Assembly: GCA_029263395.1 (NCBI GenBank)
Contig: JAJCXO010000263.1
Span: forward strand, 1 to 64,000
Origin: Acidobacteriota bacterium
GTDB lineage: Bacteria; Acidobacteriota; Thermoanaerobaculia; Multivoradales; J023
DNA length: 64,000 nucleotides
Direction: 5' to 3'
In this document: positions 1-64,000 of the stretch, piece by piece
Position numbering within the stretch: position 1 is the first letter of the stretch
How the letters are laid out: each line of letters opens with the position of its first letter
Made by a program: the position numbers and the translations under genes
Notes under the pieces: generated by a model
Told to the model about the DNA's origin: nothing
The model's database searches: none
What the model saw: the letters and a program-made list of their open reading frames with translations, nothing else

Positions 1-1815
1 GGCGGCAACGGCTCCGACTCGGTGAACGCCGACGCCCAGGACGGTTCGGGCAACTGCAACGCCAACTTTTCGACGCCAACCGATGGCGGCAACCCGCGGA
101 TGCAGATGTACACCTGCACCAACGCCTCGCCAACGCGCGACGGCGACCTGGACAATGGCGTGATCGTGCACGAGTACGGCCACGGGATCTCGATCCGTCA
201 GGTCGGCGGCCCGGGCAACTCGAGTTGTCTCAACAACAACCAGCAGGCAGGTGAAGGTTGGAGCGACCTGTTGGCTCTGATCTACACCCATGAGCCGGGC
301 GATGCCGGCACCGATTCCCGCGGTATCGGCACCTACCTCTTCGGTCAGGCGGCCAACGGTCCTGGTATCCGTGACCTGCCTTACTCCACCAATTCATCGG
401 TCAACAACTGGACCTACTCATCGATCGGCGGCGCCGGCATTCCGCACGGTATCGGCTCGCGCTGGGCGCAGGGTGCCTGGGAGGTCTACTGGGCGTTGGT
501 CGACAAGTGGGGCTTCGAGGGCGACCTCCACAACTTCAACATCAACGACGCCAACGAGGCGGGCAACAAGCGCGCCCTCTACTACATCAACGAAGGCCTC
601 AAGAACACCGCCTGCTCGCCGACCTTCATCAACAACCGCGATGGCATTATCCAGGCCGCCACCTCAAGCTTCAACGGTGAAGACGTGTGCACGATCTGGG
701 AAGCCTTCGCGGCCTTTGGCCTCGGCACCAACGCCTCCACCGGAGGCTCGAACAGCACCACGGCGTCCAATGGTTTCAACATCCCGGCAGCCTGCGACGG
801 TCCGCCGCCGCCATCCGATTGCCCGGCTGGCTCCCTCGACTTCAACAGTCTGTCGTTGACGTCGTACTCGAACCAGAACGCTTCGAACCAGACCTCGGTT
901 GCCAATGGTGGTGACACGCTGCAAATGACGGGTAACACCTGGGTACGCACCACCCAGAGTTTCAACATCACCCCCAATACTGTCGTCGAGTTCGACTACT
1001 CCTCGACCGACCAGGGTGAGATCCATGCCATCGGTTTTGATCCCGACGACACCTTGAACAACCAAGCCGCACACTTCCAGATCTGGGGTAACCAGAACTG
1101 GACCGGCACCGGTAACGTCGGCCGTACCGCGCAGCAGTACAACGGCAGCGGCAACAACCAGTCGTTCACGATTCCGGTGGGTCAGACCTACACCGGTAGC
1201 CGTCGCTTGGTGTTCACCAACGACAACGATGCAGGGACCGGCAACGGCAACTTCAGCTGCGTCCGGGTCTTCGAGTCCGGTGGCGGCGGTGGTGGCTGCA
1301 CCGTCGACGACGATTTCGAGGGTGGCGCACCGGCGTGGACCAACGACGGCGCCTCAACCTGCACCACCGGCGCCTACACGGTGGGCAATCCGACCAACCC
1401 CGGCGGCGGCGTCCAGATCGTGGGCTCGAACTCGGGCACCAACTCGATCTTCACTGCGGTCAACACCAGTGCTGGCAACGCCGATGTCGACGGTGGCAAC
1501 TGCATCCTCGGCTCACCGACCTGGGCGGTCACCAACGCATCAACTCTGTCGGTCGCCTACTGGCATGGCCAGCGCGACAACGGTGACGATGCGAGCGGCG
1601 ACTTCTTCCGGCTCGAGTACTCCACCAACGGTGGCACGAGTTGGACAACCCTGAGGTCGAACGGAGACACCGCCTCGACTCCCGCCTGGAGCACCGCGAC
1701 AGCGCAGATCCCGGCGGGCTCGAACGCCCGGTTGCGGGTCCAGTGCTCCGATGGCGCCGGCCCGGGAGACCTGGTCGAGTGTGGCATCGACGACGTGTCG
1801 ATCTGTGACAACTAG
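1..1815 (+). CDS. M36 (fungalysin-like) secreted metalloprotease, 5' end cut by the window
   Basis: The reading frame is open from base 1, so this is the 3' part (604 codons) of a longer gene; the first ATG, at 22, is internal. It begins inside the peptidase domain. The zinc motif HEYGHGIS starts at codon 57, and a downstream [10 protein letters not shown] supplies the expected glutamate ligand. After the catalytic domain there is a beta-rich domain of about 150 residues (starting CPAGSLDFNS), a Gly-rich linker, and a C-terminal module of about 170 residues with paired cysteines and the motif AYWHGQRDNGDDA. The same module ends the next gene, so the two are tandem paralogues. Known of the family: M36 enzymes are secreted zinc endopeptidases made with an FTP propeptide. 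The propeptide and signal peptide would lie left of the window. Family assignment is firm; substrate is unknown. Confidence 0.93.
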   Translation, partial: GGNGSDSVNADAQDGSGNCNANFSTPTDGGNPRMQMYTCTNASPTRDGDLDNGVIVHEYGHGISIRQVGGPGNSSCLNNNQQAGEGWSDLLALIYTHEPGDAGTDSRGIGTYLFGQAANGPGIRDLPYSTNSSVNNWTYSSIGGAGIPHGIGSRWAQGAWEVYWALVDKWGFEGDLHNFNINDANEAGNKRALYYINEGLKNTACSPTFINNRDGIIQAATSSFNGEDVCTIWEAFAAFGLGTNASTGGSNSTTASNGFNIPAACDGPPPPSDCPAGSLDFNSLSLTSYSNQNASNQTSVANGGDTLQMTGNTWVRTTQSFNITPNTVVEFDYSSTDQGEIHAIGFDPDDTLNNQAAHFQIWGNQNWTGTGNVGRTAQQYNGSGNNQSFTIPVGQTYTGSRRLVFTNDNDAGTGNGNFSCVRVFESGGGGGGCTVDDDFEGGAPAWTNDGASTCTTGAYTVGNPTNPGGGVQIVGSNSGTNSIFTAVNTSAGNADVDGGNCILGSPTWAVTNASTLSVAYWHGQRDNGDDASGDFFRLEYSTNGGTSWTTLRSNGDTASTPAWSTATAQIPAGSNARLRVQCSDGAGPGDLVECGIDDVSICDN

Positions 1816-2097
1816 TCGAACCGTTGACGGTCGGTCCGGAGACTCGGCGTCTTGGTAGGCGCCGGTCCTCGGGCCGGGTCACCCGTCTCCCTTTTCAGAC
1901 TGGCCTCTCGGCATCTCATGCCGAGAGGTCCGTTGTTGTTTCTTGGTTGCCGCCTGCCGGTTGCATCGCCGGCAAACGAGAGCGAAGAAATTTGATATTT
2001 GGAGCGATTCACTTTAGCGGTGTCACTTCCCCTTTGATCCCGAGGCTAGACCATATGACTGAGATAAGATTCCCTGAAACCACGATAGTTGAGTCGA
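1816..2097. other. Intergenic region between the two M36 genes
   Basis: No gene is supported here. The region holds the 1904-1928 terminator hairpin and a second perfect 6-bp hairpin (TGCCGG/CCGGCA, 1955-1974). It leads into the structured leader of the next gene, annotated separately. No convincing -35/-10 pair was found, although the next gene's promoter probably lies between 1975 and 2095. Confidence 0.5.
1904..1928 (+). terminator. Perfect 11-bp hairpin, likely terminator of the first M36 gene
   Basis: CCTCTCGGCAT (1904-1914) pairs perfectly with ATGCCGAGAGG (1918-1928) across a CTC loop. A T-rich stretch with interruptions follows (1931-1944). It lies 88 bases past the stop codon. The same stem sequence reappears, with another loop, in the leader of the next gene. 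Confidence 0.7.
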
Positions 2098-2199
2098 CCT
2101 TTCGGCAGTCGTGCCGAGAGGTTTGCCCTGGAGAGGCCCGGATGCCGGAGTGATCGGGTTGCCAAGAACATTGGCATTCCGGGCCGCTGGTTGGAAACC
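2098..2199 (+). promoter_or_regulatory. Structured 5' leader of the second M36 gene (candidate cis-regulatory RNA)
   Basis: Seen directly: a 10-bp hairpin CCTTTCGGCA/TGCCGAGAGG (2098-2107 with 2112-2121, one T-G pair). A 5-bp closing helix GGTTT/AAACC (2120-2124 with 2195-2199) overlaps it at GG. A long helix GGCCCGGATGCC/GGCATTCCGGGCC (2135-2146 with 2173-2185) has a single bulge. A competing hairpin TGCCAA/TTGGCA (2160-2165 with 2171-2176) uses part of the same right arm. The ribosome binding site lies about 12 bases downstream of the closing helix. Inference: the two folds are mutually exclusive and could control translation or transcription. It matches no riboswitch class I recognise. Confidence 0.45.
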
Positions 2200-2223
2200 T
2201 CACAACCTGCAAAGGAGAAGTCG

Positions 2224-5200
2224 ATGCAGAGTTCAACCCGCAAGAGATCCTTCTTAGGCATCCTGACCATTGCTGTGCTGGTCGCGAGTGGAGTCGGCGC
2301 TGGCCCGCACCAGCCGGCTTTCGATGAGGGGCGCAATTTCGACGCCCGCATCGAACACAATCAAGGTTTCTTGGCATCCAAGAGCGCCACCCAGTCCGCC
2401 GCCTTGGAAGTGATGCGAAGCAAGGTTCGCGATCTCGATATCACCTTGGATGACACGCTCGGGGTCACTCGCTCACTCTCCAACAAGACGGGTTTTCTCA
2501 CCCAAGTCCCCAGCAAAGCAGGGGGCGGACCGGTGGAGATGTCGCTGGCTTTCGTCAAAGCCCAACTGCCGGCGTTGGGGCTCAGCGCTGCCGATCTCGA
2601 AGGATACGAGGTCACGGACTCGGTCTACTCCAAGCTCAGCGGTATCACCCACGTCTATCTTCGACAGCAGCATCTGGGCCTGCCGGTGTACAACGCGCAG
2701 TTGCACATCAACATCCATGACGACGGCAGAATCCTCAGCGTCAACAACGCCTTTGTGCCCAACGTCGGGTTGAACCGCAAGAGTCTTGCTCCGACCCTGA
2801 GTGCTGCTGAAGCCGTCGCCGCCGCGGGTCGCCATCTCGGCGTCGCGCTCGAGGTGATGCCGAAGGCTCTCAGCACTGAAACGGGTCTCGCTCAACTCAC
2901 CCACATGGAGGTCAAGCAGCTCTCCAGCTCGCCGATCGAAGCCCAGCTCATGTGGCTGCCAATCCGTGGTAGTGAAGTGCGTCTGGTTTGGAATTTCTCG
3001 CTCCAGACACCTGACTCACTGCACTGGTACGACATGACAGTTGATGCCGCCTCCGGCGACGTCTGGACCCGCTTCGACTGGGTTGCGTCGGATTCCTTCC
3101 GGGTTTACCCCGAGCCGGTAGAGAGCCCGCTGCACACCAGCCCGTTACCGCCTTCGGACGCGCGCGTGCTGATCGTCAATCCGGAAGATGCCACCGCGTC
3201 CCCCAACGATTGGTTCTCGGGCTCCGGCATCATGTCCGGCAACAACGTCCATGCCTGTGCCGACGTCAACGCCAACAACGTCTGCGATTCGCCGGAGCCG
3301 ACCTGTTCCGGTGGAACCTGTGATTTTGCAATCGACTTGACAGCGCAGCCGGGAGCTTCCCAGGGTGCGGCGATCACCAACCTCTTCTACTGGAACAACA
3401 TTATCCATGACATCCAATACCAATATGGTTTTGATGAAGTTGGGGGCAACTTCCAGGAGAACAACTTCGGCCGTGGTGGCGCTGGTTCAGACTCGGTCAA
3501 CGCCGATGCTCAGGACACCTCGTTCCCGAGCCCTTGTAACGCCAACTTCGGCACTCCAGCCGATGGTGGCAACCCGCGCATGCAGATGTTCCTGTGCGAC
3601 AACACAACTCCGGATCGGGACGGCGACTACGACAATGGGGTGATTGTGCATGAGTACGGTCACGGCATCTCGAACCGTCAGGTCGGCGGTCCTTCCAACG
3701 TCAACTGCTTGGGCAACAGTCAGCAGGCAGGTGAAGGTTGGAGTGACTTGCTCGCCCTGATGTACACCGGCGAAACAGGTGATGCCGGCACAGACGTCCG
3801 CGGCATCGGCGCCTACCTCTTCGGCACCTCGTTGACCACCGGCATCCGGGACTTGCCCTACTCGACCAACAACGCGGTCAACAACTGGACCTATGAGTCG
3901 ATCAGCGGCGCCGGTATTCCTCATGGGGTCGGCTCACGTTGGGCACAGGCCGGTTGGGAAGCCTATTGGGCCCTGGTCGACAAATGGGGCTTTGAGCAAG
4001 ACCTGATCAACTTTGACATCAACGACCCCAACGAAGCCGGCAACAAGCGGGCGATGTATTACATCAACGAAGGCTTGAAGAACACCGCGTGCTCGCCGAC
4101 CTTCGTCGACAATCGCAACGGCATCATCCAAGCTGCGGCGTCGAGCTTCGGCGGTGAGGATGTGTGCACCTTATGGGAGGCTTTTGCCGCCTTTGGCCTT
4201 GGCGAAAACGCCGTCTCCGGTGGCTCCAACTCCACCAATCCAACCAACGGTTTTGCCGTGCCGTCGTCGTGCACCGATCCGCCGCCGGAATGCACCAACG
4301 AGATCAGCGGTCAGGACTTCGAGTCCGGCGCCGGCGGTTGGACCCAAGGTGCGGACACCTGCACCACCGGTTCGTTCATCGTCGGCACGCCCGACGCCAC
4401 AGCCTGGCAGGTTGGTGGCGGCAACCCGGGGCAAGCGTTCTTCACTCAGAACAACGCGGGCGGCATCGGTACTGACGACGTCGACGGTGGCACTTGCGAA
4501 GCTCTTTCGCCGGTGGTCAGCGGCGGCGGCAATGACCTCACCGTGATCCTCGACTACTACCATGGTCAACGTGACGCCGGTGACGATGCCGGCGACGGCT
4601 TCACCATCGAAGTGCTCAACAACGGCTCGGTGGTCGACACCATGGTGTCGATCGGCGATGTCACCAACAGCGCTTTCTGGTCCACTGCGTTCACGACCGT
4701 TGCCAACGCTGGCAACGTCCAGTTGCGGGTGCGGGCGACCGACGCAGCAGCCGGCGGCGACATCGTCGAAGCTGGCCTCGACAACATCCAATTCTGTGGC
4801 GCCGGTGGCGGCGGGGGTTGCACCAGCGACGCCCAATGTAACGATGGTGCGTTCTGCAACGGCGTCGAGACCTGCAACATCGGCACCGGAGTCTGTGAAG
4901 CCGGTACCCCGATCGCTTGTGGCGATGGTGTGAGCTGCACCGTCGACGCTTGTAACGAGGCGACCGATTCCTGTGACAACACGCCGAGCAACGCCCTGTG
5001 CGACAACGGTGCGTTCTGTGATGGCGCCGAGACCTGCGACGCCATCAACGACTGTCAGGCTGGCAGCGCAGTGCAATGTGGCGACGGTGTGAGCTGCACC
5101 GACGACTCCTGCAACGAGTTGACCGATTCCTGCGACAACACACCGAACGACGGCCTGTGCGACAACGGTCTGTTCTGCGATGGCTCGGAAACCTGCGATG

Positions 5201-6333
5201 CGGTCAACGACTGTCAAGCAGGCACCAACCCATGCTCGGGCTCGCAGACCTGTAACGAGACCACCAACGCCTGTGAAGGCACCGGTGGCTGTTTGTTGGA
5301 GAACGACTTCGAAGGCGGCGCGGGCGGCTGGACCGGGAATACCGGCAGCTGCACCACCGGCGACTTCGTGGTCGGCACGCCGGACGCCACCGCCTGGCAG
5401 TTGGGCTCGGGTAATCCGGGCCAGGCCTTCTTCACCGCCCCGAATCCGGGTGGCATCGGCAGCAACGATGTGGATGGTGGCACCTGTGTGGCGCTCTCAC
5501 CATCGGTCAACGCCAACGGTGAAGCCGCGGTTTCTGTCTCGCTCGACTACTACCATGGTCAGCGTGACGCCGGTGATGACGCCAATGATGGTTTCACCAT
5601 CGAGGTGCTCAACAACGGCTCGGTGGTCGACACCATCGTTTCGATCGGCGACGTCACCACCAACCCGGCGTGGACAACCGCGTCGACCACCGTCAGTAAC
5701 CCTGGCAACATCCAACTGCGGGTGTCGGCGAGTGATGCTGCGGGTCCCGGTGACATCGTCGAGGCCGGTATCGACAACGTGCAAGTCTGCCCGACCACAC
5801 CGCCATCCTGCGTTGTGGACGATGACTTCGAAGGCGGCGCACCGGATTGGGACAACGATCCGGCCAGCACCTGCACCACCGGTGACTACGTGACCGGCAA
5901 CCCGACCCAGCAGGTCAACGGAGGTGTCACCACCCAGGTTGGCGGCGCCAACTCCGGCACCACCGCCATCTTCTCGGCGACCAACACCAGTGCCGGCGTC
6001 AACGACATCGACGGCGGCAACTGCATCCTGACCTCGCCGACGTGGGGTGTGTCCCAGGCGTCGACCCTGTCCGTCGCCTACTTCCACGGCCAGCGGGACA
6101 CCGGCGGTGACGCTGGTGACTTCTTCCTCCTCGAGTATTCCCTCAATGGCGGAAGTACCTGGAACACCCTGGCCTCCAACGGAGACACCACCTCGAATGC
6201 AGCCTGGACCAACGCGACAGCGCAAATCCCGGCCGGTTCAACGGTGCAGATCCGCATGCAGGCTTCCGACGGTACGGCCAGCGGCGACCTCGTCGAAGCA
6301 GGACTCGACGACGTGTCGATCTGCTCCAACTAG
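2224..6333 (+). CDS. M36 (fungalysin-like) secreted metalloprotease with Cys-rich and triple C-terminal modules
   Basis: The start is the ATG at 2224, which follows AAAGGAGAAG and opens a clear signal peptide; the frame is open further upstream without such signals. The product has 1369 residues. An FTP/PepSY-like propeptide covers roughly residues 60-290. The M36 catalytic domain runs to about residue 690, with HEYGH at 476-480 and the third zinc ligand E504 in GEGWSD. Then come a jelly-roll-like module (about 690-860), three Cys-rich repeats of about 45 residues with the pattern CDNGxFCDGxETCD (866-1020), and two more modules (about 1023-1195 and 1196-1369). All three modules share a YxHGQRDxGxDA core. 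The enzyme is probably exported and either cell-surface bound or released. The module repeats explain the recombination debris downstream. The M36 call is firm; the role of the C-terminal modules (binding or sorting) is inferred. Confidence 0.96.
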
Positions 6334-6375
6334 CCGCCTGAATCTCAGGGCCGCAAGGCTCTGAGCGGATCGATC

Positions 6376-6407
6376 AACCCCCGGTGTTTCGGCGCCGGGG
6401 GTTTTTT
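6376..6407 (+). terminator. Intrinsic terminator of the second M36 gene
   Basis: AACCCCCGGTG pairs with CGCCGGGGGTT (one wobble) and six T residues follow. It lies 43 bases past the stop. A near copy (7325-7353) follows the protease remnant, and its core (6382-6397) is repeated exactly at 6977-6992. Confidence 0.9.
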
Positions 6408-6563
6408 GGTGTGCGGGACGCCACCTGCCTCATAGGGCAGCTTGCCTGCTCCCTGGCGCGGGCACCAAGAACACCCGAAGAGACGGCGGACCCTGACATC
6501 TTGGAAACTAGACTCATCAGATTGCAAGGTAACGTCAATGCATCGAACTCGCGAGGTGAGCTC

Positions 6564-6971
6564 ATGTTGAAGAGTCTGATGAGTGTCCTCCTGATCCTGC
6601 TGGCTTGTCCTGTGCTCGTCGCTCGAGCCGCTGAGCACGAGACGCTCAAGCTGGTGGTTCCGCGCGGTGACGCGCAAGCCGGCCGTGAAGCGTTCATCAC
6701 GTTGAGTTGTACAAGCTGTCACGCGGTGCATGGTGACACCGAGCTAGCGAAACCCGTCGCAGTCATGTCGGTTCCGGTGTTCGGCAAAGCGCTGGCGAAA
6801 CGGAGCCCAAGCAAGCTGTCGAGCTCCATCGTGTCGCCATCACATCTCGTCAGTAAGGAAATTCGATCCAAAGCAGAGGGCGATCTTTCACCACTGGGAG
6901 ACCTCACCGCCAGCATGACCGTCCGGCAGCTGATCGACTTGGTCGCTTATCTGCGGTCTCTCGACGGTTAA
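6564..6971 (+). CDS. Small exported monohaem cytochrome c
   Basis: The ATG at 6564 follows GAGGTGAG and begins a signal peptide of about 23 residues; the frame is open upstream to 6384 but without coding character. The 135-residue product carries one CTSCH haem-binding motif at 49-53. The C-terminal helix, LVAYLRSLDG, is typical of class I cytochromes c. It is probably a periplasmic electron carrier or a haem domain acting with a partner. No cytochrome oxidase or dehydrogenase gene is adjacent. The gene sits between a protease terminator and a duplicated protease-terminator fragment, so it is either the insert or the survivor of a recombination event. Function beyond electron transfer cannot be read. 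Confidence 0.85.
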   Translation: MLKSLMSVLLILLACPVLVARAAEHETLKLVVPRGDAQAGREAFITLSCTSCHAVHGDTELAKPVAVMSVPVFGKALAKRSPSKLSSSIVSPSHLVSKEIRSKAEGDLSPLGDLTASMTVRQLIDLVAYLRSLDG

Positions 6972-6976
6972 CCCAC

Positions 6977-7281
6977 CGGTGTTTCGGCGCCGAGCACCTG
7001 CACCACCGGCGCTTACATCACCGGTAACCCAACGCAGCAGGTCAACTGTGGGTGACGATGCCGGTGACTTCTTCCTCCTCGGATATTCGCTCAACGGTGG
7101 AAGTAGCTGGAACACCCTGGCCTCCAACGGAGACGCTACCTCGAACGCAGCCTGGACCCATGCGACGGCGCCGATCCCGGCCGGCTCGACAGTGCAGATC
7201 CGTATGCAGGCCGCCGACGCCACTGGTGGCGACGACCTGATCGAAGCAGGCCTCGACGACGTGTCGATCTGCTCGAACTAG
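6977..7281 (+). pseudogene. Decayed third copy of the M36 C-terminal module
   Basis: Bases 6977-6992 are identical to the core of the upstream terminator (6382-6397). Bases 6993-7046 then match 5866-5919 of the M36 gene, encoding [18 protein letters not shown]. The match jumps to 7051-7281, which corresponds to 6105-6333 and encodes the last 76 or so residues of the module, ending DDVSICSN. The offsets (1127, then 946) show a 181-base internal deletion that breaks the frame, with a stop just after the first segment. It cannot be expressed as a secreted module: it has no signal peptide and no catalytic domain. It is a remnant, and evidence for a former third tandem unit or an unequal crossover. 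Confidence 0.88.
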
Positions 7282-7324
7282 CTGCCTGAAGGCTCAGAGC
7301 CGCAAGGTTCTGGGTTGAGCGATC

Positions 7325-7353
7325 AACCCCCGGTGCTTCGGTGCCGGGGGTTT
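7325..7353 (+). terminator. Duplicated intrinsic terminator with TTCG loop
   Basis: AACCCCCGGTGC-TTCG-GTGCCGGGGGTTT, with two wobble pairs, is a near copy of the terminator at 6376-6407. The bases between the stop and the hairpin (7282-7324) also match 6334-6375, so gene end and terminator were duplicated together. Confidence 0.85.
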
Positions 7354-7455
7354 CTTGGGTGTGGGCAAGATTGATTCGGGTGTGTGTGATCTACCCGCGC
7401 AACGCTCGGTAGAGCGCTGCTTTCCAGGCCTCGAAGGTCCTTGGCATCGTCTCGC

Positions 7456-8676
7456 TTACCCGAGTTCGACTTGGACGAGGGTGATCAAGCGGCGTAAGGC
7501 CTTCTCCACCACCTCGGTTTCGCGATGACGCAAGATGACGAAGCCCTCGCCTTCGTAGGAGCTCGAGGGAGACTGCCCCAGGCGCGGTAGATTGGTTTCC
7601 ACCACCAGTGATCCGATCTCCTCTTGGGCCTGGGATAACCCTCGAATAGCCTGGACACGGCCTTGGCCTTGGCCCCGAAGGAAGGCCGCGCCCGCTGCGA
7701 ACCGGCGCTCAGGAGGATCGAAGGTGTGGTCGATCATCAACTGGGCCCAGGCACGATAGAAATCGAAGTCGTGGGCGTAGGAGATGAGCTTCGAGATCTG
7801 GGCTCCGCCTGGGCGCGCTCCAACCTCGGAGATGGCGAGGCTGCCGTCGGGGCGACGAAACCATTCCAGGTGCGAAACGCCGGTGGTCATGCCGAGTGCA
7901 TCGAGGGAGTTGGCGGCAGCGACGCGAATGTCGTCAAAGTCGGCATCGTCCACTTCACGGGGTAGCAAGACACACCATTGGATCCAAGGGTTGCGGACGA
8001 CTTCAAGCGGGGTTGGGGTGTAATGGGTCAGGGAGTGCCACACCAACTTGCCGTCGATCGAGACCCCGTCGAAGGAATGTTCTGAGCCCTGGACAAACTC
8101 CTCACCGAGCAGCGGACGCTGAGGGTGCGGTGGGTTTTGACGCAGCGCATCCCGCAGCGTGGCTTCGTCTTCCACCGAGAACGTGCCCTTGGCGCCGGAG
8201 CCAGCCGGCGGTTTGATAACGATCGGATACCCGACCTCATCGATAAAGCTGACGGCGTCGGCTTCGGTAGTGATCGTGTGATGCCGGGCGCAAGGCAGCC
8301 CAGCGTCACGCAATACGGTTTTCATCCGCCCCTTGTCGCGAAAATTCTCTGCAGCCTCCACTCCCATGCCGTCGATATCGAGCCGTTCGCGGACGGCTGC
8401 CAGCGGCACCTGCAATTGCTCCAGGGTCCCCAATAACCGATCCACCGAACCCAGTTGCTTGGCGAGTCCTTCCACTCCGGTGGTCAAATGGTCGGCGTCG
8501 AGGGCGTTCTCGACCCTCCAATGAGCGGCCAGCTTCTGGCGTAGCTCGGCTGGAAACTTTTCCAGCCGATCCTGGCTCAGGATCGCCAATCGAACGCCAG
8601 GGGTATCGGCTGCCGCGTTGACGAAGCGTAAGGTGGTGTCGAAGGAGAACGGAGCGACAAAAACGACGTTGGTCAT
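7456..8676 (-). CDS. ATP-grasp domain carboxylate-amine ligase-like enzyme
   Basis: The start chosen is the ATG at 8676, preceded by GAGGA; the frame extends to 8778 without a better start. The 406-residue protein begins with a Rossmann-like preATP-grasp region (MTNVVFVAPFSF). The ATP-grasp fold follows, with YPIVIKPPAGSGAKGTF (ATP-binding lysine and glycine loop), EEFVQGSEHSFDGVS and a metal-binding AISEVGARPGG. Family knowledge: such enzymes activate a carboxylate as an acyl phosphate and join it to an amine or thiol; the substrate cannot be read here. A paralogue of nearly equal length lies at 48812-50029 in the same window. It is divergent from the GntR operon, so the 165-base intergenic region may regulate both. 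It stands alone with no biosynthetic partner. Confidence 0.85.
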   Translation of the reverse strand: MTNVVFVAPFSFDTTLRFVNAAADTPGVRLAILSQDRLEKFPAELRQKLAAHWRVENALDADHLTTGVEGLAKQLGSVDRLLGTLEQLQVPLAAVRERLDIDGMGVEAAENFRDKGRMKTVLRDAGLPCARHHTITTEADAVSFIDEVGYPIVIKPPAGSGAKGTFSVEDEATLRDALRQNPPHPQRPLLGEEFVQGSEHSFDGVSIDGKLVWHSLTHYTPTPLEVVRNPWIQWCVLLPREVDDADFDDIRVAAANSLDALGMTTGVSHLEWFRRPDGSLAISEVGARPGGAQISKLISYAHDFDFYRAWAQLMIDHTFDPPERRFAAGAAFLRGQGQGRVQAIRGLSQAQEEIGSLVVETNLPRLGQSPSSSYEGEGFVILRHRETEVVEKALRRLITLVQVELG

Positions 8677-8804
8677 CGTAGGATCCTCAGAGGTTGAGAG
8701 GGTGCGAGTGTATCTTGCACGTGCAACTGCTGGCGACCTCGGCTCGCACCAAGAAAAAGTGATCGTCGGTGTTGACACAATGACGTTGACACAGCTCTAG
8801 TGCG

Positions 8805-8840
8805 TTGACAGAACGCTGGTGTAGTACTACTGTAATACAC
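8805..8840 (+). promoter_or_regulatory. Promoter and overlapping GntR-type operator of the gntR-ABC operon
   Basis: A consensus -35 TTGACA (8805-8810) is separated by 17 bases from a -10-like TACTGT (8828-8833). An inverted repeat GTGTAGTAC-TACT-GTAATACAC (8819-8840, 8 of 9 pairs) covers the -10 and ends one base before the ATG at 8842. Predicted transcription start is about 8840-8842, so the mRNA would be leaderless or nearly so, which agrees with the lack of a ribosome binding site. Two further GTTGACA copies lie at 8771-8777 and 8785-8791. Autorepression by the encoded GntR protein is inferred. Confidence 0.75.
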
Positions 8841-8841
8841 T

Positions 8842-9246
8842 ATGTTGAGGATTGATCCATCGGACGCGATACCGATCTGGAAGCAGATCGAAGAAGGTGT
8901 CCATCGTCTGATCGCGACCGGTACGTTGGGACCTAACGATCCGGTGTCTTCGGTGCGGGAGCTCGCCCGAGACTTGCGGGTCAACCCGTTGACGGTGTCG
9001 AAGGCCTATCGCCGCCTGGCGGATGCCGGAGTACTGACTGTTCGTCGCGGGGAAGGCACGTTCGTATCGGCACAGCCGCCGACGATGGCGGCGGAAGAAC
9101 GGTTTCGGAAGTTGCGAGATGCTGCACGGCGGTATGTCACAACAGCGCGCACCTTGAGCGCCGATCACGAGGAAAGTTTGACTGCGGTTCGGCAGGCGTT
9201 AAGCGAGCTCGATGGCTCAACGAAGTCACCCTCCACTCGGAAATGA
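8842..9246 (+). CDS. GntR-family (YtrA-type) transcriptional regulator
   Basis: This 134-residue protein has an N-terminal winged helix-turn-helix. IPIWKQIEEGVHRLIATG, SVRELARDLRVNPLTVSKAY and RRGEGTFV are the standard GntR signatures (residues 8-75). A short C-terminal helical tail replaces the large ligand-binding domain, as in the YtrA subfamily, which usually represses an adjacent ABC transporter operon. Its stop overlaps the start of the ATPase gene (ATGA), giving translational coupling. An inverted repeat abutting the start codon is the likely operator, so it probably represses its own operon. No ribosome binding site precedes the ATG. Confidence 0.93.
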   Translation: MLRIDPSDAIPIWKQIEEGVHRLIATGTLGPNDPVSSVRELARDLRVNPLTVSKAYRRLADAGVLTVRRGEGTFVSAQPPTMAAEERFRKLRDAARRYVTTARTLSADHEESLTAVRQALSELDGSTKSPSTRK

Positions 9247-10178
9247 ACACTATGAAGGATATGCCCGAAACGGTGATTGACGTCGACTCTCTCGGCGTGC
9301 ATTACGGTAACACTCTGGCTTTGCGAGACGTATCGATTCGCGTTCCGCCGGGAGCGGTTTATGCGCTCGTTGGCCGCAACGGCGCCGGTAAATCTTCGTT
9401 GGTGCGCTGTCTGCTCGGACATCGTCGGCCGTCTTCTGGACGTGTCGCACTGCTGGGCCTCGACAGCTGGAGCCACCGAACGGAGCTGATGCAACAGGTC
9501 GGGGTAGTGCCCGAAGATCCCGACGCGCCCCCCACGATGACGGCCGACCAACTCGGTCGTTTCAGCTCCCACCTGTATCCACGTTGGGATGCAGAGAGTT
9601 ACACCACACGTTTACGCAGGTTCGAGGTCCCCCAGCGAACGGCCTTTGCCCGCATGTCGAAAGGTCAACGAGCGCAGGTCATGTTGTCGCTCGCGTTGGC
9701 TGCCAAGCCCCGGTTGCTGATCCTAGACGATCCGACGTTGGGGCTAGACGCGGTCGCCCGCCGAGCGGTGTTTGAGGAGTTGGTGGTCGAGCTTGCTGAT
9801 CGCGAGTTGACGGTGTTGATCACCAGCCACGATATGCCGGGTATCGAAAGCATCGCCTCACATGTTGCGGTGCTGAAGGCCGGTGAACTGTTGCTCGACG
9901 AGGATCTGGAAGTGCTCAAGCTGCGGTTTCGGCATGTTGCGTTCGGTCGCGTCAACGGCGCGGGAGATCGCCAAGTCGATGGTTCGGATTTACTCGAAGG
10001 ACTCGAGCCGTTGGAGGTGAAGTCCCGCGGTCGCGGTGTCGAGGCCCTGGTGTCGCGGTTCGACGAGACGACCTTCGAACGCTTGCGGGCGAACCCGGAT
10101 ATCGACCGAATCGAAGAGTGGCCGGCGACTCTCGAAGACATTGTGATCGCCTTGACCGATGGAGGCGGTCACCTATGA
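9243..10178 (+). CDS. ABC transporter ATP-binding protein
   Basis: The 311-residue protein has a complete nucleotide-binding domain: Walker A GRNGAGKS at 44-51, a signature-like MSKGQRAQVMLSLAL, Walker B LLILDDPTLGLD and the H-loop ITSHDM. The signature starts MSKGQ instead of LSGGQ, as is common in YtrB/CcmA-type exporters. About 95 residues beyond the ATPase core form an accessory C-terminal domain. The start overlaps the GntR stop, and the gene end overlaps the permease start (ATGA), so all three are one operon. It probably energises the permease encoded next. Transported substrate is unknown. Confidence 0.93.
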   Translation: MNTMKDMPETVIDVDSLGVHYGNTLALRDVSIRVPPGAVYALVGRNGAGKSSLVRCLLGHRRPSSGRVALLGLDSWSHRTELMQQVGVVPEDPDAPPTMTADQLGRFSSHLYPRWDAESYTTRLRRFEVPQRTAFARMSKGQRAQVMLSLALAAKPRLLILDDPTLGLDAVARRAVFEELVVELADRELTVLITSHDMPGIESIASHVAVLKAGELLLDEDLEVLKLRFRHVAFGRVNGAGDRQVDGSDLLEGLEPLEVKSRGRGVEALVSRFDETTFERLRANPDIDRIEEWPATLEDIVIALTDGGGHL

Positions 10179-12169
10179 GAGTTTTTGCTGCCTTGGTTTG
10201 GCGTGAGTGGATCGAACGCCGACTCCTGCTGTTGGCGAGTGCGTTCCTTGGCATCGTGCCGCTGGTGGTGCCGTGGCTGCCGGGTAGCCCAACAAGCTCG
10301 CAGCCTGGCGATGTGAGGCTGGCCACCACGGTGCTGGTGACCTTGTTATTTGGTGGCGCAATGTTGGTCGGTCTGGGCAGCACGATCGTTGGACGCGATC
10401 TCAGCGAGGGGCGCTTGGGCTTCTATTTCTCGCGTCCAATATCCGCTGGGATGTTGTGGTTAGCGCGTCTCGTCGCGGCCTCAGGTCTGCTCTTCGCGTC
10501 GATTCTGTTGATGATCTTGCCGACGATCCTGATGGATTTTTGGGTTGTGATCGAAGAATTTTCGCGTCAGAGCTCGAGTCGAGCCTGGCCACTGCTCGGC
10601 CTGGGAGAGGTCTACACCCTGGAAGGCACAATGCGGACGCTGCCCGAAGTGCCGCATCGCCTGGTGCGCCTGGGCGGCCTGGCGACCATCCTGGTGACGT
10701 TGTTGGCGCTGGTGCACGCCCTTTCGACGATCGTGCGGGGACGCAGCGCTTGGGCGCTGGCGGACCTGGGCGGCTTGGCGGTGGTAGTGGTGCTCGGTTG
10801 GGGAGCGCGGGGTGTGTTGGTCCGAGAGGAAGCGATCGGGGCCCTGGTGTGGTCGGAGTGGCTGCTGGTGCCCTGGATCCTGCTGGCTGGTGTGCTGGCT
10901 GGCTGGGTGCAGATCGCTCGGGGTCGAACAGATCTCAAGCTAGGGCATCGTACCCTGTCGGCAGTGTTGTGGCCGATGTTGATCCTCGGTGCGTTGGCCT
11001 TCAATGGCTACGCTCACTTCGTGGCGGCAAGCCGGATCGGCGACCTCGAGGAGGTGATCTTCATCAAGTCCTCACCCGACGACCGCTGGCTGGTTGTCGG
11101 AGGCCGGGTGCAACACCGTGCTCGGTCCGAGGCGGCCTTCTTGTTGGATACGACGTCGGAGCGTTCTTGGCGTCTCGGCGGCCTGGGGGTTGTTCGTTCT
11201 TCGGTTGCTTTTTCAGACGACGGGAGCACCGTGGTGTGGATTCATTGTGAGAAGGTCACCGAGTCCGACTGTGCTGTCTGGGCCAAAGATCTGCAAGACG
11301 TGGCCAGCGCGCCGCGGCGGACGGCCGTACCGATCGACGGCAGACCGGAGCAGCTCGTGCTCAGCGACGATGGTTCGCGCCTGGTGTATGTCAGTTGGCG
11401 GCGGCTGGTGATTTACGAGGTTGCGTCGGGCAATCTGTTAGCAGCGCTCGATGTCATTCAGCCCCCGAGGATCAACTTCTTCTCTCGGGATCAGTTGCGT
11501 TTCTTTGAGTTCGCCGATGAGTCGAGTTATGGCTCTTTGCGAATTCAGGGATTTGATCTCAGGGATCGACAGCTGACCGAAATCGGCACGATTCCGCGCG
11601 GGTATTGGGTCTTCCACAGCCCGCGGGATCAGCGTGTCGTCTACACCCAAGCGTCGCCCAACGGTTATGGGCTTTACGATAGTGAGCGTGGGGAGCCGTT
11701 GGGGGAACTTCACCCCGGGCCGCCTCTTCCCAGTGATGCGTTGTTTTTGGCAGATGGTAGGACCCTCCTGATCGCTCGTGATGACTTCAATGCCTCGCTG
11801 TCCGTCCTGTCGACGAGCGGTGAGCAGGAGGTGGCGGCGATCGAGGCGCCGAAAGCTCTGGTGGGTGTTCGAGTGGGCGGAGAGGTCTCACCGGGTCGTG
11901 TCTTGATCGCCTTCAACGAAGTGATCGGGGACACGTTACCGACTCCTGAAACTCCCGGTTTGCTGCCGGATCGTGCGTGGACAACCTACTTGTTTGATGT
12001 CGACACGCACACACTCGAAGTCATGGCAGCAGGTTTGAGGCCGCTTGGGGTACCCCTCGAAATGCCAGCGGATCGGTTGTTTATGGCGACTGGTCAGACG
12101 ATCGTTCGCCGGAACCTAGAGAGCGGAGAGCAGAAAACCCTGGTCGGGCCCCTCGAGGTCGGTGACTAA
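10175..12169 (+). CDS. ABC permease fused to a C-terminal beta-propeller-like domain
   Basis: The start is the ATG at 10175, nine bases after GGAGG and overlapping the ATPase stop. The 664-residue protein has about six or seven membrane segments in residues 1-290 (for example LLLLASAFLGIVPLVVPWL and TTVLVTLLFGGAMLVGL). The first pair flank the motif DLSEGRLGFYFSRPISAG, typical of ABC-2-type permeases. Residues of about 300-660 lack membrane segments and contain repeated strands of the kind DDGSTVVWI, DDGSRLVYVSW and DGRTLLIARDD, as in WD40/TolB-like propellers. Topology suggests this part is extracytoplasmic. A propeller fused to an ABC permease is unusual and could be a sensor or docking module. 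The permease call is solid; the propeller call comes from repeat pattern only. Confidence 0.85.
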   Translation: MRVFAALVWREWIERRLLLLASAFLGIVPLVVPWLPGSPTSSQPGDVRLATTVLVTLLFGGAMLVGLGSTIVGRDLSEGRLGFYFSRPISAGMLWLARLVAASGLLFASILLMILPTILMDFWVVIEEFSRQSSSRAWPLLGLGEVYTLEGTMRTLPEVPHRLVRLGGLATILVTLLALVHALSTIVRGRSAWALADLGGLAVVVVLGWGARGVLVREEAIGALVWSEWLLVPWILLAGVLAGWVQIARGRTDLKLGHRTLSAVLWPMLILGALAFNGYAHFVAASRIGDLEEVIFIKSSPDDRWLVVGGRVQHRARSEAAFLLDTTSERSWRLGGLGVVRSSVAFSDDGSTVVWIHCEKVTESDCAVWAKDLQDVASAPRRTAVPIDGRPEQLVLSDDGSRLVYVSWRRLVIYEVASGNLLAALDVIQPPRINFFSRDQLRFFEFADESSYGSLRIQGFDLRDRQLTEIGTIPRGYWVFHSPRDQRVVYTQASPNGYGLYDSERGEPLGELHPGPPLPSDALFLADGRTLLIARDDFNASLSVLSTSGEQEVAAIEAPKALVGVRVGGEVSPGRVLIAFNEVIGDTLPTPETPGLLPDRAWTTYLFDVDTHTLEVMAAGLRPLGVPLEMPADRLFMATGQTIVRRNLESGEQKTLVGPLEVGD

Positions 12170-12242
12170 CGACGCCGACGAGGACAAGACCTGGTAGGAA
12201 GGAGGCCTGCCGAGAAGAAGACCGGCCGTAACCCTCGAACGA

Positions 12243-14969
12243 TCAGGGGTAATAACCGCTCAGGGTCTTGACGATCAGGCTCTTGTCATCGACTTTGAGA
12301 TCAACGGTGCGGAAGTCCTGGTCTTCCTCGGTATTGGTCGACTGATAGGCGATCAGATATTGGGATCGTAGCTCACGCTGGATCAGTCCGTAGATTGGCT
12401 CGAGCTCACCAATATCCTGAATGTAGAAACTGCGACCGCCGGTTTCGTCAGCCAACTTGCTCAGCTTTTGGCGGGCGCCGAGATCTTGGAGCCTGAACCC
12501 GATCGAGTAAATCGTGATGCCGGCGCGGCGGGCGTATTCTAGTGTTTCGCTGAAATCGAAGCGGCTCGACTCGTCCCGTCCATCGGACAGCACCAGAATA
12601 GCGCGCTGGCCTTTGATACCTGTGAAGTAATACAGCGCGAACATCACACTGTCATAGAGGGCGGTTTGGCCTTCTGGCACCAGGCCGGCGAGACCACTGC
12701 CGAGGGTGCGTTTATCGTTGGTCAGCTCCACCGCGAGGTGCGGGAAGCTGTTGAAGGTGATCACCGCAGCCCGGTCTTTGGGCTGGATTGCTTGTTGGAA
12801 GAACCCCAGAGCGGCTTTGCGCACTTCACCGAGAGTCCCGACCATCGAAGCTGAATTGTCGATCAGGATCCCGACGTGAATCGGCAGATCTTCGACGTTC
12901 TCGAAGCGCGCAATGGTTTGACGGGAGCCGTCTTCCTCGACGTCGAACTGCTCTTTCTGCAATCCTTCGACCGGCCGGCCTTGTTTGTCGAGCACGGTGG
13001 TGTAAAGCTCGACAAATTGAATCTCGAGTTCTTCCAGGTAGTCCGGGGCATTGATGAACACCAGGTCTTCGGTCGAGTTGCCGTCTGGCAGGTACGCTAC
13101 CGCCCGCACATAGGCCACGGTTTCGTTTTCTGGCAGCACTATCGGATGGACGTAAGGCTCTTGGTAAAGCGTCGCGGCCAGCGTCTCGTTGAGATAAAAC
13201 TCGACACGTTCTAGGGTGCGTCCGGCGGGTAACTCGACTTCAGCTCGCGCCCGCAGGCTATTGGCGTAACGTTTGCCTTTGCGTGGCTCGACCAGATTGA
13301 TGTCAAAGCGATAGCCACCGCTGTTGATCAGCAGTTCGTCAGCCGCAACTTCCACGCCGGCCTCGTTATAGGCCTCAGCCCTCAACGTATGGATATCGGG
13401 GTAGGAGCCCAAATCCATTTCGACACTGAAGGGCGGACGATTCTTGGCCAAAACAAATTTGTCGTCCAAGAAAAAGCGAATCTTCTGGATCTCGTCACCC
13501 GAGACCAGGGTGTCGAAACGTACCAAGCCGGTCTGTAAGCCGCTCTGAGGTGGGATCAGGCGTAGTGACGTCTCGCCGGCTTCGATTGCCGCTGTCGCCT
13601 CTTCGAAGAGCTCGACGGTGCGGGGATCCTGGAAGATTGGAAGCTCGTAAACTCCATCCACCTGTGGAACGTTCAGTTCGAGCACATGACGCAGTACCCG
13701 CTCGGAGTTGAGATCTTCCAGCTTCAGAATGACCTGATAGTCACCGGGACGCAGGAAACGTTGGAAGGCGAGTGGAATGGTGCCTGGTGCGGCCTGTTCG
13801 GGGAAGCCAAACTTGTAGCGGAAATTCTCGAACAGCGTCTCGTCCCGCAACACCTCGCCGGTGAGCAGGAAGTCATGGGAACGATAACTCGCATACTCAC
13901 CAACCGTGGCGTCCTGGACTGGTATGGAAATCACCCCTTGGACCACGGTGCGATGTTGGTTGCGACCTGGGAAGGCAAATTCGATGTTGCCGTCGAGCGA
14001 TTCGGCTCCGATCGGCATGTCGGTCGAATAAGCGACGAAGGTGTGGATCCATTCCTGGCTGCGCGGTCTGGGTTTAGAGAGATACCGTTGAAGGGTGCGG
14101 ATGTAGCTGTCGTAGTTGGAATTCAACAGGCCAACTAATTGTTGCAGGCGGCTGCCATTGATGCAGGTACGGGAACGCTCGATTACCTGCTGCACGAGCA
14201 GCCCGCCGCTGGCTGGATTCCACACTCTGGCAGCGGATCTCGCTTGCGTCTGCAGGAAGATGAGGATGCCGGGCTCCCTCACTTGATCGCTGCCGTCGTA
14301 GATCCAGACTTCTGCTGGGATGCGCGTTTTGGTGCACATCACCTTGAAGCCACCTGTCGGCGATCCATGGACCAGCAGGATACGAGCTCGGTCGTCCGAG
14401 AGCGACTCGTATTTCGATCGAGCTTCCGCCAGGCGCAAGGGCCAGCGCTCTTTGAGCTCGTTGCGCGAGGTTTTGGGGAAAGGATCGCGGACCTTCCAGA
14501 ATTGATGAATGAAGGCGTCGCGCTGGTAGTCTTTTTTGAGTGAGGTGAAGAGTAGACGCTCGGGTCCGGAGATCAGGGGCGTGACCTCATCGAGCCAGCG
14601 GGTATGACGTTCGGCAATGGTTTGTTCGCTGGCTCCGGCGCTGCCTGGCGAGGCAGAAGCTTCGTCTGTGGTGCCGGTCTGGCCTGGAGAAGGCGCGCTG
14701 GAGGGTTCTAGCCCTGAGGGCGTCTCGTCCTCATCCGCTCTGCCTGCTACCGACTTGCCTGATGGCTGACTAGCAAGGCTTGGTGCGGTGCCCTTGGCCT
14801 CCAAGGTCGAGGAGTCTTCCGCCTGAGCACGGCTTGCGCTACTGAATACGATGCCGAGCGCAACGATGATCGTCACCACGGCCATGAGTTGCGCTAAAGA
14901 GGGTGGGTCATACCATCGACGCAAAGAACATCGTTTGAGGTGGGGCTTTGCATGTGTTGTTTCGATCAT
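12243..14969 (-). CDS. Secreted GWxTD-like/VWA (acidobacterial VWFA-related) protein
   Basis: The 908-residue protein has an N-terminal membrane or signal segment (residues 28-48) and a Ser/Pro-rich linker. A GWxTD-like region follows (about 115-260), with FIHQFWKVRDPFPKTSRNEL and DDRARILLVHGSP. Next are beta-sandwich regions, and a C-terminal VWFA-related domain from about 640. The metal-site motif is DNSASM at D704, and the domain also contains ILVLSDGRDESS. Family knowledge: such proteins are abundant in Acidobacteriota and of unknown function. It shares architecture and its C-terminus (RELRSQYLIAYQS) with 22918-25695. It is 142 bases downstream of pilB on the same strand and may be co-transcribed. 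Confidence 0.88.
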   Translation of the reverse strand: MIETTHAKPHLKRCSLRRWYDPPSLAQLMAVVTIIVALGIVFSSASRAQAEDSSTLEAKGTAPSLASQPSGKSVAGRADEDETPSGLEPSSAPSPGQTGTTDEASASPGSAGASEQTIAERHTRWLDEVTPLISGPERLLFTSLKKDYQRDAFIHQFWKVRDPFPKTSRNELKERWPLRLAEARSKYESLSDDRARILLVHGSPTGGFKVMCTKTRIPAEVWIYDGSDQVREPGILIFLQTQARSAARVWNPASGGLLVQQVIERSRTCINGSRLQQLVGLLNSNYDSYIRTLQRYLSKPRPRSQEWIHTFVAYSTDMPIGAESLDGNIEFAFPGRNQHRTVVQGVISIPVQDATVGEYASYRSHDFLLTGEVLRDETLFENFRYKFGFPEQAAPGTIPLAFQRFLRPGDYQVILKLEDLNSERVLRHVLELNVPQVDGVYELPIFQDPRTVELFEEATAAIEAGETSLRLIPPQSGLQTGLVRFDTLVSGDEIQKIRFFLDDKFVLAKNRPPFSVEMDLGSYPDIHTLRAEAYNEAGVEVAADELLINSGGYRFDINLVEPRKGKRYANSLRARAEVELPAGRTLERVEFYLNETLAATLYQEPYVHPIVLPENETVAYVRAVAYLPDGNSTEDLVFINAPDYLEELEIQFVELYTTVLDKQGRPVEGLQKEQFDVEEDGSRQTIARFENVEDLPIHVGILIDNSASMVGTLGEVRKAALGFFQQAIQPKDRAAVITFNSFPHLAVELTNDKRTLGSGLAGLVPEGQTALYDSVMFALYYFTGIKGQRAILVLSDGRDESSRFDFSETLEYARRAGITIYSIGFRLQDLGARQKLSKLADETGGRSFYIQDIGELEPIYGLIQRELRSQYLIAYQSTNTEEDQDFRTVDLKVDDKSLIVKTLSGYYP

Positions 14970-15111
14970 CGAGAGTCTCTTGGCATGATAGACACGATAC
15001 CGAACCCTACGGCCCGGCCAGCCAGGAGGTTCTGAGTCTACCGTCGATCGGAACCCATGAGACGCTGGCCGTAGCCAGGGAGTGACGAATCGCCTGCCTA
15101 TCAGGTCAGGC

Positions 15112-16830
15112 CTACAGTACAGTTTCTCGAACGACCTCTTCGATCGTCGTGACCCCGTCGCGGATCTTCTGCAGACCGCTCATCCGCAGCGTGATCATGC
15201 CATTTTCCACCGCTTTCTCGCGCAATTCGATAGAGCTGGCACCCGACAGGATCAACTCCCGCATATCGTCGTCGATCTCCATCACCTCGTAGAGACCGAC
15301 ACGGCCTTTGTAGCCGGTATCACCGCATTGTTCGCAACCACGGCCTTGGAAAAGCTTGAGGGTACGTGATTCGCGCTCGTTGAAACCTGCACTCTTGAGA
15401 GTGGCAGGCAAGGCTTCTACCGGCTCCTTACAGAAGCTGCAGACTCTGCGCACCAGGCGTTGGGCAACCACCAGATGAACCGAGGTGGCGACCAGAAAAG
15501 GCTCGATGCCCATGTTCATGAGGCGATTGATGGTGGACGGGGCGTCGTTGGTGTGGAGGGTGGAGAGCACTAGATGGCCGGTGAGCGCTGCCTTGATTGC
15601 AACCTCGGCGGTTTCGAAGTCGCGGACCTCTCCCACCAGGATGGTGTTTGGGTCTTGGCGTAAGAACGAGCGCAGGGCGGCGGCAAAGTTGAGGCCGATC
15701 GACTCTTTCATCTGGACCTGATTGATGCCGGTTAGATTGAACTCGACCGGATCTTCGGCGGTCATGATGTTGGTCTCGGCAGTGTTGAGCTTCTGCAGCG
15801 CCGAATACAGCGTGTTGGTTTTTCCCGAGCCGGTCGGGCCGGTCACCAGCACCATGCCGTAGGGTTGCGCGATGGCGTGCTCGAATTTGTCTAGCGACTC
15901 GACCTCGAACCCGAGCTTGGTCATATCCAGCATCAGATTGTCTTTGTCGAGCAGCCGCATGACGATCTTCTCACCGAAGATCGTCGGTAGCACCGAAACG
16001 CGGTAGTCGAGTTCTTTGTCTTTGTCGCCGACCTTGGTCTTGATCTTGATGCGCCCATCCTGGGGAAGGCGTTTTTCGGCGATGTCGAGCTTCGCCATGA
16101 TCTTGAGACGACTGGTGATTGCCTCGCGCAGTCGCAGTGGCGGATACATCACCTCATAGAGCAAACCGTCTACCCGATAACGACAGCGGTACTTCTTCTC
16201 GTAGGGCTCGATATGAATGTCGGACGCACCGCGCTTGATGGCATCGGTCAAGATGATGTTGACAAGCCGTACCACCGGAGCTTCGTCGGACTCGTCGGCC
16301 AGGGCATCGATATCAAACTCTTCGAGCTCCTCGTCGAGCACCTCGAGCGAATCGGTGGCGTCGTCGTCGAGGTCCTCCATGACCTTTTTGAGCTCGAGAG
16401 CGTGGGTCGAGCCGTAGTACTTCTCGATCGCGGCACGGATCGCTGTCTCGGACGCGATCACCGGCTCGACGTTGTAGCCGGTCATGAACTTGATGTCGTC
16501 CATGGCGAAGACGTTGGTAGGATCGAGCATCGCGATCGTAACCTTGGCGCCGGCCTTCGACACCGGCATGATCGTGTACTTACGCGAGACGTCGGCGGGG
16601 ATGATTTTGACCACCGCTTCGTCGATCTCGACCCGGCTGAGGTTGATCGCCGAGACCTTGAAGTGTTTCGAGAGAAACTCGACCAGCTCAGGCTCTTGGA
16701 TGAGCCCCATCTTCACCAGGTTGGATCCTAGCCGTCCGCCTTCTTCTTTCTGTTTGTCTAGAGCCGCACGCAGTTGGTCCCGCGTAATTTGACCGGCTTT
16801 GACGAGAAGGTCTCCCAATCGTTCGCTCAT
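15112..16830 (-). CDS. pilB: Type IV pilus assembly / type II secretion ATPase (PilB/GspE)
   Basis: The 572-residue protein has the N-terminal GspE domain (residues 1-150, beginning MSERLGDLLVKAGQI). The secretion ATPase core has Walker A GPTGSGKT at 331-338, Asp/His boxes (LVGEVRDFETAEVAIKAALTGH) and a zinc tetracysteine site CSFCKEP...CEQCG near residues 465-505. It powers assembly of the pilus or pseudopilus at the inner membrane. No other pil or gsp gene is in the window, so PilB and GspE cannot be separated by context. The one-residue N-terminal similarity to PilB (length, no GspE extension) favours PilB. It lies downstream of a GT9 gene with a 105-base gap. Confidence 0.95.
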   Translation of the reverse strand: MSERLGDLLVKAGQITRDQLRAALDKQKEEGGRLGSNLVKMGLIQEPELVEFLSKHFKVSAINLSRVEIDEAVVKIIPADVSRKYTIMPVSKAGAKVTIAMLDPTNVFAMDDIKFMTGYNVEPVIASETAIRAAIEKYYGSTHALELKKVMEDLDDDATDSLEVLDEELEEFDIDALADESDEAPVVRLVNIILTDAIKRGASDIHIEPYEKKYRCRYRVDGLLYEVMYPPLRLREAITSRLKIMAKLDIAEKRLPQDGRIKIKTKVGDKDKELDYRVSVLPTIFGEKIVMRLLDKDNLMLDMTKLGFEVESLDKFEHAIAQPYGMVLVTGPTGSGKTNTLYSALQKLNTAETNIMTAEDPVEFNLTGINQVQMKESIGLNFAAALRSFLRQDPNTILVGEVRDFETAEVAIKAALTGHLVLSTLHTNDAPSTINRLMNMGIEPFLVATSVHLVVAQRLVRRVCSFCKEPVEALPATLKSAGFNERESRTLKLFQGRGCEQCGDTGYKGRVGLYEVMEIDDDMRELILSGASSIELREKAVENGMITLRMSGLQKIRDGVTTIEEVVRETVL

Positions 16831-16935
16831 GAACGTCCCTCGAGTAGTAACTTGGCTTCAGTGGCTGAAGATCTCGGGTGCATCTTTCGCTGCTACAGAG
16901 CCCGGTATTCTATACATTCCAGACGATATGTAGCG

Positions 16936-17976
16936 TCATGGGCTATTTTCAGATGAGTTGGAGAGCAGTTCGATCGCACGCCGCACGACTTCATCCGGGG
17001 TGATATTGAGTAGGCAAGCCTTGGGCTCAGTGTAGCGCTTATAGCAATTGGAGCAAGGCAAGCGTTTCCAAATGACCTGTTCGGGGGCGCCGTAAGGGCC
17101 ATTACGGTAGGGGTCGGTTGGGCCGATCAAGCAGAGCACGGGCGTTCCCAGCGCATGGGCGAGGTGGATGGGGCCGGTGTCTCCGCCGAGGACGAGGCAG
17201 CTGGCGCGTAACAAGGCAGCAAGGAAGGGAAACGGCGCTGCGTCGACCGCACGTGCGGCGCCGGAACTCGCGTTGACGACGGCGTGCGCCAGCTCCTCTT
17301 CGCCGGGAGCGATTGGTACCCAGGTGTCGATTGCGGTTTGATCTTTGATCGCCCGTGCAACTTCTCCCCACCAGGCGGCGGGATAGGTTTTGTTGGCCCA
17401 ACCAGCCCCGGCCTGGATTGTGACGAAGGGTGCACGGCCCTCGAGAAAGGCCGCCGCATCGTCTGGAACCTCGGTGAGTAGTTTGTGACCTCCGAAGTCC
17501 GCGGTGTCGTCTTTCTGGTCGAGATCGAGACCTTGCAGGAGTGACAGCGCTCGATCGACGGCATGGACTCCCGAGACGTCGACCGGTTCTGGGATCCAGA
17601 TCGCGCTCGAGCCCTCGCGACGAAAAGGGCGGGCGGCGCCAACGATGCGATGGGCGCCACTGGTGCGAGCCAACACGCCGCCCTTGTGGTTGCCCATCAA
17701 CTCGAGCGCGATGTCTGCCCCGAATCGGCGCATGGCGCGTCGGGCGTCACTAATCTCCTGTCGTACCAAGGGCGAAAACAACCGCTTGCGCCAGGCCTTC
17801 ATGCGCACCATGATCAGCTCGTCGATGTCGGGATGTCCTTCGAGCAGGGGCGCGAAGGTTCGCTCGACCACCCAAGCAATGGTTGCCTCGGGCAGGGCTC
17901 GACGCAGGGCTGTCAGCACCGGCAGACAATGGATAATGTCGCCCATGGCGCTGGTGCGTATGATCAGAATGTTCAA
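16936..17976 (-). CDS. Glycosyltransferase family 9 (heptosyltransferase-like)
   Basis: This 346-residue protein starts with TTG at 17976. That start is supported because it gives the standard GT9 opening NILIIRTSAMGDIIHCLPV. The C-terminal sugar-nucleotide region includes VLGGDTGPIHLAHALGTPVLCLIGPTDP, which is diagnostic of the family. GT9 enzymes add heptose to lipopolysaccharide inner core in the cytoplasm, which implies a Gram-negative-type envelope here. A late cysteine cluster (LPCSNCYKRYTEPKACL) is seen in many members. Five copies of a GTCTCTGAAA-like repeat lie immediately upstream. Confidence 0.94.
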   Translation of the reverse strand: MNILIIRTSAMGDIIHCLPVLTALRRALPEATIAWVVERTFAPLLEGHPDIDELIMVRMKAWRKRLFSPLVRQEISDARRAMRRFGADIALELMGNHKGGVLARTSGAHRIVGAARPFRREGSSAIWIPEPVDVSGVHAVDRALSLLQGLDLDQKDDTADFGGHKLLTEVPDDAAAFLEGRAPFVTIQAGAGWANKTYPAAWWGEVARAIKDQTAIDTWVPIAPGEEELAHAVVNASSGAARAVDAAPFPFLAALLRASCLVLGGDTGPIHLAHALGTPVLCLIGPTDPYRNGPYGAPEQVIWKRLPCSNCYKRYTEPKACLLNITPDEVVRRAIELLSNSSENSP

Positions 17977-17985
17977 CAGTCGGTA

Positions 17986-18052
17986 GTCTCTGAAAGTGGG
18001 TAGTCTCTGAAATAGGTCTCTGGAATAGGTCCCTGCAATGAAGTCTCTGAAA
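17986..18052. repeat. Five short direct repeats before the GT9 start
   Basis: GTCTCTGAAA-like copies occur at 17986, 18003, 18016 (GTCTCTGGAA), 18029 (GTCCCTGCAA) and 18043, spaced 17, 13, 13 and 14 bases. Most are preceded by TA. On the coding strand of the GT9 gene they read TTTCAGAGAC. The first ends ten bases before the TTG start. They could be repeated regulator sites or slippage-derived copies. Confidence 0.7.
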
Positions 18053-18118
18053 GATCGAAGCCGTCGGATCTTAGAGGATGACCGAGGCTAGGTCGCTGGA
18101 ATTTCCTAGAATCTCAAG

Positions 18119-18982
18119 ATGGTTGGTTTACCTGAGATAACGATCGGTGAGCTTCTGCGGGAAGCTCGCCACGGTTTGGCGGCGGCGCCGTTCGAGGCCT
18201 CTGGACGGGAGGGCGGTTTGCTTCTCTCCCACGTCTTGGGTCGAAGTGAAGCTGGCATTTTGGCTCACCCCGAAGCCACGGTTCCGTCCACCTCAGTGGC
18301 GTGGTTTCGCGAGCTCCTCGAACGTCGACTGACCGGCGAGCCGGTGGCCTATCTCTTCGGTGAAAAGGAATTCTACGGCCGATCGTTCCGGGTCGACCCG
18401 CGAGTGTTGATTCCGCGACCGGAAACCGAACATTCGATCGAAGCTGGATTGGCTTTGGATTTGCCGTCGCAACCAACCATCTTGGACGTAGGCGCGGGTT
18501 CTGGTTGTATCGCCGTAACCCTGGCTCTCGAACTCGCCACAGCTCGGGTGCTGGCGACAGATCTCTCTTATGCGGCGTTGCAGGTTGCGCGGTCGAACGT
18601 TCGGCACCACGGCGTCGCCGATCGAGTGGCATTGATCGGCTCGGACCTTGCCACGGGACTACAATTGGACGCGATCGATCTTGTGGTATCCAACCCGCCG
18701 TATGTCGATCAGAGGGACTTGGAGGAGCTTTCGATCGAGGTCCGCGGCTTCGAGCCTCACCTCGCTTTGTTCGCCTCGAGTCGAGGTCGGTTTATCTTGG
18801 CCCGATTGCTCGATGAGTTGACGAGTCTGCGGTCCGGGGTGCACTTGATCTTGGAAATCGGCTACGACCAAAGTGCATGGTTAGAGGCCACGGTTGAGGG
18901 TCATGAGGCCTGGGACGTCGTCGAGATCATCAAGGATTACAGCTCGATTCCCCGCATCGCGGTGCTTCGCCGCTGCCCCTGA
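18119..18982 (+). CDS. prmC: Release factor glutamine methyltransferase PrmC
   Basis: The 287-residue product has the helical N-terminal PrmC domain and the linker motif IPRPETE (98-104). The SAM-binding LDVGAGSGC is at 122-130 and the catalytic NPPY at 192-195. PrmC methylates the GGQ glutamine of peptide release factors RF1 and RF2. Length and motif order are normal. It is usually next to prfA, which is not seen here; its left neighbour is divergent (GT9). No clear ribosome binding site precedes the ATG. Confidence 0.96.
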   Translation: MVGLPEITIGELLREARHGLAAAPFEASGREGGLLLSHVLGRSEAGILAHPEATVPSTSVAWFRELLERRLTGEPVAYLFGEKEFYGRSFRVDPRVLIPRPETEHSIEAGLALDLPSQPTILDVGAGSGCIAVTLALELATARVLATDLSYAALQVARSNVRHHGVADRVALIGSDLATGLQLDAIDLVVSNPPYVDQRDLEELSIEVRGFEPHLALFASSRGRFILARLLDELTSLRSGVHLILEIGYDQSAWLEATVEGHEAWDVVEIIKDYSSIPRIAVLRRCP

Positions 18983-18994
18983 ACGGGTCGGCTC

Positions 18995-19046
18995 TGAATC
19001 CGCCGCCATGTCGGTAGCGGATTCAAAGCGGTAGCGACGGCGCTAC
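18995..19046. terminator. Two hairpins between the convergent prmC and hydroxylase genes
   Basis: TGAATCCGC/GCGGATTCA (18995-19003 with 19017-19025) and GTAGCG/CGCTAC with an ACGG loop (19031-19046) are both perfect. They lie in the 76-base gap between convergent genes. No T-run follows, so they may act as mRNA 3' ends or as weak bidirectional terminators. Confidence 0.5.
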
Positions 19047-19058
19047 GCTCGAACGGTG

Positions 19059-19997
19059 TCACTCGATTGTGGCATTGAGGAAGCTGCGCAGGTCCTCTTC
19101 GTTGCTTTCCGGCTCACCTGGGCTGACATGGTCGAGTTTGCCGTCGCGGAGCCATGTTTCGAGGCGGCCGACTTCTTGGAAAAGGTGCTCGAACGAATCG
19201 ACCACAAAAAGCAGGGGTTGGTAGTGATCAATCTCGAAGTATTGGTTGACGACCCACTCCAGCTGAAAAGGGAAACGCTGGACGGCGGGCGACTCGATAC
19301 CGTGCTCGAGCTCACCAAAGGAGCTCAGAAGGCCGGAACCGTAGGCACAGATCTCATCAGCTCCCGTTCCGCTTTCGGCCCGGCGCATCAGGCCAAATTC
19401 GATGGTGAACCAGAAAAACCTCCCCATCGCCTTGATGTTGCTCTCGACAACTTTGACCCTTTCCGCCTTGGTCGGGATCTCTACGGCACGTTGCGCCGCC
19501 AGCCGTGCAACTTCGCCGAAACGCACCAGAACGTCCGAGAAGTGGCGGTCCGTGTGCATCGGAACGTGACCTGCGATGTCGTGGAAGATGTCGGGTTCGG
19601 GTAGGTAGTCGAGAGACTGTTTGTCACGAACAGTGATAGTGGTGGGAAACTCTCGACGACTCAAACAATCGAAGAAAAGGTAGGCAGGAACATAACCGCT
19701 GACGGGTTTACACTCGAAACCGCTCAACGGCTCTAGAAATCTGTTGACCTCATCGAGGCGCGGGACACGCTCGGCGTTCAGCGCCAGAGATTCGAGTCCC
19801 TGAAGAAATCTGGGGTTGGCGAACTTTTGCCAGCGCGGCAACATCCGCTGGTAAAGGCGTTTCCAAGCCTCTTGATTACCGTCGCTGTAGAGGTGGTAGG
19901 GCTGTTTGATGAAGAGCTCGCCACGGGTCTGAGCCTCTTCGATAAAGGGGGCCCGCGTTGTGGTTAGATCGTGACCGAGGGTCGCTGTCGTCGTCAT
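19059..19997 (-). CDS. phhA: Phenylalanine 4-monooxygenase (pterin-dependent aromatic amino acid hydroxylase)
   Basis: The 312-residue protein has the bacterial single-domain hydroxylase layout without a regulatory ACT domain. The iron ligands H139 and H144 are in FHDIAGHVPMH, and E200 is in FFWFTIEFGL. It converts phenylalanine to tyrosine using tetrahydropterin and O2 in the cytoplasm, usually for Phe catabolism or tyrosine supply. It is a little longer at the N-terminus than the Pseudomonas type. No pterin carbinolamine dehydratase gene is adjacent. Tyrosine or tryptophan hydroxylase activity cannot be excluded from sequence alone, but bacterial members are mostly Phe hydroxylases. Confidence 0.93.
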   Translation of the reverse strand: MTTTATLGHDLTTTRAPFIEEAQTRGELFIKQPYHLYSDGNQEAWKRLYQRMLPRWQKFANPRFLQGLESLALNAERVPRLDEVNRFLEPLSGFECKPVSGYVPAYLFFDCLSRREFPTTITVRDKQSLDYLPEPDIFHDIAGHVPMHTDRHFSDVLVRFGEVARLAAQRAVEIPTKAERVKVVESNIKAMGRFFWFTIEFGLMRRAESGTGADEICAYGSGLLSSFGELEHGIESPAVQRFPFQLEWVVNQYFEIDHYQPLLFVVDSFEHLFQEVGRLETWLRDGKLDHVSPGEPESNEEDLRSFLNATIE

Positions 19998-20241
19998 GGA
20001 CAGGCTCCTATGTGGAATGCTGATCGCGTGAATTTGAACGGATGGTCTGCCCGCCGAGGCGCGCTAGAGGAAAGTATCGTAGTTGGATCCCGTTCAACAA
20101 CGACTTGGGCAGGTCGTGGGTAAGGTCTGCATCGGTGGGCGTGACCCGCGGGCTCGTTGTAGGTATGAGAGGAGTTGATATCCTCCGAGCACTGGTCAAC
20201 GGCGATCGGTGTCTGAAGCAGTCTTCGAGAAAAGAGCCAAC

Positions 20242-20736
20242 GTGCATTGCATCTACAAAATCCTACTGAGTTCAGTGAGTATTCTTGTCCTGCTCACGGC
20301 CTGTCAGCCCGCCTCGAATCCGGATATCCGGGTCGGCGAGCCGATTCCAGAATTTGCGATCCCGTCATTGGATGGCCCTATTGTCTCGAGTAGCACCTTG
20401 CTCGGAAGTCCGGTTGTGTTGAACTTCTGGGCTACCTGGTGCGGTCCGTGTGTGAAGGAGATCCCGACACTCAAGACGTTGGCGAAGGACTCCGGCGCTC
20501 GAGTCGTTACCATCGCCATCGATGACAACGGTGCGGCGGATGTGCAGCCGTTCGTCGACAAACACAACATCGGGTACACCGTGTTACTCGGTGACAAGGC
20601 GCTCTTCCAGCGCTTCAATGGCTGGGCTATTCCTTACACTCTGGTGCTCGACTCCTCACTCCAGGTGGTCAGCCTACACCGCGGTTATGTCAGCTTGCGC
20701 ACCCTCGAGCGCGATCTCAGACGAGCCGCGTCCTGA
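20242..20736 (+). CDS. TlpA/ResA-like thioredoxin-fold lipoprotein
   Basis: The chosen GTG start at 20242 gives a compact lipoprotein signal (hydrophobic stretch then LLTAC); a GTG at 20209 in the same frame is an alternative. The mature part is a thioredoxin fold with the active site ATWCGPC, the family opening VGEPIPEFAIPSLDG, and a late cis-proline region GWAIPYTLVLD. Such proteins are membrane-anchored periplasmic thiol reductases involved in cytochrome c maturation or protection of thiols. The thioesterase gene follows after 17 bases, so they are probably co-transcribed although functionally unrelated. Confidence 0.88.
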   Translation: MHCIYKILLSSVSILVLLTACQPASNPDIRVGEPIPEFAIPSLDGPIVSSSTLLGSPVVLNFWATWCGPCVKEIPTLKTLAKDSGARVVTIAIDDNGAADVQPFVDKHNIGYTVLLGDKALFQRFNGWAIPYTLVLDSSLQVVSLHRGYVSLRTLERDLRRAAS

Positions 20737-20753
20737 TCGTCTAGCTCGACACT

Positions 20754-21581
20754 GTGACAACCGCGACCTTGGCATCCGCGACCGTGCCATCCGCGACCGA
20801 GCGATATCGGATTCGGTCCTACGAGGTCGATGCTCGAGGACGACTGACGATCGTTGCGCTGTGTAATTACCTCCAAGAGTCGGCTGGGTTACATGCTCGG
20901 GAGTTGGGAGTTGCGGTGGATCAGCTGCAAACCCAGGGTATGACCTGGTTTCTATGGCGTTTGCATTTGCAGGTTGCGCGCTGGCCGAGGTGGGGAGAGA
21001 CGGTCGCCATTGAAACGTGGCCGTCCGCTCTCGGGCGGCCCTACGTTATTCGCGATTTCCGAATTCGCGATGGCGAGACTGAGATCGGTTTAGCGACCTC
21101 GGCGTGGTTGTTGATGGACACCGAGAGGAAGCGGCCGATTCGACGAATCCCTGCTCAGATCCGAGCATTACATCCCGAGCCGCCGCTTCGCGCTTTAGTG
21201 GATAGCTTCCAGCGCTTGCCGGCGGTTGAAACCGCGACGGTTTGCCAGCGGCTCAACGTTCGTCGTGGCGACCTGGATCTCAATGGACATCTCAATCATG
21301 TTGCGACCATCAACGCGCTGGTCGAAGCGGTGGAGCCCGAGGTTTTTTATGGCCAGCAGCTCTCGGCGTTAGAGGTCGAATTCAAAGGCGAGGGCCATGA
21401 AGGGGATGGGTTAACGTCACGATGCTGCCAAGAGCCGGGCTGCATAGAGCCGGATTACATAGAGACGCCGAACAACCAGACCTCGTGTGTCCCTCCATTT
21501 GAAACGCTGCAGCATAGCTTGGTCCGCGATGCTGATGATAAGGAAATAGCTCGTGGCCGGAGTTGTTGGCAACTCCGGTAG
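20754..21581 (+). CDS. Acyl-ACP thioesterase (FatA/FatB-type)
   Basis: The 275-residue protein begins with GTG and has the two hot-dog repeats expected of the plant-bacterial acyl-ACP thioesterase family. The first (about 15-150) includes NYLQESAGLHARELGV and MTWFLWRLHLQ. The second (about 155-270) contains DLDLNGHLNHVATINALVE, which carries the catalytic Asn and His. The enzyme releases free fatty acids from acyl carrier protein in the cytoplasm. The C-terminal part is more variable than usual (a Cys/Glu/Thr-rich stretch near residue 225), so chain-length preference cannot be guessed. Confidence 0.88.
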   Translation: MTTATLASATVPSATERYRIRSYEVDARGRLTIVALCNYLQESAGLHARELGVAVDQLQTQGMTWFLWRLHLQVARWPRWGETVAIETWPSALGRPYVIRDFRIRDGETEIGLATSAWLLMDTERKRPIRRIPAQIRALHPEPPLRALVDSFQRLPAVETATVCQRLNVRRGDLDLNGHLNHVATINALVEAVEPEVFYGQQLSALEVEFKGEGHEGDGLTSRCCQEPGCIEPDYIETPNNQTSCVPPFETLQHSLVRDADDKEIARGRSCWQLR

Positions 21582-21632
21582 GCAGGTTCAGACCGTCCAG
21601 GCAGGGGGACAGTTTGAGTGTCCCCGAGGACG

Positions 21633-22619
21633 TTAGCTATCGTTGGTGGCTGGCGGCTTGGCAGGTCGATCGAAGTACACCGAGCGTCCCAATGGCTTGA
21701 CGTAGTGCATACCTTCGATGCCGGAGCGGCTGAGGCCCCGCAGCTGGAGCATCTTGGAATCCAAGTTGTCGATCAGGTGCAGGGCAAAAGCCTCTGGAGT
21801 TGATGGTTCGATCGGGCTGCCGTATTCGCGTCGGCCGTGGTGGGACACGATCAGGTGCTCCAAGTGGAGCCGGAGCTCGCGGGGTAGATTTTCGACCGCA
21901 GCGCAGCATTCGTGCAGCATCTCGACACCGATCACGATGTGTCCCACGAGCTGACCCTCGATCGTATAGTCGTTCCTGGGCATTGGGCCGATCTCGCGCA
22001 GTTTGCCGAGATCGTGGAAGTAGACGCCAAGCAGCAGCAGATCGCGATCGAGCTCCGGATAGTGATCACAAATGTTCATGGCCATCTCGGCCATACTCAC
22101 CACATGCTCCAAGAGACCGCCGCGGTAGGCGTGATGAATACTTTTGGCGGCGGGATGCTCTCGTAGCCGACTACCGAATCGACGCTGGGCTTCTTCCGCC
22201 AGTTGCCGCAGGGGCTCCCTGGCGATGGTTCCAGGAACCAAGGCCTCGAGCCGTCGCGAGAGGTCGTCGATGTCTTCGGGAGTGGACGGGATCAGCTGTG
22301 CTGGATCAAAGCCTTGCTCGTGATCTCGCTCCGTCGCCTCGCGGCAATAGTCGATATTGATCTGCGGCTGATCGCGGTACAGTCGGATCGTACCTTTGAA
22401 GGCTACAAAGTCTTTCTCGGAGAAACGGCCTTTGATCGCTGGGCTATCAGGCCAGACCTTGCCAGCGACGCTGCCACTTGAGTCGGTCAGTTCGACGTCG
22501 ATGTAGTCACGTCCATTGCGGTCTTGACGAACATCTTTACGACTCAGCAGAGCAAAACCCTGCACGAAGTCGCCATCTTCCCAGGTGGAAACAGGCTCAT
22601 TACGACGTACTACACCCAT
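21633..22619 (-). CDS. YhaM-like 3'-5' exoribonuclease (OB fold plus HD domain)
   Basis: The 328-residue protein has an N-terminal OB-fold nucleic-acid-binding part (residues 1-95, with KDVRQDRNGRDYIDVELTD). An HD phosphohydrolase domain follows, with HHAYRGGLLEHVVSMAEMA, the metal site YFHDLGK and IVSHHGRREYGSP. Order and length match YhaM/CBF1 exoribonucleases, which degrade RNA from the 3' end with manganese. It is divergent from the VWA gene to its right. The 298-base gap there carries a doubled 15-bp direct repeat. Confidence 0.92.
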   Translation of the reverse strand: MGVVRRNEPVSTWEDGDFVQGFALLSRKDVRQDRNGRDYIDVELTDSSGSVAGKVWPDSPAIKGRFSEKDFVAFKGTIRLYRDQPQINIDYCREATERDHEQGFDPAQLIPSTPEDIDDLSRRLEALVPGTIAREPLRQLAEEAQRRFGSRLREHPAAKSIHHAYRGGLLEHVVSMAEMAMNICDHYPELDRDLLLLGVYFHDLGKLREIGPMPRNDYTIEGQLVGHIVIGVEMLHECCAAVENLPRELRLHLEHLIVSHHGRREYGSPIEPSTPEAFALHLIDNLDSKMLQLRGLSRSGIEGMHYVKPLGRSVYFDRPAKPPATNDS

Positions 22620-22917
22620 TTGATTCTCCCACTCGAAATGAATCGCTTCACTCGGCTCTGCCGTAGACTCCTCTGCTTGGGCTCTGACGAATAGACGCTA
22701 AGCGGAGCGGACTTTAAACGAAGCGGACTCTAAACGGGCCAGACCGTGGCTGAGCAGACTCGGGTTGCTGTCGACAGCGGAAGCGCTCGGCTAGTATAGA
22801 GGTCGGTTCCCAACGCCGCTACCACTCCGTCAAAGCCATCCCATTTGCCCGCCGTTGGCTCAGCTCCCTACCCACCCACTCCCAAGAGTGGCATCTTCTG
22901 TGCAACGAGGTCCGTTT
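22620..22917. promoter_or_regulatory. Divergent intergenic region with a doubled AGCGGACTYTAAACG repeat
   Basis: The region separates the yhaM-like gene (minus) from the second VWA gene (plus). AGCGGACTTTAAACG (22706-22720) is repeated with one change at 22722-22736, a 16-base period, which is about one and a half helix turns. It may be a regulator site. No confident -35/-10 pair was recognised and nothing else was found. Confidence 0.4.
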
Positions 22918-25695
22918 ATGCAACGACTCCACCGCTTCTCCAAACGCTCGTTCCTTTTGATGATGCTTCTCCTGCTGGCCGCATTGGCGTTGCCGGGTCT
23001 CACGTCACCGGTGCCCTACAACTTGCCGTTGTTGTGGCCGGAAGATCAGCGTGCTTTTCTGCAGGATGGCCCGGGCTTGTTGTTGTCGTCGACCCAGGTC
23101 GAGGCGCTGGTCGATCGCGATGCGATCGGGCGCGAGGCGTTCATCGTCCAATTTCTGGATGATGATCCGATCCCGGAAACGACCGAAAACGAGCTGCTCG
23201 AAGGGATCCGACGTCGGCAGGAGTTGGTGGCTCAAGAGTTCATTTCTTATCTCGATGTACGGGCACAACTGATGTTCCTGCATGGTCGTCCAGATTTCCG
23301 GACCGTGGTCGACTGCGCGGAGACGTTTCGACCGCTCGAAATTTGGAGTTATGCCGATACCGCCTACGCCGACGACCTCGCCCTCCGGCGCAAGCTGATC
23401 CCATCGGACGCTGAACGTGAAGGCCAAGCTCGCGAGACGGCAGAGAGCGAGCAAGAACGTCAGCGACGGATCCAGCAAACGACCAATCCCTACCGCGGCA
23501 AGTATGCAAGATCGCCGGTGTTGCCAACCCGGATTCGGGACAAGACACCGGAAGATTTGGCGGCCAAGTTTGCGCTTGAGAATCATCGTCATCTGGTGGT
23601 CTATCGCCCCAAGCCCAAAGATCCCTACCGATTGTGGTTGCCGATCGATTCCAAACGCAGTATCTACAACGCCGAGATGGAATACTGGCTAGAGCAGTGG
23701 GAAGAGCTGAGGAGTCGGCTGCGCGGCGGCCGCCGATTCGATCGTACAGTGTGTGATTACTCTTTGGTCGTCGATCAGGTGACGGGTATCGATGGCCTGT
23801 TTGGCTTCCAGCCCAATCGGCCCAAGAACGCCGACCTCAAGGCTTTCTTGCAGCCCCCGGATGATCTCGCTGCTTGGGCACGAAAAGCGGCTCAGACAGA
23901 GGTCGAAGACATCCCGCGTCTGGCAGGTGGTGAGCTCGAACTGTTTTTTCCAGAACTCGCGGGGTTGCGTATGGTGACCCGTGGTGTGGTGACCTTACCT
24001 GCGGACGTCGAACTCGAACCGTTCGAAGACGGCGATCGATCGGAGCTGCGGCTCAAGATCGAAGGCCACGTCGAGCGTGATGGCAAGATCTTCGACGAAT
24101 TCCGTGTGCGCTACCAACTGCCGGCTCCAGCCGAAGGCGCCGCAGTGCCGATCGCTATGGTGTTTGATCGCAAGCTACGGGCTGGGCAGGACTTTTTGTT
24201 GCGAGCCAAGTTGATCGAAGAGGTCTCGGGCAAAGAGTTGGTCCTAAATCATGGTTTTCGAGTACCGAACAACCCCACCCCTATGGACGAACCGCCGGTG
24301 CCGGACAATGTGATTGTTGCCCTTGGCAACGAGCTCGGTAAAACTCGGATCTCGGGTTACGACAGCCTGGTGTTGGTGCCACCCGAATCGGACGTTGTCT
24401 TCGGGCTGTGGCGAGCCGAGGCGCTGGTGACGGGTGAACGTATCGTCAAAGTGGCCTTTTTTCTCGACGAGTCGGTGCAACTCACTCGCCGTCGGCCGCC
24501 GTTCTCGGCCGAGTTGCGACTCAGTGAGTTCCCCACCGAACAAGTGGTGAAAGCGGAAGGCTACGACGAGCACGGCACGGTGGTGGCGTCGGACGAGGTG
24601 GTGCTCAACCAACCTCATGGTGAGTTACGTGTTCGTATTACTGACCCACCCCGGGGCCGCACCGCCTTCGGCAGCGTCACCGCCAAGGCGGAGATCATCA
24701 TTCCCGAAGAAACTCGGATCACTAAGGTGGAGTTCCTGGTCAACGACGAGCCTCAGGCGACGGTCGAAAAGCCGCCGTGGGAAGCCTCGGTCGCTGTGCT
24801 GCCTGGCCAGGACTTGGTTTATCTGACGGTGATTGCCGAGCTCAATGATGGCTCTCGGGCGGAGGACGTCCGGTTTTTGGTGGCGCCGGATCATATCGAA
24901 GAGGTCGATGTCAATCTCGTCGAGCTGTACACCACAGTGACCGACAAGAACGGTCTGCTGATCCGTGGATTGCAGCGCGAGGAATTCCAAGTCTGGGAAG
25001 ATGGTCGACCCCAAGAGATTGTAAAGTTCGAATTGGTGGAGGATTTGCCGCTGACCCTCGGGGTCACGATCGACACCTCGGGTTCGATGTTCGAATCTTT
25101 GGGCGAGGCGCAGCGGGCAGCAGTGGGATTTCTCGAGAGCATCATCACGCCAAGGGATCGATGTTTCGCACTGGCCTTCGCCGACAAGCCAGCGTTGCTC
25201 ATGGAGCGGACGTCGGATGTGGGTGCGGTAGCGCAGGTGCTGGAGAACTTGGTTGCCAACGGTTCGACTTCGCTGCACGACGCGATTGTCACCAGCCTCT
25301 ACTATTATCGTGGTGTCCGCGGGCGCCGTGCCTTGGTCGTGCTTTCTGACGGCGAAGACACCTCGAGCTCTTTGGAATTCGCGGAAGCCCTGGAATATGC
25401 AAAACGTAGCGGTGTTGCGGTGTTCACGATCGGCCTGAGGATTGGCAAAGCTGATATCGGTGTCAGGCGTAAGCTCGAGAAACTGGCCGAAGAGACCGGC
25501 GGCCGCACCTTCTACATCAAAGAGGCCACGGATCTTGCGTCGGTATATAAAGATATCGAGCGCGAGTTGCGCAGTCAGTATCTGGTGGCTTATGGCTCCG
25601 ATCAGCAAGGCGAGTCAGGTGAATACCACGAAATCGAGATCAAGGTTCAAAACGGGAAGTTGAAAGCTCGGACGATCCGAGGCTACTATTCCTGA
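22918..25695 (+). CDS. Secreted GWxTD-like/VWA (acidobacterial VWFA-related) protein
   Basis: The start is the ATG at 22918 after AACGAGG, which gives a clean signal peptide (SFLLMMLLLLAALALPGL). The 925-residue product has a GWxTD-like N-terminal region (VRAQLMFLHGRPDFRTV). Long beta-sandwich stretches follow, then the VWFA-related domain (from about 660): LVELYTTVTDKNGLLIRGLQ, metal-site motif DTSGSM at D719-S721-S723, and VVLSDGEDTSSS. It closely matches the architecture of 12243-14969, so the two are paralogues about 8 kb apart on opposite strands. Function in the family is unknown; an outer-surface or periplasmic adhesion or assembly role is inferred from export and an intact metal site. 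Confidence 0.9.
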   Translation: MQRLHRFSKRSFLLMMLLLLAALALPGLTSPVPYNLPLLWPEDQRAFLQDGPGLLLSSTQVEALVDRDAIGREAFIVQFLDDDPIPETTENELLEGIRRRQELVAQEFISYLDVRAQLMFLHGRPDFRTVVDCAETFRPLEIWSYADTAYADDLALRRKLIPSDAEREGQARETAESEQERQRRIQQTTNPYRGKYARSPVLPTRIRDKTPEDLAAKFALENHRHLVVYRPKPKDPYRLWLPIDSKRSIYNAEMEYWLEQWEELRSRLRGGRRFDRTVCDYSLVVDQVTGIDGLFGFQPNRPKNADLKAFLQPPDDLAAWARKAAQTEVEDIPRLAGGELELFFPELAGLRMVTRGVVTLPADVELEPFEDGDRSELRLKIEGHVERDGKIFDEFRVRYQLPAPAEGAAVPIAMVFDRKLRAGQDFLLRAKLIEEVSGKELVLNHGFRVPNNPTPMDEPPVPDNVIVALGNELGKTRISGYDSLVLVPPESDVVFGLWRAEALVTGERIVKVAFFLDESVQLTRRRPPFSAELRLSEFPTEQVVKAEGYDEHGTVVASDEVVLNQPHGELRVRITDPPRGRTAFGSVTAKAEIIIPEETRITKVEFLVNDEPQATVEKPPWEASVAVLPGQDLVYLTVIAELNDGSRAEDVRFLVAPDHIEEVDVNLVELYTTVTDKNGLLIRGLQREEFQVWEDGRPQEIVKFELVEDLPLTLGVTIDTSGSMFESLGEAQRAAVGFLESIITPRDRCFALAFADKPALLMERTSDVGAVAQVLENLVANGSTSLHDAIVTSLYYYRGVRGRRALVVLSDGEDTSSSLEFAEALEYAKRSGVAVFTIGLRIGKADIGVRRKLEKLAEETGGRTFYIKEATDLASVYKDIERELRSQYLVAYGSDQQGESGEYHEIEIKVQNGKLKARTIRGYYS

Positions 25696-25733
25696 GCCTG
25701 CTGTTCTTCTGGGCCCGTTGTTTTCGCAGATTC

Positions 25734-25777
25734 TTGTTTCCCAGACGCCGCTCGTTTGTTTCCCAGATGCTGTTCGT
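25734..25777. repeat. 22-bp tandem direct repeat upstream of the 231-residue gene
   Basis: TTGTTTCCCAGACGCCGCTCGT (25734-25755) is repeated as a 19-of-22 match at 25756-25777. A weaker third copy may precede it near 25717. The second copy ends 13 bases before the next gene's start, just upstream of its ribosome binding site. Confidence 0.7.
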
Positions 25778-25790
25778 TTCGGGGAGAACC

Positions 25791-26486
25791 ATGATTGCTG
25801 ACGGTCTATTGAGTTCGAACCGCTCGTCGCGGTTGGGTGTCCAATACGTAATCTGGGTGTTGGCCGGTTTCGTCATGGTCTCGCTAGCCGGTGTCTCAAC
25901 CGCAGCGTTATCCGATGATCCGTCAACGATTGAGATCAGCTACCTGAACAAGGTGTACCGGGATCTCGATTCCGATCTCGAGCCGATTCGACAGGGGCCG
26001 ATCGTGATTCACGTCTCGTCCCCCGAGCACCGTTTGGAAGTTCTCGGCAATCGCCTGCGGTTTAGCGCGAATGAGGACGGCACGGTTGGCGCAGCAATCG
26101 AGGTCGACTTCGAAGGCAGCGGGCAGTTAATCGCCGATGTCGAAGGCTTTGGACGTTTTGTCGATCAAGTCGAGGCGCCACGTCAGACGGTGCGTGCTGC
26201 CGGCACTGTTCGTCTCAGTCCTACTGACGGTGGCTATCTGATGACCATCGTGACTGTCGAGCCATCGACAGAGGTGCAAATTAAGAGTCAACTTGCCGGG
26301 CAGATCGTCGGGGTTTGCGAAGCTGCGGCATTGATCCCGCTGATCAGTCTGCCCTGTGACGGGGTCGCCGCCGCGCTCGAAACCGTTCGTATTCCGCTTC
26401 CGGCGGCTGGTTCTCAGGTGTTGGTACCCTCGGATGAGATGTCTAGCGAGTTGAAAGCGTACTTCAACCACTACGCGATACCGTAG
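25791..26486 (+). CDS. Exported protein of unknown function
   Basis: I do not recognise this family. The ATG at 25791 follows GGGGAGAA; an upstream start at 25734 lies in the repeat and has no such site. The 231-residue product has an N-terminal hydrophobic segment (VIWVLAGFVMVSLAGVSTAAL), consistent with a signal peptide or anchor. The rest is beta-rich and acidic, with two late cysteines (GVCEAAALIPLISLPCDG) that may form a disulphide. It follows the VWA gene by 95 bases and could share its transcript, suggesting an envelope-related role. Confidence 0.7.
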   Translation: MIADGLLSSNRSSRLGVQYVIWVLAGFVMVSLAGVSTAALSDDPSTIEISYLNKVYRDLDSDLEPIRQGPIVIHVSSPEHRLEVLGNRLRFSANEDGTVGAAIEVDFEGSGQLIADVEGFGRFVDQVEAPRQTVRAAGTVRLSPTDGGYLMTIVTVEPSTEVQIKSQLAGQIVGVCEAAALIPLISLPCDGVAAALETVRIPLPAAGSQVLVPSDEMSSELKAYFNHYAIP

Positions 26487-26807
26487 AAGAATCGGTGTAA
26501 AGTGCGTACGGCAATGTCGGCCTCGGCATCTGAGCAAGGCTAGGCCGCAGCATTCGCAGATCCGTCGAGCGCCTTCGGAGCACGGCCGGCGCTGGCCTCA
26601 AGCCGCCTTGATCGAGGGAGTTGCAGACGGATGCAAGAAATGAAACAATAACTAATTGGCCGTGCCCACAGAAGCGCGTTCGCTCAAGGCGCCCGCTCAA
26701 GAATTTAGTCACGTAACCTGTTGACAGGTACCAAGGTTGTCACTAAGATCGCCAATTCTTGGACCCAACAATTCCCGATTCTCGACCCTCAAGGAGGACA
26801 AGTTCAC
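26487..26807. other. Intergenic region before the P-domain gene
   Basis: Apart from the promoter at 26721-26749 and the Shine-Dalgarno sequence at 26791-26799, nothing gene-like was seen. It is AT-richer near 26635-26660 and 26700-26720 than its surroundings. Confidence 0.5.
26721..26749 (+). promoter_or_regulatory. Strong sigma-70-type promoter of the P-domain gene
   Basis: TTGACA (26721-26726) and TAAGAT (26744-26749) are separated by exactly 17 bases. The predicted start near 26756 leaves a leader of about 52 bases, ending in AAGGAGGAC (26791-26799) before the ATG at 26808. The -35 is a full consensus match. Confidence 0.75.
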
Positions 26808-27554
26808 ATGTCAACCTCCGCACGTAAGCTGTGCCTAGTGCTCTTGTTCGGAGCAATCCTCGCGGCGCCTTTGGTGGCGCAAATTGACCCTGTAAAAGTC
26901 GCCAGCGGTGAAGCGGTTGGCACCTACGTCCCAGACGGTACCTGCACGATTATCGATGACGATACCTACGATGGTTCGATCGGTACGATGGCATGTCTTT
27001 CTGTCCCGGGCGCAGACTTGATCATCGATGGTGTTACCGTCGACCTCTCCATGAACCACAGCTGGGCTGGCGACTTGGTCGTCAAGGTTGTGAGTCCTGA
27101 GGGTACCGTCAGCACCATGATGAGCCGCCCTGACTTCGCTGAGCCAGCGGATGACGGAACGGGATGCTGTGGTGATAGTTCCGATCTCGTCGAGACGGCG
27201 CCGTTCACCTTTGACAACGCCGCTGGTGACAGTGCCGAGGCTATGGGCACGACCATCGGTGCCACCGAATTCGTCTGCCAAGACGATGGCATCTGCAGCT
27301 ACTCACCGTTCCCGGACATGGGCCCTGGCGTAGATCTCTCCGATTTCAACGGCGAGAATGGTGCCGGTACCTGGATGGTCTGCGTTGGTGACTCGGCCGC
27401 TGGCGACACGGGCGACATCTGCAGCGCGACCGTCAACATCAGTGGCACGCCGCCGACGAACCTCATCGACGTTCCGACGATGAGCTACTCCGGTTTGGCA
27501 CTCTTGTTCCTGATGCTGGCTGGTGTTGGCTGCTGGATGATCTTCCGCCGCTAG
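26808..27554 (+). CDS. Secreted proprotein-convertase P-domain protein with IPTL-type C-terminal sorting tail
   Basis: The ATG at 26808 is seven bases from the strong site AAGGAGGAC and begins a signal peptide (LVLLFGAILAAPLVAQ). The 248-residue product holds one P-domain-like beta sandwich (about residues 40-210), with DGVTVDLSMNHSWAGDLVVK and a later GTWMVCVGDSAAGDTG. It ends in VPTMSYSGLALLFLMLAG followed by a short helix end and FRR. That tail has the form of IPTL-CTERM: a short motif, one membrane helix and a basic end. It is therefore predicted to be exported and anchored or sorted at the envelope. Strong promoter, strong ribosome site and a tight terminator suggest an abundant product. 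Its partner or substrate is unknown. Confidence 0.85.
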   Translation: MSTSARKLCLVLLFGAILAAPLVAQIDPVKVASGEAVGTYVPDGTCTIIDDDTYDGSIGTMACLSVPGADLIIDGVTVDLSMNHSWAGDLVVKVVSPEGTVSTMMSRPDFAEPADDGTGCCGDSSDLVETAPFTFDNAAGDSAEAMGTTIGATEFVCQDDGICSYSPFPDMGPGVDLSDFNGENGAGTWMVCVGDSAAGDTGDICSATVNISGTPPTNLIDVPTMSYSGLALLFLMLAGVGCWMIFRR

Positions 27555-27581
27555 GTAGAAGCCGCTAGCCACAGTTAGTTG

Positions 27582-27610
27582 AAAAGGCACGGCGCAAGCC
27601 GTGCCTTTTT
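27582..27610. terminator. Bidirectional intrinsic terminator after the P-domain gene
   Basis: AAAA, then GGCACGGC-GCAA-GCCGTGCC (perfect 8-bp stem, 27586-27605), then TTTTT. It lies 28 bases past the stop and is the cleanest intrinsic terminator in the window. Confidence 0.95.
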
Positions 27611-27644
27611 GCATGTTGGCAAGATAGGCAAGGGCTGAAGAGTG

Positions 27645-28520
27645 ATGCCTTCAAGATCCATTCTGGCAGGCCTGCTAATTGTTCACCTGGCTGCCGCGTG
27701 TCCGACTGCTGCCTCGGATGTCGAGGTGGCCATTGCCGAAGCTCGCCGCCTTGTCAGCGCGGGGTTGGCGCAAGCTGCGCTCGATCGCCTCGAACCTTTG
27801 GTCGCAGACCGGGGTACTGCCAAGGCGGTTGCTGAACTTGCCGCGATTCGATTCCAGAGCCGTGACTTCGCGGGTGCCGCTGCCGAATATCAGCGACTTG
27901 CCGAGCTGGTTCCGGGCGATGTTGTTGTGCAGCGAAATCTACTGATCGCCCTCTATCGAGCTGAGCGTTTTGATACGGCGCGAACCGTGATTGCGGACCT
28001 GGGCGAAGCGATGGTTGGTGCCAACGCTCGAGTGCTGGCAGTGCGAGGTCTCCTGGCGGCGCAGCAAGACCAGCAGACTCGTGCTGTTGAGGATCTCCAG
28101 CGTGCTGCTGAACTCGCGCCGGAAGATACTTTCGCGATTTATGAGCTTGGGCTGCTCCACCTTGCTCAAGGTTCGCCGGACAAAGCTGCGATTGCGTTGC
28201 AAGAGGCGGTTCGGCGCAACCCGAATTCAGGGTCGGCCTACTACAACCTTGGCCAGGCGATGATTCGCTCTGGTGACACTGAGGCTGGTCGAGCTGCTTT
28301 CGCCCGTGCAGCCGAAATCTCGCGCCAGTCAAATGATGAACAGACGCGTCGTAAACGCGGCGTGGCGCTCGCTGTGCGGGCGCAGGAGTATCTCGCAGCC
28401 GGGGATGCCGCGTCGGCGCTCCGTGACCTTGATCGCGCGGCGGAGGTTTTCCCTGATGATCCTCAGTTAGCGATGTTGCATGAAAAGGCGCGAGCAGCCT
28501 TGAAGGACTCGTCACGATGA
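27645..28520 (+). CDS. Exported TPR-repeat protein
   Basis: The 291-residue protein starts with ATG at 27645 (a GTG at 27642 is an alternative). It has a signal peptide (ILAGLLIVHLAAACPTAAS) and then six or more tetratricopeptide repeats, for example AAAEYQRLAELVPGDVVVQR and IALQEAVRRNPNSGSAYYNL. TPRs mediate protein-protein contacts. The stop overlaps the start of the FG-GAP/UnbV gene (ATGA), so the two are coupled and likely partners. In other genomes TPR and ASPIC/UnbV proteins are often neighbours or fused. A hydrolytic or binding role for the pair is unproven. Confidence 0.88.
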   Translation: MPSRSILAGLLIVHLAAACPTAASDVEVAIAEARRLVSAGLAQAALDRLEPLVADRGTAKAVAELAAIRFQSRDFAGAAAEYQRLAELVPGDVVVQRNLLIALYRAERFDTARTVIADLGEAMVGANARVLAVRGLLAAQQDQQTRAVEDLQRAAELAPEDTFAIYELGLLHLAQGSPDKAAIALQEAVRRNPNSGSAYYNLGQAMIRSGDTEAGRAAFARAAEISRQSNDEQTRRKRGVALAVRAQEYLAAGDAASALRDLDRAAEVFPDDPQLAMLHEKARAALKDSSR

Positions 28521-30205
28521 CTGTTTGGACGTTCTCGGCCAGAACGCTCTTCGTGGGGCTCATCCTGGGTGTTGTCCTCGGGTGCGGTAAGCCGTTGTCG
28601 CCATCTGCCGAGGAGACTGAGGAGTTTTTGGCGCCGGGCCAGTTACACGAGGTGGCCTCTGCTCGCGGCTTGAAGTTTCGATTCCGGAGCGACGTTTCCA
28701 ATCGCAAGTTGATGTACGAAACCTTGGGCGGCGGCGTCGTTCTGTTTGATGCGGATGGCGATCGGGATCTCGACGTCTTCGTCCCAGGGGGCGGTAGCGC
28801 CGCAGCAAGTACTGCTCAGAGTGCGTACCAAGGTTTCTTTCGCAACGATGGTCGTGCCACCTTCGAAAATGTCACCGTGGAGGTTGGCCTCGTCCCACTG
28901 CCAGGAGATGCGTTCACCCTAGCGGCGGCTGTTTCCGATGTCGACGCTGATGGCGACCTCGATCTTTATGTTACGAGTCTCGGTCCGAATCGACTGTACC
29001 TCAACGATGGTTCCGGCCATTTCGTTCGTGTAGACCAGGCCGGCGGTGCTGCTGGCGACGCATGGTCTGCGGCCGCCGTCTTTTTCGACGCCGATGCCGA
29101 TGGCGACGACGATCTCTATGTCGCCAATTATGTCGAGTACGATCCCGACGACGAGTTACCGTGCACCTTGGGTGGCCTGCGTATCTATTGCACGCCGGAT
29201 CTTTTTGCCTCAGCGGACAACCAGTACTACCGTAACGATGGCGACGGAGGTTTTACGGAGTTCAGCGGTAGAAGCGGAGTCCAAGCTTCGGCTGGCAAGA
29301 GCCTGGCAGTGGTTGCGGTTGATGTCGATAGGGATCTCGACCTCGATCTTTATGTCGCCAACGACACGAACGCAAATACGCTGTGGATCAACGATGGCGC
29401 CGGGTACTTCCAAGACGAGGCGCTGATCCGCGGTGTCGCTTTGGGTCGTGATGGCCGGGAAGAGGCGAGTATGGGTATTGCCGTGGCCGACCTCGACCGT
29501 GACGGTGATCTTGATGCCGTTGTACCCAACTTCTCGGGTGAGGTATACAGCCTCTATCGCCACGAGCCAGGAGGTTTTTTTACTGAAATCGCAACTTCTG
29601 CCGGGCTTGCCGCTACTACGGCGTCCCTGCTGGGTTTCGGAGTCATCGCTGAAGATTTCGATCTCGACGGTTGGGTCGATCTCGCATTTGCCAACGGTCA
29701 TATCAACGATCTGGCCGACGATCTACTGGTTGCCACGACGTTCCGGCAACCCAATCTGCTGCTACGTAACGTCGGCGGCCGCTTTAGGCCCTGGCCGGAG
29801 CGCGAAGGCGATTTTTCGATGCCCAATGTTGCACGGGGTATCGCGTCCGGTGATCTCGATGGCGATGGTGATGTCGACTTGGTCGTTTCACGGCTCGACC
29901 AACCGCTGGGGCTGTTCCTCAACGCTGGTCAGCCCGTTGGCGCCTGGATTGCGGCGGCTCCTCGGCTGTCGTCAGGTGCACCAGCCTTTGGTGCCGAGGT
30001 GCGTTTAAGACTCAGCGATGGCACCGAACGTTATGGCCAGCTGGTCAGCGGTGGTTCTTACGGTTCCCAAAGTGAGCCGATTCTCCGGTTTGGACTCGGT
30101 GAGGAGACACAGCCATCGGCGCTCATCATCCGCTGGTTGTCTGGGGCTGAGCAGCAGATCGATCATCCCGAGATACGCCAGGTGCACTACCTCGCGCCAC
30201 CTTGA
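28517..30205 (+). CDS. FG-GAP/VCBS repeat protein with ASPIC/UnbV domain (CRTAC1-like)
   Basis: The 562-residue protein has a lipoprotein-like N-terminus (ILGVVLGCGKPLSPS). Repeated calcium-binding FG-GAP/VCBS motifs follow, such as DADGDRDLDVFVPGG, DVDADGDLDLYVTSLG and DLDGDGDVDLVVSRLD; these form a beta-propeller. It ends in an ASPIC/UnbV domain (RYGQLVSGGSYGSQSEPILRF, about residues 485-555). It is probably a surface or periplasmic propeller attached by its lipid. It is translationally coupled to the TPR protein. Molecular function in this family is unknown; a binding role is inferred. Confidence 0.92.
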   Translation: MTVWTFSARTLFVGLILGVVLGCGKPLSPSAEETEEFLAPGQLHEVASARGLKFRFRSDVSNRKLMYETLGGGVVLFDADGDRDLDVFVPGGGSAAASTAQSAYQGFFRNDGRATFENVTVEVGLVPLPGDAFTLAAAVSDVDADGDLDLYVTSLGPNRLYLNDGSGHFVRVDQAGGAAGDAWSAAAVFFDADADGDDDLYVANYVEYDPDDELPCTLGGLRIYCTPDLFASADNQYYRNDGDGGFTEFSGRSGVQASAGKSLAVVAVDVDRDLDLDLYVANDTNANTLWINDGAGYFQDEALIRGVALGRDGREEASMGIAVADLDRDGDLDAVVPNFSGEVYSLYRHEPGGFFTEIATSAGLAATTASLLGFGVIAEDFDLDGWVDLAFANGHINDLADDLLVATTFRQPNLLLRNVGGRFRPWPEREGDFSMPNVARGIASGDLDGDGDVDLVVSRLDQPLGLFLNAGQPVGAWIAAAPRLSSGAPAFGAEVRLRLSDGTERYGQLVSGGSYGSQSEPILRFGLGEETQPSALIIRWLSGAEQQIDHPEIRQVHYLAPP

Positions 30206-30325
30206 TCCCCTCGAAGCTCGTCTCTGCCGGCGTCGTGTGGCAAAGCTGCAGCTCATAGAAGATCGTGTGGGTTGGCATTGTATTTGCTCGTCTGAAACGG
30301 CGACAGCGCACCCAAAGGCCACATG

Positions 30326-32305
30326 ATGCCCAGATCAACTCATCGAATCCGTCTCTCGGCCCTGGTCTCATCGGCCCTGGCTTCGCTGGCCCTGAGTAGC
30401 CTATGTGTGGGACAACAGGCGAAGGCCGAGGAGCCGGTCGCATTCGATGAGCGGAAGCGCATCACGGCGATGGACGTGGTGGTCGACTTCGATGCCAGTG
30501 GCCTGCGCGAATGGGCCAAGGATGGGCCGGTGCCGAAACAGCTGCGCCCTGAAGACTTCGAAGTCTCTTTCGATGGCCAACCACGAACAGTCGTGGCGGT
30601 GGAGTCCTTTGGGGGACCGTGGGAAACAGTAATCTACTTCGACGCCGTCCTGACTAGCGGTGCCGACCTGCGCTGGGCGGCGACCGCTTTAGCGGACAGT
30701 GGTGTCGGGCTGTCTGCACTCGGTCCGGTGACCGTGGTGGTTGCCGATCCGGCACCGAGGACTCTGTTGTCGTCCACTTCGGATCCAGAAAGGGTGCACG
30801 CGGTGCTCTCCCAGCTTACTCAGACCCTCGAAGGGCAAGACGAGTTGGTCGCGTTGCGCTCGGAGGTTGTCGCCGAACTCCGCGGTGAGGACTCGGGTCT
30901 CACCGTTGCCGATCTCGAGTCGGTGGCTCGTGGTGAAGCGTTGCGGGTTGGTGAGCGGCACGACGACCTGCTGCTGAGTCTGGTCGACATCGAGACGATC
31001 ACTGCTCATCGTCTGTTGGTGCTGGCCAGCGGTGGATTCGACCTCCACCCCAATGAGTTCTATCAACCGCTGATTGCGCAGCTTCGGGAGTCTTTTGCGG
31101 ATCCAGAGGGTGATATCGGGCTAGCCGTCCCAATGATCGCCTCGACGCCACCGTTGGCTGCTGAGACCTCGACGGTGCCGGCCCGCCCGCAATCTCCGGC
31201 GGTGACCACCGACATTCTGGCGCAGACCCTGGCGTCCTATGGTTGGGTGACGATTGCCCTAGCCCCTCCCCGCCCCAAGGTGCTCAAGCCTGGACTGAGG
31301 ATCGGCAAGTTTCGTCTTTCGGGGCCGGGCATCGTGTTCGATGAAGACGAGAACCGCACCCTCTTCAAGTTTTTGGGCGCAACCTTCGAAGAGCACCGCA
31401 AGCCGGAGCGTGCTGAGGCTTATCTCGAACTCGGTGCGGCGCTCGAAGGGCAAGGCAAGCTCGAACAAGCGACTGATGCCTACCAGCAGGCGATTTACTA
31501 CTTCAGTGGAGACCCACGGACAGCAGACCAACAAGCCGCCGCTTACGTCTATCTGGGGAAAGTGTTGGAGTTGCGGCACAAGACCCCACAGGCCACCGAA
31601 GCGTTCAAACGCGCTAATCAACTCGATCCCAACTTCACCTACGAAGCGATTGGGCCGACCGCTGAGCTACTCGACCCGCTGGCTCCTCTGCGTAAAATGG
31701 CACATACAACGGTTGGCCATACCGTGCGTCGAGCCAACCAGCTGAGTACGATTTTGGACGAGCTGAGACGTCGGGTGCGTTTGACGTATCAAGTAGCGGG
31801 ACAACCTGATGGCAAGCTTCACGCCCTCGAAGCTCGTTACCTCGGGCCCCCGCGGCAACTAAGGCACTCGTTGTGGGCGCGGCACTCGATTCCCGAATCG
31901 ATAGCTGCCGCTCGCGCTCGCCGGTTGTTGACTGGCGAGCCAAGTGGTGGCGATTGGCAGCTGAATGCCATCTCGAGTCCAACAGCCACGGCTGGGCGTC
32001 TTGCTGTCACGCTCGATCTCGAGGTTGGCTCATTCGAACGTACAGCGCTTGCTGACGCAGCGGTGGGTGAGGGGACAGCCGTCGACGGCGAAAGTGTGGT
32101 CTTGCGTCTCACAATAGCGATTGGCGGGCCCGAGATCGAACCGCGGGTCGAGCACCGTGCATTGGGTGCTCAAAGCCTAGCGGACCTCGAAAACTGGCAC
32201 TATCGGTTCGATGTCGACCTTGGCGAGGATGAGCCCTGGCTGGCACTCTTGGTGGAGGATCTAGCCAGTGGTGTCTGGGGTGGCCGATTGATCGAGTTAC
32301 CCTGA
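30326..32305 (+). CDS. Secreted protein with degenerate VWFA-related region and TPRs
   Basis: The 659-residue product (ATG at 30326, or the adjacent 30323) has a signal peptide. Its N-terminal part resembles the acidobacterial VWFA-related domain: ITAMDVVVDFDASGLREW, then LRPEDFEVSFDGQPRTVVAV, which mirrors LQREEFQVWEDGRPQEIVKF in the true VWA paralogue. The metal-site motif DxSxS is missing (YFDAVLTSGADLRW stands in its place). TPR-like helices occupy about residues 345-430 (AEAYLELGAALEGQGKLEQATD). The C-terminal 200 residues are unassigned. It is probably a VWA-derived structural or scaffold protein. Its stop is 2 bases from that of the convergent TgpA gene. Confidence 0.75.
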   Translation: MPRSTHRIRLSALVSSALASLALSSLCVGQQAKAEEPVAFDERKRITAMDVVVDFDASGLREWAKDGPVPKQLRPEDFEVSFDGQPRTVVAVESFGGPWETVIYFDAVLTSGADLRWAATALADSGVGLSALGPVTVVVADPAPRTLLSSTSDPERVHAVLSQLTQTLEGQDELVALRSEVVAELRGEDSGLTVADLESVARGEALRVGERHDDLLLSLVDIETITAHRLLVLASGGFDLHPNEFYQPLIAQLRESFADPEGDIGLAVPMIASTPPLAAETSTVPARPQSPAVTTDILAQTLASYGWVTIALAPPRPKVLKPGLRIGKFRLSGPGIVFDEDENRTLFKFLGATFEEHRKPERAEAYLELGAALEGQGKLEQATDAYQQAIYYFSGDPRTADQQAAAYVYLGKVLELRHKTPQATEAFKRANQLDPNFTYEAIGPTAELLDPLAPLRKMAHTTVGHTVRRANQLSTILDELRRRVRLTYQVAGQPDGKLHALEARYLGPPRQLRHSLWARHSIPESIAAARARRLLTGEPSGGDWQLNAISSPTATAGRLAVTLDLEVGSFERTALADAAVGEGTAVDGESVVLRLTIAIGGPEIEPRVEHRALGAQSLADLENWHYRFDVDLGEDEPWLALLVEDLASGVWGGRLIELP

Positions 32306-32307
32306 GA

Positions 32308-34476
32308 TCAAGCAGCGGTCGGGAGATTTTCATCACCTTGACGCCTTTGCTGGCGCTGGCGTCGGTGGTGTTCGCGCAACGCGTCGTCGATCGAGCGCAG
32401 GGCCAGGCGCAGGCCATGCCGCTGATCTTTGGTCAGTTGCAGCTCGGCAAAACTCTCCCGAATGTAGAGTCCAATCAGGTACCGGGTCGGGTCAGCGGTG
32501 CCAGGAAAGCGCTCGATCACTTGGTGTTGTAACTCCAGTGGCGGGAGAGTGTCGGGCATATCGAGCCCGGCGCTCTGAAAACGGCGACGTAGCAAAAGAT
32601 AGGCGCCTCGACCACTCAGCGGTCGGCGGCGATTCCAGCCGATCATGATCGCTGCAGCGACTCCGAATAGGCCTACGAGTAAGCTGAGAGGCTGGCGCGT
32701 CTGCCACACTGAGGGCGATGGCGAATGCTCGGCCAGTTCCTCACTTTGGAAGTCGCTCGCGGTGTCTGCCGGCGGTTCGATGGACTCTTCCCGTGTTACG
32801 CGGCTCCAGAACTCCTGCAGCTGCTCGCGAAGTTGGCGAAAGAAACTGTTTTGGTCGTCTGCTCCATAGGTCAGAACGTAGCGGTCCCAGCGGAAGGTAA
32901 TGTAGTCGTAAACCTGGCTCAGAAGTAGCGACAAGCTCTGCGCCGCAATGGTCGGTCGACCGTCGGGTGGCGTCGGATCGTAGATGCGCCAGCCGCGGTC
33001 TTCGGTGTAGGCCTCGACCCAAGCGTGGGCATTCTGCTGCCGCACGACATAATAGTCCTCGATGGGGTTGAGTTCAGCTCCCAGAAAGCCGGTGACAAAA
33101 CGCGCCGGAACACCCTGTGAGCGCAGCATTATCACCATGGCGGAGGCGAAGTACTCGCAGTGACCGCTCTTGTAAACGAAGAGGAAGTCGGCCAGCGGAT
33201 CCTCGCCGGTTCGTCCAAGGAAATCGAGGGTGTACTCGTATTGCGTCAGAAGGTGCTGTTCGAGCCGATCGATGCGTTCGCCTTCGGTTCCGTCACCCAT
33301 GACTTCACTAGCGAGACTGGCGATGGCATCTGTTAGACCACCACGGTCGAGGGCCGACAGGTCGCTCTCCGGATCGGTATCGAGCCGAGCATGGATCGTC
33401 GGTCGCGAGGCGAGGTCAACATCATAGCGGACTGTCTCGATCGGGCGAACCGGTACCAAAACTGCGCCGCCAGGGTCGATGCCGAGAGAAGTATTGCGAT
33501 CCATGTGAACACTCAGCGCTTCGACTGGCATGATCAGGCTCACGCTACTGAGCGGTTCCATGAATACCGTTGCGGTATTTACGGCATCATCTTTGCTGCC
33601 CATCCAGAAGACTCTTCCGACCGAAGGCGACACGATCGGCTCCAGCACGTCCACGTGCTGGAGCGTGCGGTACCAGTTTCGGTTCAGGTAGCGATCATAG
33701 GTCGCGCCTTTGAAGCGCAGATTTCCTGGGTCACCGATCAGTACGTCGTCGGCGTACTGTACCCGTACTGCGATATCTCGATTGCTGCGGATCGAGGACG
33801 TAATACTGAGATCTACCGAATCGCTGAAGCCGGTGGTGCGTGCCATGCCGCCCGAACCCGAGCCGCGTCCTAAGATGAAGGGCTCACGGATGCGAGGCAT
33901 GGTCGCAAAAATCGGTACCGACAGGCATACCACCAATAGGGTGCCGAGAGCCAGTGGAGAGCGGTAAGGTAGGGGTTGGACTGCCGTGGGCTCTTGATCC
34001 GCGTTGGCTACCATGTGGAGGTGAGCAAAACGTCCGAGGAGCAGTAGGCTGAGTGCCAGGAACGCAATGAGATAAGGCAAGATGCTGACGTGGGAGCTTG
34101 TCGCCATGGCACCGACGAAGAGGAAATAGATGGCGACTACGATGTGCCATTTGTCCTTCTCACGCCGGATCGAGAAGAGTTTCACCACCAACAGGAACAA
34201 GATCAGATGGAGCAGCGCTGTGACCGCGTTGCCACGGGAGAAAGCCGCTCGCAGATCGAACGCGAAAATAGGTAGGTAGGCGAGGCCGAGAAGATTGAGC
34301 GCCCAATTTCCCAGGGTGATCCACAAGCCTTGCTCGGCGCGTTGGAGAAAGTAGATGATGAAAAGGGAATAAACGAACAGAAAGGGCCATTCGAGCACCA
34401 AGTTGAACGGCAATGGAATCGGCGCCAAGAGAGCCAAGAATCCCAACCATAAGCGTTTCTCGCGGCCGAAACTCAT
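32308..34476 (-). CDS. TgpA-type membrane transglutaminase-like protein (DUF3488)
   Basis: The 722-residue protein has six or seven N-terminal membrane segments (residues 10-200). An exported transglutaminase-like domain follows, with a visible Cys-His-Asp triad: C440 in GHCEYFASA, H484 in NAHAWVEAY and D500 in WRIYDPTPP. A further membrane segment (VGLFGVAAAIMIGW) and a C-terminal cytoplasmic region (DUF4129-like) follow. In other bacteria such proteins are encoded with MoxR and DUF58 genes, as here. The start codon overlaps the DUF58 stop (ATGA). Natural substrate is unknown; a protein cross-linking or proteolytic envelope function is inferred. Confidence 0.93.
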   Translation of the reverse strand: MSFGREKRLWLGFLALLAPIPLPFNLVLEWPFLFVYSLFIIYFLQRAEQGLWITLGNWALNLLGLAYLPIFAFDLRAAFSRGNAVTALLHLILFLLVVKLFSIRREKDKWHIVVAIYFLFVGAMATSSHVSILPYLIAFLALSLLLLGRFAHLHMVANADQEPTAVQPLPYRSPLALGTLLVVCLSVPIFATMPRIREPFILGRGSGSGGMARTTGFSDSVDLSITSSIRSNRDIAVRVQYADDVLIGDPGNLRFKGATYDRYLNRNWYRTLQHVDVLEPIVSPSVGRVFWMGSKDDAVNTATVFMEPLSSVSLIMPVEALSVHMDRNTSLGIDPGGAVLVPVRPIETVRYDVDLASRPTIHARLDTDPESDLSALDRGGLTDAIASLASEVMGDGTEGERIDRLEQHLLTQYEYTLDFLGRTGEDPLADFLFVYKSGHCEYFASAMVIMLRSQGVPARFVTGFLGAELNPIEDYYVVRQQNAHAWVEAYTEDRGWRIYDPTPPDGRPTIAAQSLSLLLSQVYDYITFRWDRYVLTYGADDQNSFFRQLREQLQEFWSRVTREESIEPPADTASDFQSEELAEHSPSPSVWQTRQPLSLLVGLFGVAAAIMIGWNRRRPLSGRGAYLLLRRRFQSAGLDMPDTLPPLELQHQVIERFPGTADPTRYLIGLYIRESFAELQLTKDQRHGLRLALRSIDDALREHHRRQRQQRRQGDENLPTAA

Positions 34477-35552
34477 GCCACGATCTCCAGATCTGGTGCT
34501 CGGCGCGGCGGTTGCTCGGTATCGGAGCCGGGTTCCATCGAGAAGCGTAGGTGTGGCGCATTGGCGTCCTGTGGGCCGAGGCTGACTGAAGTCTTGGGCT
34601 GAGGCTGGATCAAGGCCAAGGACTCGAGCAACATCGTCCGTTGTCGAGCGCCGTTCGCATACGGTAAGTGGTCCTCTCGGGTGAGCAGGCTTACGTCAAA
34701 GCCTTGGTCCAAGTAATCGAGCGCGGCGGTTGCTGCCTCCGACACCAGGCGTTCAAACCGGGCTCGACTGTTGGAGTTGGTGAGACTTCCCACGGCGTTG
34801 TCGAACACGATCATCAAACGACGAAGTTGTTCCGTTTCGCGTTCTTTGAGAATCATTTCACCCGTGCGTGCGGTTTGCTTCCAGTGAATGCTGCGTGGAT
34901 CGTCACCGTACTTGAAGGCGCGTAAGCCGAGAAGTTCATGCCCCCATCCGGCGCGACGGGTTGGCTCCTCACCGGATTTGGCGAACTGCGCTGGTCGGGC
35001 ACCAGCGGGCGAAAAGATTTCGGGATAGATCAACAATTCGAGATCGCTGTGGTAGCGACGGCCTTTACGGAAGAAACCTACCGGAAACAAGCTAGTGACA
35101 TGGACTCGGCTTAGACGCAGGCGTCCGCGGCGGCCCATCAGCAATTCGAGATGACCATCGACCCGGGAGCGTCGCGGTAGATGAGCCACCATATGAGGTT
35201 TCATCCGCCGTTTGGGGCGACGCTCGGCGGGTATGACATCTCTTGGCTCGACCGTGATCACCAGCAGCCATCGCGACAGCCAGCGACTGCGGTTGAGAAC
35301 ACTGACATCCAAACGTGACGGGCTATTGGCAAAAATTTCAGGCGGCGCTCGCAAGCTAATCTCAAGACCGCGGACGTTGAGCTGCCCGACGATCTCAGAG
35401 ACGACGACAGTGGCGCCCATGACTGCCAGCACCAGAAAGAGTCCATTGTTGCCAGTGTTGGTAGCCGCAACTACCACGATCAACAAGAAGACGATGAACC
35501 AAAGCCCTACTTTGGTGATGTGGAAACCGTCGCCTTTGGATCTGCGACTCAT
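34473..35552 (-). CDS. DUF58 domain membrane protein
   Basis: The 359-residue protein starts at the ATG at 35552 (a TTG two codons upstream is possible). Two N-terminal membrane helices (VGLWFIVFLLIVVVAATNTG and LFLVLAVMGATVVVSEIVG) precede the DUF58 region. The family hallmark GDDPRSIHWKQTARTGEMIL lies near residue 215, followed by a VWA-like fold (RRLMIVFDNAVGSL). DUF58 proteins partner with MoxR ATPases in envelope-assembly operons, as here. It overlaps the TgpA gene by four bases. Confidence 0.92.
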   Translation of the reverse strand: MSRRSKGDGFHITKVGLWFIVFLLIVVVAATNTGNNGLFLVLAVMGATVVVSEIVGQLNVRGLEISLRAPPEIFANSPSRLDVSVLNRSRWLSRWLLVITVEPRDVIPAERRPKRRMKPHMVAHLPRRSRVDGHLELLMGRRGRLRLSRVHVTSLFPVGFFRKGRRYHSDLELLIYPEIFSPAGARPAQFAKSGEEPTRRAGWGHELLGLRAFKYGDDPRSIHWKQTARTGEMILKERETEQLRRLMIVFDNAVGSLTNSNSRARFERLVSEAATAALDYLDQGFDVSLLTREDHLPYANGARQRTMLLESLALIQPQPKTSVSLGPQDANAPHLRFSMEPGSDTEQPPRRAPDLEIVA

Positions 35553-35611
35553 AGGCAAGCCTGGGCTAGTCGACGAGGTCGGGCGGCTCGGGCGGACTGC
35601 ATGGGATGGGT

Positions 35612-36616
35612 CTACACTGGCACCGGGGTCGAAGCCAGGATGCGCCGGATCGCGTCTCGGGATTCGTCGATGCTACCCGAACTCCGCTTCAGCATCACAC
35701 GGTGTCCTAGAACTGGCACTGCCAGTCGTTGAACATCATCTGGAACAGCGTATGCACGACCTTCGCACAGAGCCAGCGCTTGGGACGCTCGATAGAGCCC
35801 CTGGACACCGCGAGTAGAAACCGGCAAAGAGAACTCACTCGACTGGCGAGTTGTGTCGGCCAGAGTCAGAATGTAGTCGACAAGCTTCTCGGTGACTTGG
35901 ATCTCTCTCGCCCGAGCTTGAAGTTGCAACAAGTCGTCGCTCGACAACACTGGTTCTACGGTTTCGACCAAGTGATCGACGCCACCCGACATCAGCAGTT
36001 GACGCTCGTCCTCCCGTGGTGGGTAACCCATTTCGAGAGACATGAGGAAGCGGTCGAGCTGAGATTCGGGTAGTGGGAAGGTACCCTGGTATTCGAGCGG
36101 GTTCTGTGTCGCAAGCACCAAAAAAGGAGCCGGTAGCGTGTAGCGCTGGCGCTCTACCGACACTTTCTGTTCGCTCATTGCCTCGAGCAGCGCCGATTGG
36201 GTCTTCGGCGTCGCACGGTTGATTTCGTCAGCCAGCAGCACATTGGTGAAGACCGGCCCAGGCATAAACTGAAAGTCTTGCTTTTTTTGATTGAAGATCG
36301 ATACGCCGATGATGTCCGAGGGCAGCAGATCGCTGGTGAATTGGATGCGCTGAAACGAAAGGCCAAGCGCTCGCGACAGCGTCTGTGCCAAGGTCGTCTT
36401 GCCAACCCCCGGCACATCTTCGATCAGCACATGACCACCGGCCAACAGCGACACCACTGCTAGACGAATCACCTCCGCCTTGCCGCGCACGACTCTGCCG
36501 ACCGATTGCTCGAGTTGCTCGATCTTGAACGGTCTGCGGTCGGGTGCTCCTGGGTCGGAGCGCCGATCGCCGACAGCCTGCGGGGAAGATTTTGGGGCAG
36601 TAGCCAAGGAAGTCAT
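35612..36616 (-). CDS. MoxR-family AAA+ ATPase
   Basis: The 334-residue protein has the MoxR core: Walker A region IEDVPGVGKTT (about residues 65-75), Walker B VLLADEINRATPKTQSALLEAM, and sensor and arginine motifs (ATQNPLEYQGTFPLPESQLDRF). MoxR ATPases act as chaperones that help assemble or insert metal cofactors into VWA-type partner proteins, here probably the DUF58 product. It is the first of the MoxR-DUF58-TgpA genes, 59 bases before DUF58. Confidence 0.95.
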   Translation of the reverse strand: MTSLATAPKSSPQAVGDRRSDPGAPDRRPFKIEQLEQSVGRVVRGKAEVIRLAVVSLLAGGHVLIEDVPGVGKTTLAQTLSRALGLSFQRIQFTSDLLPSDIIGVSIFNQKKQDFQFMPGPVFTNVLLADEINRATPKTQSALLEAMSEQKVSVERQRYTLPAPFLVLATQNPLEYQGTFPLPESQLDRFLMSLEMGYPPREDERQLLMSGGVDHLVETVEPVLSSDDLLQLQARAREIQVTEKLVDYILTLADTTRQSSEFSLPVSTRGVQGLYRASQALALCEGRAYAVPDDVQRLAVPVLGHRVMLKRSSGSIDESRDAIRRILASTPVPV

Positions 36617-36665
36617 CGAAAGTAACTACGCAGCCGGAGCGCTGCTGGTTTATCCAATTCCGGGC

Positions 36666-37274
36666 TCAGGGCGCGACATCGGCGAATTCGCGATAATCGC
36701 CGCGTTCTTCCGGGGCCACCGGCGTCCGCAGGGCAACGCTGAAAACATCACCATCGATGAATTCGACATCTTCGAGCTCAAAGTCGATCTGTCGAGTATC
36801 GGATTTGACCATGCCGGGGGTGTCGAGCCAGTAGTGATACTGCCCTTTCTCTTTCTGGAATGCGTCGGCGTGAGTAATATCGACGGTAATGCCCGGCAGC
36901 GACTCGAGGCCATCGAAACGGACAATCAGGTCGAAGAAGATCGCTCGGGTCTGTGGCCCGGTATCAGCCGCCATCTCTTCGGCACTTTCCTCTGTCGATT
37001 CGTCGCCTTCAGCCATGGCTGCGGATTCTTCTGCCGCAGCTTCGGCGACCTCAGCTACCGCACCTTCCGCGCCGTCTTCAGACATCGGATCGCCCATCCC
37101 CTCGTCGACCATCGGTTCGGGGTCTCGAGGTGCCCAGGTATTCAAGCGCACTGTGTACTGAGAGCGGATTTCGGCAACTTTTTCTTCGGGACTCTTGGCC
37201 GCGCATCCGGTGAGGACGGCGATGCAAGTCACGGCGACGACACACAGCAAGACGCGGGAAATTCTCTGGCGCAC
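36666..37274 (-). CDS. Acidic lipoprotein of unknown function
   Basis: The start chosen is the GTG at 37274, preceded by AAGGAGA; this gives a lipoprotein signal (LLCVVAVTCIAVLTGC, cysteine about residue 20). The rest of the 202-residue product has an Ala/Glu-rich low-complexity stretch of about 45 residues (near 60-110). A beta-rich C-terminal region with FFDLIVRFDGLESLPGITVD follows. I do not recognise the family. It lies 49 bases upstream of moxR on the same strand and may belong to that operon. Confidence 0.75.
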   Translation of the reverse strand: MRQRISRVLLCVVAVTCIAVLTGCAAKSPEEKVAEIRSQYTVRLNTWAPRDPEPMVDEGMGDPMSEDGAEGAVAEVAEAAAEESAAMAEGDESTEESAEEMAADTGPQTRAIFFDLIVRFDGLESLPGITVDITHADAFQKEKGQYHYWLDTPGMVKSDTRQIDFELEDVEFIDGDVFSVALRTPVAPEERGDYREFADVAP

Positions 37275-37452
37275 GATGGTCTCCTTGAGCGCGGGGCGGA
37301 AGGAACAGAAGTGCTGGCGGCCAACGGCGCTGCCGACTTCAGGTGGAACAGGCTCCGTTGAGCCCAATTTGCAATCTCGAGCCCAAGGCTGTCGAACTCA
37401 GACCCGTGAGCAGAGCGCTGGTCGGGTGTCTGGTGAGCCCAAGCTGCAAGGG

Positions 37453-38157
37453 TCAAGGCAGGAGATTATAACGGAGGATCGCCCAGATGGCCGAGACGCC
37501 ATCACGCCAGCCGATCTTCTTACCTTCGGCGTAAGTGCGGCCGTGGTAGGAAATCGGTACCTCGTAAATCCGTACTTTGGCTTTGGCCACTTTGGCGGTG
37601 AGCTCTGGCTCGATACCGAAGCGATTGGAATAAAGTTTCAATCCCTTCAGCACGTCGCTTCGGAACACCTTGTAGCAGGTCTCCATATCCGACAGATTGA
37701 GGTCGGTGAACATGTTGGACATCATGGTCAGAACCCGGTTGCCAACATAGTGCCAGAAGAACAGCACGCGATGCGGGCCCCCGAGAAACCGTGAACCGTA
37801 GACCACGTCAGCTTCGTCTTCGAGCAGCGGCTGCAACAACACCGGATAGTCGCGCGGGTTGTATTCGAGGTCGGCGTCCTGCACCAGGATAATATCGCCG
37901 GTGGCATGTTCGAAGCCGGTCCGAAGAGCAGCGCCTTTGCCACGGTTGTGCGGGTGCTCGACCAGTTGAAATGGTGGGTCGGCCTTTTTCTCGAGTTCGC
38001 GGAGCAGGTCGCGGGTGCCATCTGACGAGCCGTCGTCAACCACCACCATCTCGAGTTCGAGATCGTCGGGTAGCGGCGCCCCAGCGACTCGGTTGAGGAG
38101 ATTCTCTACCGTATGCCGCTCGTTGTACGCTGGAATCACTACTGAAAGCTTGGTCAT
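37453..38157 (-). CDS. Glycosyltransferase family 2 (dolichyl/polyprenyl-phosphate mannose synthase-like)
   Basis: The 234-residue protein opens with [20 protein letters not shown]. It contains [36 protein letters not shown] and a late [10 protein letters not shown], all typical of DPMS-like GT2 enzymes. It lacks C-terminal membrane helices, so it is probably a soluble or peripheral enzyme transferring sugar from a nucleotide donor to a lipid carrier. It is 178 bases upstream of the lipoprotein gene. Confidence 0.93.
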
Positions 38158-38386
38158 CCTACCTCTTAGTCTGTAGACTTACGCCTCTTGAATGCCTCTC
38201 GGCGTTCTCATAGCATCCCTTCCGAGCAGGGCCTTTCGCCTCGCCCCGGCACGTGGGCCGCTGACGATTCGAAGAGAAAAGTCGGGCACAGTCAGCAATC
38301 CGCCGGATGGCGTTCGATTATATCGCTTAGCTTTGCCTCAGGGGCCCTGACCTGCCGACCGAACCGTAAAAGGAGTACCGTCAACC

Positions 38387-39457
38387 ATGGCGAAAACCGC
38401 AAAAGTACAGCCCCTTCCCGATAAAGAACGGTCAATTGAAGGCGCGGTCTCCATGATCGAGCGTCAATTCGGCAAAGGGGCAATCATGCGCCTTGGAGCG
38501 CAGGACAATCTGGGTATCGCCGCGATTCCCACCGGTTCGCTGGCAGTGGATGCTGCGATCGGCATCGGTGGCTTTCCCCGTGGCCGAGTAGTCGAAGTCT
38601 ACGGCCCAGAGTCCTCTGGTAAGACAACCTTGGCTCTGTCGGTTGCCGGTCAGGCGCAGCGTCACGGCAGCGCCGCTTTTATCGACGCCGAGCATGCTCT
38701 CGACGCCGAGTATGCCCAAAAGTTGGGTGTCGATATCGACAATCTGTTGGTGTCACAGCCCGATAGCGGCGAGCAGGCTCTCGAGATCGCTGAGATGTTG
38801 GTGCGTTCGAATGCTCTTGACGTAGTCGTGATCGATTCGGTTGCCGCATTGGTGCCCCGCGCTGAGCTCGAGGGTGAAATGGGCGACTCCCACGTTGGTC
38901 TGCAGGCACGACTGATGTCACAGGCTTTGCGCAAACTCACCGCCATTGTTGCCAAGAGCAGAACCTGCTTGGTTTTCATCAACCAGATCCGCGAGAAAAT
39001 CGGTGTGATGTTCGGTAGTCCAGAGACCACTACCGGTGGCCGTGCGCTAAAATTCTACGCCTCGGTTCGACTCGACATCCGTCGTATCGCGTCGCTCAAA
39101 GATGGCGACACAGTGGTCGGTAGTCGAGCCAAAATCAAAGTGGTCAAGAACAAGACAGCTGCTCCGTTCCGTCAGGCGGAGTTCGACATTGACTACAACG
39201 AGGGTATTTCACGGAGCGGCGAGTTGGTCGACCTAGGGGTCGATCATAAACTGGTCCAGAAGAGTGGCTCTTGGTACACCTGCGGTGAAGTTCGTCTCGG
39301 CCAGGGACGGGAGAATGCGAAGCGCTTCCTGCGCGAGAATGGTGACCTCGCTGACGAGCTCGAGGCCAAGCTGCGTGAGGCTCTGGGGTTACCGCCGATG
39401 GAAGCAGCGGCTGAGGTCGCGGAGAAACCCTCGAAACCAATATTGGATGAGACCTAG
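38387..39457 (+). CDS. recA: Recombinase RecA
   Basis: The 356-residue protein is full length. It has the [16 protein letters not shown]-terminal motif, Walker A GPESSGKT at 73-80, Walker [11 protein letters not shown], the L2 region [20 protein letters not shown] and an acidic, Ala-rich tail. It polymerises on single-stranded DNA for homologous recombination and activates LexA cleavage. The site AAAAGGAGT precedes the ATG by 10 bases. I did not recognise a confident LexA box upstream. Confidence 0.98.
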
Positions 39458-39566
39458 CGGGGCATAGCGGCTCCCCGACGGGGCAAGAGGCACCGTCTTC
39501 CATCCTTCTTTGCGGTATCCTCACCTGCGAGCAAGCACCAACCTGTCTCGCGAGGTGAGGAAACCG

Positions 39567-41486
39567 ATGCGTACGAAGCTTTCGCTACTCGTTCTCGTCC
39601 TGTTTTTGACTGCTATCCCTAGTGTTGCGGAGCCTGAGCTTTCGGTCTCGGCACCCACCACTCTGACCGGGCTTCCCGTCGAGTTCGCGGTAAGCCTGAA
39701 GGAGGCTGACAGCCAACGAGTCTCAGTCCACCTCGACGATCAGGAGCTAGGCGAGCACGAGTTGAAGGAAGGAGACAACCCTCTTTCGTTCAAAGATCTC
39801 GAGCTTGCCGCGGGCAAACATACGGTGAAACTGACCGCTATCGGTGGCGCTCAGCTCACCGCTGAGGCTCAGCTGCGTATTCTTCCGGGGTGGATCTCAG
39901 TATTGCCGCCTCTGATCGCTATTGGTCTCGCGTTGCTCACCAAAGATGTTCTGGTGGCACTGTTTCTCGGAATCCTTGGAGGTTGCTTGATTCTCTTCGA
40001 GTGGAATCCGGTGGTCGCCCTCGCTCGTTCGATCGACCAGTTCATCGTGCCGTCTTTGGCCAACACCAGCCAGGCCTCGATCCTGGTCTTTACGTTGTTG
40101 CTTGGCGGCATGGTGGGGCTTATTACAAAGAACGGTGGCACCCACGGCATCGTCGAATACCTGAAGCCATACGCTACGACCCGACGGCGCGGACAACTGG
40201 CGACCTATGTGCTCGGGTTGTTGGTGTTCTTCGACGACTACGCCAACGCATTGATCGTTGGGCCGACCATGCGGCCGATCACCGACAAGCTTCGCGTCAG
40301 TCGTGAGAAATTGGCCTACATCGTCGACTCTACGGCGGCACCGATGGTCTCGCTGGTGCCGATCTCGACCTGGGTCGGTTTCGAGATCGGCCTGATCGGC
40401 ACTGCCTTTGCGCAGTTGGAGCTGCCTTTCGATCCCTATAGTTTCTTCGTCGCCACGATCCCGTACCGTTTCTACTCGATCTTTGCAGTCTTATTGGTCG
40501 GCATCCTGATTGTTACCCGTCTCGATTTCGGTCCGATGCGCCGCGCAGAAAAGCGAGCTCAAGAGCACGGACTGGTGCTGGCTGAGGACGCGGCACCGAT
40601 CGCCGACTACTCATCGCACGAGGTCGAGCCCGTCGCTGAAATTCCCAAGCGGCCGATCAACGCGCTGTTGCCGATCTTGACGGTGGTGACTGTTACGATT
40701 TTGGGTTTGTATGTCTCGGGCAGCAGTGGCCTCGCGGAATCGGCATCATTTCGTGAGATTCTGGCCAACGCCGACAGCTACAAGGCATTGTTGTGGGCCA
40801 GTCTGTCGGGCCTTCTAGTCGCGATGGGGTTGGCGCTTGGCCAGCGGCTGCTGACGGTCCGTGAGTCGACCGACGCTATGATGGCGGGGTTCAAGTCGAT
40901 GTTTATGGCTTTGGTCATGTTGATCTTGGCCTGGTCCTTGAGTTCGATTTGCACCAGCCTACACACCGCCGACTATCTGGTTGGCTTGACGCAAGGCAAC
41001 CTGGGGCCCGCTTGGCTGCCGGCCCTCACCTTTGTGCTGGCAGCCGCTACCGCTTTTGCTACCGGCAGTTCTTGGGGGGCAATGGGCATCCTCGAGCCAC
41101 TGATCATTCCCATCTGCCACAGCCTGTCATTAGCTGAGGGGCACGCTGTCGCCAGCGAGCCCTACATGCTCTACATGACTGCTTCGGTCGCCGGAGTTCT
41201 CGCCGGGTCGATCTGGGGTGATCATTGTTCGCCAATTTCCGACACCAGCATTCTGTCCAGTATGGCGAGTGGTAGCGATCACATCGCGCATGTGCGGACA
41301 CAGTTACCCTACGCCATTGCCGTCGGCTTGTTGGGGATTCTGATTGGCAACATCCCGACAGCTTTCGGCATGCCAGTCTGGCTTTCTTTGGCTCTTGGCG
41401 TCGCCATCTTGGTGACGGGTGTCCTGGGCCTCGGTCGTTGGAGTGGGCAAAGTCTGGGGCGTGCCAAGAGCCGAGAGGGAGGTTAG
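39567..41486 (+). CDS. NhaC-type Na+/H+ antiporter with an extra N-terminal exported domain
   Basis: The start is the ATG at 39567 after GAGGTGAGG. The 639-residue product begins with a signal peptide (LLVLVLFLTAIPSVA). A beta-rich, Ig-like region of about 90 residues follows (SVHLDDQELGEHELKEGDN). The rest is a 10-12-helix antiporter of the NhaC/ArsB-like type, with LVFFDDYANALIVGPTMRPI, TWVGFEIGLIGTAF and SWGAMGILEPLIIPI. The enzyme exchanges sodium for protons across the inner membrane. The extra N-terminal domain would be outside the cell or periplasmic. Its 3' end is 4 bases from the convergent DUF4388 gene. Confidence 0.9.
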   Translation: MRTKLSLLVLVLFLTAIPSVAEPELSVSAPTTLTGLPVEFAVSLKEADSQRVSVHLDDQELGEHELKEGDNPLSFKDLELAAGKHTVKLTAIGGAQLTAEAQLRILPGWISVLPPLIAIGLALLTKDVLVALFLGILGGCLILFEWNPVVALARSIDQFIVPSLANTSQASILVFTLLLGGMVGLITKNGGTHGIVEYLKPYATTRRRGQLATYVLGLLVFFDDYANALIVGPTMRPITDKLRVSREKLAYIVDSTAAPMVSLVPISTWVGFEIGLIGTAFAQLELPFDPYSFFVATIPYRFYSIFAVLLVGILIVTRLDFGPMRRAEKRAQEHGLVLAEDAAPIADYSSHEVEPVAEIPKRPINALLPILTVVTVTILGLYVSGSSGLAESASFREILANADSYKALLWASLSGLLVAMGLALGQRLLTVRESTDAMMAGFKSMFMALVMLILAWSLSSICTSLHTADYLVGLTQGNLGPAWLPALTFVLAAATAFATGSSWGAMGILEPLIIPICHSLSLAEGHAVASEPYMLYMTASVAGVLAGSIWGDHCSPISDTSILSSMASGSDHIAHVRTQLPYAIAVGLLGILIGNIPTAFGMPVWLSLALGVAILVTGVLGLGRWSGQSLGRAKSREGG

Positions 41487-41490
41487 AGAC

Positions 41491-42594
41491 TCAGGTCTTT
41501 TTCCAGAATGGCCGCCACCAGCGCCGCGGTTCGGGGGTGTCGAGTTCATCGGCAGCAGCGTCGAGCTCCTCAGCGGGGCGTGGGATCAGCGCTAGCGCCC
41601 CTTTACGCAGTCGGACGATCAGCAGCTCGGTCTGTAAGCGACGCTCGTCGCGATCTGGAGACAACAGCTCACCGAGGCGATGCCGTCCATCGATTTGACA
41701 GAGGAAGGCGCGTTCCGACTCTTGCAGACTGGGCCACGTGTTTTCGTCGGGTGCGGTGGCCCATACTGGGACCAGATGCTCTAGCACGTCGAATGGAATG
41801 GCATCACGATGGATGTGAGCCATTTGCTCTTCTGCGGCCTGCTCCAACAGAAGGTTGGAGAGTGGCAGCTCGTGGGTCGACTTGGGCGTTGCCTTGCCTT
41901 GGTCAAGCACCTTCACCAAACCCTGCTTGGCGAGCTCGTTGGCTTCAGTGAGAAACCGAAAGTAGGAACCTCCCGTAAGTTTATAGAGCTGGCCGACGGT
42001 CATCGTGTTCTTCAGTTTGCGGACGATGGTCGCGGCGCGGGGTCCAAGGCCTTCGGGCTCCTGACTCGTCGCTCGCCGTATAAAAAGATTGTCGTGGGTG
42101 AACGTTTCGCGGATGCGCTTGAGTTCGTCGATCCAACGTGCACCCTCGAAGACCAGGGCCAAGGTATTGATCGGCTCAGCCAAGATATCCTCTGCTGGTG
42201 GCAGTTCGTTTTGGAAGAAAAAGATGCCGCGATTCCACAAGAAGACGTCGCGAACCAGATCTTCGAGCTGCTCCGCCAGGGTGTACTCGACCACATCGCG
42301 AGGCAGGATGCCTTGCTCTACCAGCACTACTCCCAGGCGTTTACTTTTCTCCTGGCAAAGGACCAGACAGCGTGTCAGGGTGTTGGGATCGAGATGGCCC
42401 TCGAGCAGCAAGTGCTGGCCGTAGAACTCGGTTGTCGAGTCGGTCAAGCACGCGACGATCTCGCCGCTGTCGAAGTAAACACGCTTCTCGCGGCTGGTGC
42501 GGCGCAAGACCAGCGCACCCGAACGTCGGTCGTTAGCTGCCCAACCCAGCAGTTCGGCGATCGGAAACGAAGCAAGACGGCCAGAAAATTCCAT
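41491..42594 (-). CDS. DUF4388 domain protein
   Basis: The ATG at 42594 starts the typical DUF4388 opening MEFSGRLASFPIAELLGWAA, about 100 residues long, with KRVYFDSGEIVACL. Longer starts to 42657 add nothing family-like. A middle helical region resembles a winged helix (LYKLTGGSYFRFLTEANEL). The C-terminal part is Pro/Glu-rich. DUF4388 (PATAN-like) domains are linked to response-regulator signalling and gliding or pilus control. No receiver domain is present here. It is divergent from the large exported protein gene, 66 bases away. Confidence 0.85.
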   Translation of the reverse strand: MEFSGRLASFPIAELLGWAANDRRSGALVLRRTSREKRVYFDSGEIVACLTDSTTEFYGQHLLLEGHLDPNTLTRCLVLCQEKSKRLGVVLVEQGILPRDVVEYTLAEQLEDLVRDVFLWNRGIFFFQNELPPAEDILAEPINTLALVFEGARWIDELKRIRETFTHDNLFIRRATSQEPEGLGPRAATIVRKLKNTMTVGQLYKLTGGSYFRFLTEANELAKQGLVKVLDQGKATPKSTHELPLSNLLLEQAAEEQMAHIHRDAIPFDVLEHLVPVWATAPDENTWPSLQESERAFLCQIDGRHRLGELLSPDRDERRLQTELLIVRLRKGALALIPRPAEELDAAADELDTPEPRRWWRPFWKKT

Positions 42595-42660
42595 ACTCAC
42601 GCATCCTAACGGTCCAGCGGAGAGGTGACAAACGCTGTCGCCTCGCCATATGCTCACTTC

Positions 42661-45642
42661 ATGATGACCTCAATCAAAATGAAGACCCTAATCAAACATC
42701 TTTCGCAGATTTGCATGACGACCGGCGTGCTGTGCTTCGCCGTTGCCCAGAGTGTGGAAGCGGCAACCCCGCCGTGTCGGCCTTGTGCCGGTGTGCGGGT
42801 CACGGAACCGAATACAATCCTCCAGAGTCTCGGCCAGGCACCGCGTCTCGAAAAAGAAGAGCGGCTCTATGTGGCCTGGCCGGTCGAACTCGATGGCAGT
42901 GCGGACGGTGGTGCCTTCGACGCGGTCCGCGCCCAGGGTGGCACACCTTGGGTGATCGCCCATTTCAAAACGCCATCACCGGTCACTCAGCATCTGGAAC
43001 AACTCGAAGCAGAGCTCAAAGATCTGGCTCGCTTACTTCGCGGATCGGGTGAGCGAGTACATGTTCAGATTGCCTGGGGCGCTGCCGGCACACAACCCGC
43101 AGATTTTGCGTTTCTACTCAAACGTGCCGCGGTGACGGTGACTGGCAGTCGTGATGACGCACGGGTGATCGCTGGCCCGCTGCCGGCCGATACTTACACG
43201 CTGCAGGCGCTCTACGGCGAGGAGATTGCAGCCTATGTCGACGGCATTGCCCTCGCCCCGGCAGCGATGCCGAAACTCGAACAGGCGATTACTACCTTGC
43301 GCGAGCTCGATCCCGGCAAGCCGGCGGTGCTCGATGCCTTGGAGTGGCCAAGTGAGCCTACACGCACCCTTGCCCGAGCCGCGGAATACGCGACCCTTGG
43401 TTTCGGCGTCACCTTTTTCGACCTGACAGATCCGGCTTCGGACCTCACTCCTTTGAAGTTGCTGGCTAAGGAATTCCAAGGTGATCTGTCCCATGATCCC
43501 TCGACGACGCCCCGCGGTGCCGAGCGTGCCTGGGCCTTCGTGCGTGGCTCGGATCTCGGTCTGCGGGTCATCGCAGAAATGCCTGCCGGCAGCGATCGGG
43601 TGGAGCTGATGTTCGACGATCCTCAGCTACGCAGCCCGAGCACCATCGACCTGACGAACGGTGACGAAGGTTCAGTTTATGGCCAACGTCGCACGACCAC
43701 TGGGTTAGCCTTGCCGTTCGACGAGCCGAACCCCGTTGTGTTACTGCGCTTGGCCCGCATGAGCGCTGCCGAACTCGAGGGTCTCGAGGAGCGGGTCGAC
43801 GTGGCCGACGAACGTCAGATGCCAGTCGAGGAGATCCTGCGCCGATTGCAGGCTTTCGAAGATGACCAAGACCGACGCCTGACCCACTATCAGGCAGACA
43901 ACATCTTGCACCTTCGTTTCCAAAATGGGCCAGCCTCGATCGAGGCGGCCTATGAGGGCGATTTTTTCTATCGGCGCGGTGAGGGCTTCGACTGGGCGTG
44001 GGAGACGTTTTATGTCGACGGGGTCAAATGGCGTGGCAAGAAGATTCCTGAGTTGCCGTTGATCCAGCCCGAGAAAGCCGCGGTGCTACCGCTGACGATC
44101 AATTTTTCGAAAGAGTACAGCTACCGCCTCCGCGGAACCGACACCGTTGAGGGGCGCGATTGTTGGGTGGTCGATTTCAAGCCGCTAGAAGCGCCAGAGG
44201 GTCGGAGTCTGCATCAAGGCACAGTGTGGGTCGACCGCGAGATCTTCGCTCGGGTGAAGACGCGGGCCGTCCAGCTTGGTCTCGAAGGCAACGTGCTCTC
44301 GAACGAGGAGACCATGACCTTCTCACCCCTCGACGCCGCTGGCCAACCAGCCGCCTGGACGCGCGAGAGCTTTTTCTTGCCGATGGAGGTCGTCGGCCAG
44401 CAACTGCTGTCGGTGCTCAACGCCACGGTGCCGGTGGAGACCGCGACCAAACTCTCCAATGTCCGGATCAACGGTGAAGAATTCGACCAGATGCGCAACG
44501 CGACCCTCGCCTCTGAGCTCACCATGGTGCGGGATACTGACAAGGGGATGAAGTACCTAGTCAAGGATGACGATGGCAAACGGATTGTCCAAGAGGAGCC
44601 GGATACCGATCGCTACTTCCTGGTCGGCGGCATTTTCTGGGACGAGTCGTCCGACTTCCCGATTCCGCTGGCGGGTATCAACTACCTGTCCCTCGATTGG
44701 AAGAAGACCGGCAATCAGCTCAACGTGTTTTTTGCCGGCCCCTTGGTGACGGTGAATTACGCCGAGCCACGGCTGTTCGGAAGCCGCTGGGACGCGGGCT
44801 TCAATGTCTTCGGGTTGCTGATTCCCACCGGCGACGAACTCTACCGTGATGGCCGGGAAGTCCCAGAAGAGGAAATCGAGAGCTTCAGCGGCTCGGCGTC
44901 CGTCTTCCTCGGCCGGCCGCTCGGCAACTTTGGCAAGATCGACTTCACCTACGGCTTGGAGTTCGACAACTACGATACTGCCGACGACACCGCGGCCGAC
45001 TTCGTGCTGCCCACCGATACCCTCACCCACTCGTTGCAGACCGAACTCCAATACAAGCGCGCCGGTTACCAGCTCGAACTCCAGGGTAGCTTCCATTCGC
45101 GTTCGGATTGGGAATTCTGGGGGCTGCCCGACAACACAGAATTTACTCCCGACCAGGAGGACTATGTCCGTTGGCAGGCGAGTTTCGCCAAAACCTGGTG
45201 GTTCGAGAAGTTCCGCAACTTCGGGATATCGGTCGAGCATCTCAACGGCTCCGATCTCGATCGCTTCTCGCGCTACGACTTCGGCATCTTTGGAGATTCC
45301 TCGGTGGGCGGTTACCAGAGCGGCCTGGTGCGCGCTGACGAGGCCACCGGCGTGCATTTCTCGACCGGCGTCAATGCCGGCTCGCTCTTCCGTTTCGAGA
45401 TCGAGGGTGATGCGGTGTGGGCCACCAACGAGGAGACCGGACTCGACAACGAGCTGTTGGCTGGCATTGGCCTGGAAGGTTCCCTTACGCTGCCGTGGAA
45501 CCTGCTCACCAACTTCGAACTCGGCTATGCTCTCGACGGTCCCGGAGAAGGCGATATCGCGGTCCGCATCGTCTTCCTGAAGCTCTTCCCCGAGAAATGG
45601 CGGCCGTGGGGTAAGAAGAAGGCAAAGAAGAACGCTGGATGA
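42661..45642 (+). CDS. Large exported protein: TIM-like N-terminus, LolA-like centre, beta-barrel C-terminus
   Basis: Start position is uncertain; the ATG at 42661 precedes a signal peptide (LIKHLSQICMTTGVLCFAVA), and a GTG at 42625 and ATG at 42679 are alternatives. Residues of about 30-270 look like a TIM-barrel glycoside-hydrolase-like region (EERLYVAWPVELDGS). A central part (about 395-600) resembles outer-membrane lipoprotein sorting or LolA/RseB-like folds (HYQADNILHLRF). From about 650 alternating amphipathic strands end in GDIAVRIVFLKLFPEKW, as in outer-membrane barrels. The combination in one chain is unusual. The stop overlaps the start of the next gene. A role in surface assembly or export is inferred. 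Confidence 0.7.
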   Translation: MMTSIKMKTLIKHLSQICMTTGVLCFAVAQSVEAATPPCRPCAGVRVTEPNTILQSLGQAPRLEKEERLYVAWPVELDGSADGGAFDAVRAQGGTPWVIAHFKTPSPVTQHLEQLEAELKDLARLLRGSGERVHVQIAWGAAGTQPADFAFLLKRAAVTVTGSRDDARVIAGPLPADTYTLQALYGEEIAAYVDGIALAPAAMPKLEQAITTLRELDPGKPAVLDALEWPSEPTRTLARAAEYATLGFGVTFFDLTDPASDLTPLKLLAKEFQGDLSHDPSTTPRGAERAWAFVRGSDLGLRVIAEMPAGSDRVELMFDDPQLRSPSTIDLTNGDEGSVYGQRRTTTGLALPFDEPNPVVLLRLARMSAAELEGLEERVDVADERQMPVEEILRRLQAFEDDQDRRLTHYQADNILHLRFQNGPASIEAAYEGDFFYRRGEGFDWAWETFYVDGVKWRGKKIPELPLIQPEKAAVLPLTINFSKEYSYRLRGTDTVEGRDCWVVDFKPLEAPEGRSLHQGTVWVDREIFARVKTRAVQLGLEGNVLSNEETMTFSPLDAAGQPAAWTRESFFLPMEVVGQQLLSVLNATVPVETATKLSNVRINGEEFDQMRNATLASELTMVRDTDKGMKYLVKDDDGKRIVQEEPDTDRYFLVGGIFWDESSDFPIPLAGINYLSLDWKKTGNQLNVFFAGPLVTVNYAEPRLFGSRWDAGFNVFGLLIPTGDELYRDGREVPEEEIESFSGSASVFLGRPLGNFGKIDFTYGLEFDNYDTADDTAADFVLPTDTLTHSLQTELQYKRAGYQLELQGSFHSRSDWEFWGLPDNTEFTPDQEDYVRWQASFAKTWWFEKFRNFGISVEHLNGSDLDRFSRYDFGIFGDSSVGGYQSGLVRADEATGVHFSTGVNAGSLFRFEIEGDAVWATNEETGLDNELLAGIGLEGSLTLPWNLLTNFELGYALDGPGEGDIAVRIVFLKLFPEKWRPWGKKKAKKNAG

Positions 45643-46187
45643 AACGCTGGACCAGCGGCGGCCTCACCGGGCTCTTGATCCTGGCCTTCCTGGCCGTCGG
45701 GGGATTCGATCAGAGTGCGGCCGATGCTGCCCCCGGTGAGACGACGAGTGCACAAGCCCCGCGCTCGTCGTCACCCCTGATCCTCGAGAAGGTTGTGGTC
45801 GAGCCCCTCGATCCAGGGCCCGGAACCCTTTGCAGGTTGCGAGTCAACTTGCGTAATCGTGGTCGCCACACCGCCTCGCGGTTTCATTTCCGGGTCCAGG
45901 TTGCCGACAACGCGCTCGAGGTCTACGAAGACCAACTCTTTCTGCAGCCGATTGTGGCCGGCGAGAGCCAGGAGATTTTGCTGTTCAACTTCTGGTCCAG
46001 CGAAGCGGGGCGCCCCTTTCCAGCAACTGGACCGCTCACTGTGGAAGTGAGTCTCGAGGCTGCGAGCTGGGTAAGTGTCGAACTCGGAAGTGATGGCGAG
46101 TCGCGGCATCTTATCGGTGCGGTTCCCGGGCTTCCAAGCGCCCTCCGGTTGAATCTGGCAGACCGTGGTGAAAGTGGTCCGCGCTGA
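45639..46187 (+). CDS. Exported protein coupled to the outer-membrane-like protein
   Basis: The 182-residue product overlaps the preceding stop (ATGA), so it is translated with it. It has a signal peptide (LTGLLILAFLAVGGFDQSAA) and a beta-sandwich, CARDB-like or Ig-like region (VVVEPLDPGPGTLCRLRVNL, NRGRHTASRFHFRVQV). I do not recognise a family. Coupling suggests it helps the large barrel protein, for example as a periplasmic partner. Confidence 0.7.
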   Translation: MKRWTSGGLTGLLILAFLAVGGFDQSAADAAPGETTSAQAPRSSSPLILEKVVVEPLDPGPGTLCRLRVNLRNRGRHTASRFHFRVQVADNALEVYEDQLFLQPIVAGESQEILLFNFWSSEAGRPFPATGPLTVEVSLEAASWVSVELGSDGESRHLIGAVPGLPSALRLNLADRGESGPR

Positions 46188-46498
46188 GGGCGAGGGGTAT
46201 AGGAGAGGACTGAATAACGGCGAGGAGGGGTCGGTACCTTGTACTGAACCTCTGTCTCCCCCTATGATGACGGGTGCTATCAAAAGACTTCTAACCCTTG
46301 AAGGCACCCGAATCGGTCGGATGTCTGGGATGGCGCAATAGGTCTTTCCAAGCAGATCTGTATTCGGGTCAGTGGTTTTTCAAGGTGTCGTGATTGCGGT
46401 TGGGTTGTGGGGCGAGCAGCAGCCACGGCGAGAAGGAGAAGGGCGGGCCTGGCACGAGGTCGTCCGCCCAAAGCCGTCAAACCGAAGAGGAGGACACC
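46188..46498. other. Intergenic region before the monohaem lipoprotein gene
   Basis: 311 bases without a supported gene. The frame of the next gene is open through its last third, but the first good ribosome site (AGAGGAGGAC) and lipoprotein signal place the start at 46499. No strong promoter or hairpin was recognised. Confidence 0.5.
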
Positions 46499-48631
46499 AT
46501 GCGAATGAAGAACGCTGGCCGTCGGTTGTGGTTGTTGGCCATACTGGCTGGAGTACCGTTGATTTTGGCTGCGTGCCAGCAAGGCACGGAGAACAGTTCG
46601 CCCATGGAAGACGATCTAGTTGCTGGTGCCAGTGCCACCCTGAGTTGTGGGTCCGGCGTCGCCGTTGATCTCGACTGTCCGGCGTTGCCCAACACCGCGG
46701 CGCTAGGCAAGATGGTCGACGAGACCGGAGCAGTCAACGCCAGCACTGCCAAGAACATCTATCTCGATTACGATTTGTGGGCGTGGAACTCGTTCGTCGC
46801 GATGAACTGGCCGGCCTCCGATCCGACCGTTGCGGGTAATCAGCGTGGTATTCCCGACACCTCGTCGGGTGCGTCGTTTGCAACTGCTGCCAACGACGCC
46901 ACTGCCGTCTGGGAAACCTACAAAGAGAAGCGCGAGGTCTTCCTGTATGACTATGTCGACAATGAGCCAGCTCCGGTGACCGATGTTCCGGCTCCCTGGA
47001 ATACGCTGCAATACGGACCTGCGGATCTTCCGGTCCCGTGTTGTACTACGGGCGGTTGCGACAGCGGCGGCAACGTATTCCAGCGTGAGCTCGGATCGGC
47101 TTCGAAGCTATTCTTCGACACCCTGGACGAAACTGCCGAAGTCAAATCGCCGCCGATAGAAAGCCGCGAAGCGCTTTGTAAAGGCTGGATCGATCCGGCG
47201 ACATGCACCTCGACCGTACCGCCAGCCCCCAACACTTGCTGTGGTTTTGTCGAGGCGAGCCAAGTCATCGACGGGCAAGCAAGATTTATTGCGCCACCGG
47301 TCGGCCCGCGGGTGTGGCGTGGCGATCCGTTCACGGACGATAACGCGACTCCGATCCTCTACGAAGTGAAGGTCAACAAAGACTTCTTCGACTATGTGAC
47401 GGCGGACAAACACAAGTACTACTACTTCGAGAATGTTCGTGATGCGGCGAGCCAGGGCAAGGTCAAGCTGCCGGCGCGGACCAGCAAGGAAACCATGCCA
47501 CCGGTGCCAGGTAGCAAAGCTGCGCCGTCTGGCCCGTCCGGTCCACCTCTGCCGGGCCCGAATCCAGGCGGGGGCAGCACCTATACGGCAACGAACTACA
47601 AGGCGAGCACTTGTCTCGGCAACTATCAGAAGAACGAGCAGTGCCGTACTGGGTCGGTGCATCTCAAGGCGGGGTGGATCGATCTCACCGACGCCAGCGA
47701 TAGCGAGAAGAAGAAATACCACATCGCCGATGTGTTCCACTACAAATCGGTTGATGAGAGCACGACGTTCCCGGGCGGAATCTGCAAAGAACCGGCAACC
47801 TATGGCTTGTCCGGCCTCCACATCATTCAACGCATCCATCAGAACGACAAAGCCAACGGCGGTGACGGTTCCGGCCGGCCGCGTGGCGGCACCTTCATTT
47901 TTGCCACTTGGGAGCACAGCGACAACGACAGCCTGGGATTCACTTACGCCAACTACTCGGATGTTGGTCCGACTGGCAAATCCGAAGAGCCCGCTCCGTT
48001 TCCGAATATCGAGAAAGCGAGCGCGCTCCCTCTCAACCGGCTTTACGATCCGCTTTCGAGCACGGTGTCGGCCAACACGTTAGTGCACAACATGCTCGGT
48101 TGTGACTCCAACCCAGGCGCCTCGGTGTGGTGCAACTATCGGTTGATCGGAACGCAGTTCGCGGCCGCGACAGCGCCAGCGGGCGACTTCCCGAGAGCGT
48201 TGCCGGCTACACCCAATCCTGGTATCGAGGTGCCAGCCGATTCGGGCCAGCCGTTTTACTTGGCGAATCTGGTCATTGAGAGCAACGTCGGCTTACAGCA
48301 CTTCCAGGGCTTGCCACCGTCACCCAACACCGATGTTATCCAGGTGATTCCACATTACAAGGGCGGCAATCCCGGCAATGTTACGAGCTCGTTCTCTACC
48401 AACGAGTTCCAGTTCGGTGCGTCTAACTTGGCGTATCGGACCCAGAGCGGCAACAAGAATACACCGCACGAGTTCGTCATGGGTGGCTGCATGGGCTGCC
48501 ATGGTGTCGCTCAATTGAGCGGCTATTCTTTCAGCTTCGTGCTGCTCGACAATCAATTTGGTGCTGCGCCCGACACCGTGACCGAGTTCACGCTGCCACC
48601 GGTTGGACCGACGGGTCCGACCGGAAAGTAA
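46499..48631 (+). CDS. Large monohaem cytochrome-like lipoprotein
   Basis: The ATG at 46499 is preceded by AGAGGAGGAC and begins a lipoprotein signal (LLAILAGVPLILAACQQ). The 710-residue protein contains a DLWAWNSFVAMNWPASDP motif near residue 90, seen by me in other secreted bacterial proteins of unknown role. It has a Pro/Gly-rich linker (about 330-360), several cysteines that may pair (CCTTGGCDSG), and a single haem-c motif CMGCH at 664-668 close to the C-terminus. A collagen-like GPTGPTG tail ends it. It is presumably lipid-anchored outside the inner membrane with one covalent haem. Electron-transfer partner is unknown; no redox gene adjoins it. Confidence 0.8.
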   Translation: MRMKNAGRRLWLLAILAGVPLILAACQQGTENSSPMEDDLVAGASATLSCGSGVAVDLDCPALPNTAALGKMVDETGAVNASTAKNIYLDYDLWAWNSFVAMNWPASDPTVAGNQRGIPDTSSGASFATAANDATAVWETYKEKREVFLYDYVDNEPAPVTDVPAPWNTLQYGPADLPVPCCTTGGCDSGGNVFQRELGSASKLFFDTLDETAEVKSPPIESREALCKGWIDPATCTSTVPPAPNTCCGFVEASQVIDGQARFIAPPVGPRVWRGDPFTDDNATPILYEVKVNKDFFDYVTADKHKYYYFENVRDAASQGKVKLPARTSKETMPPVPGSKAAPSGPSGPPLPGPNPGGGSTYTATNYKASTCLGNYQKNEQCRTGSVHLKAGWIDLTDASDSEKKKYHIADVFHYKSVDESTTFPGGICKEPATYGLSGLHIIQRIHQNDKANGGDGSGRPRGGTFIFATWEHSDNDSLGFTYANYSDVGPTGKSEEPAPFPNIEKASALPLNRLYDPLSSTVSANTLVHNMLGCDSNPGASVWCNYRLIGTQFAAATAPAGDFPRALPATPNPGIEVPADSGQPFYLANLVIESNVGLQHFQGLPPSPNTDVIQVIPHYKGGNPGNVTSSFSTNEFQFGASNLAYRTQSGNKNTPHEFVMGGCMGCHGVAQLSGYSFSFVLLDNQFGAAPDTVTEFTLPPVGPTGPTGK

Positions 48632-48811
48632 GGCGCTTCTGCGCTGTCTTCACGCTGAATTGGTGGGGACAGCGCCCCTGGTTTCGCGAGTAGTGATCGC
48701 GACCGCGACGAGTTCCCCGAGCGCTGTATACTCGCTGCCTGGACCCGCCGCAGCTCTTGGATGCCCTGAGCTGCGAGAGCCTCAGGTCATCCAGTCAAGG
48801 AGCACGCGATC

Positions 48812-50029
48812 ATGAATGTTCTGATGTTCTCGCCCGGGTTTCCGGCCGAGATGCCCTACTTCACCCGTGGGTTGGCGCAGGTTGGAGCGCGGGTACTTGG
48901 ACTCGGCGATCAGCCGGTGGAGATGTTGCCGGAGGCTGCCCGTTCGAGCCTGTCTGACTATCTGCGGGTGCGCAATCTCTTCGACGAGGTTGCGGTGGTC
49001 GAGGAGGTGAAACGCTGGGCACAACGGGTGAAAATCGACCGGGTCGAGTGTTTGTGGGAGCCAGGGATGCTGCTCGCCGCCCGTCTACGCGAGGCCCTCG
49101 GATTGCCGGGCTTGACTGTGGCGGAGACGATTCCCTTCCGCGACAAGTCGAGTATGAAGCAGGTGTTGGACGATGCGGGGATCCGCACCCCTCGCCATCG
49201 GCGCGCAACGACCCAGGATCAGGTACGGCAAGGCGTCGAGGAGATCGGCTACCCAATCTGCATCAAGCCGATCGCCGGCGCGGGCTCGGCCGACACTTAC
49301 CGGGTCGACGACGACGAGCAGCTCGAGGATGTGCTGGCAAAAACCGGCCACGTTCCGGAGGTCAGCGTCGAAGAGTTCATCGAAGGTGAAGAGTACACCT
49401 TCGACACGATTTGCTCGGGTGGTCAGATTCACTTCTATAACGTTGCCTGGTATCGACCGCGACCTTTGATCGCCCGCTCTGAGGAGTGGATCAGCCCGCA
49501 AACCATCAGCTTGCGGAACGTCGAGGACCCGGTTTTGGCCCCAGGGGTCGAGATGGGCAAGGCGGTCTTGAAGGCCTTGGGCTTCCGGACCGGCTTCACC
49601 CATATGGAGTGGTTCCTGAAAGCCGATGGCGAAGCCGTCTTCGGTGAGATCGGCGCTCGCCCTCCCGGGGCACGCTCCGTCGACATCATGAATTACGCCA
49701 ACGACATCGATGTTTATGCGGGCTGGGCGGAGGCGGTTTGTCACGGTCGGTTCAGTCAAACAATCGAACGCAAGTACAACGCCGCGGTGATCTTCAAGCG
49801 TGCCCAGGGCCAGGGGCGGATACGCCGCATCATTGGCCTCGAGCCTCTGCTGCACGAGTTTGGTGACTCGGTGGCTTGTGTGGACCTGTTGCCGATCGGC
49901 GCTTCCCGCCGTAATTGGCGGGCGACCTTGATCTCCGATGGACATCTTGTTGTCCGCCATCGTGATCTCGAAACCACGATGGTGATGGCCGACAAGGTCG
50001 GAACGGACCTGCAGATGTATGCTGGCTAG
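48812..50029 (+). CDS. ATP-grasp domain carboxylate-amine ligase-like enzyme (paralogue)
   Basis: The 405-residue protein follows a strong AAGGAG site. It has a Rossmann-like N-terminus (NVLMFSPGFPAEMPYFTRG). The ATP-grasp motifs are YPICIKPIAGAGSADTYRV, VEEFIEGEEYTFDTICSGG, THMEWFLKADGEAVFGEIGA and RPPGARSVDIMNY. It resembles 7456-8676 along its whole length. Such enzymes ligate a carboxylate to an amine; substrate cannot be predicted. It is monocistronic and convergent with the lipase gene. Confidence 0.87.
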   Translation: MNVLMFSPGFPAEMPYFTRGLAQVGARVLGLGDQPVEMLPEAARSSLSDYLRVRNLFDEVAVVEEVKRWAQRVKIDRVECLWEPGMLLAARLREALGLPGLTVAETIPFRDKSSMKQVLDDAGIRTPRHRRATTQDQVRQGVEEIGYPICIKPIAGAGSADTYRVDDDEQLEDVLAKTGHVPEVSVEEFIEGEEYTFDTICSGGQIHFYNVAWYRPRPLIARSEEWISPQTISLRNVEDPVLAPGVEMGKAVLKALGFRTGFTHMEWFLKADGEAVFGEIGARPPGARSVDIMNYANDIDVYAGWAEAVCHGRFSQTIERKYNAAVIFKRAQGQGRIRRIIGLEPLLHEFGDSVACVDLLPIGASRRNWRATLISDGHLVVRHRDLETTMVMADKVGTDLQMYAG

Positions 50030-50032
50030 TTG

Positions 50033-50073
50033 GGCTGACCGAGTGGCGGATCTCATGTCCGTCTTGGTCAGCC
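50033..50073. terminator. Hairpin between convergent ATP-grasp and lipase genes
   Basis: GGCTGACC (50033-50040) and GGTCAGCC (50066-50073) form a perfect 8-bp outer stem, with an inner CGGA/TCCG stem around a 7-base loop. There is no T-run, so termination is plausible but not proven. Confidence 0.5.
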
Positions 50074-50096
50074 GAACACGGCCACTGCATCGCAGC

Positions 50097-51521
50097 CTAT
50101 GGCCGCTTGGCTTCCAGCAGCCAATAGACGACACGGTCGGCAAAAATCGGGTCGAGGGACATCCGGCTGTGCTTGCGGGGGATGAAGACGGTGGCTTTGA
50201 AAGCGATCGGCGAAACAGGTCTGATCGCAACACCGTCGGACGGTGTTGCAGCGAGTTCTTGGTGTAACAAGGCACTGCTGCGTAATACGCTACCGTCCCC
50301 CCGATCGTAGGTGAGAATCTCTACCTCACCGGTTTCGGCATCAATTGCCAGAGTAGCAGGTGTCGGCATCGAATCGCCGGCGATCAGGAAAATGTCAGTG
50401 CCTTCTGGCGGCGTGGCTGGTAAATCGAGGGCGCGCTGGAACTGATCCGCGAGACGCAACATTCGGTGCTGGTAGTCGAGCGCGATGCGACGTCGCGCCT
50501 CGGCAGCCGGTACGTCGGGCAGCAGCCATTGCAGCATGGTGTCTTTGTCACGGGCCGCCAATCCCCAATCGTGGCGTTCCCACAAGTCCGGGTCGAGTAA
50601 CGAACCTGCATTGCGGGAGGGATCTTCGGCATCAACATAGGCGTCGTGGCGGGCCCGCGGAAACAATTGGTAACCCGAGGGAAACGTGCCGTTGAGCAAG
50701 GCGTCGTAAAACGGAAAGCCCGGTGCGTGGCGCACACCCTCGATCATGTTGAGGGCGGCCTTGACGGATCCGGCGTTGGGTGGTGCCACCAGGATCACTC
50801 GCCCGATGTGACGGGCTCCTTCCCACGTCAGCTCTGGCAGTGAGCCGTCAGCAGGCAGGGGTTGCGGGCCGTAGCGCAGATAGTAGCGAGTCAGGAGGCC
50901 GCCCATCGAATGGGCGATGATGTCGAAACGGATCTCCTGTTCAGGCTCGTCGTTGAGCTGGTGCTGCTGACGGCAGTAGTTTGTCTTTTCGCGAATGAAG
51001 GCGTGTAGGCGCTGGGCATTTGCCGCGTTGTCGAGCCGCCAGTCATAGTCGAATTGAAAGGAGTTGAGATCTTGGCCGTCAAAGTCGTCGCCCAATCGTC
51101 GGCTGAGGTCTTCGTCGCGATAGCCCGCGGCGCTGAGGGTGCGCAAAATCTTGAAGTACGGCCTCAGTCGCAAGGAGACGTGGCGAAAGCGAAAGTGATC
51201 AAGCACGCCATCGGGTTGCACATTGGGAGACGCCACATCGTCGCGCATCGAGCGGGCGATAATCCGCGCGCCCTCGGGCGTGCTGGGTGCCGCGTAGTGG
51301 CCGCCGACCTCTCCCCACACCACCCGGCCGGATTCTGCATCCACTAACCGAGAGCCGAGAAATCCCGGGATGACGATTACCGGGTTGCGTTCAGGAAAGC
51401 GTTTGGCCGCAACGGGATCAAAGAAGTCCCTGAGATCAACCGGCGTCAAGGTCGCCAGACAGCCGGTCAACAAGACGGCAGTCGCGCCAGCAAGCAGCGC
51501 TTTCTGGGTCCACTGGCTCAC
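50097..51521 (-). CDS. LCAT/lecithin:cholesterol acyltransferase-like lipase (lipoprotein)
   Basis: The 474-residue protein starts with GTG at 51521 and carries a lipobox (AVLLTGC, cysteine at residue 21). The alpha/beta-hydrolase core has NPVIVIPGFLGSRLVD and the nucleophile elbow AHSMGG at S205. LCAT-type family members are phospholipases or acyltransferases. The catalytic Asp and His were not pinned down. It is probably anchored in the periplasm. It starts two bases after the exonuclease stop on the same strand, so it is likely co-transcribed. Confidence 0.85.
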   Translation of the reverse strand: MSQWTQKALLAGATAVLLTGCLATLTPVDLRDFFDPVAAKRFPERNPVIVIPGFLGSRLVDAESGRVVWGEVGGHYAAPSTPEGARIIARSMRDDVASPNVQPDGVLDHFRFRHVSLRLRPYFKILRTLSAAGYRDEDLSRRLGDDFDGQDLNSFQFDYDWRLDNAANAQRLHAFIREKTNYCRQQHQLNDEPEQEIRFDIIAHSMGGLLTRYYLRYGPQPLPADGSLPELTWEGARHIGRVILVAPPNAGSVKAALNMIEGVRHAPGFPFYDALLNGTFPSGYQLFPRARHDAYVDAEDPSRNAGSLLDPDLWERHDWGLAARDKDTMLQWLLPDVPAAEARRRIALDYQHRMLRLADQFQRALDLPATPPEGTDIFLIAGDSMPTPATLAIDAETGEVEILTYDRGDGSVLRSSALLHQELAATPSDGVAIRPVSPIAFKATVFIPRKHSRMSLDPIFADRVVYWLLEAKRP

Positions 51522-51523
51522 GG

Positions 51524-52408
51524 CTATTTCCAGTGGGTGATGCGATCACGGATGCGACCGAACTTCAGCTCCTCGAACAGCGGATCTACGAGCTCTGGGT
51601 CGGCACCGTCGAGCCGTAGCTCATCGAGGTCGGCGGTGGCAGGTGCGTCGAGAGCGATCGTCGCCAGCTGACGCGACAGCAAGGCGGTTTCGCGCTGCTC
51701 GTCGAGTTTGGTTCGCAACGACTTGGCGCCGCGGATCGGTAGCGTAGGCACTTCGTCGAGGCGTTGGTAGATCGCGTCGAGGCTGTCGAGGGCGGCCAGC
51801 AGCGCTACGGCGGTTTTTTTGCCGACGCCTTTGACGCCCGGGATGTTGTCGACGCTATCCCCCGCCAGTCCGAGGTAGTCGATGATCTGATCCGGTCGTA
51901 CCCCGAATTTCTCGGCCACTGCCGCGGGGTTGTAACGCTCGTCTTTGGCGAAGTCGAGCAATGTGACCCGCTCATTGACTAGCTGCGCCAAATCTTTGTC
52001 GGAGGTCACCAGTACAATCTGGTGCCCCGCGGGCTCGAGCTGGCGACAGAGTGTGCCGACCAGATCGTCTGCCTCATAACGGGTGTCGACGTAAATTGCC
52101 GCTCCCAGGGCTTCGCCGATCTCCTGGCACCAATCCTGTTGTGCTTCGAGCTCCGGCGGTGGCAGGTCCCGCTGCGCTTTGTACGGCGGGTAGATGTCAT
52201 TGCGAAAGCTGGTGGTCAGGCTCTTGTCGAAGGCGAGCCCAAGATGGGTCACCCTCTCCTGATTGATCAGACGTAGCAGGAATTGTGCAAAACCATAAGC
52301 GGCGTTGACCGGCAAGCCAGAGCGGCCCACCATCTTGGTAGGGATCGAGAAATAGGCCCGGAAGATGTATGGACTAGCATCAACCAGGTGAATGGTGTGG
52401 GTTGTCAT
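51524..52408 (-). CDS. 5'-3' exonuclease (flap endonuclease / Pol I N-terminal domain type)
   Basis: The ATG at 52408 is preferred over 52456 because it gives the conserved opening THTIHLVDASPYIFRAYFS. The 294-residue protein has metal-site aspartates (VTSDKDLAQLV, TRYEADDLVGTL) and the helix-hairpin-helix GLAGDSVDNIPGVKGVGKKT. It is a free-standing version of the polymerase I 5' nuclease, removing RNA primers or flaps. It is divergent from the ExeM-like nuclease gene, 47 bases away. Confidence 0.93.
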   Translation of the reverse strand: MTTHTIHLVDASPYIFRAYFSIPTKMVGRSGLPVNAAYGFAQFLLRLINQERVTHLGLAFDKSLTTSFRNDIYPPYKAQRDLPPPELEAQQDWCQEIGEALGAAIYVDTRYEADDLVGTLCRQLEPAGHQIVLVTSDKDLAQLVNERVTLLDFAKDERYNPAAVAEKFGVRPDQIIDYLGLAGDSVDNIPGVKGVGKKTAVALLAALDSLDAIYQRLDEVPTLPIRGAKSLRTKLDEQRETALLSRQLATIALDAPATADLDELRLDGADPELVDPLFEELKFGRIRDRITHWK

Positions 52409-52455
52409 GATGTGGGTTGTTCCAAGCAAGATCGGGTGGGTGGGGAAACGATACA

Positions 52456-54240
52456 ATGCGGCGTGCGATAGATGTAGGTTGGTCTTGCGAGGGTCCCGCG
52501 AGAACTCTATATGACAAGAATGCCAAGTTGAACCGTTCGCGACATTACTTCGGTGCCGTCGTTCTATTGCCCTGGATCCTCTCGGGGTGTGGCAGCGGTG
52601 GTGAGCGTCACCGTAATCTCACCCTGGTGCCGACAGATTGCGTCGAGCCGGCGATTCCGATCTATCAGGTACAGGGGGTCGATACCGTCAGCCCGTTGGT
52701 TGGCGAACAGGTGACCGTGCGCGGAGTGGTGGTTGGCGACTTTCAGGGCCGAGGTCAGCTCGGCGGGTTCTTCGTGCAGAATGCTGGGGTTGATGACGAT
52801 CCCCGGTCTTCGGAAGGGCTGTTTGTGTTTGCCCCCAAGGGGCCCGAGGTGGCGGTTGGAGAGCATCTGCAGATTCGAGGTCGAGTGAGTGAACATCACG
52901 AGCTCACCCAGCTGACCGATCTCGAGTCGGTCGAGATCTGTTCGACCTTGGACATCTCACCACCCGAGCCAAGAAGGCTCGCACTTCACGATGGCGTCGA
53001 CCTCGAAGCCTACGAGGGGATGTGGGTCTCTGTGGACGACCCGTTGACCGTTGTCGGTACCCATGAGTTGGCCCAGTTCGGTCAAATCTTGTTGGCGGTT
53101 GGCGGTCGATCGTTTGAGGCCGGTCGCGATGGCAAAATGTCCGCTCCCGGTCTGCTGATGGACGACGGTAGCCGCCGCAAGAACCTGGCGCTGCCGCCGT
53201 ATCTGGACGACGAGGGCACCCGCCGGGTCGGAGATGAAGTGCGCGGCTTGACCGGTATCGTGGCTCAAACCGAAGACGGACACGTCTTGCACCCGACCGC
53301 GCCGCCGACCTTCGAGCGGGTCGATCCACGCGCCTCGTCGCCGCCTGCGGTTGACGGCACCCTGCGGATCGCAAGCTTCAATTTGCTCAATCTGTTCGTC
53401 ACTTTGGGCGAGCGTGGTGCGATCGACGAACGCGAGCTCGAGCGTCAGCTCGCCAAACACGTCGTCGCGATCACGGCCCTCGATGCCGACGTCTTGGCGT
53501 TGGTCGAACTCGAAAACAACCCAGCCGCCATCAACACATTGGTGGCAACATTGAATGACGCCACCGATCGCCCCTATGCGGCGACGCCACCCCCGGACAA
53601 AGGCCTAGGCGACGACGTCATCCGGGTCGGTTTTCTCTATCGACCAGACCGGGTGGGTCTGGTGGGTCCGTCGCGAAGCGATCCGGATCCAGTCTTCCGG
53701 CGTCCACCCTTGGCTCAGACCTTTGCCGTTGGTGACGAGCACCTGACCGTGGTCGTCAGCCACTTCAAGTCGAAGAGTTGTCGCAACGTTGTGGAGACCG
53801 AGCAAGACCAGGGGGATGGCCAGGGATGTTGGAATCCGCTCCGCATCCGCCAGGCCCAGCGGTTGGCTGAGTTCGTGGCCGAGTTACAGCAGGTAAGCGG
53901 TGATGCCGACGTGCTGGTAACCGGTGATCTCAATGCCTATGGTGGCGAGGATCCGATCCGTGCCCTGACCAATAGCGGGCTGGTCGATCAGATTGCCACC
54001 CATATCCCTGCGGCGAAACGGTACTCCTACGTCTACAAAGGCCGTTCAGGTTATCTCGACCACGCTCTCGCCACGCCGAGTTTGGCGCCGCGGGTGCGAG
54101 GTGCTGCTATCTGGCACATCAACAGCGACGAGCCAACTTTCCTCGACTACCGCATCGATGCTAATCCACCCGAACTCTACCGTGCCGACCCCTTCCGCTC
54201 GTCCGATCACGACCCGGTTTTGATCGGCTTGGATTTCTGA
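52456..54240 (+). CDS. ExeM/NucH-like extracellular endonuclease (EEP family)
   Basis: Start uncertain: ATG at 52456 is chosen; a TTG at 52528 would give a tighter lipoprotein signal (YFGAVVLLPWILSGC). An N-terminal OB-like domain (about residues 60-250) is followed by an endonuclease/exonuclease/phosphatase domain. It contains RIASFNLLNLFV, LALVELENNPAA, VVVSHFKSKSC, VTGDLNAYGGEDPI and a final SSDHDPVLIGL. Members cleave extracellular DNA. A calcium or magnesium site is likely. It is monocistronic and convergent with the histidine kinase operon. Confidence 0.92.
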   Translation: MRRAIDVGWSCEGPARTLYDKNAKLNRSRHYFGAVVLLPWILSGCGSGGERHRNLTLVPTDCVEPAIPIYQVQGVDTVSPLVGEQVTVRGVVVGDFQGRGQLGGFFVQNAGVDDDPRSSEGLFVFAPKGPEVAVGEHLQIRGRVSEHHELTQLTDLESVEICSTLDISPPEPRRLALHDGVDLEAYEGMWVSVDDPLTVVGTHELAQFGQILLAVGGRSFEAGRDGKMSAPGLLMDDGSRRKNLALPPYLDDEGTRRVGDEVRGLTGIVAQTEDGHVLHPTAPPTFERVDPRASSPPAVDGTLRIASFNLLNLFVTLGERGAIDERELERQLAKHVVAITALDADVLALVELENNPAAINTLVATLNDATDRPYAATPPPDKGLGDDVIRVGFLYRPDRVGLVGPSRSDPDPVFRRPPLAQTFAVGDEHLTVVVSHFKSKSCRNVVETEQDQGDGQGCWNPLRIRQAQRLAEFVAELQQVSGDADVLVTGDLNAYGGEDPIRALTNSGLVDQIATHIPAAKRYSYVYKGRSGYLDHALATPSLAPRVRGAAIWHINSDEPTFLDYRIDANPPELYRADPFRSSDHDPVLIGLDF

Positions 54241-54392
54241 CTTACGAGCTCAACCAGACCGATATCCGCGTGCTGGCGGCACTACGCTGATCCGTCGAAG
54301 TGCACTTGCGACCTTTCCCGGAGCGGTTGCCAACAGCCGGAAAAATTTCTGTTGACCTGAAAAAGGGCTAAGTAGTTAGTCCATTCGACTCC
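54241..54392. other. Intergenic sequence between the ExeM gene and the satellite array
   Basis: No gene and no clear signal was seen. It separates the nuclease stop from the tandem array and together with it fills the 574-base convergent gap. Confidence 0.5.
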
Positions 54393-54738
54393 GACGGGGT
54401 GGAAAATCCAATTGGGGATTGAACACAACTCCAACACCGGTGGGAAATCCAATTGGGGATTGAAAACGACCCCAACACCGGTGGGAAATCCAATTGGGGA
54501 TTGAAAAACGACCCCAACACCGGTGGGAAATCCAATTGGGGATTGAAAACGACTCCAACACCGGTGGGAAATCCAATTGGGTGAACTCGACCCCCTTCTG
54601 CACCGGTGGGAAATCCAATTGGGCAAACTCGACCCCCTTCTGCACCGGTGGGAAATCCGATTGGGCAAACTCGACCCCCTTCTGCACCGGTGGGAAATCC
54701 GATTGGGCAAACTCGACCCCCTTCTGCACCGGTCGGAG
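54393..54738. repeat. 41/42-bp tandem repeat array (about 8 units) between convergent operons
   Basis: The shared core CACCGGTGGGAAATCCAATT recurs with CCGG at 54437, 54478, 54520, 54561, 54603, 54645, 54687 and 54729, a period of 41-42 bases, preceded by a partial unit at 54393. Units before 54561 carry GATTGAAAACGACCCCAA; those after carry a CAAACTCGACCCCCTTCTG arm. The core contains two 8-bp palindromes (CACCGGTG and CCAATTGG), and the first type can form a TTGGGG/CCCCAA hairpin. The 42-base units keep open frames on both strands, but mixed 41-base units break them, so coding is unlikely. Units are near identical, not unique spacers. Confidence 0.92.
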
Positions 54739-54814
54739 ATCCTGTGCGACGCTGGAAGAGTTCTGGTTTCCTGTCATCGCCTTCGAGCCGCTGCCACCAC
54801 CTCGTGAGTTGTGG

Positions 54815-56209
54815 TTACGGTTCGGCATTGCGCGGTAACTCCACGATAGCGAGATTCCCGCGGGTGGGTTGTTCCAGCGAACCCTTGGGCATCATCTCGA
54901 TCGACCCGCCATGGGCTTCGACGATACGCCAACACAGGTTGAGCCCAAGGCCATAACCTGAGCGGTGACCGCGCGCCGGGTCGAGTTTGACGAAGGGTTT
55001 GAAGATCTCTTCGCGATCTTCGGTGGCGATACCCGGGCCATCGTCCGACACCAGCAAACGCACCGTGTCGCCCGTCGTTTCGAGTTCCACGTCGACCGGG
55101 CGGCTGTCGGCCAACGAGAACTTGATGGCGTTGTCGACCAGGTTTTGGACGAGCAGGCGTACCAACTCGGCATCCGCCGGGACGATCAGCGGCTCTTCCG
55201 CGGATGAAAAGGTGACGCCGGGATCCGCTTCGGCGAAGGTGTCGACCACCCGTCGCACCACCGCAACGAGGTCGACCCGCTCGGTCACCAGACGATCCGC
55301 TCGGGCCCGCAGCCACTCGCGTTCGAGCAGCATCGAGATCAAGCTTTCCATCTCCCGCACATCGTTCTGGATCGTCTCGCGCTTGTCGTCCCGTGGATCT
55401 CCAGGCGGCAGCAGCTCGAGGGCCACTTTGATACGCGCCAGCGGCGAGCGCAGCTCATGGCTGACGTCCGCTAGCAGGCGCTCGCGATCGGCCACCATCT
55501 GTTCAACTTGTCCCGTCATCTGATTGAACGCAGTTGCCACTTGGCCGATCTCATCCATCCGCACTACCGGGACTTGCACCCCAAAATTGCCGGTCGCCAC
55601 CGATTCGACACCCTCGCGCAGCCCCTGCAACGGTCGCAGCAGACTGCGCTGAAACATGTAGGTTGCCCCGATCACCGGGATCAGCAGCAGCAGGTGGCCG
55701 TAGACCAGAGGGTCGTGCAACCGGGCAAAATGCCGGAGATTCCAGGAGAAGACTACGTTTTCCTCGGCCGAGCCGCCGTCCGTCGAAGCCTCTAGCGTTT
55801 CCTGAAACGAGCTGGCCGGCACGTCGACCTGGACGTAGCCGTGGATTCGACCCCGGATAGCATCTTCGGTGGTCGGCTCACCATACGCATTGAAAGCACG
55901 CTCCTGCTCGGCGGTCTGCACCCACAAAGCCACTTGATGATCGACGGCAATCGATCGCCAAAACTCCGGATCATCCGAGGCCAAGATCTGTCGCGCCAAG
56001 GACGTGCTGTAACCTCGGACCGTCCGCTCCATGGCTTCGTTGACCAACTTGCTGTTGATCAGGACGGTAAACAGCGCCGCCAGACCGGCAACCACTAGCG
56101 CGAGGGCCGCTGTGGAGGCAGTGAAACGAGAGAGCAGACTCGATGTTTTGATCGGCTTGCTTGGTCTGTATGTCGTCATCTTGGGTGTCGTCGTCTTGTG
56201 TTGTGTCAT
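54815..56209 (-). CDS. Sensor histidine kinase
   Basis: The start at 56209 overlaps the response-regulator stop (ATGA); a longer frame to 56245 exists but is not needed. The 464-residue kinase has two membrane segments (about 30-50 and 170-190) around a periplasmic sensor region. A HAMP domain follows, then the phosphoacceptor H251 in HELRSPLARIK and ATP-binding boxes (LVQNLVDNAIKFS, SDDGPGIATEDREEIF, GYGLGLNLC). It phosphorylates the adjacent regulator. Being last in the efflux operon, it probably senses the compound or the stress that the pump relieves. Confidence 0.95.
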   Translation of the reverse strand: MTQHKTTTPKMTTYRPSKPIKTSSLLSRFTASTAALALVVAGLAALFTVLINSKLVNEAMERTVRGYSTSLARQILASDDPEFWRSIAVDHQVALWVQTAEQERAFNAYGEPTTEDAIRGRIHGYVQVDVPASSFQETLEASTDGGSAEENVVFSWNLRHFARLHDPLVYGHLLLLIPVIGATYMFQRSLLRPLQGLREGVESVATGNFGVQVPVVRMDEIGQVATAFNQMTGQVEQMVADRERLLADVSHELRSPLARIKVALELLPPGDPRDDKRETIQNDVREMESLISMLLEREWLRARADRLVTERVDLVAVVRRVVDTFAEADPGVTFSSAEEPLIVPADAELVRLLVQNLVDNAIKFSLADSRPVDVELETTGDTVRLLVSDDGPGIATEDREEIFKPFVKLDPARGHRSGYGLGLNLCWRIVEAHGGSIEMMPKGSLEQPTRGNLAIVELPRNAEP

Positions 56210-56913
56210 CGAGTCGACCCCACAAACTGATAACCCGTGCGCCACACGGTTTTGATGAACCGTGGCGAGCGCGAGTCATCCCCCAGCTTTTGACGCAATC
56301 GACTGACCAGCATGTCGATCGAGCGATCGTAAACGTCGGCGTCAACCCCGCGCAGCTTGGTCAACAGCTGATCGCGGGACAACACACAGCCGCGGCTTTG
56401 CATGAAAAGATGGAGCAGGTCGAACTCGGTTGACGTCAGCTCGAGCTCGACACCGGCCAGGGAGCAAGTGCGACGCTCGGGCTCGAGGATCAGATCGCCA
56501 CAGGTTGCGATGTTCTGCTTGCTGAGCTGCCGTCGGTTATGTCGCTCCGACGCCCGTCGCAACACCGAGTCGATGCGGGCAACCAGTTCCCGGGGCTCGA
56601 AAGGTTTGGCCAGGTAATCATCCGCCCCGAGCTCGAGTCCGACGATACGATCCGTCACGTCACCACGAGCGGTCAACATGATGATCGGTAGGTCGTATTC
56701 GCGTCGAATCTCGCGACAGAGGCTCAACCCGTCCTGATCCGGCAGCATGATATCGAGGATCAATAGGTCGGGCGGTTGCCGTTGCAAGGTCCGTAGGCCC
56801 TCTGCTGCCGAGGTGGCGCAGGTCAAATGATGGCCGAATTTGCCGAGATATTCCTCGAGTAGACGGTTCAACCCGTCGTCATCATCGATGATCAGTAGGT
56901 TATGGCTTTGCAT
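56206..56913 (-). CDS. OmpR/PhoB-family response regulator
   Basis: The 235-residue protein has a receiver domain with the acidic cluster IIDDDDG, phosphoacceptor D54 in LLILDIMLP, and T/K switch residues (LTARGD, LAKPFEPREL). A C-terminal winged helix (LTSTEFDLLHLFMQSRGCVL) binds DNA. It is paired with the histidine kinase downstream and lies 47 bases after the permease gene, so all are one operon. Autoregulation of the operon is likely but no site was identified. Confidence 0.96.
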   Translation of the reverse strand: MQSHNLLIIDDDDGLNRLLEEYLGKFGHHLTCATSAAEGLRTLQRQPPDLLILDIMLPDQDGLSLCREIRREYDLPIIMLTARGDVTDRIVGLELGADDYLAKPFEPRELVARIDSVLRRASERHNRRQLSKQNIATCGDLILEPERRTCSLAGVELELTSTEFDLLHLFMQSRGCVLSRDQLLTKLRGVDADVYDRSIDMLVSRLRQKLGDDSRSPRFIKTVWRTGYQFVGSTR

Positions 56914-56960
56914 CTTGTGCTCTACTTTTCAAGGACCTGGTGGGGCATAGGGACTAGCTA

Positions 56961-58193
56961 TCAAGGACTATGCAGCGCCGCAATTGGGTCGAGGCGAGCG
57001 GCTCGCACGGCCGGGTAAGCGCCAAACACGATGGCGATCCCCAAACAGACTCCGAACGGAATCACTACCGATGCCCAGGTGAACGCTAGGTCCCAACGGC
57101 TTAAGTTTTCTCCGAAGTGGATCGCCGCCAAGCCCAGGCCGAGCCCAGCCAAGCCTCCCAATGCCGCCGTCATGATCGACTCACCAAGGAATTGCCACAG
57201 GATATCGCGTCGTCGAGCTCCCACCGCCAGCCGCAGACCAATTTCGCCGAAACGGTCGCGAACCGACAACAGCGATACCGCCAGCAGTCCGACGCCCCCC
57301 AGGCCCAAGGCCAACGCCGCTAGCCCGGCGATCAAACGCGAGAACGATCCGCCGGTCTGGCGCTGAGCGGTGAGCAGCCTGGTTTGATCGCGGATCACAA
57401 AATCGTCTGCAGCACCGGTGAGGTCCAGACCATGGCGACTCCGTAACAACGTTCGCAGATCACGCTCGACGCGTCCCAGGGCATCTTGTGTGCTTGCCTG
57501 GACGAAGATGCGATCGAGGTAGTCGACATCGAGCAGCCGACGTTGAGCGGTCGAGATCGGGATGATGATCTGGTCGTCTTCGAACGAGCCGTCCGGGCTG
57601 GTGCCCTTGGCCTGCAACAGTCCGATGATAGTGAAGGGCACACCACCGATCGTCAGCTGTTCACCGAGCGGCCATTCGCCCGAGAACAGCTCGCGGGTGA
57701 TGAACGCGCCAACCACCGCCACCCGTTGACGGTGGACGACGTCGAAGTCGTCGAGGAATCGGCCAACGACCATCGGATAGTTCTTGGCGTGCTGAAGGTC
57801 GGGGGTGCTGCCGATGATGCTGGTGGACAGCACCTGACCGTCGTAGAACAAGGTCTTGGCACCACTGGCGATGGGCGCGGCACGTTCGAGCCCCGAGATT
57901 TGGTCACGGATCGCCTGCCAATCCGACAACTCGAGGGTTTCGAATGGTCGGCTACCGCCACGCAAGACGTCGGTTTCAGTGCGGCCGGCGTTGACCACCA
58001 GCAGATTGCGCCCTTGCTGCTCGAGCGTCGCCTGCAAGGCACGTTCGGCTCCCGCGCCGAGGGCCACCAGCAAGGCAACCGCCGCCACCCCGATGGCCAA
58101 GCCGCTGACCGCCAGCAGCGTCCGCCCCCGTTCGCGCCAGATTGCGAGCGCCGCCGGCTTCAAGGCCCTGCGCCACGCCCTTCGTCTCATCAT
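56961..58193 (-). CDS. MacB/FtsX-type ABC permease
   Basis: The 410-residue protein has one N-terminal helix (LLAVSGLAIGVAAVALLVALG), a periplasmic MacB-type core of about 200 residues (VVNAGRTETDVLRGGSRPF), and three C-terminal helices (LAALALGLGGVGLLAVSLLS onwards). This is the FtsX/MacB fold without its own ATPase. Its start overlaps the stop of the other permease gene. The pair likely form a heterodimer driven by the ATPase at 59395-60123. Confidence 0.93.
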   Translation of the reverse strand: MMRRRAWRRALKPAALAIWRERGRTLLAVSGLAIGVAAVALLVALGAGAERALQATLEQQGRNLLVVNAGRTETDVLRGGSRPFETLELSDWQAIRDQISGLERAAPIASGAKTLFYDGQVLSTSIIGSTPDLQHAKNYPMVVGRFLDDFDVVHRQRVAVVGAFITRELFSGEWPLGEQLTIGGVPFTIIGLLQAKGTSPDGSFEDDQIIIPISTAQRRLLDVDYLDRIFVQASTQDALGRVERDLRTLLRSRHGLDLTGAADDFVIRDQTRLLTAQRQTGGSFSRLIAGLAALALGLGGVGLLAVSLLSVRDRFGEIGLRLAVGARRRDILWQFLGESIMTAALGGLAGLGLGLAAIHFGENLSRWDLAFTWASVVIPFGVCLGIAIVFGAYPAVRAARLDPIAALHSP

Positions 58194-59398
58194 TTCAACG
58201 CGGCCACCGGATCGAGTCGAGCGGCTCGTCGTGCCGGCAGGACCCCGGCCAAGATGCCGACGAAAGATGCGGCCAGCAGGGCGAGGATCACGGTCTCGGC
58301 GGTCAACGACATCGGGATCTGGAAACGGCGCGAAGCCACCGTAATTGCAGCCAGGCCAATGCCGAGGCCCGCCAGGGCCGAGATCAACGTTACGACCACC
58401 GCTTCGGCGATAAATTGCCAGCTGATCTGACGGTCCGAAGCGCCCACCGCCTTGCGCAACCCAATTTCGGCAATCCGCTGGCGGACACTCATCAGCATCA
58501 CATTGGCGATCACCATCGCCGCCACCAATAGGGCCACACCCGCGGCGGCGGGTAAGAAGACCTGCAACACGCGGTTGGCCTGCTGCACCATTCGTCGCAC
58601 CAGGGCCGGTGTCGTGACTGCAAAATCGTTGCGCTCGCCGTCCACCAACGCATGACGCTCGCGCAAGATGTCGGTGATGCGATCGGCGATCTCCTCGGTC
58701 TGATCCGGGTCGTCAACCACCAATTTGGCGGCGAGGATGTAATCGACCCTTTTCATGCGCCGCATCAACGTAGTGATCGGTACCTGGATCTCGTAGTCGC
58801 GATCTTCCCCATGTGGGTCGATGCCGTAGGGTTCGAGCACTCCAATCACTTGCAACGGCACTGTGCCGGCGTGGATCTGTTGACCGACCGGATCCTCGTC
58901 GCCAAACAGAGCTGCCGCTGCTTTGGTGCCGATCAGCGCCACTCGAGCGGCATCGCGCACGTCGTTTTCACTGAAAAACTCGCCCGCGGTGACGCTACGA
59001 TTCCACACTCGTTCTGCTTGGTGCGAATAGCCGTAAACGGTCATCTGCCGGACTTCACCTTGGTAGCGGACGTCTTGAGCGTTGATGATTTGTATCGGGT
59101 CCCAAGCAATGACCTCGTCGAGCTCGGCGGCAATTGCTTCGATGTCGACCACTTCGAGGGTGGCGATCGGGCCGGTGTGTGACGGGCCCATCATGCCGCG
59201 AGCGGAGATCATCAGGCTCGACGCGCTGAACATTCGGCTGATGCTGTCGAGCATTTTCTGCTCGGCGCCGTCACCCATAGCCCGAGCGACGACAAGCGCC
59301 GCCACCCCCAACACGATGCCGAGGCTCATCAGAACGCTGCGCAACTTGGAACGGACCAGCGTGTGCCAAATACTCTTGGCCAGTAGTTTGTGGTTCAT
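58190..59398 (-). CDS. MacB/FtsX-type ABC permease (second copy)
   Basis: The 402-residue protein has the same layout: SVLMSLGIVLGVAALVVARA, a periplasmic core (ISARGMMGPSHTG) and three helices (VFLPAAAGVALLVAAMVIAN). It overlaps the next gene at its 3' end and the ATPase gene at its 5' end, both by ATGA. Two non-identical permeases suggest a heterodimer of the MacB/LolCDE kind, where energy from the cytoplasm drives work in the periplasm. Confidence 0.93.
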   Translation of the reverse strand: MNHKLLAKSIWHTLVRSKLRSVLMSLGIVLGVAALVVARAMGDGAEQKMLDSISRMFSASSLMISARGMMGPSHTGPIATLEVVDIEAIAAELDEVIAWDPIQIINAQDVRYQGEVRQMTVYGYSHQAERVWNRSVTAGEFFSENDVRDAARVALIGTKAAAALFGDEDPVGQQIHAGTVPLQVIGVLEPYGIDPHGEDRDYEIQVPITTLMRRMKRVDYILAAKLVVDDPDQTEEIADRITDILRERHALVDGERNDFAVTTPALVRRMVQQANRVLQVFLPAAAGVALLVAAMVIANVMLMSVRQRIAEIGLRKAVGASDRQISWQFIAEAVVVTLISALAGLGIGLAAITVASRRFQIPMSLTAETVILALLAASFVGILAGVLPARRAARLDPVAALK

Positions 59399-60123
59399 AG
59401 TCGGTCTCCCGATGTCCTATCGTCCCCAGACTTCACTCCGTCTTCAGACTTCATCAAGTCTCCAGGCGTCACTTGGCCATCTTCAATGTGGAGAATCCGC
59501 GACGCCAGCCGGGCCAGTTCGGGATTGTGGGTGTTGAAGAGGATCGTTCGCCCGTCCTCATGGAGCTCTCGAAACAGTCCCATGACGCCCTCGCCTGCAC
59601 TGCGATCGAGATTGCCGGTGGGTTCGTCCGCCAGGATCAAGTCGGGCTTGGTGACCAACGCCCTTGCAATGGCGACGCGCTGTTGTTGGCCGCCAGAGAG
59701 TTCGTTCGGGTAGTGCGTCATGCGGTCTTCAAGTCCTACCTGGCGCAGTGCCGCCATTGCCCGCGCCGTCGGATCCTCGACGTCGTCGGCATAGGTTAGG
59801 GGTAATTCGACATTCTCGATTGCCGACGCTCGCGGCAGCAGGTGGAACTGTTGAAAGACAAAGCCGATCTTGCGGTTGCGCAATTGGGCGAGCGCGTCGG
59901 ACGGAAGCCCAGCAACCGAAGTGTCTGCCAGTTCATAGCTGCCAGCATCGGGGCGATCGAGCAAACCCAGTAAGTTCATCAGTGTGCTTTTGCCGGCCCC
60001 CGAAGGGCCGACTACCGCGATCAGCTCGCCGGTCTCGATGTCGAGATCGATACCCTTCAAGACCTCGAGCCGAGGCCCATCGGGGCGTTGGAACGATTTA
60101 CAGATCTTGCGCATTCGAATCAT
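59395..60123 (-). CDS. ABC ATPase of the LolD/MacB-type exporter
   Basis: The 242-residue protein has Walker A GPSGAGKST at 39-47, Q-loop, signature LSGGQQQRVAIARAL, Walker B LILADEPTGNLD and the switch histidine NTHNPEL. All are typical of MacB/LolD ATPases. It energises the two permeases downstream and overlaps the first by four bases. The 263-base gap to the adaptor gene upstream contains palindromes, so a separate promoter for the ATPase-permease-regulator part is possible. Confidence 0.95.
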   Translation of the reverse strand: MIRMRKICKSFQRPDGPRLEVLKGIDLDIETGELIAVVGPSGAGKSTLMNLLGLLDRPDAGSYELADTSVAGLPSDALAQLRNRKIGFVFQQFHLLPRASAIENVELPLTYADDVEDPTARAMAALRQVGLEDRMTHYPNELSGGQQQRVAIARALVTKPDLILADEPTGNLDRSAGEGVMGLFRELHEDGRTILFNTHNPELARLASRILHIEDGQVTPGDLMKSEDGVKSGDDRTSGDRL

Positions 60124-60386
60124 GGTTTTTGCTCCCTATTCTCACCATCGATATCTGTGTGATGGTTTGCAGGTGTTCTTGGATAGATCCGGCTGAAGGA
60201 GGGAGGCCTCGTGGAGCGAGCAAGCAGCGAGCGTGTTTGAGCTGGGATGCTCTTGGCTTCTCGGTTTAGCTGGAATCCTCAGGACTTAGGCAACTCGTAA
60301 GGGATCCCGCGAGTTTTCGGAGCTGCTGCGCAGCCCACGAGGTCAACCGAAATCGATGGAAGCTAGCCTCATCAGGCGTGAGGTTT
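60124..60386. other. Gap between adaptor and ATPase genes with palindromes
   Basis: AACTCG/CGAGTT (60292-60297 with 60310-60315) encloses GGGATCCC, and a GCTGC/GCAGC hairpin lies at 60322-60334. No gene is seen. The gap splits an otherwise tight operon, so it may hold an internal promoter or processing site. Confidence 0.4.
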
Positions 60387-61436
60387 TCAACTGGGATGGA
60401 GACGGAGGAGATCCCCTTCGTCCAGGCCTGTCACAATTTCCACCGCCTGGTCCGTGCGCCAGCCACTGGTGACTTCTTGTTCGATCCACTCGCCGGCACG
60501 CTGCACGGTGACAAATTGGCGACCGTCGCGGCGGTGCAACGCCTTGCGCGGTACCGTCAGCACGTCGTCACGACGCTCGAGTTCGATGCGCAACCGGGCG
60601 GTCATTTCAGGGCGTAAGACAACGTCGCTATCGGTTTCGAAAGTCAGTACAATCACATAGTTGACGACACTGTTCTGCAATTCGGCTTTGGGTTCGATGG
60701 CGGTGACCGTGGCGGCAAAGTTGCGCTGGGGATAGGTGTCAACGGTGAACGCCGCCACTTGGCCGACCCGCACCCGGCCAATATCGGTTTCGTCGACAAA
60801 TGCCCGCACCTCGAGCTGATCCAGATCGATGATGGTGACAAACTCTGGCGACGCAAAACTGGCGGCCACGGTTTCACCCTCGCGGGTGGTTACCTCCGCG
60901 ATCACTCCACGGATCGGCGCCACGATGCGGGTGTAACCACGCTGGATCTCGGCTGAAGCGAGCTGCGCTTGGCGTTTCTTGACCCGTGCCTCGGCCACGG
61001 TTAGGGCCCGCTGAGCCTGTTCGAGTTCCCGCTTCGGCACGATCCCTTCGTCCGCCAGTTGTTGTGCGCGCTGGAAGTCGCCTCGGGCTTCGTCCCGTTC
61101 GGCTTGGGCCACCGCCAGCTCTGCTGTCGCTTGGTCGATTTCGGCGTCGAGCACGCTGGCGTCGAGCTGTGCCAGCAGGTCGCCGGCTTCTACCGCGTCT
61201 CCCACCTGCACCGGCAGTCGCTCGACTCGACCCGAAACCCGCGACCCGACCACAATCTCGGCGCCGACTACGGGTCGGATCACCCCCGTTGCCGTCACCG
61301 TACGATCGAGCGTGCCGCGGTCGACCCGGGTCGTCTCATAGGCGGCCTCGGCGGTGATGTCGTCCCGTTGCCACCACAGGGCGGTTGCCAGGGTGATCAA
61401 CATCGCCGTGCCAAATCCAATCTGTGTCTTACTCAT
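60387..61436 (-). CDS. MacA/HlyD-type membrane fusion (periplasmic adaptor) protein
   Basis: The ATG at 61436 follows GAGGA; a longer frame to 61460 is not needed. The 349-residue protein has one N-terminal helix (IGFGTAMLITLATALWW) and a barrel-lipoyl region (VVGSRVSGRVERLPVQVGDA). Next come a coiled-coil hairpin (about 95-165, Ala/Gln/Glu-rich) and a second lipoyl half with a membrane-proximal domain. It connects the ABC exporter to the outer membrane, acting with a TolC-like channel not present here. Confidence 0.94.
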   Translation of the reverse strand: MSKTQIGFGTAMLITLATALWWQRDDITAEAAYETTRVDRGTLDRTVTATGVIRPVVGAEIVVGSRVSGRVERLPVQVGDAVEAGDLLAQLDASVLDAEIDQATAELAVAQAERDEARGDFQRAQQLADEGIVPKRELEQAQRALTVAEARVKKRQAQLASAEIQRGYTRIVAPIRGVIAEVTTREGETVAASFASPEFVTIIDLDQLEVRAFVDETDIGRVRVGQVAAFTVDTYPQRNFAATVTAIEPKAELQNSVVNYVIVLTFETDSDVVLRPEMTARLRIELERRDDVLTVPRKALHRRDGRQFVTVQRAGEWIEQEVTSGWRTDQAVEIVTGLDEGDLLRLHPS

Positions 61437-61554
61437 CGCATCCTCGGGGCAGTGATTCAACTCGGGCGTACTGCCCGGTCACTGTGACCCTAGCGAGGAG
61501 ATGTCGTCTGGATTTGACGACTTGTCACAGGATGTAACGTCTTGGCTTCATCGC

Positions 61555-61614
61555 TGAGTCGCCACTCAATGAGTCGCCACTCAGTGAGTCTGGACTCAGT
61601 GAGTCGTAACTCTG
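61555..61614. repeat. Four 15-bp palindromic tandem repeats between divergent genes
   Basis: TGAGTCGCCACTCAA, TGAGTCGCCACTCAG, TGAGTCTGGACTCAG and TGAGTCGTAACTCTG run without a gap (61555-61569, 61570-61584, 61585-61599, 61600-61614). Each contains GAGT-N4-ACTC and the joints form ACTCA-G-TGAGT palindromes. The array ends 29 bases before the ATPase start. It is a candidate operator cluster. Confidence 0.9.
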
Positions 61615-61643
61615 TAAGATGGATAGGTGAAGGAGACTGAGTC

Positions 61644-63032
61644 ATGAGCGACTTCATCGGTCGCAGTAAAGAACTGCAGACCCTCACCGCAGAGTGGGAC
61701 TCGACCCAAAGTGGCTTCGTGCCGATCTATGGGCGCCGCCGAGTGGGTAAAAGCGAGTTGATCCTGCGCTTTCTGCAAGACAAGCCTGCGCTTTACTACG
61801 TCGGTAAGCGAGCGCCCGAAGAGCTTCAGCTCCGGGAGTTCTTGCAAGTCGCCGCAACGGTTGTTGACGAGCCTCTGCTGGCGACCTATCCAGCCAGCGG
61901 CTGGGCCGATGCGATCGATGCTGTGTTGGCCCGCAGGCGCCAAGGTGAAAAGCTGGTTTTGGCGCTCGACGAGTTTCAGTGGATCGTCGAGGCCAGTCCC
62001 GAACTGCCATCGATCTTGCAAGAACGGTGGGATCGTGACTGGCAACATTCGGGAAACGTCCTGTTGATTCTCTGCGGCTCCTATGTTGGATTCATGGAGC
62101 GCGAAGTGCTGGGGCACAAAAGTCCGCTGTTTGGTCGGCGGACAGCCCAGATCCTCCTGCGTCCCTTCGACTATCGGGAGGCTGGAGCGTTCCACCCCAA
62201 CTACTCGTTGGTTGATCGGGCACGGACGTACTTTCTCTGCGGCGGGGTTCCCTTCTACCTTCGGAGGTTTTCGCAACGACAGTCGTTCGAGATCAACCTC
62301 ACCCACCAGTTGCTCGACGAGCATGCGGCCCTCCATCGCGAACCGGACTTCCTGCTGCGGGAAGAGCTGCGCGAAACCGAGAGTTATTATGCCGTGTTGT
62401 TAGCGATCGCCGACGGTTACAAGAAGGCGAGCGACATCGCCCGTGTCAGTGGGATACCTCCCGGCAGCCTGCCCTACTACCTCAAACAGCTCACCGAGCT
62501 CGGCTACGTCGCCCGGAGATACCCGCTGACCGGGGGCGACCGAAACCCTCGCAGTGTCCGCTACGACCTCGACGATCCGTTGCTGCGGTTCTGGTTTCGC
62601 TTCGTCTTTCCGCAGCAGAGTCAAATTCGGCGACTCGGTCCCGAGCGGGCCTTCAGCGAACGCATCAAACCTCAGCTCGAGGCTTATCTCGGGCAGTGCT
62701 TCGAGCGTCTTTGCCGCGAAGCGTTACCCTGGATCTACGAACGCGAGGGAGTCCAAGCCGCTTACGAAATCGGAGAGTTCTGGTCCAAGCAGGTTCAGAT
62801 CGATGTTGTGGGATGGTGCGCCGATGGCTGGACAGACCTCGGTGAATGCAAGTGGGGAACGGTGAAGTCGGCTGCCGGACTGGAGCGTGAGTTGGCCCAG
62901 AAAGTCGAAAACTACCCGAACCCACGCAACGCAACCCTCGGCCAACGAGTGTTCACCCGCCGGCCGAGGCCGGGTAAGTCCGATCGTTCGTCGAGTACCC
63001 TGTGGCATTCTTTGGAGGATCTTTACGTTTGA
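61644..63032 (+). CDS. AAA ATPase fused to a DUF234/PD-(D/E)xK nuclease-like domain
   Basis: The ATG at 61644 follows AAGGAGAC. The 462-residue protein has Walker A GRRRVGKS at 30-37, Walker B LVLALDEFQWI (about 109-117), and LILCGSYVGFMEREVLG as sensor. A winged-helix segment follows (KKASDIARVSGIPPGSLPYY, about 265-285). The C-terminal domain contains VQIDVVGWCADGWTDLGECK; the D...ExK pattern matches PD-(D/E)xK nucleases, as expected of DUF234. These ATPases are common in archaea and mobile regions and of unknown function. No toxin, restriction or transposase partner is adjacent. It stands alone between a palindromic array and a composite inverted repeat. Confidence 0.9.
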   Translation: MSDFIGRSKELQTLTAEWDSTQSGFVPIYGRRRVGKSELILRFLQDKPALYYVGKRAPEELQLREFLQVAATVVDEPLLATYPASGWADAIDAVLARRRQGEKLVLALDEFQWIVEASPELPSILQERWDRDWQHSGNVLLILCGSYVGFMEREVLGHKSPLFGRRTAQILLRPFDYREAGAFHPNYSLVDRARTYFLCGGVPFYLRRFSQRQSFEINLTHQLLDEHAALHREPDFLLREELRETESYYAVLLAIADGYKKASDIARVSGIPPGSLPYYLKQLTELGYVARRYPLTGGDRNPRSVRYDLDDPLLRFWFRFVFPQQSQIRRLGPERAFSERIKPQLEAYLGQCFERLCREALPWIYEREGVQAAYEIGEFWSKQVQIDVVGWCADGWTDLGECKWGTVKSAAGLERELAQKVENYPNPRNATLGQRVFTRRPRPGKSDRSSSTLWHSLEDLYV

Positions 63033-63057
63033 GATCCGGTTTGGTCATCGCCCCTGC

Positions 63058-63178
63058 CGCCCCGGGTTGACACCCGAGGCAATCGGATGGCGCCCTCCGG
63101 GCTCAAGAGTTCGGAGTCTGTCAATCAGAGCCCGTAGGGCGACACGCGGTAGCCCAGGGTGTAAACCCTGGGTGCTGG
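63058..63178. repeat. Composite palindromic (BIME/REP-like) element
   Basis: Two arms of about 48 bases (63058-63105 and 63129-63177) are imperfect inverted copies around a 24-base centre. Each arm has its own hairpins: GCCCCGGGT/ACCCGAGGC (63059-63080) and GCCC-TCC-GGGC on the left; GCCC-GTA-GGGC (63130-63140) and CCCAGGGT-GTAA-ACCCTGGG on the right. It lies between convergent genes. It resembles bacterial interspersed mosaic elements but its family is not known to me. Confidence 0.75.
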
Positions 63179-63179
63179 T

Positions 63180-64000
63180 TCAAAACAAGTCGCCGTCGCC
63201 CATCGTGGTGTACATCGAACCGAGGTCGGTGAAGGCTTCGGGGGCGGTGTCAGCGAGGGCAACCATCCCTAGACCCTCGGGTTCGGGTTGGTCTTGGAAG
63301 CCGAGAGCGCGGAGCTGTTGATCCCACCAGACGGGTTGTTTGGGGAACCAGGCATCGATGTGGCTGGCACCGGTGAGCTCGGGCTGGGTGATGGCACTAG
63401 CGAGCAGGGCTTCGGCGGCACGGGCATGGCGTGGGTGAAAGAGGGCATCACCCCAGGCGATGCGATCGCCTCGACGCCGAAAGACGCCCCAACCCACCAA
63501 CCGGCCCCAACGCCGGACCGCGAGCACGACGAAGTTGGCGTCGGGGCAGCGCAGATAACGCCAGTCGAGGTACTTCGCGTCACGTTGGACGAGGAATCGA
63601 TAGTGCGGTGCCACCCGTCGAAAGAACCGATCCCAAGTAGCATCGACCTGTTCAACCCGTTCGATGCGATAACCGCGGCGGTTGGACCAGGAGGGTGTCT
63701 CAGCGAGCGGACAGGATCTGAAGTCGACCGCTAGAGTTTGACTGCCACCAATGAACCAGCGGCAGAAGCGTTGAATTGGGCCGGTGTTGAAGCCGAAGTA
63801 GAACCCGAAGCTGCCATCACGATGGATGGAGAAGAAGTGGCGGACGGTGCGCGCCAGCAAGCTACTTTTGCCGCGTCCAGTGTTGCGGAAGCTGGTGTCG
63901 GTCATGGTGTCGCCCATTTGCAGGGCGAGAAAGGGGCCACGCTCATGCCACACTGGGATCGGGTAGCCGCCGTAGTGAGACGCCAGCGCACTCCCTGGCG
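63180..64000 (-). CDS. GNAT-like acetyltransferase, 5' end cut by the window
   Basis: The frame is open through the right edge, so the start lies outside; the first start-like codon (a GTG at 63953) is internal, since the family sequence continues upstream as LASHYGGYPIPVWHERGPF. The visible 273 residues show a GNAT-type pattern: the β-strand/turn LALQMGDTMTDTSFRNTGRG, which matches the P-loop-like CoA region of that family, and a second half with DANFVVLAVRRWGRLVGW. Substrate is unknown. It is convergent with the AAA ATPase gene, separated by the palindromic element. Confidence 0.78.
   Translation of the reverse strand, partial: PGSALASHYGGYPIPVWHERGPFLALQMGDTMTDTSFRNTGRGKSSLLARTVRHFFSIHRDGSFGFYFGFNTGPIQRFCRWFIGGSQTLAVDFRSCPLAETPSWSNRRGYRIERVEQVDATWDRFFRRVAPHYRFLVQRDAKYLDWRYLRCPDANFVVLAVRRWGRLVGWGVFRRRGDRIAWGDALFHPRHARAAEALLASAITQPELTGASHIDAWFPKQPVWWDQQLRALGFQDQPEPEGLGMVALADTAPEAFTDLGSMYTTMGDGDLF

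What the first reader, a model, noticed from the sequence alone, without database searches (positions are those of the whole stretch)
2098..2223. Structured, switch-like leader before the second M36 protease
A hairpin, a closing helix, a 12-bp bulged stem and a competing hairpin share arms within 100 bases, directly upstream of the ribosome binding site. The GGCA arm (2173-2176) can pair in either of two stems. The first hairpin also repeats the stem of the upstream terminator (1904-1928). Such mutually exclusive folds are typical of riboswitches or protein-responsive leaders, and I recognise no known class.
Basis: partly seen in the sequence, partly recalled or inferred. Interest (0 to 1): 0.62.

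Follow-up and report, generated by a model that had tools for sequence, protein, structure and literature searches.

The report
Folded mRNA leader of a protease
The stretch before this secreted-protease gene does fold into stable RNA hairpins, and a sister gene in the same genome keeps much of that fold, but the proposed on/off switch is not kept and the ribosome-binding site looks open, so it is most likely an ordinary folded mRNA leader of no known class.

Summary
One homologous leader exists, before a sister M36 gene on contig C286 of the same genome (80%). A fold common to both has three two-sided compensatory pairs, with mixed statistics. The last 37 bases before the start codon are identical; upstream spacer is 68% identical. 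Nothing convincing in 71 other order-level genomes or Rfam. The switch fails in the sister leader: competing hairpin 2 of 6 pairs broken, closing helix 1 of 7 broken and 4.8 kcal/mol above its best fold. The ribosome-binding site is predicted rather open (paired 0.39; mean of 82 control leaders 0.63), with no temperature response, no leader terminator, no csrA. Best reading: a real structured 5' leader leaving the start site open, perhaps stabilising the mRNA or binding an unidentified factor. Incidental: a covarying hairpin hiding the Shine-Dalgarno site before one group of M36 genes in Myxococcaceae.

The parts
2065..2070 (+). possible -10 box TAAGAT in a conserved block (about 2055-2073); would put a transcript start near 2077 and a leader of about 147 nt
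   Evidence: kept in the C286 alignment; no sigma-70 promoter reached the scan threshold, so inferred only
2093..2097 (+). 5' arm of a possible outer helix with 2221-2225 (includes the A and T of the start codon)
   Evidence: in the two-sequence consensus fold; 4 of 5 pairs never vary, so no covariation test
2098..2121 (+). hairpin 1, 10 bp, loop GUCG
   Evidence: -16.4 kcal/mol alone; in C286 one two-sided change (2100:2119), two one-sided G-U changes, and 2103:2116 and 2107:2112 unpaired
2118..2124 (+). 5' arm of the alternative closing helix with 2195-2201
   Evidence: 7 bp in the window, 0.4 kcal/mol above the minimum; 6 of 7 pairs in C286, 4.8 kcal/mol above
2132..2188 (+). bulged stem 2
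   Evidence: 2131-2188 alone -31.3 kcal/mol, 0 of 200 shuffles; lower stem kept in C286 with a two-sided change 2137:2183 and G-U changes; apex rearranged
2160..2176 (+). competing hairpin (2160-2165 with 2171-2176)
   Evidence: fold 1.3 kcal/mol above the minimum in the window; 2 of 6 pairs broken in C286
2187..2223 (+). block identical in both leaders, with hairpin 3 (2189-2207) and the RBS
   Evidence: 37 of 37 identical to C286 against 67.7% in the spacer 1936-2092
2212..2217 (+). Shine-Dalgarno AAGGAG
   Evidence: sequence; mean paired probability 0.39 against a mean of 0.63 for 82 control leaders
2224..6333 (+). second M36 fungalysin protease gene
   Evidence: PF02128, E 9.2e-112; FTP propeptide, E 3.9e-13
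1902..1930 (+). intrinsic-terminator-like hairpin after the first M36 gene; its 3' arm recurs in hairpin 1

Best explanation
2093-2223 is the folded 5' untranslated leader of the second M36 protease mRNA: hairpin 1, bulged stem 2 and hairpin 3 in a row before a largely open Shine-Dalgarno site. Shown by computation: the fold, a partly conserved version of it in one sister leader, and 37 identical bases before the start codon. Inferred: it acts in cis, shielding the mRNA 5' end from decay and keeping the start site clear, possibly with a factor that recognises the conserved hairpin-3 block. No switching step is shown.
For: Folding z -3.7 to -4.3. The sister leader on C286 folds too (z -2.4, 8 of 500 shuffles as good). 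Consensus fold -44.5 kcal/mol, z -3.2, 0 of 300 column shuffles as good; in that shared structure 43 pairs, 3 changed on both sides, 7 on one side, none broken. The fold predicted from C286 alone keeps 43 of 47 pairs in the window (P 0.009 and 0.015 in two nulls). 37 of 37 bases 2187-2223 identical where the spacer is 67.7% and third codon positions of the gene 65% identical. 19 substitutions in 2110-2223 fall 7, 9, 3 on codon positions 1, 2, 3, so the leader is not coding. SD rather open. M36 leaders as a group fold better than leaders of neighbouring genes (median z -2.2, n 23, against -0.44, n 28, P 0.001).
Against: Only two sequences. The fold predicted from the window alone is not kept better than chance (41 of 48 pairs, P 0.13 and 0.28; compensatory pairs P 0.03 and 0.09). 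Dealing out the 3' letters of the shared structure anew reaches the observed covariation in 55 of 500 shuffles, and that structure was chosen to fit both. In the sliding two-locus scan the leader scores z -3.2 framed at 2093 but -1.7 at 2101, where the minus strand scores -2.9, so the strand is not settled; the neighbouring 3' UTR and terminator score -7.2. The group comparison counts several related Myxococcus species and automatic start calls. No detectable similarity to the first-gene leader of C286. Nothing here measures mRNA stability or factor binding.
Confidence: 0.5

Rival explanations
1. A ligand- or protein-responsive switch: the closing helix, bulged stem and competing hairpin exchange arms and so open or close the start site.
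For: Near-isoenergetic alternatives in the window (0.4 and 1.3 kcal/mol); an outer helix reaching the start codon and a CCU:AGG pairing with the SD are possible in both leaders; 37-nt identical block.
Against: The alternatives are not kept in C286; SD more open than the control mean; no leader terminator; no Rfam hit; no convincing match in 71 other order-level genomes.
Confidence: 0.15
2. Hairpin-rich spacer without leader-specific function: terminator-type hairpins, one of them copied, drifting in a duplicated locus.
For: Hairpin 1 repeats the terminator arm and both differ in the same way between the loci. The M36 sequences here are followed by stable hairpins. The 3' UTR outscores the leader.
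Against: It does not explain 37 of 37 identity next to the start codon or the two-sided change in stem 2.
Confidence: 0.2
3. DNA-level palindromic operator: hairpin 1 and the terminator palindrome are two sites for a dimeric regulator.
For: Two near-identical palindromes with starts 194 bp apart; minus-strand consensus scores are not clearly lower.
Against: The terminator palindrome of C286 lacks 6 bases of one arm, changing half-site spacing; all 7 one-sided changes in the shared structure make or unmake G-U pairs, which pair in RNA of the + strand only, though that structure was chosen to fit.
Confidence: 0.08
4. RNA thermometer, or an SD-hiding hairpin like that of one group of Myxococcaceae M36 leaders.
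For: A short CCU:AGG pairing with the SD is possible in both leaders.
Against: Predicted SD pairing stays 0.32-0.43 from 10 to 55 C; the Myxococcaceae model finds nothing in the window at E up to 1.
Confidence: 0.04

Closest known systems
Structured mRNA 5' leaders with an open ribosome-binding site (ompA type; recalled, not looked up here)
   Same: stable hairpins upstream, SD left largely single-stranded
   Different: no sequence relation tested; no stability data
Riboswitches and protein-responsive leaders
   Same: folded leader directly before an RBS, alternative folds in one sequence
   Different: no Rfam match, alternatives not kept in the one relative, no expression platform shown
SD-hiding hairpin of one Myxococcaceae M36 leader group (seen here)
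   Same: same protease family, hairpin directly before the start
   Different: SD inside the stem there, largely open here; its model does not match the window

Membership tests
known riboswitch class | match to a curated covariance model | tested here: not met
   none at gathering score in the leader; none at E up to 10 for 1800-2400
riboswitch (any) | mutually exclusive folds kept in relatives | tested here: not met
   one relative only; pairs broken, and the closing-helix fold 4.8 kcal/mol worse there
riboswitch (any) | ligand binding | not testable with these tools
   needs in-line probing
transcription attenuator | terminator within the leader | tested here: not met
   consensus scan of 1700-2400 finds one terminator-like site, at 1902-1930, upstream of the leader
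RNA thermometer | SD paired when cold and released by warming | tested here: not met
   flat 0.32-0.43 from 10 to 55 C; a prediction only
CsrA-regulated leader | genome encodes CsrA | tested here: not met
   PF02599: 0 matches in the own genome, 96.29% complete; 3 of 14 control genomes ring
conserved structured leader (generic) | stems kept by compensatory change | tested here: inconclusive
   3 two-sided pairs in two sequences; P 0.009-0.015 from the C286 fold, 0.13-0.28 from the window fold; 55 of 500 shuffles as good

The most novel reading that the evidence does not exclude
The whole spacer between the two proteases is one regulated unit: the terminator of gene 1 and hairpin 1 of gene 2 have arms that differ in concert between the loci and can swap partners (1904-1913 is perfectly complementary to 2112-2121), so that read-through from gene 1, or a factor that binds both hairpins and the conserved hairpin-3 block, sets translation of gene 2.
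Probability: 0.06. Interest if true: 0.65.

Novelty: new member of a known kind. Interest (0 to 1): 0.27.

Why it matters
It describes an unclassified structured leader of a secreted protease gene and separates what the sequence supports (a shared fold and a strictly conserved start-site block) from what it does not (a switch). The hunt for relatives also turned up a covarying SD-hiding hairpin before one group of M36 genes in Myxococcaceae, with no Rfam match in the two loci scanned; that one can be tested in cultivable laboratory strains.

Tried and rejected
Coding extension: the frame is open upstream of ATG 2224, but of 19 substitutions in 2110-2223 only 3 fall on third positions and a 1-base gap at 2109 breaks the frame. 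Thermometer and CsrA: not supported. SD sequestration as the default state: my own idea from the consensus fold, dropped after comparison with 82 control leaders. Other leaders: blastn in 59 genomes, own included, gave three short matches outside the own genome, E 9e-4 to 6e-3; each overlaps open frames of 100 codons or more. Model R1 gave nothing better than E 0.3 besides the two leaders in 7 family genomes, own included, and two weak hits (E 0.02 and 0.05) in 72 order genomes, own included; both overlap open frames of over 150 codons on both strands, so I take them for chance, without proof. The C286 first-gene leader (L028) looked similar by eye but scored no better than shuffles. The hairpin-3 pattern with up to 3 mismatches: only the two copies in 7 family genomes, own included. 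The window's class and phylum were not searched with R1. Literature: (listings and abstract starts only, capped at 10, 12, 8, 10 and 6 rows) and one passage of PMC2864571 showed no M36 leader RNA; subscription journals are not covered.

Full report
What is there. The window's second M36 (fungalysin) gene starts at ATG 2224 behind AAGGAG 2212-2217. Upstream, 2098-2223 folds at -58.3 kcal/mol, z -3.69, 0 of 200 shuffles as good; 2093-2229 gives -63.3, z -4.24, 0 of 500. As a yardstick, 512 stretches of the window, both strands, have mean z -0.29; the leader scores -4.32, 2 stretches score lower and 5 reach -4 or lower. The genome is probably a member of Acidobacteriota: contigs of two genomes of its family have the same lengths as contigs of MAGs titled Acidobacteriota OFTM328 and Thermoanaerobaculia Co_bin.310.

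One relative. In its own 10.7 Mb genome the leader has one homologue, on contig C286 upstream of a sister M36 gene (80% identity, E 6.2e-45). The surrounding block is duplicated: 84% over about 7.0 kb, from the window's first base (inside the first M36 gene) through the second M36 gene to about 6990. Third codon positions of the second gene are 65% identical, spacer 1936-2092 67.7%, leader 2093-2186 72.3%, and 2187-2223 37 of 37. At the spacer rate 37 of 37 has a chance of about 5e-7, at 85%, the identity of the whole gene, 0.002; the stretch was picked after seeing the alignment. Whether C286 is a second locus of the same strain or a stray contig of a related strain cannot be told.

Is the fold kept? 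A consensus fold has 43 pairs, none broken, three changed on both sides (2100:2119, 2137:2183, 2151:2168) and seven on one side; but it was chosen to fit both, and 55 of 500 shuffles reach its covariation. Folds predicted from one sequence alone give a mixed answer: the C286 fold keeps 43 of 47 pairs in the window (P 0.009 and 0.015 for two nulls), the window fold only 41 of 48 in C286 (P 0.13 and 0.28). The consensus energy beats 300 of 300 column shuffles, z -3.2. In a sliding scan of the two-locus alignment the leader reaches -3.2 framed at 2093 and -3.1 at 2130, but -1.7 at 2101, where the minus strand scores -2.9; the 3' UTR and terminator of the first gene reach -7.2. I conclude that a shared fold is likely, on moderate evidence.

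Is it a switch? In the window the closing-helix fold lies 0.4 and the competing-hairpin fold 1.3 kcal/mol above the minimum. In C286 the closing helix has one of seven pairs broken and its fold lies 4.8 kcal/mol above the minimum, and the competing hairpin has two of six pairs broken (the energy printed for that broken hairpin forces the four remaining pairs and is not a fair figure, so I use only the pair count). The SD is paired with probability 0.39 in the window and 0.34 in C286, against a mean of 0.63 (lower quartile 0.47) for 82 control leaders, 29 of them in this window. Predicted SD pairing is flat from 10 to 55 C. The scan finds no terminator in the leader, the genome search finds no csrA, and Rfam gives nothing at E up to 10. 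The switch is therefore not supported, though two sequences cannot exclude it.

How wide? Blastn in 59 genomes, the leader model R1 in 7 family genomes and 72 order-level genomes, and the hairpin-3 pattern in 7 family genomes, each count including the own genome, found nothing convincing outside the two loci. Of 289 candidate stretches encoding M36 relatives in public genomes, 80 loci were kept; 37 of those 80, 15 M36 loci and the window were searched with R1, and apart from the two leaders and the opposite strand of the same two places (E 0.03 to 0.06) nothing came below E 1. As a group, M36 leaders fold better than neighbouring genes' leaders (median z -2.2, n 23, against -0.44, n 28, Mann-Whitney P 0.001), but many of these are related Myxococcus species.

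A lead found on the way. In Myxococcaceae, leaders of one M36 group hide the SD in a long hairpin: 12 of 12 group-A leaders have SD pairing 0.71-0.99, mean 0.89 against 0.63 in controls, P 8e-5; the other M36 groups do not exceed the controls (group B 0.66, n 4, P 0.54; other Acidobacteriota-type 0.58, n 12, P 0.77; Steroidobacter 0.63, n 4, P 0.57). A model built from three group-A leaders finds 14 of 14 leaders of that group and a near paralogue at the start site, E 0.013 or better. In the fitted alignment 90.2% of cells pair and 9 of 24 pairs show two-sided changes, more than in any of 500 shuffles; 8 of the 9 lie in the upper stems and 1 in the helix that holds the SD. Against it: an unfitted MAFFT alignment of ten of them gives a consensus of only -4.3 kcal/mol, and an unguided consensus on the fitted alignment recovers mainly the apical stem. 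Two of these loci show no Rfam match there. One record in the set, L066, is titled Comamonas but reappears among the genomes listed as family of the Myxococcus genome G072. The model does not match the window, so this is a separate element.

Most likely mechanism. A folded 5' untranslated region, with a transcript start perhaps near 2077 (inferred from a conserved TAAGAT; no promoter scan hit), whose stems shield the message and leave the start site open, perhaps with a factor at the conserved hairpin-3 block. The fold and the conservation are computed; stabilisation and factor binding are inferred.

Noticed in passing
L056:2914-2985 and 13 further M36 leaders (L057, L058, L061, L066-L070, L085, L145, L147, L153, L156): A hairpin that encloses the Shine-Dalgarno site (3' arm GCAGGAGCACGACATG the same in all 14; 5' arm mostly UUYCU, GUCCU in L145 and L147) before M36 genes of Myxococcaceae; 9 of 24 pairs with two-sided changes on a fitted alignment. 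No Rfam match there in the two loci scanned.
   Followed up: partly
window 1810-1940: The 3' UTR of the first M36 gene with its terminator folds more strongly than the leader (z -5.7; two-locus consensus z -7.2 for 1801-1931) and holds a stretch around CTTGGTAGGCGCCGG identical in C286.
   Followed up: partly
window 1919-1929 and 2112-2122, and the same places in C286: The 3' arms of the terminator and of leader hairpin 1 are identical within each locus (11 bases) and differ at the same three positions between the loci: concerted change of two hairpins 193 nt apart.
   Followed up: no
window 6344-6408 and about 7293-7352: Two near-copies of a double hairpin (small GC hairpin plus a CCCCCGGTG...CGGGGG terminator) after M36 sequences; 6979-7281 looks like an M36 C-terminal fragment.
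   Followed up: no
window 63129-63172 (-): Acido-Lenti-1 RNA (RF01687), 37.5 bits against a cut-off of 37.
   Followed up: no
window 49980-50120 (+): Very stable fold, z -4.8, 0 of 200 shuffles as good.
   Followed up: no
window 61495-61635 (-): Run of short GACTCA/TGAGTC-type repeats that fold on themselves, z -3.3, 1 of 200 shuffles as good.
   Followed up: no
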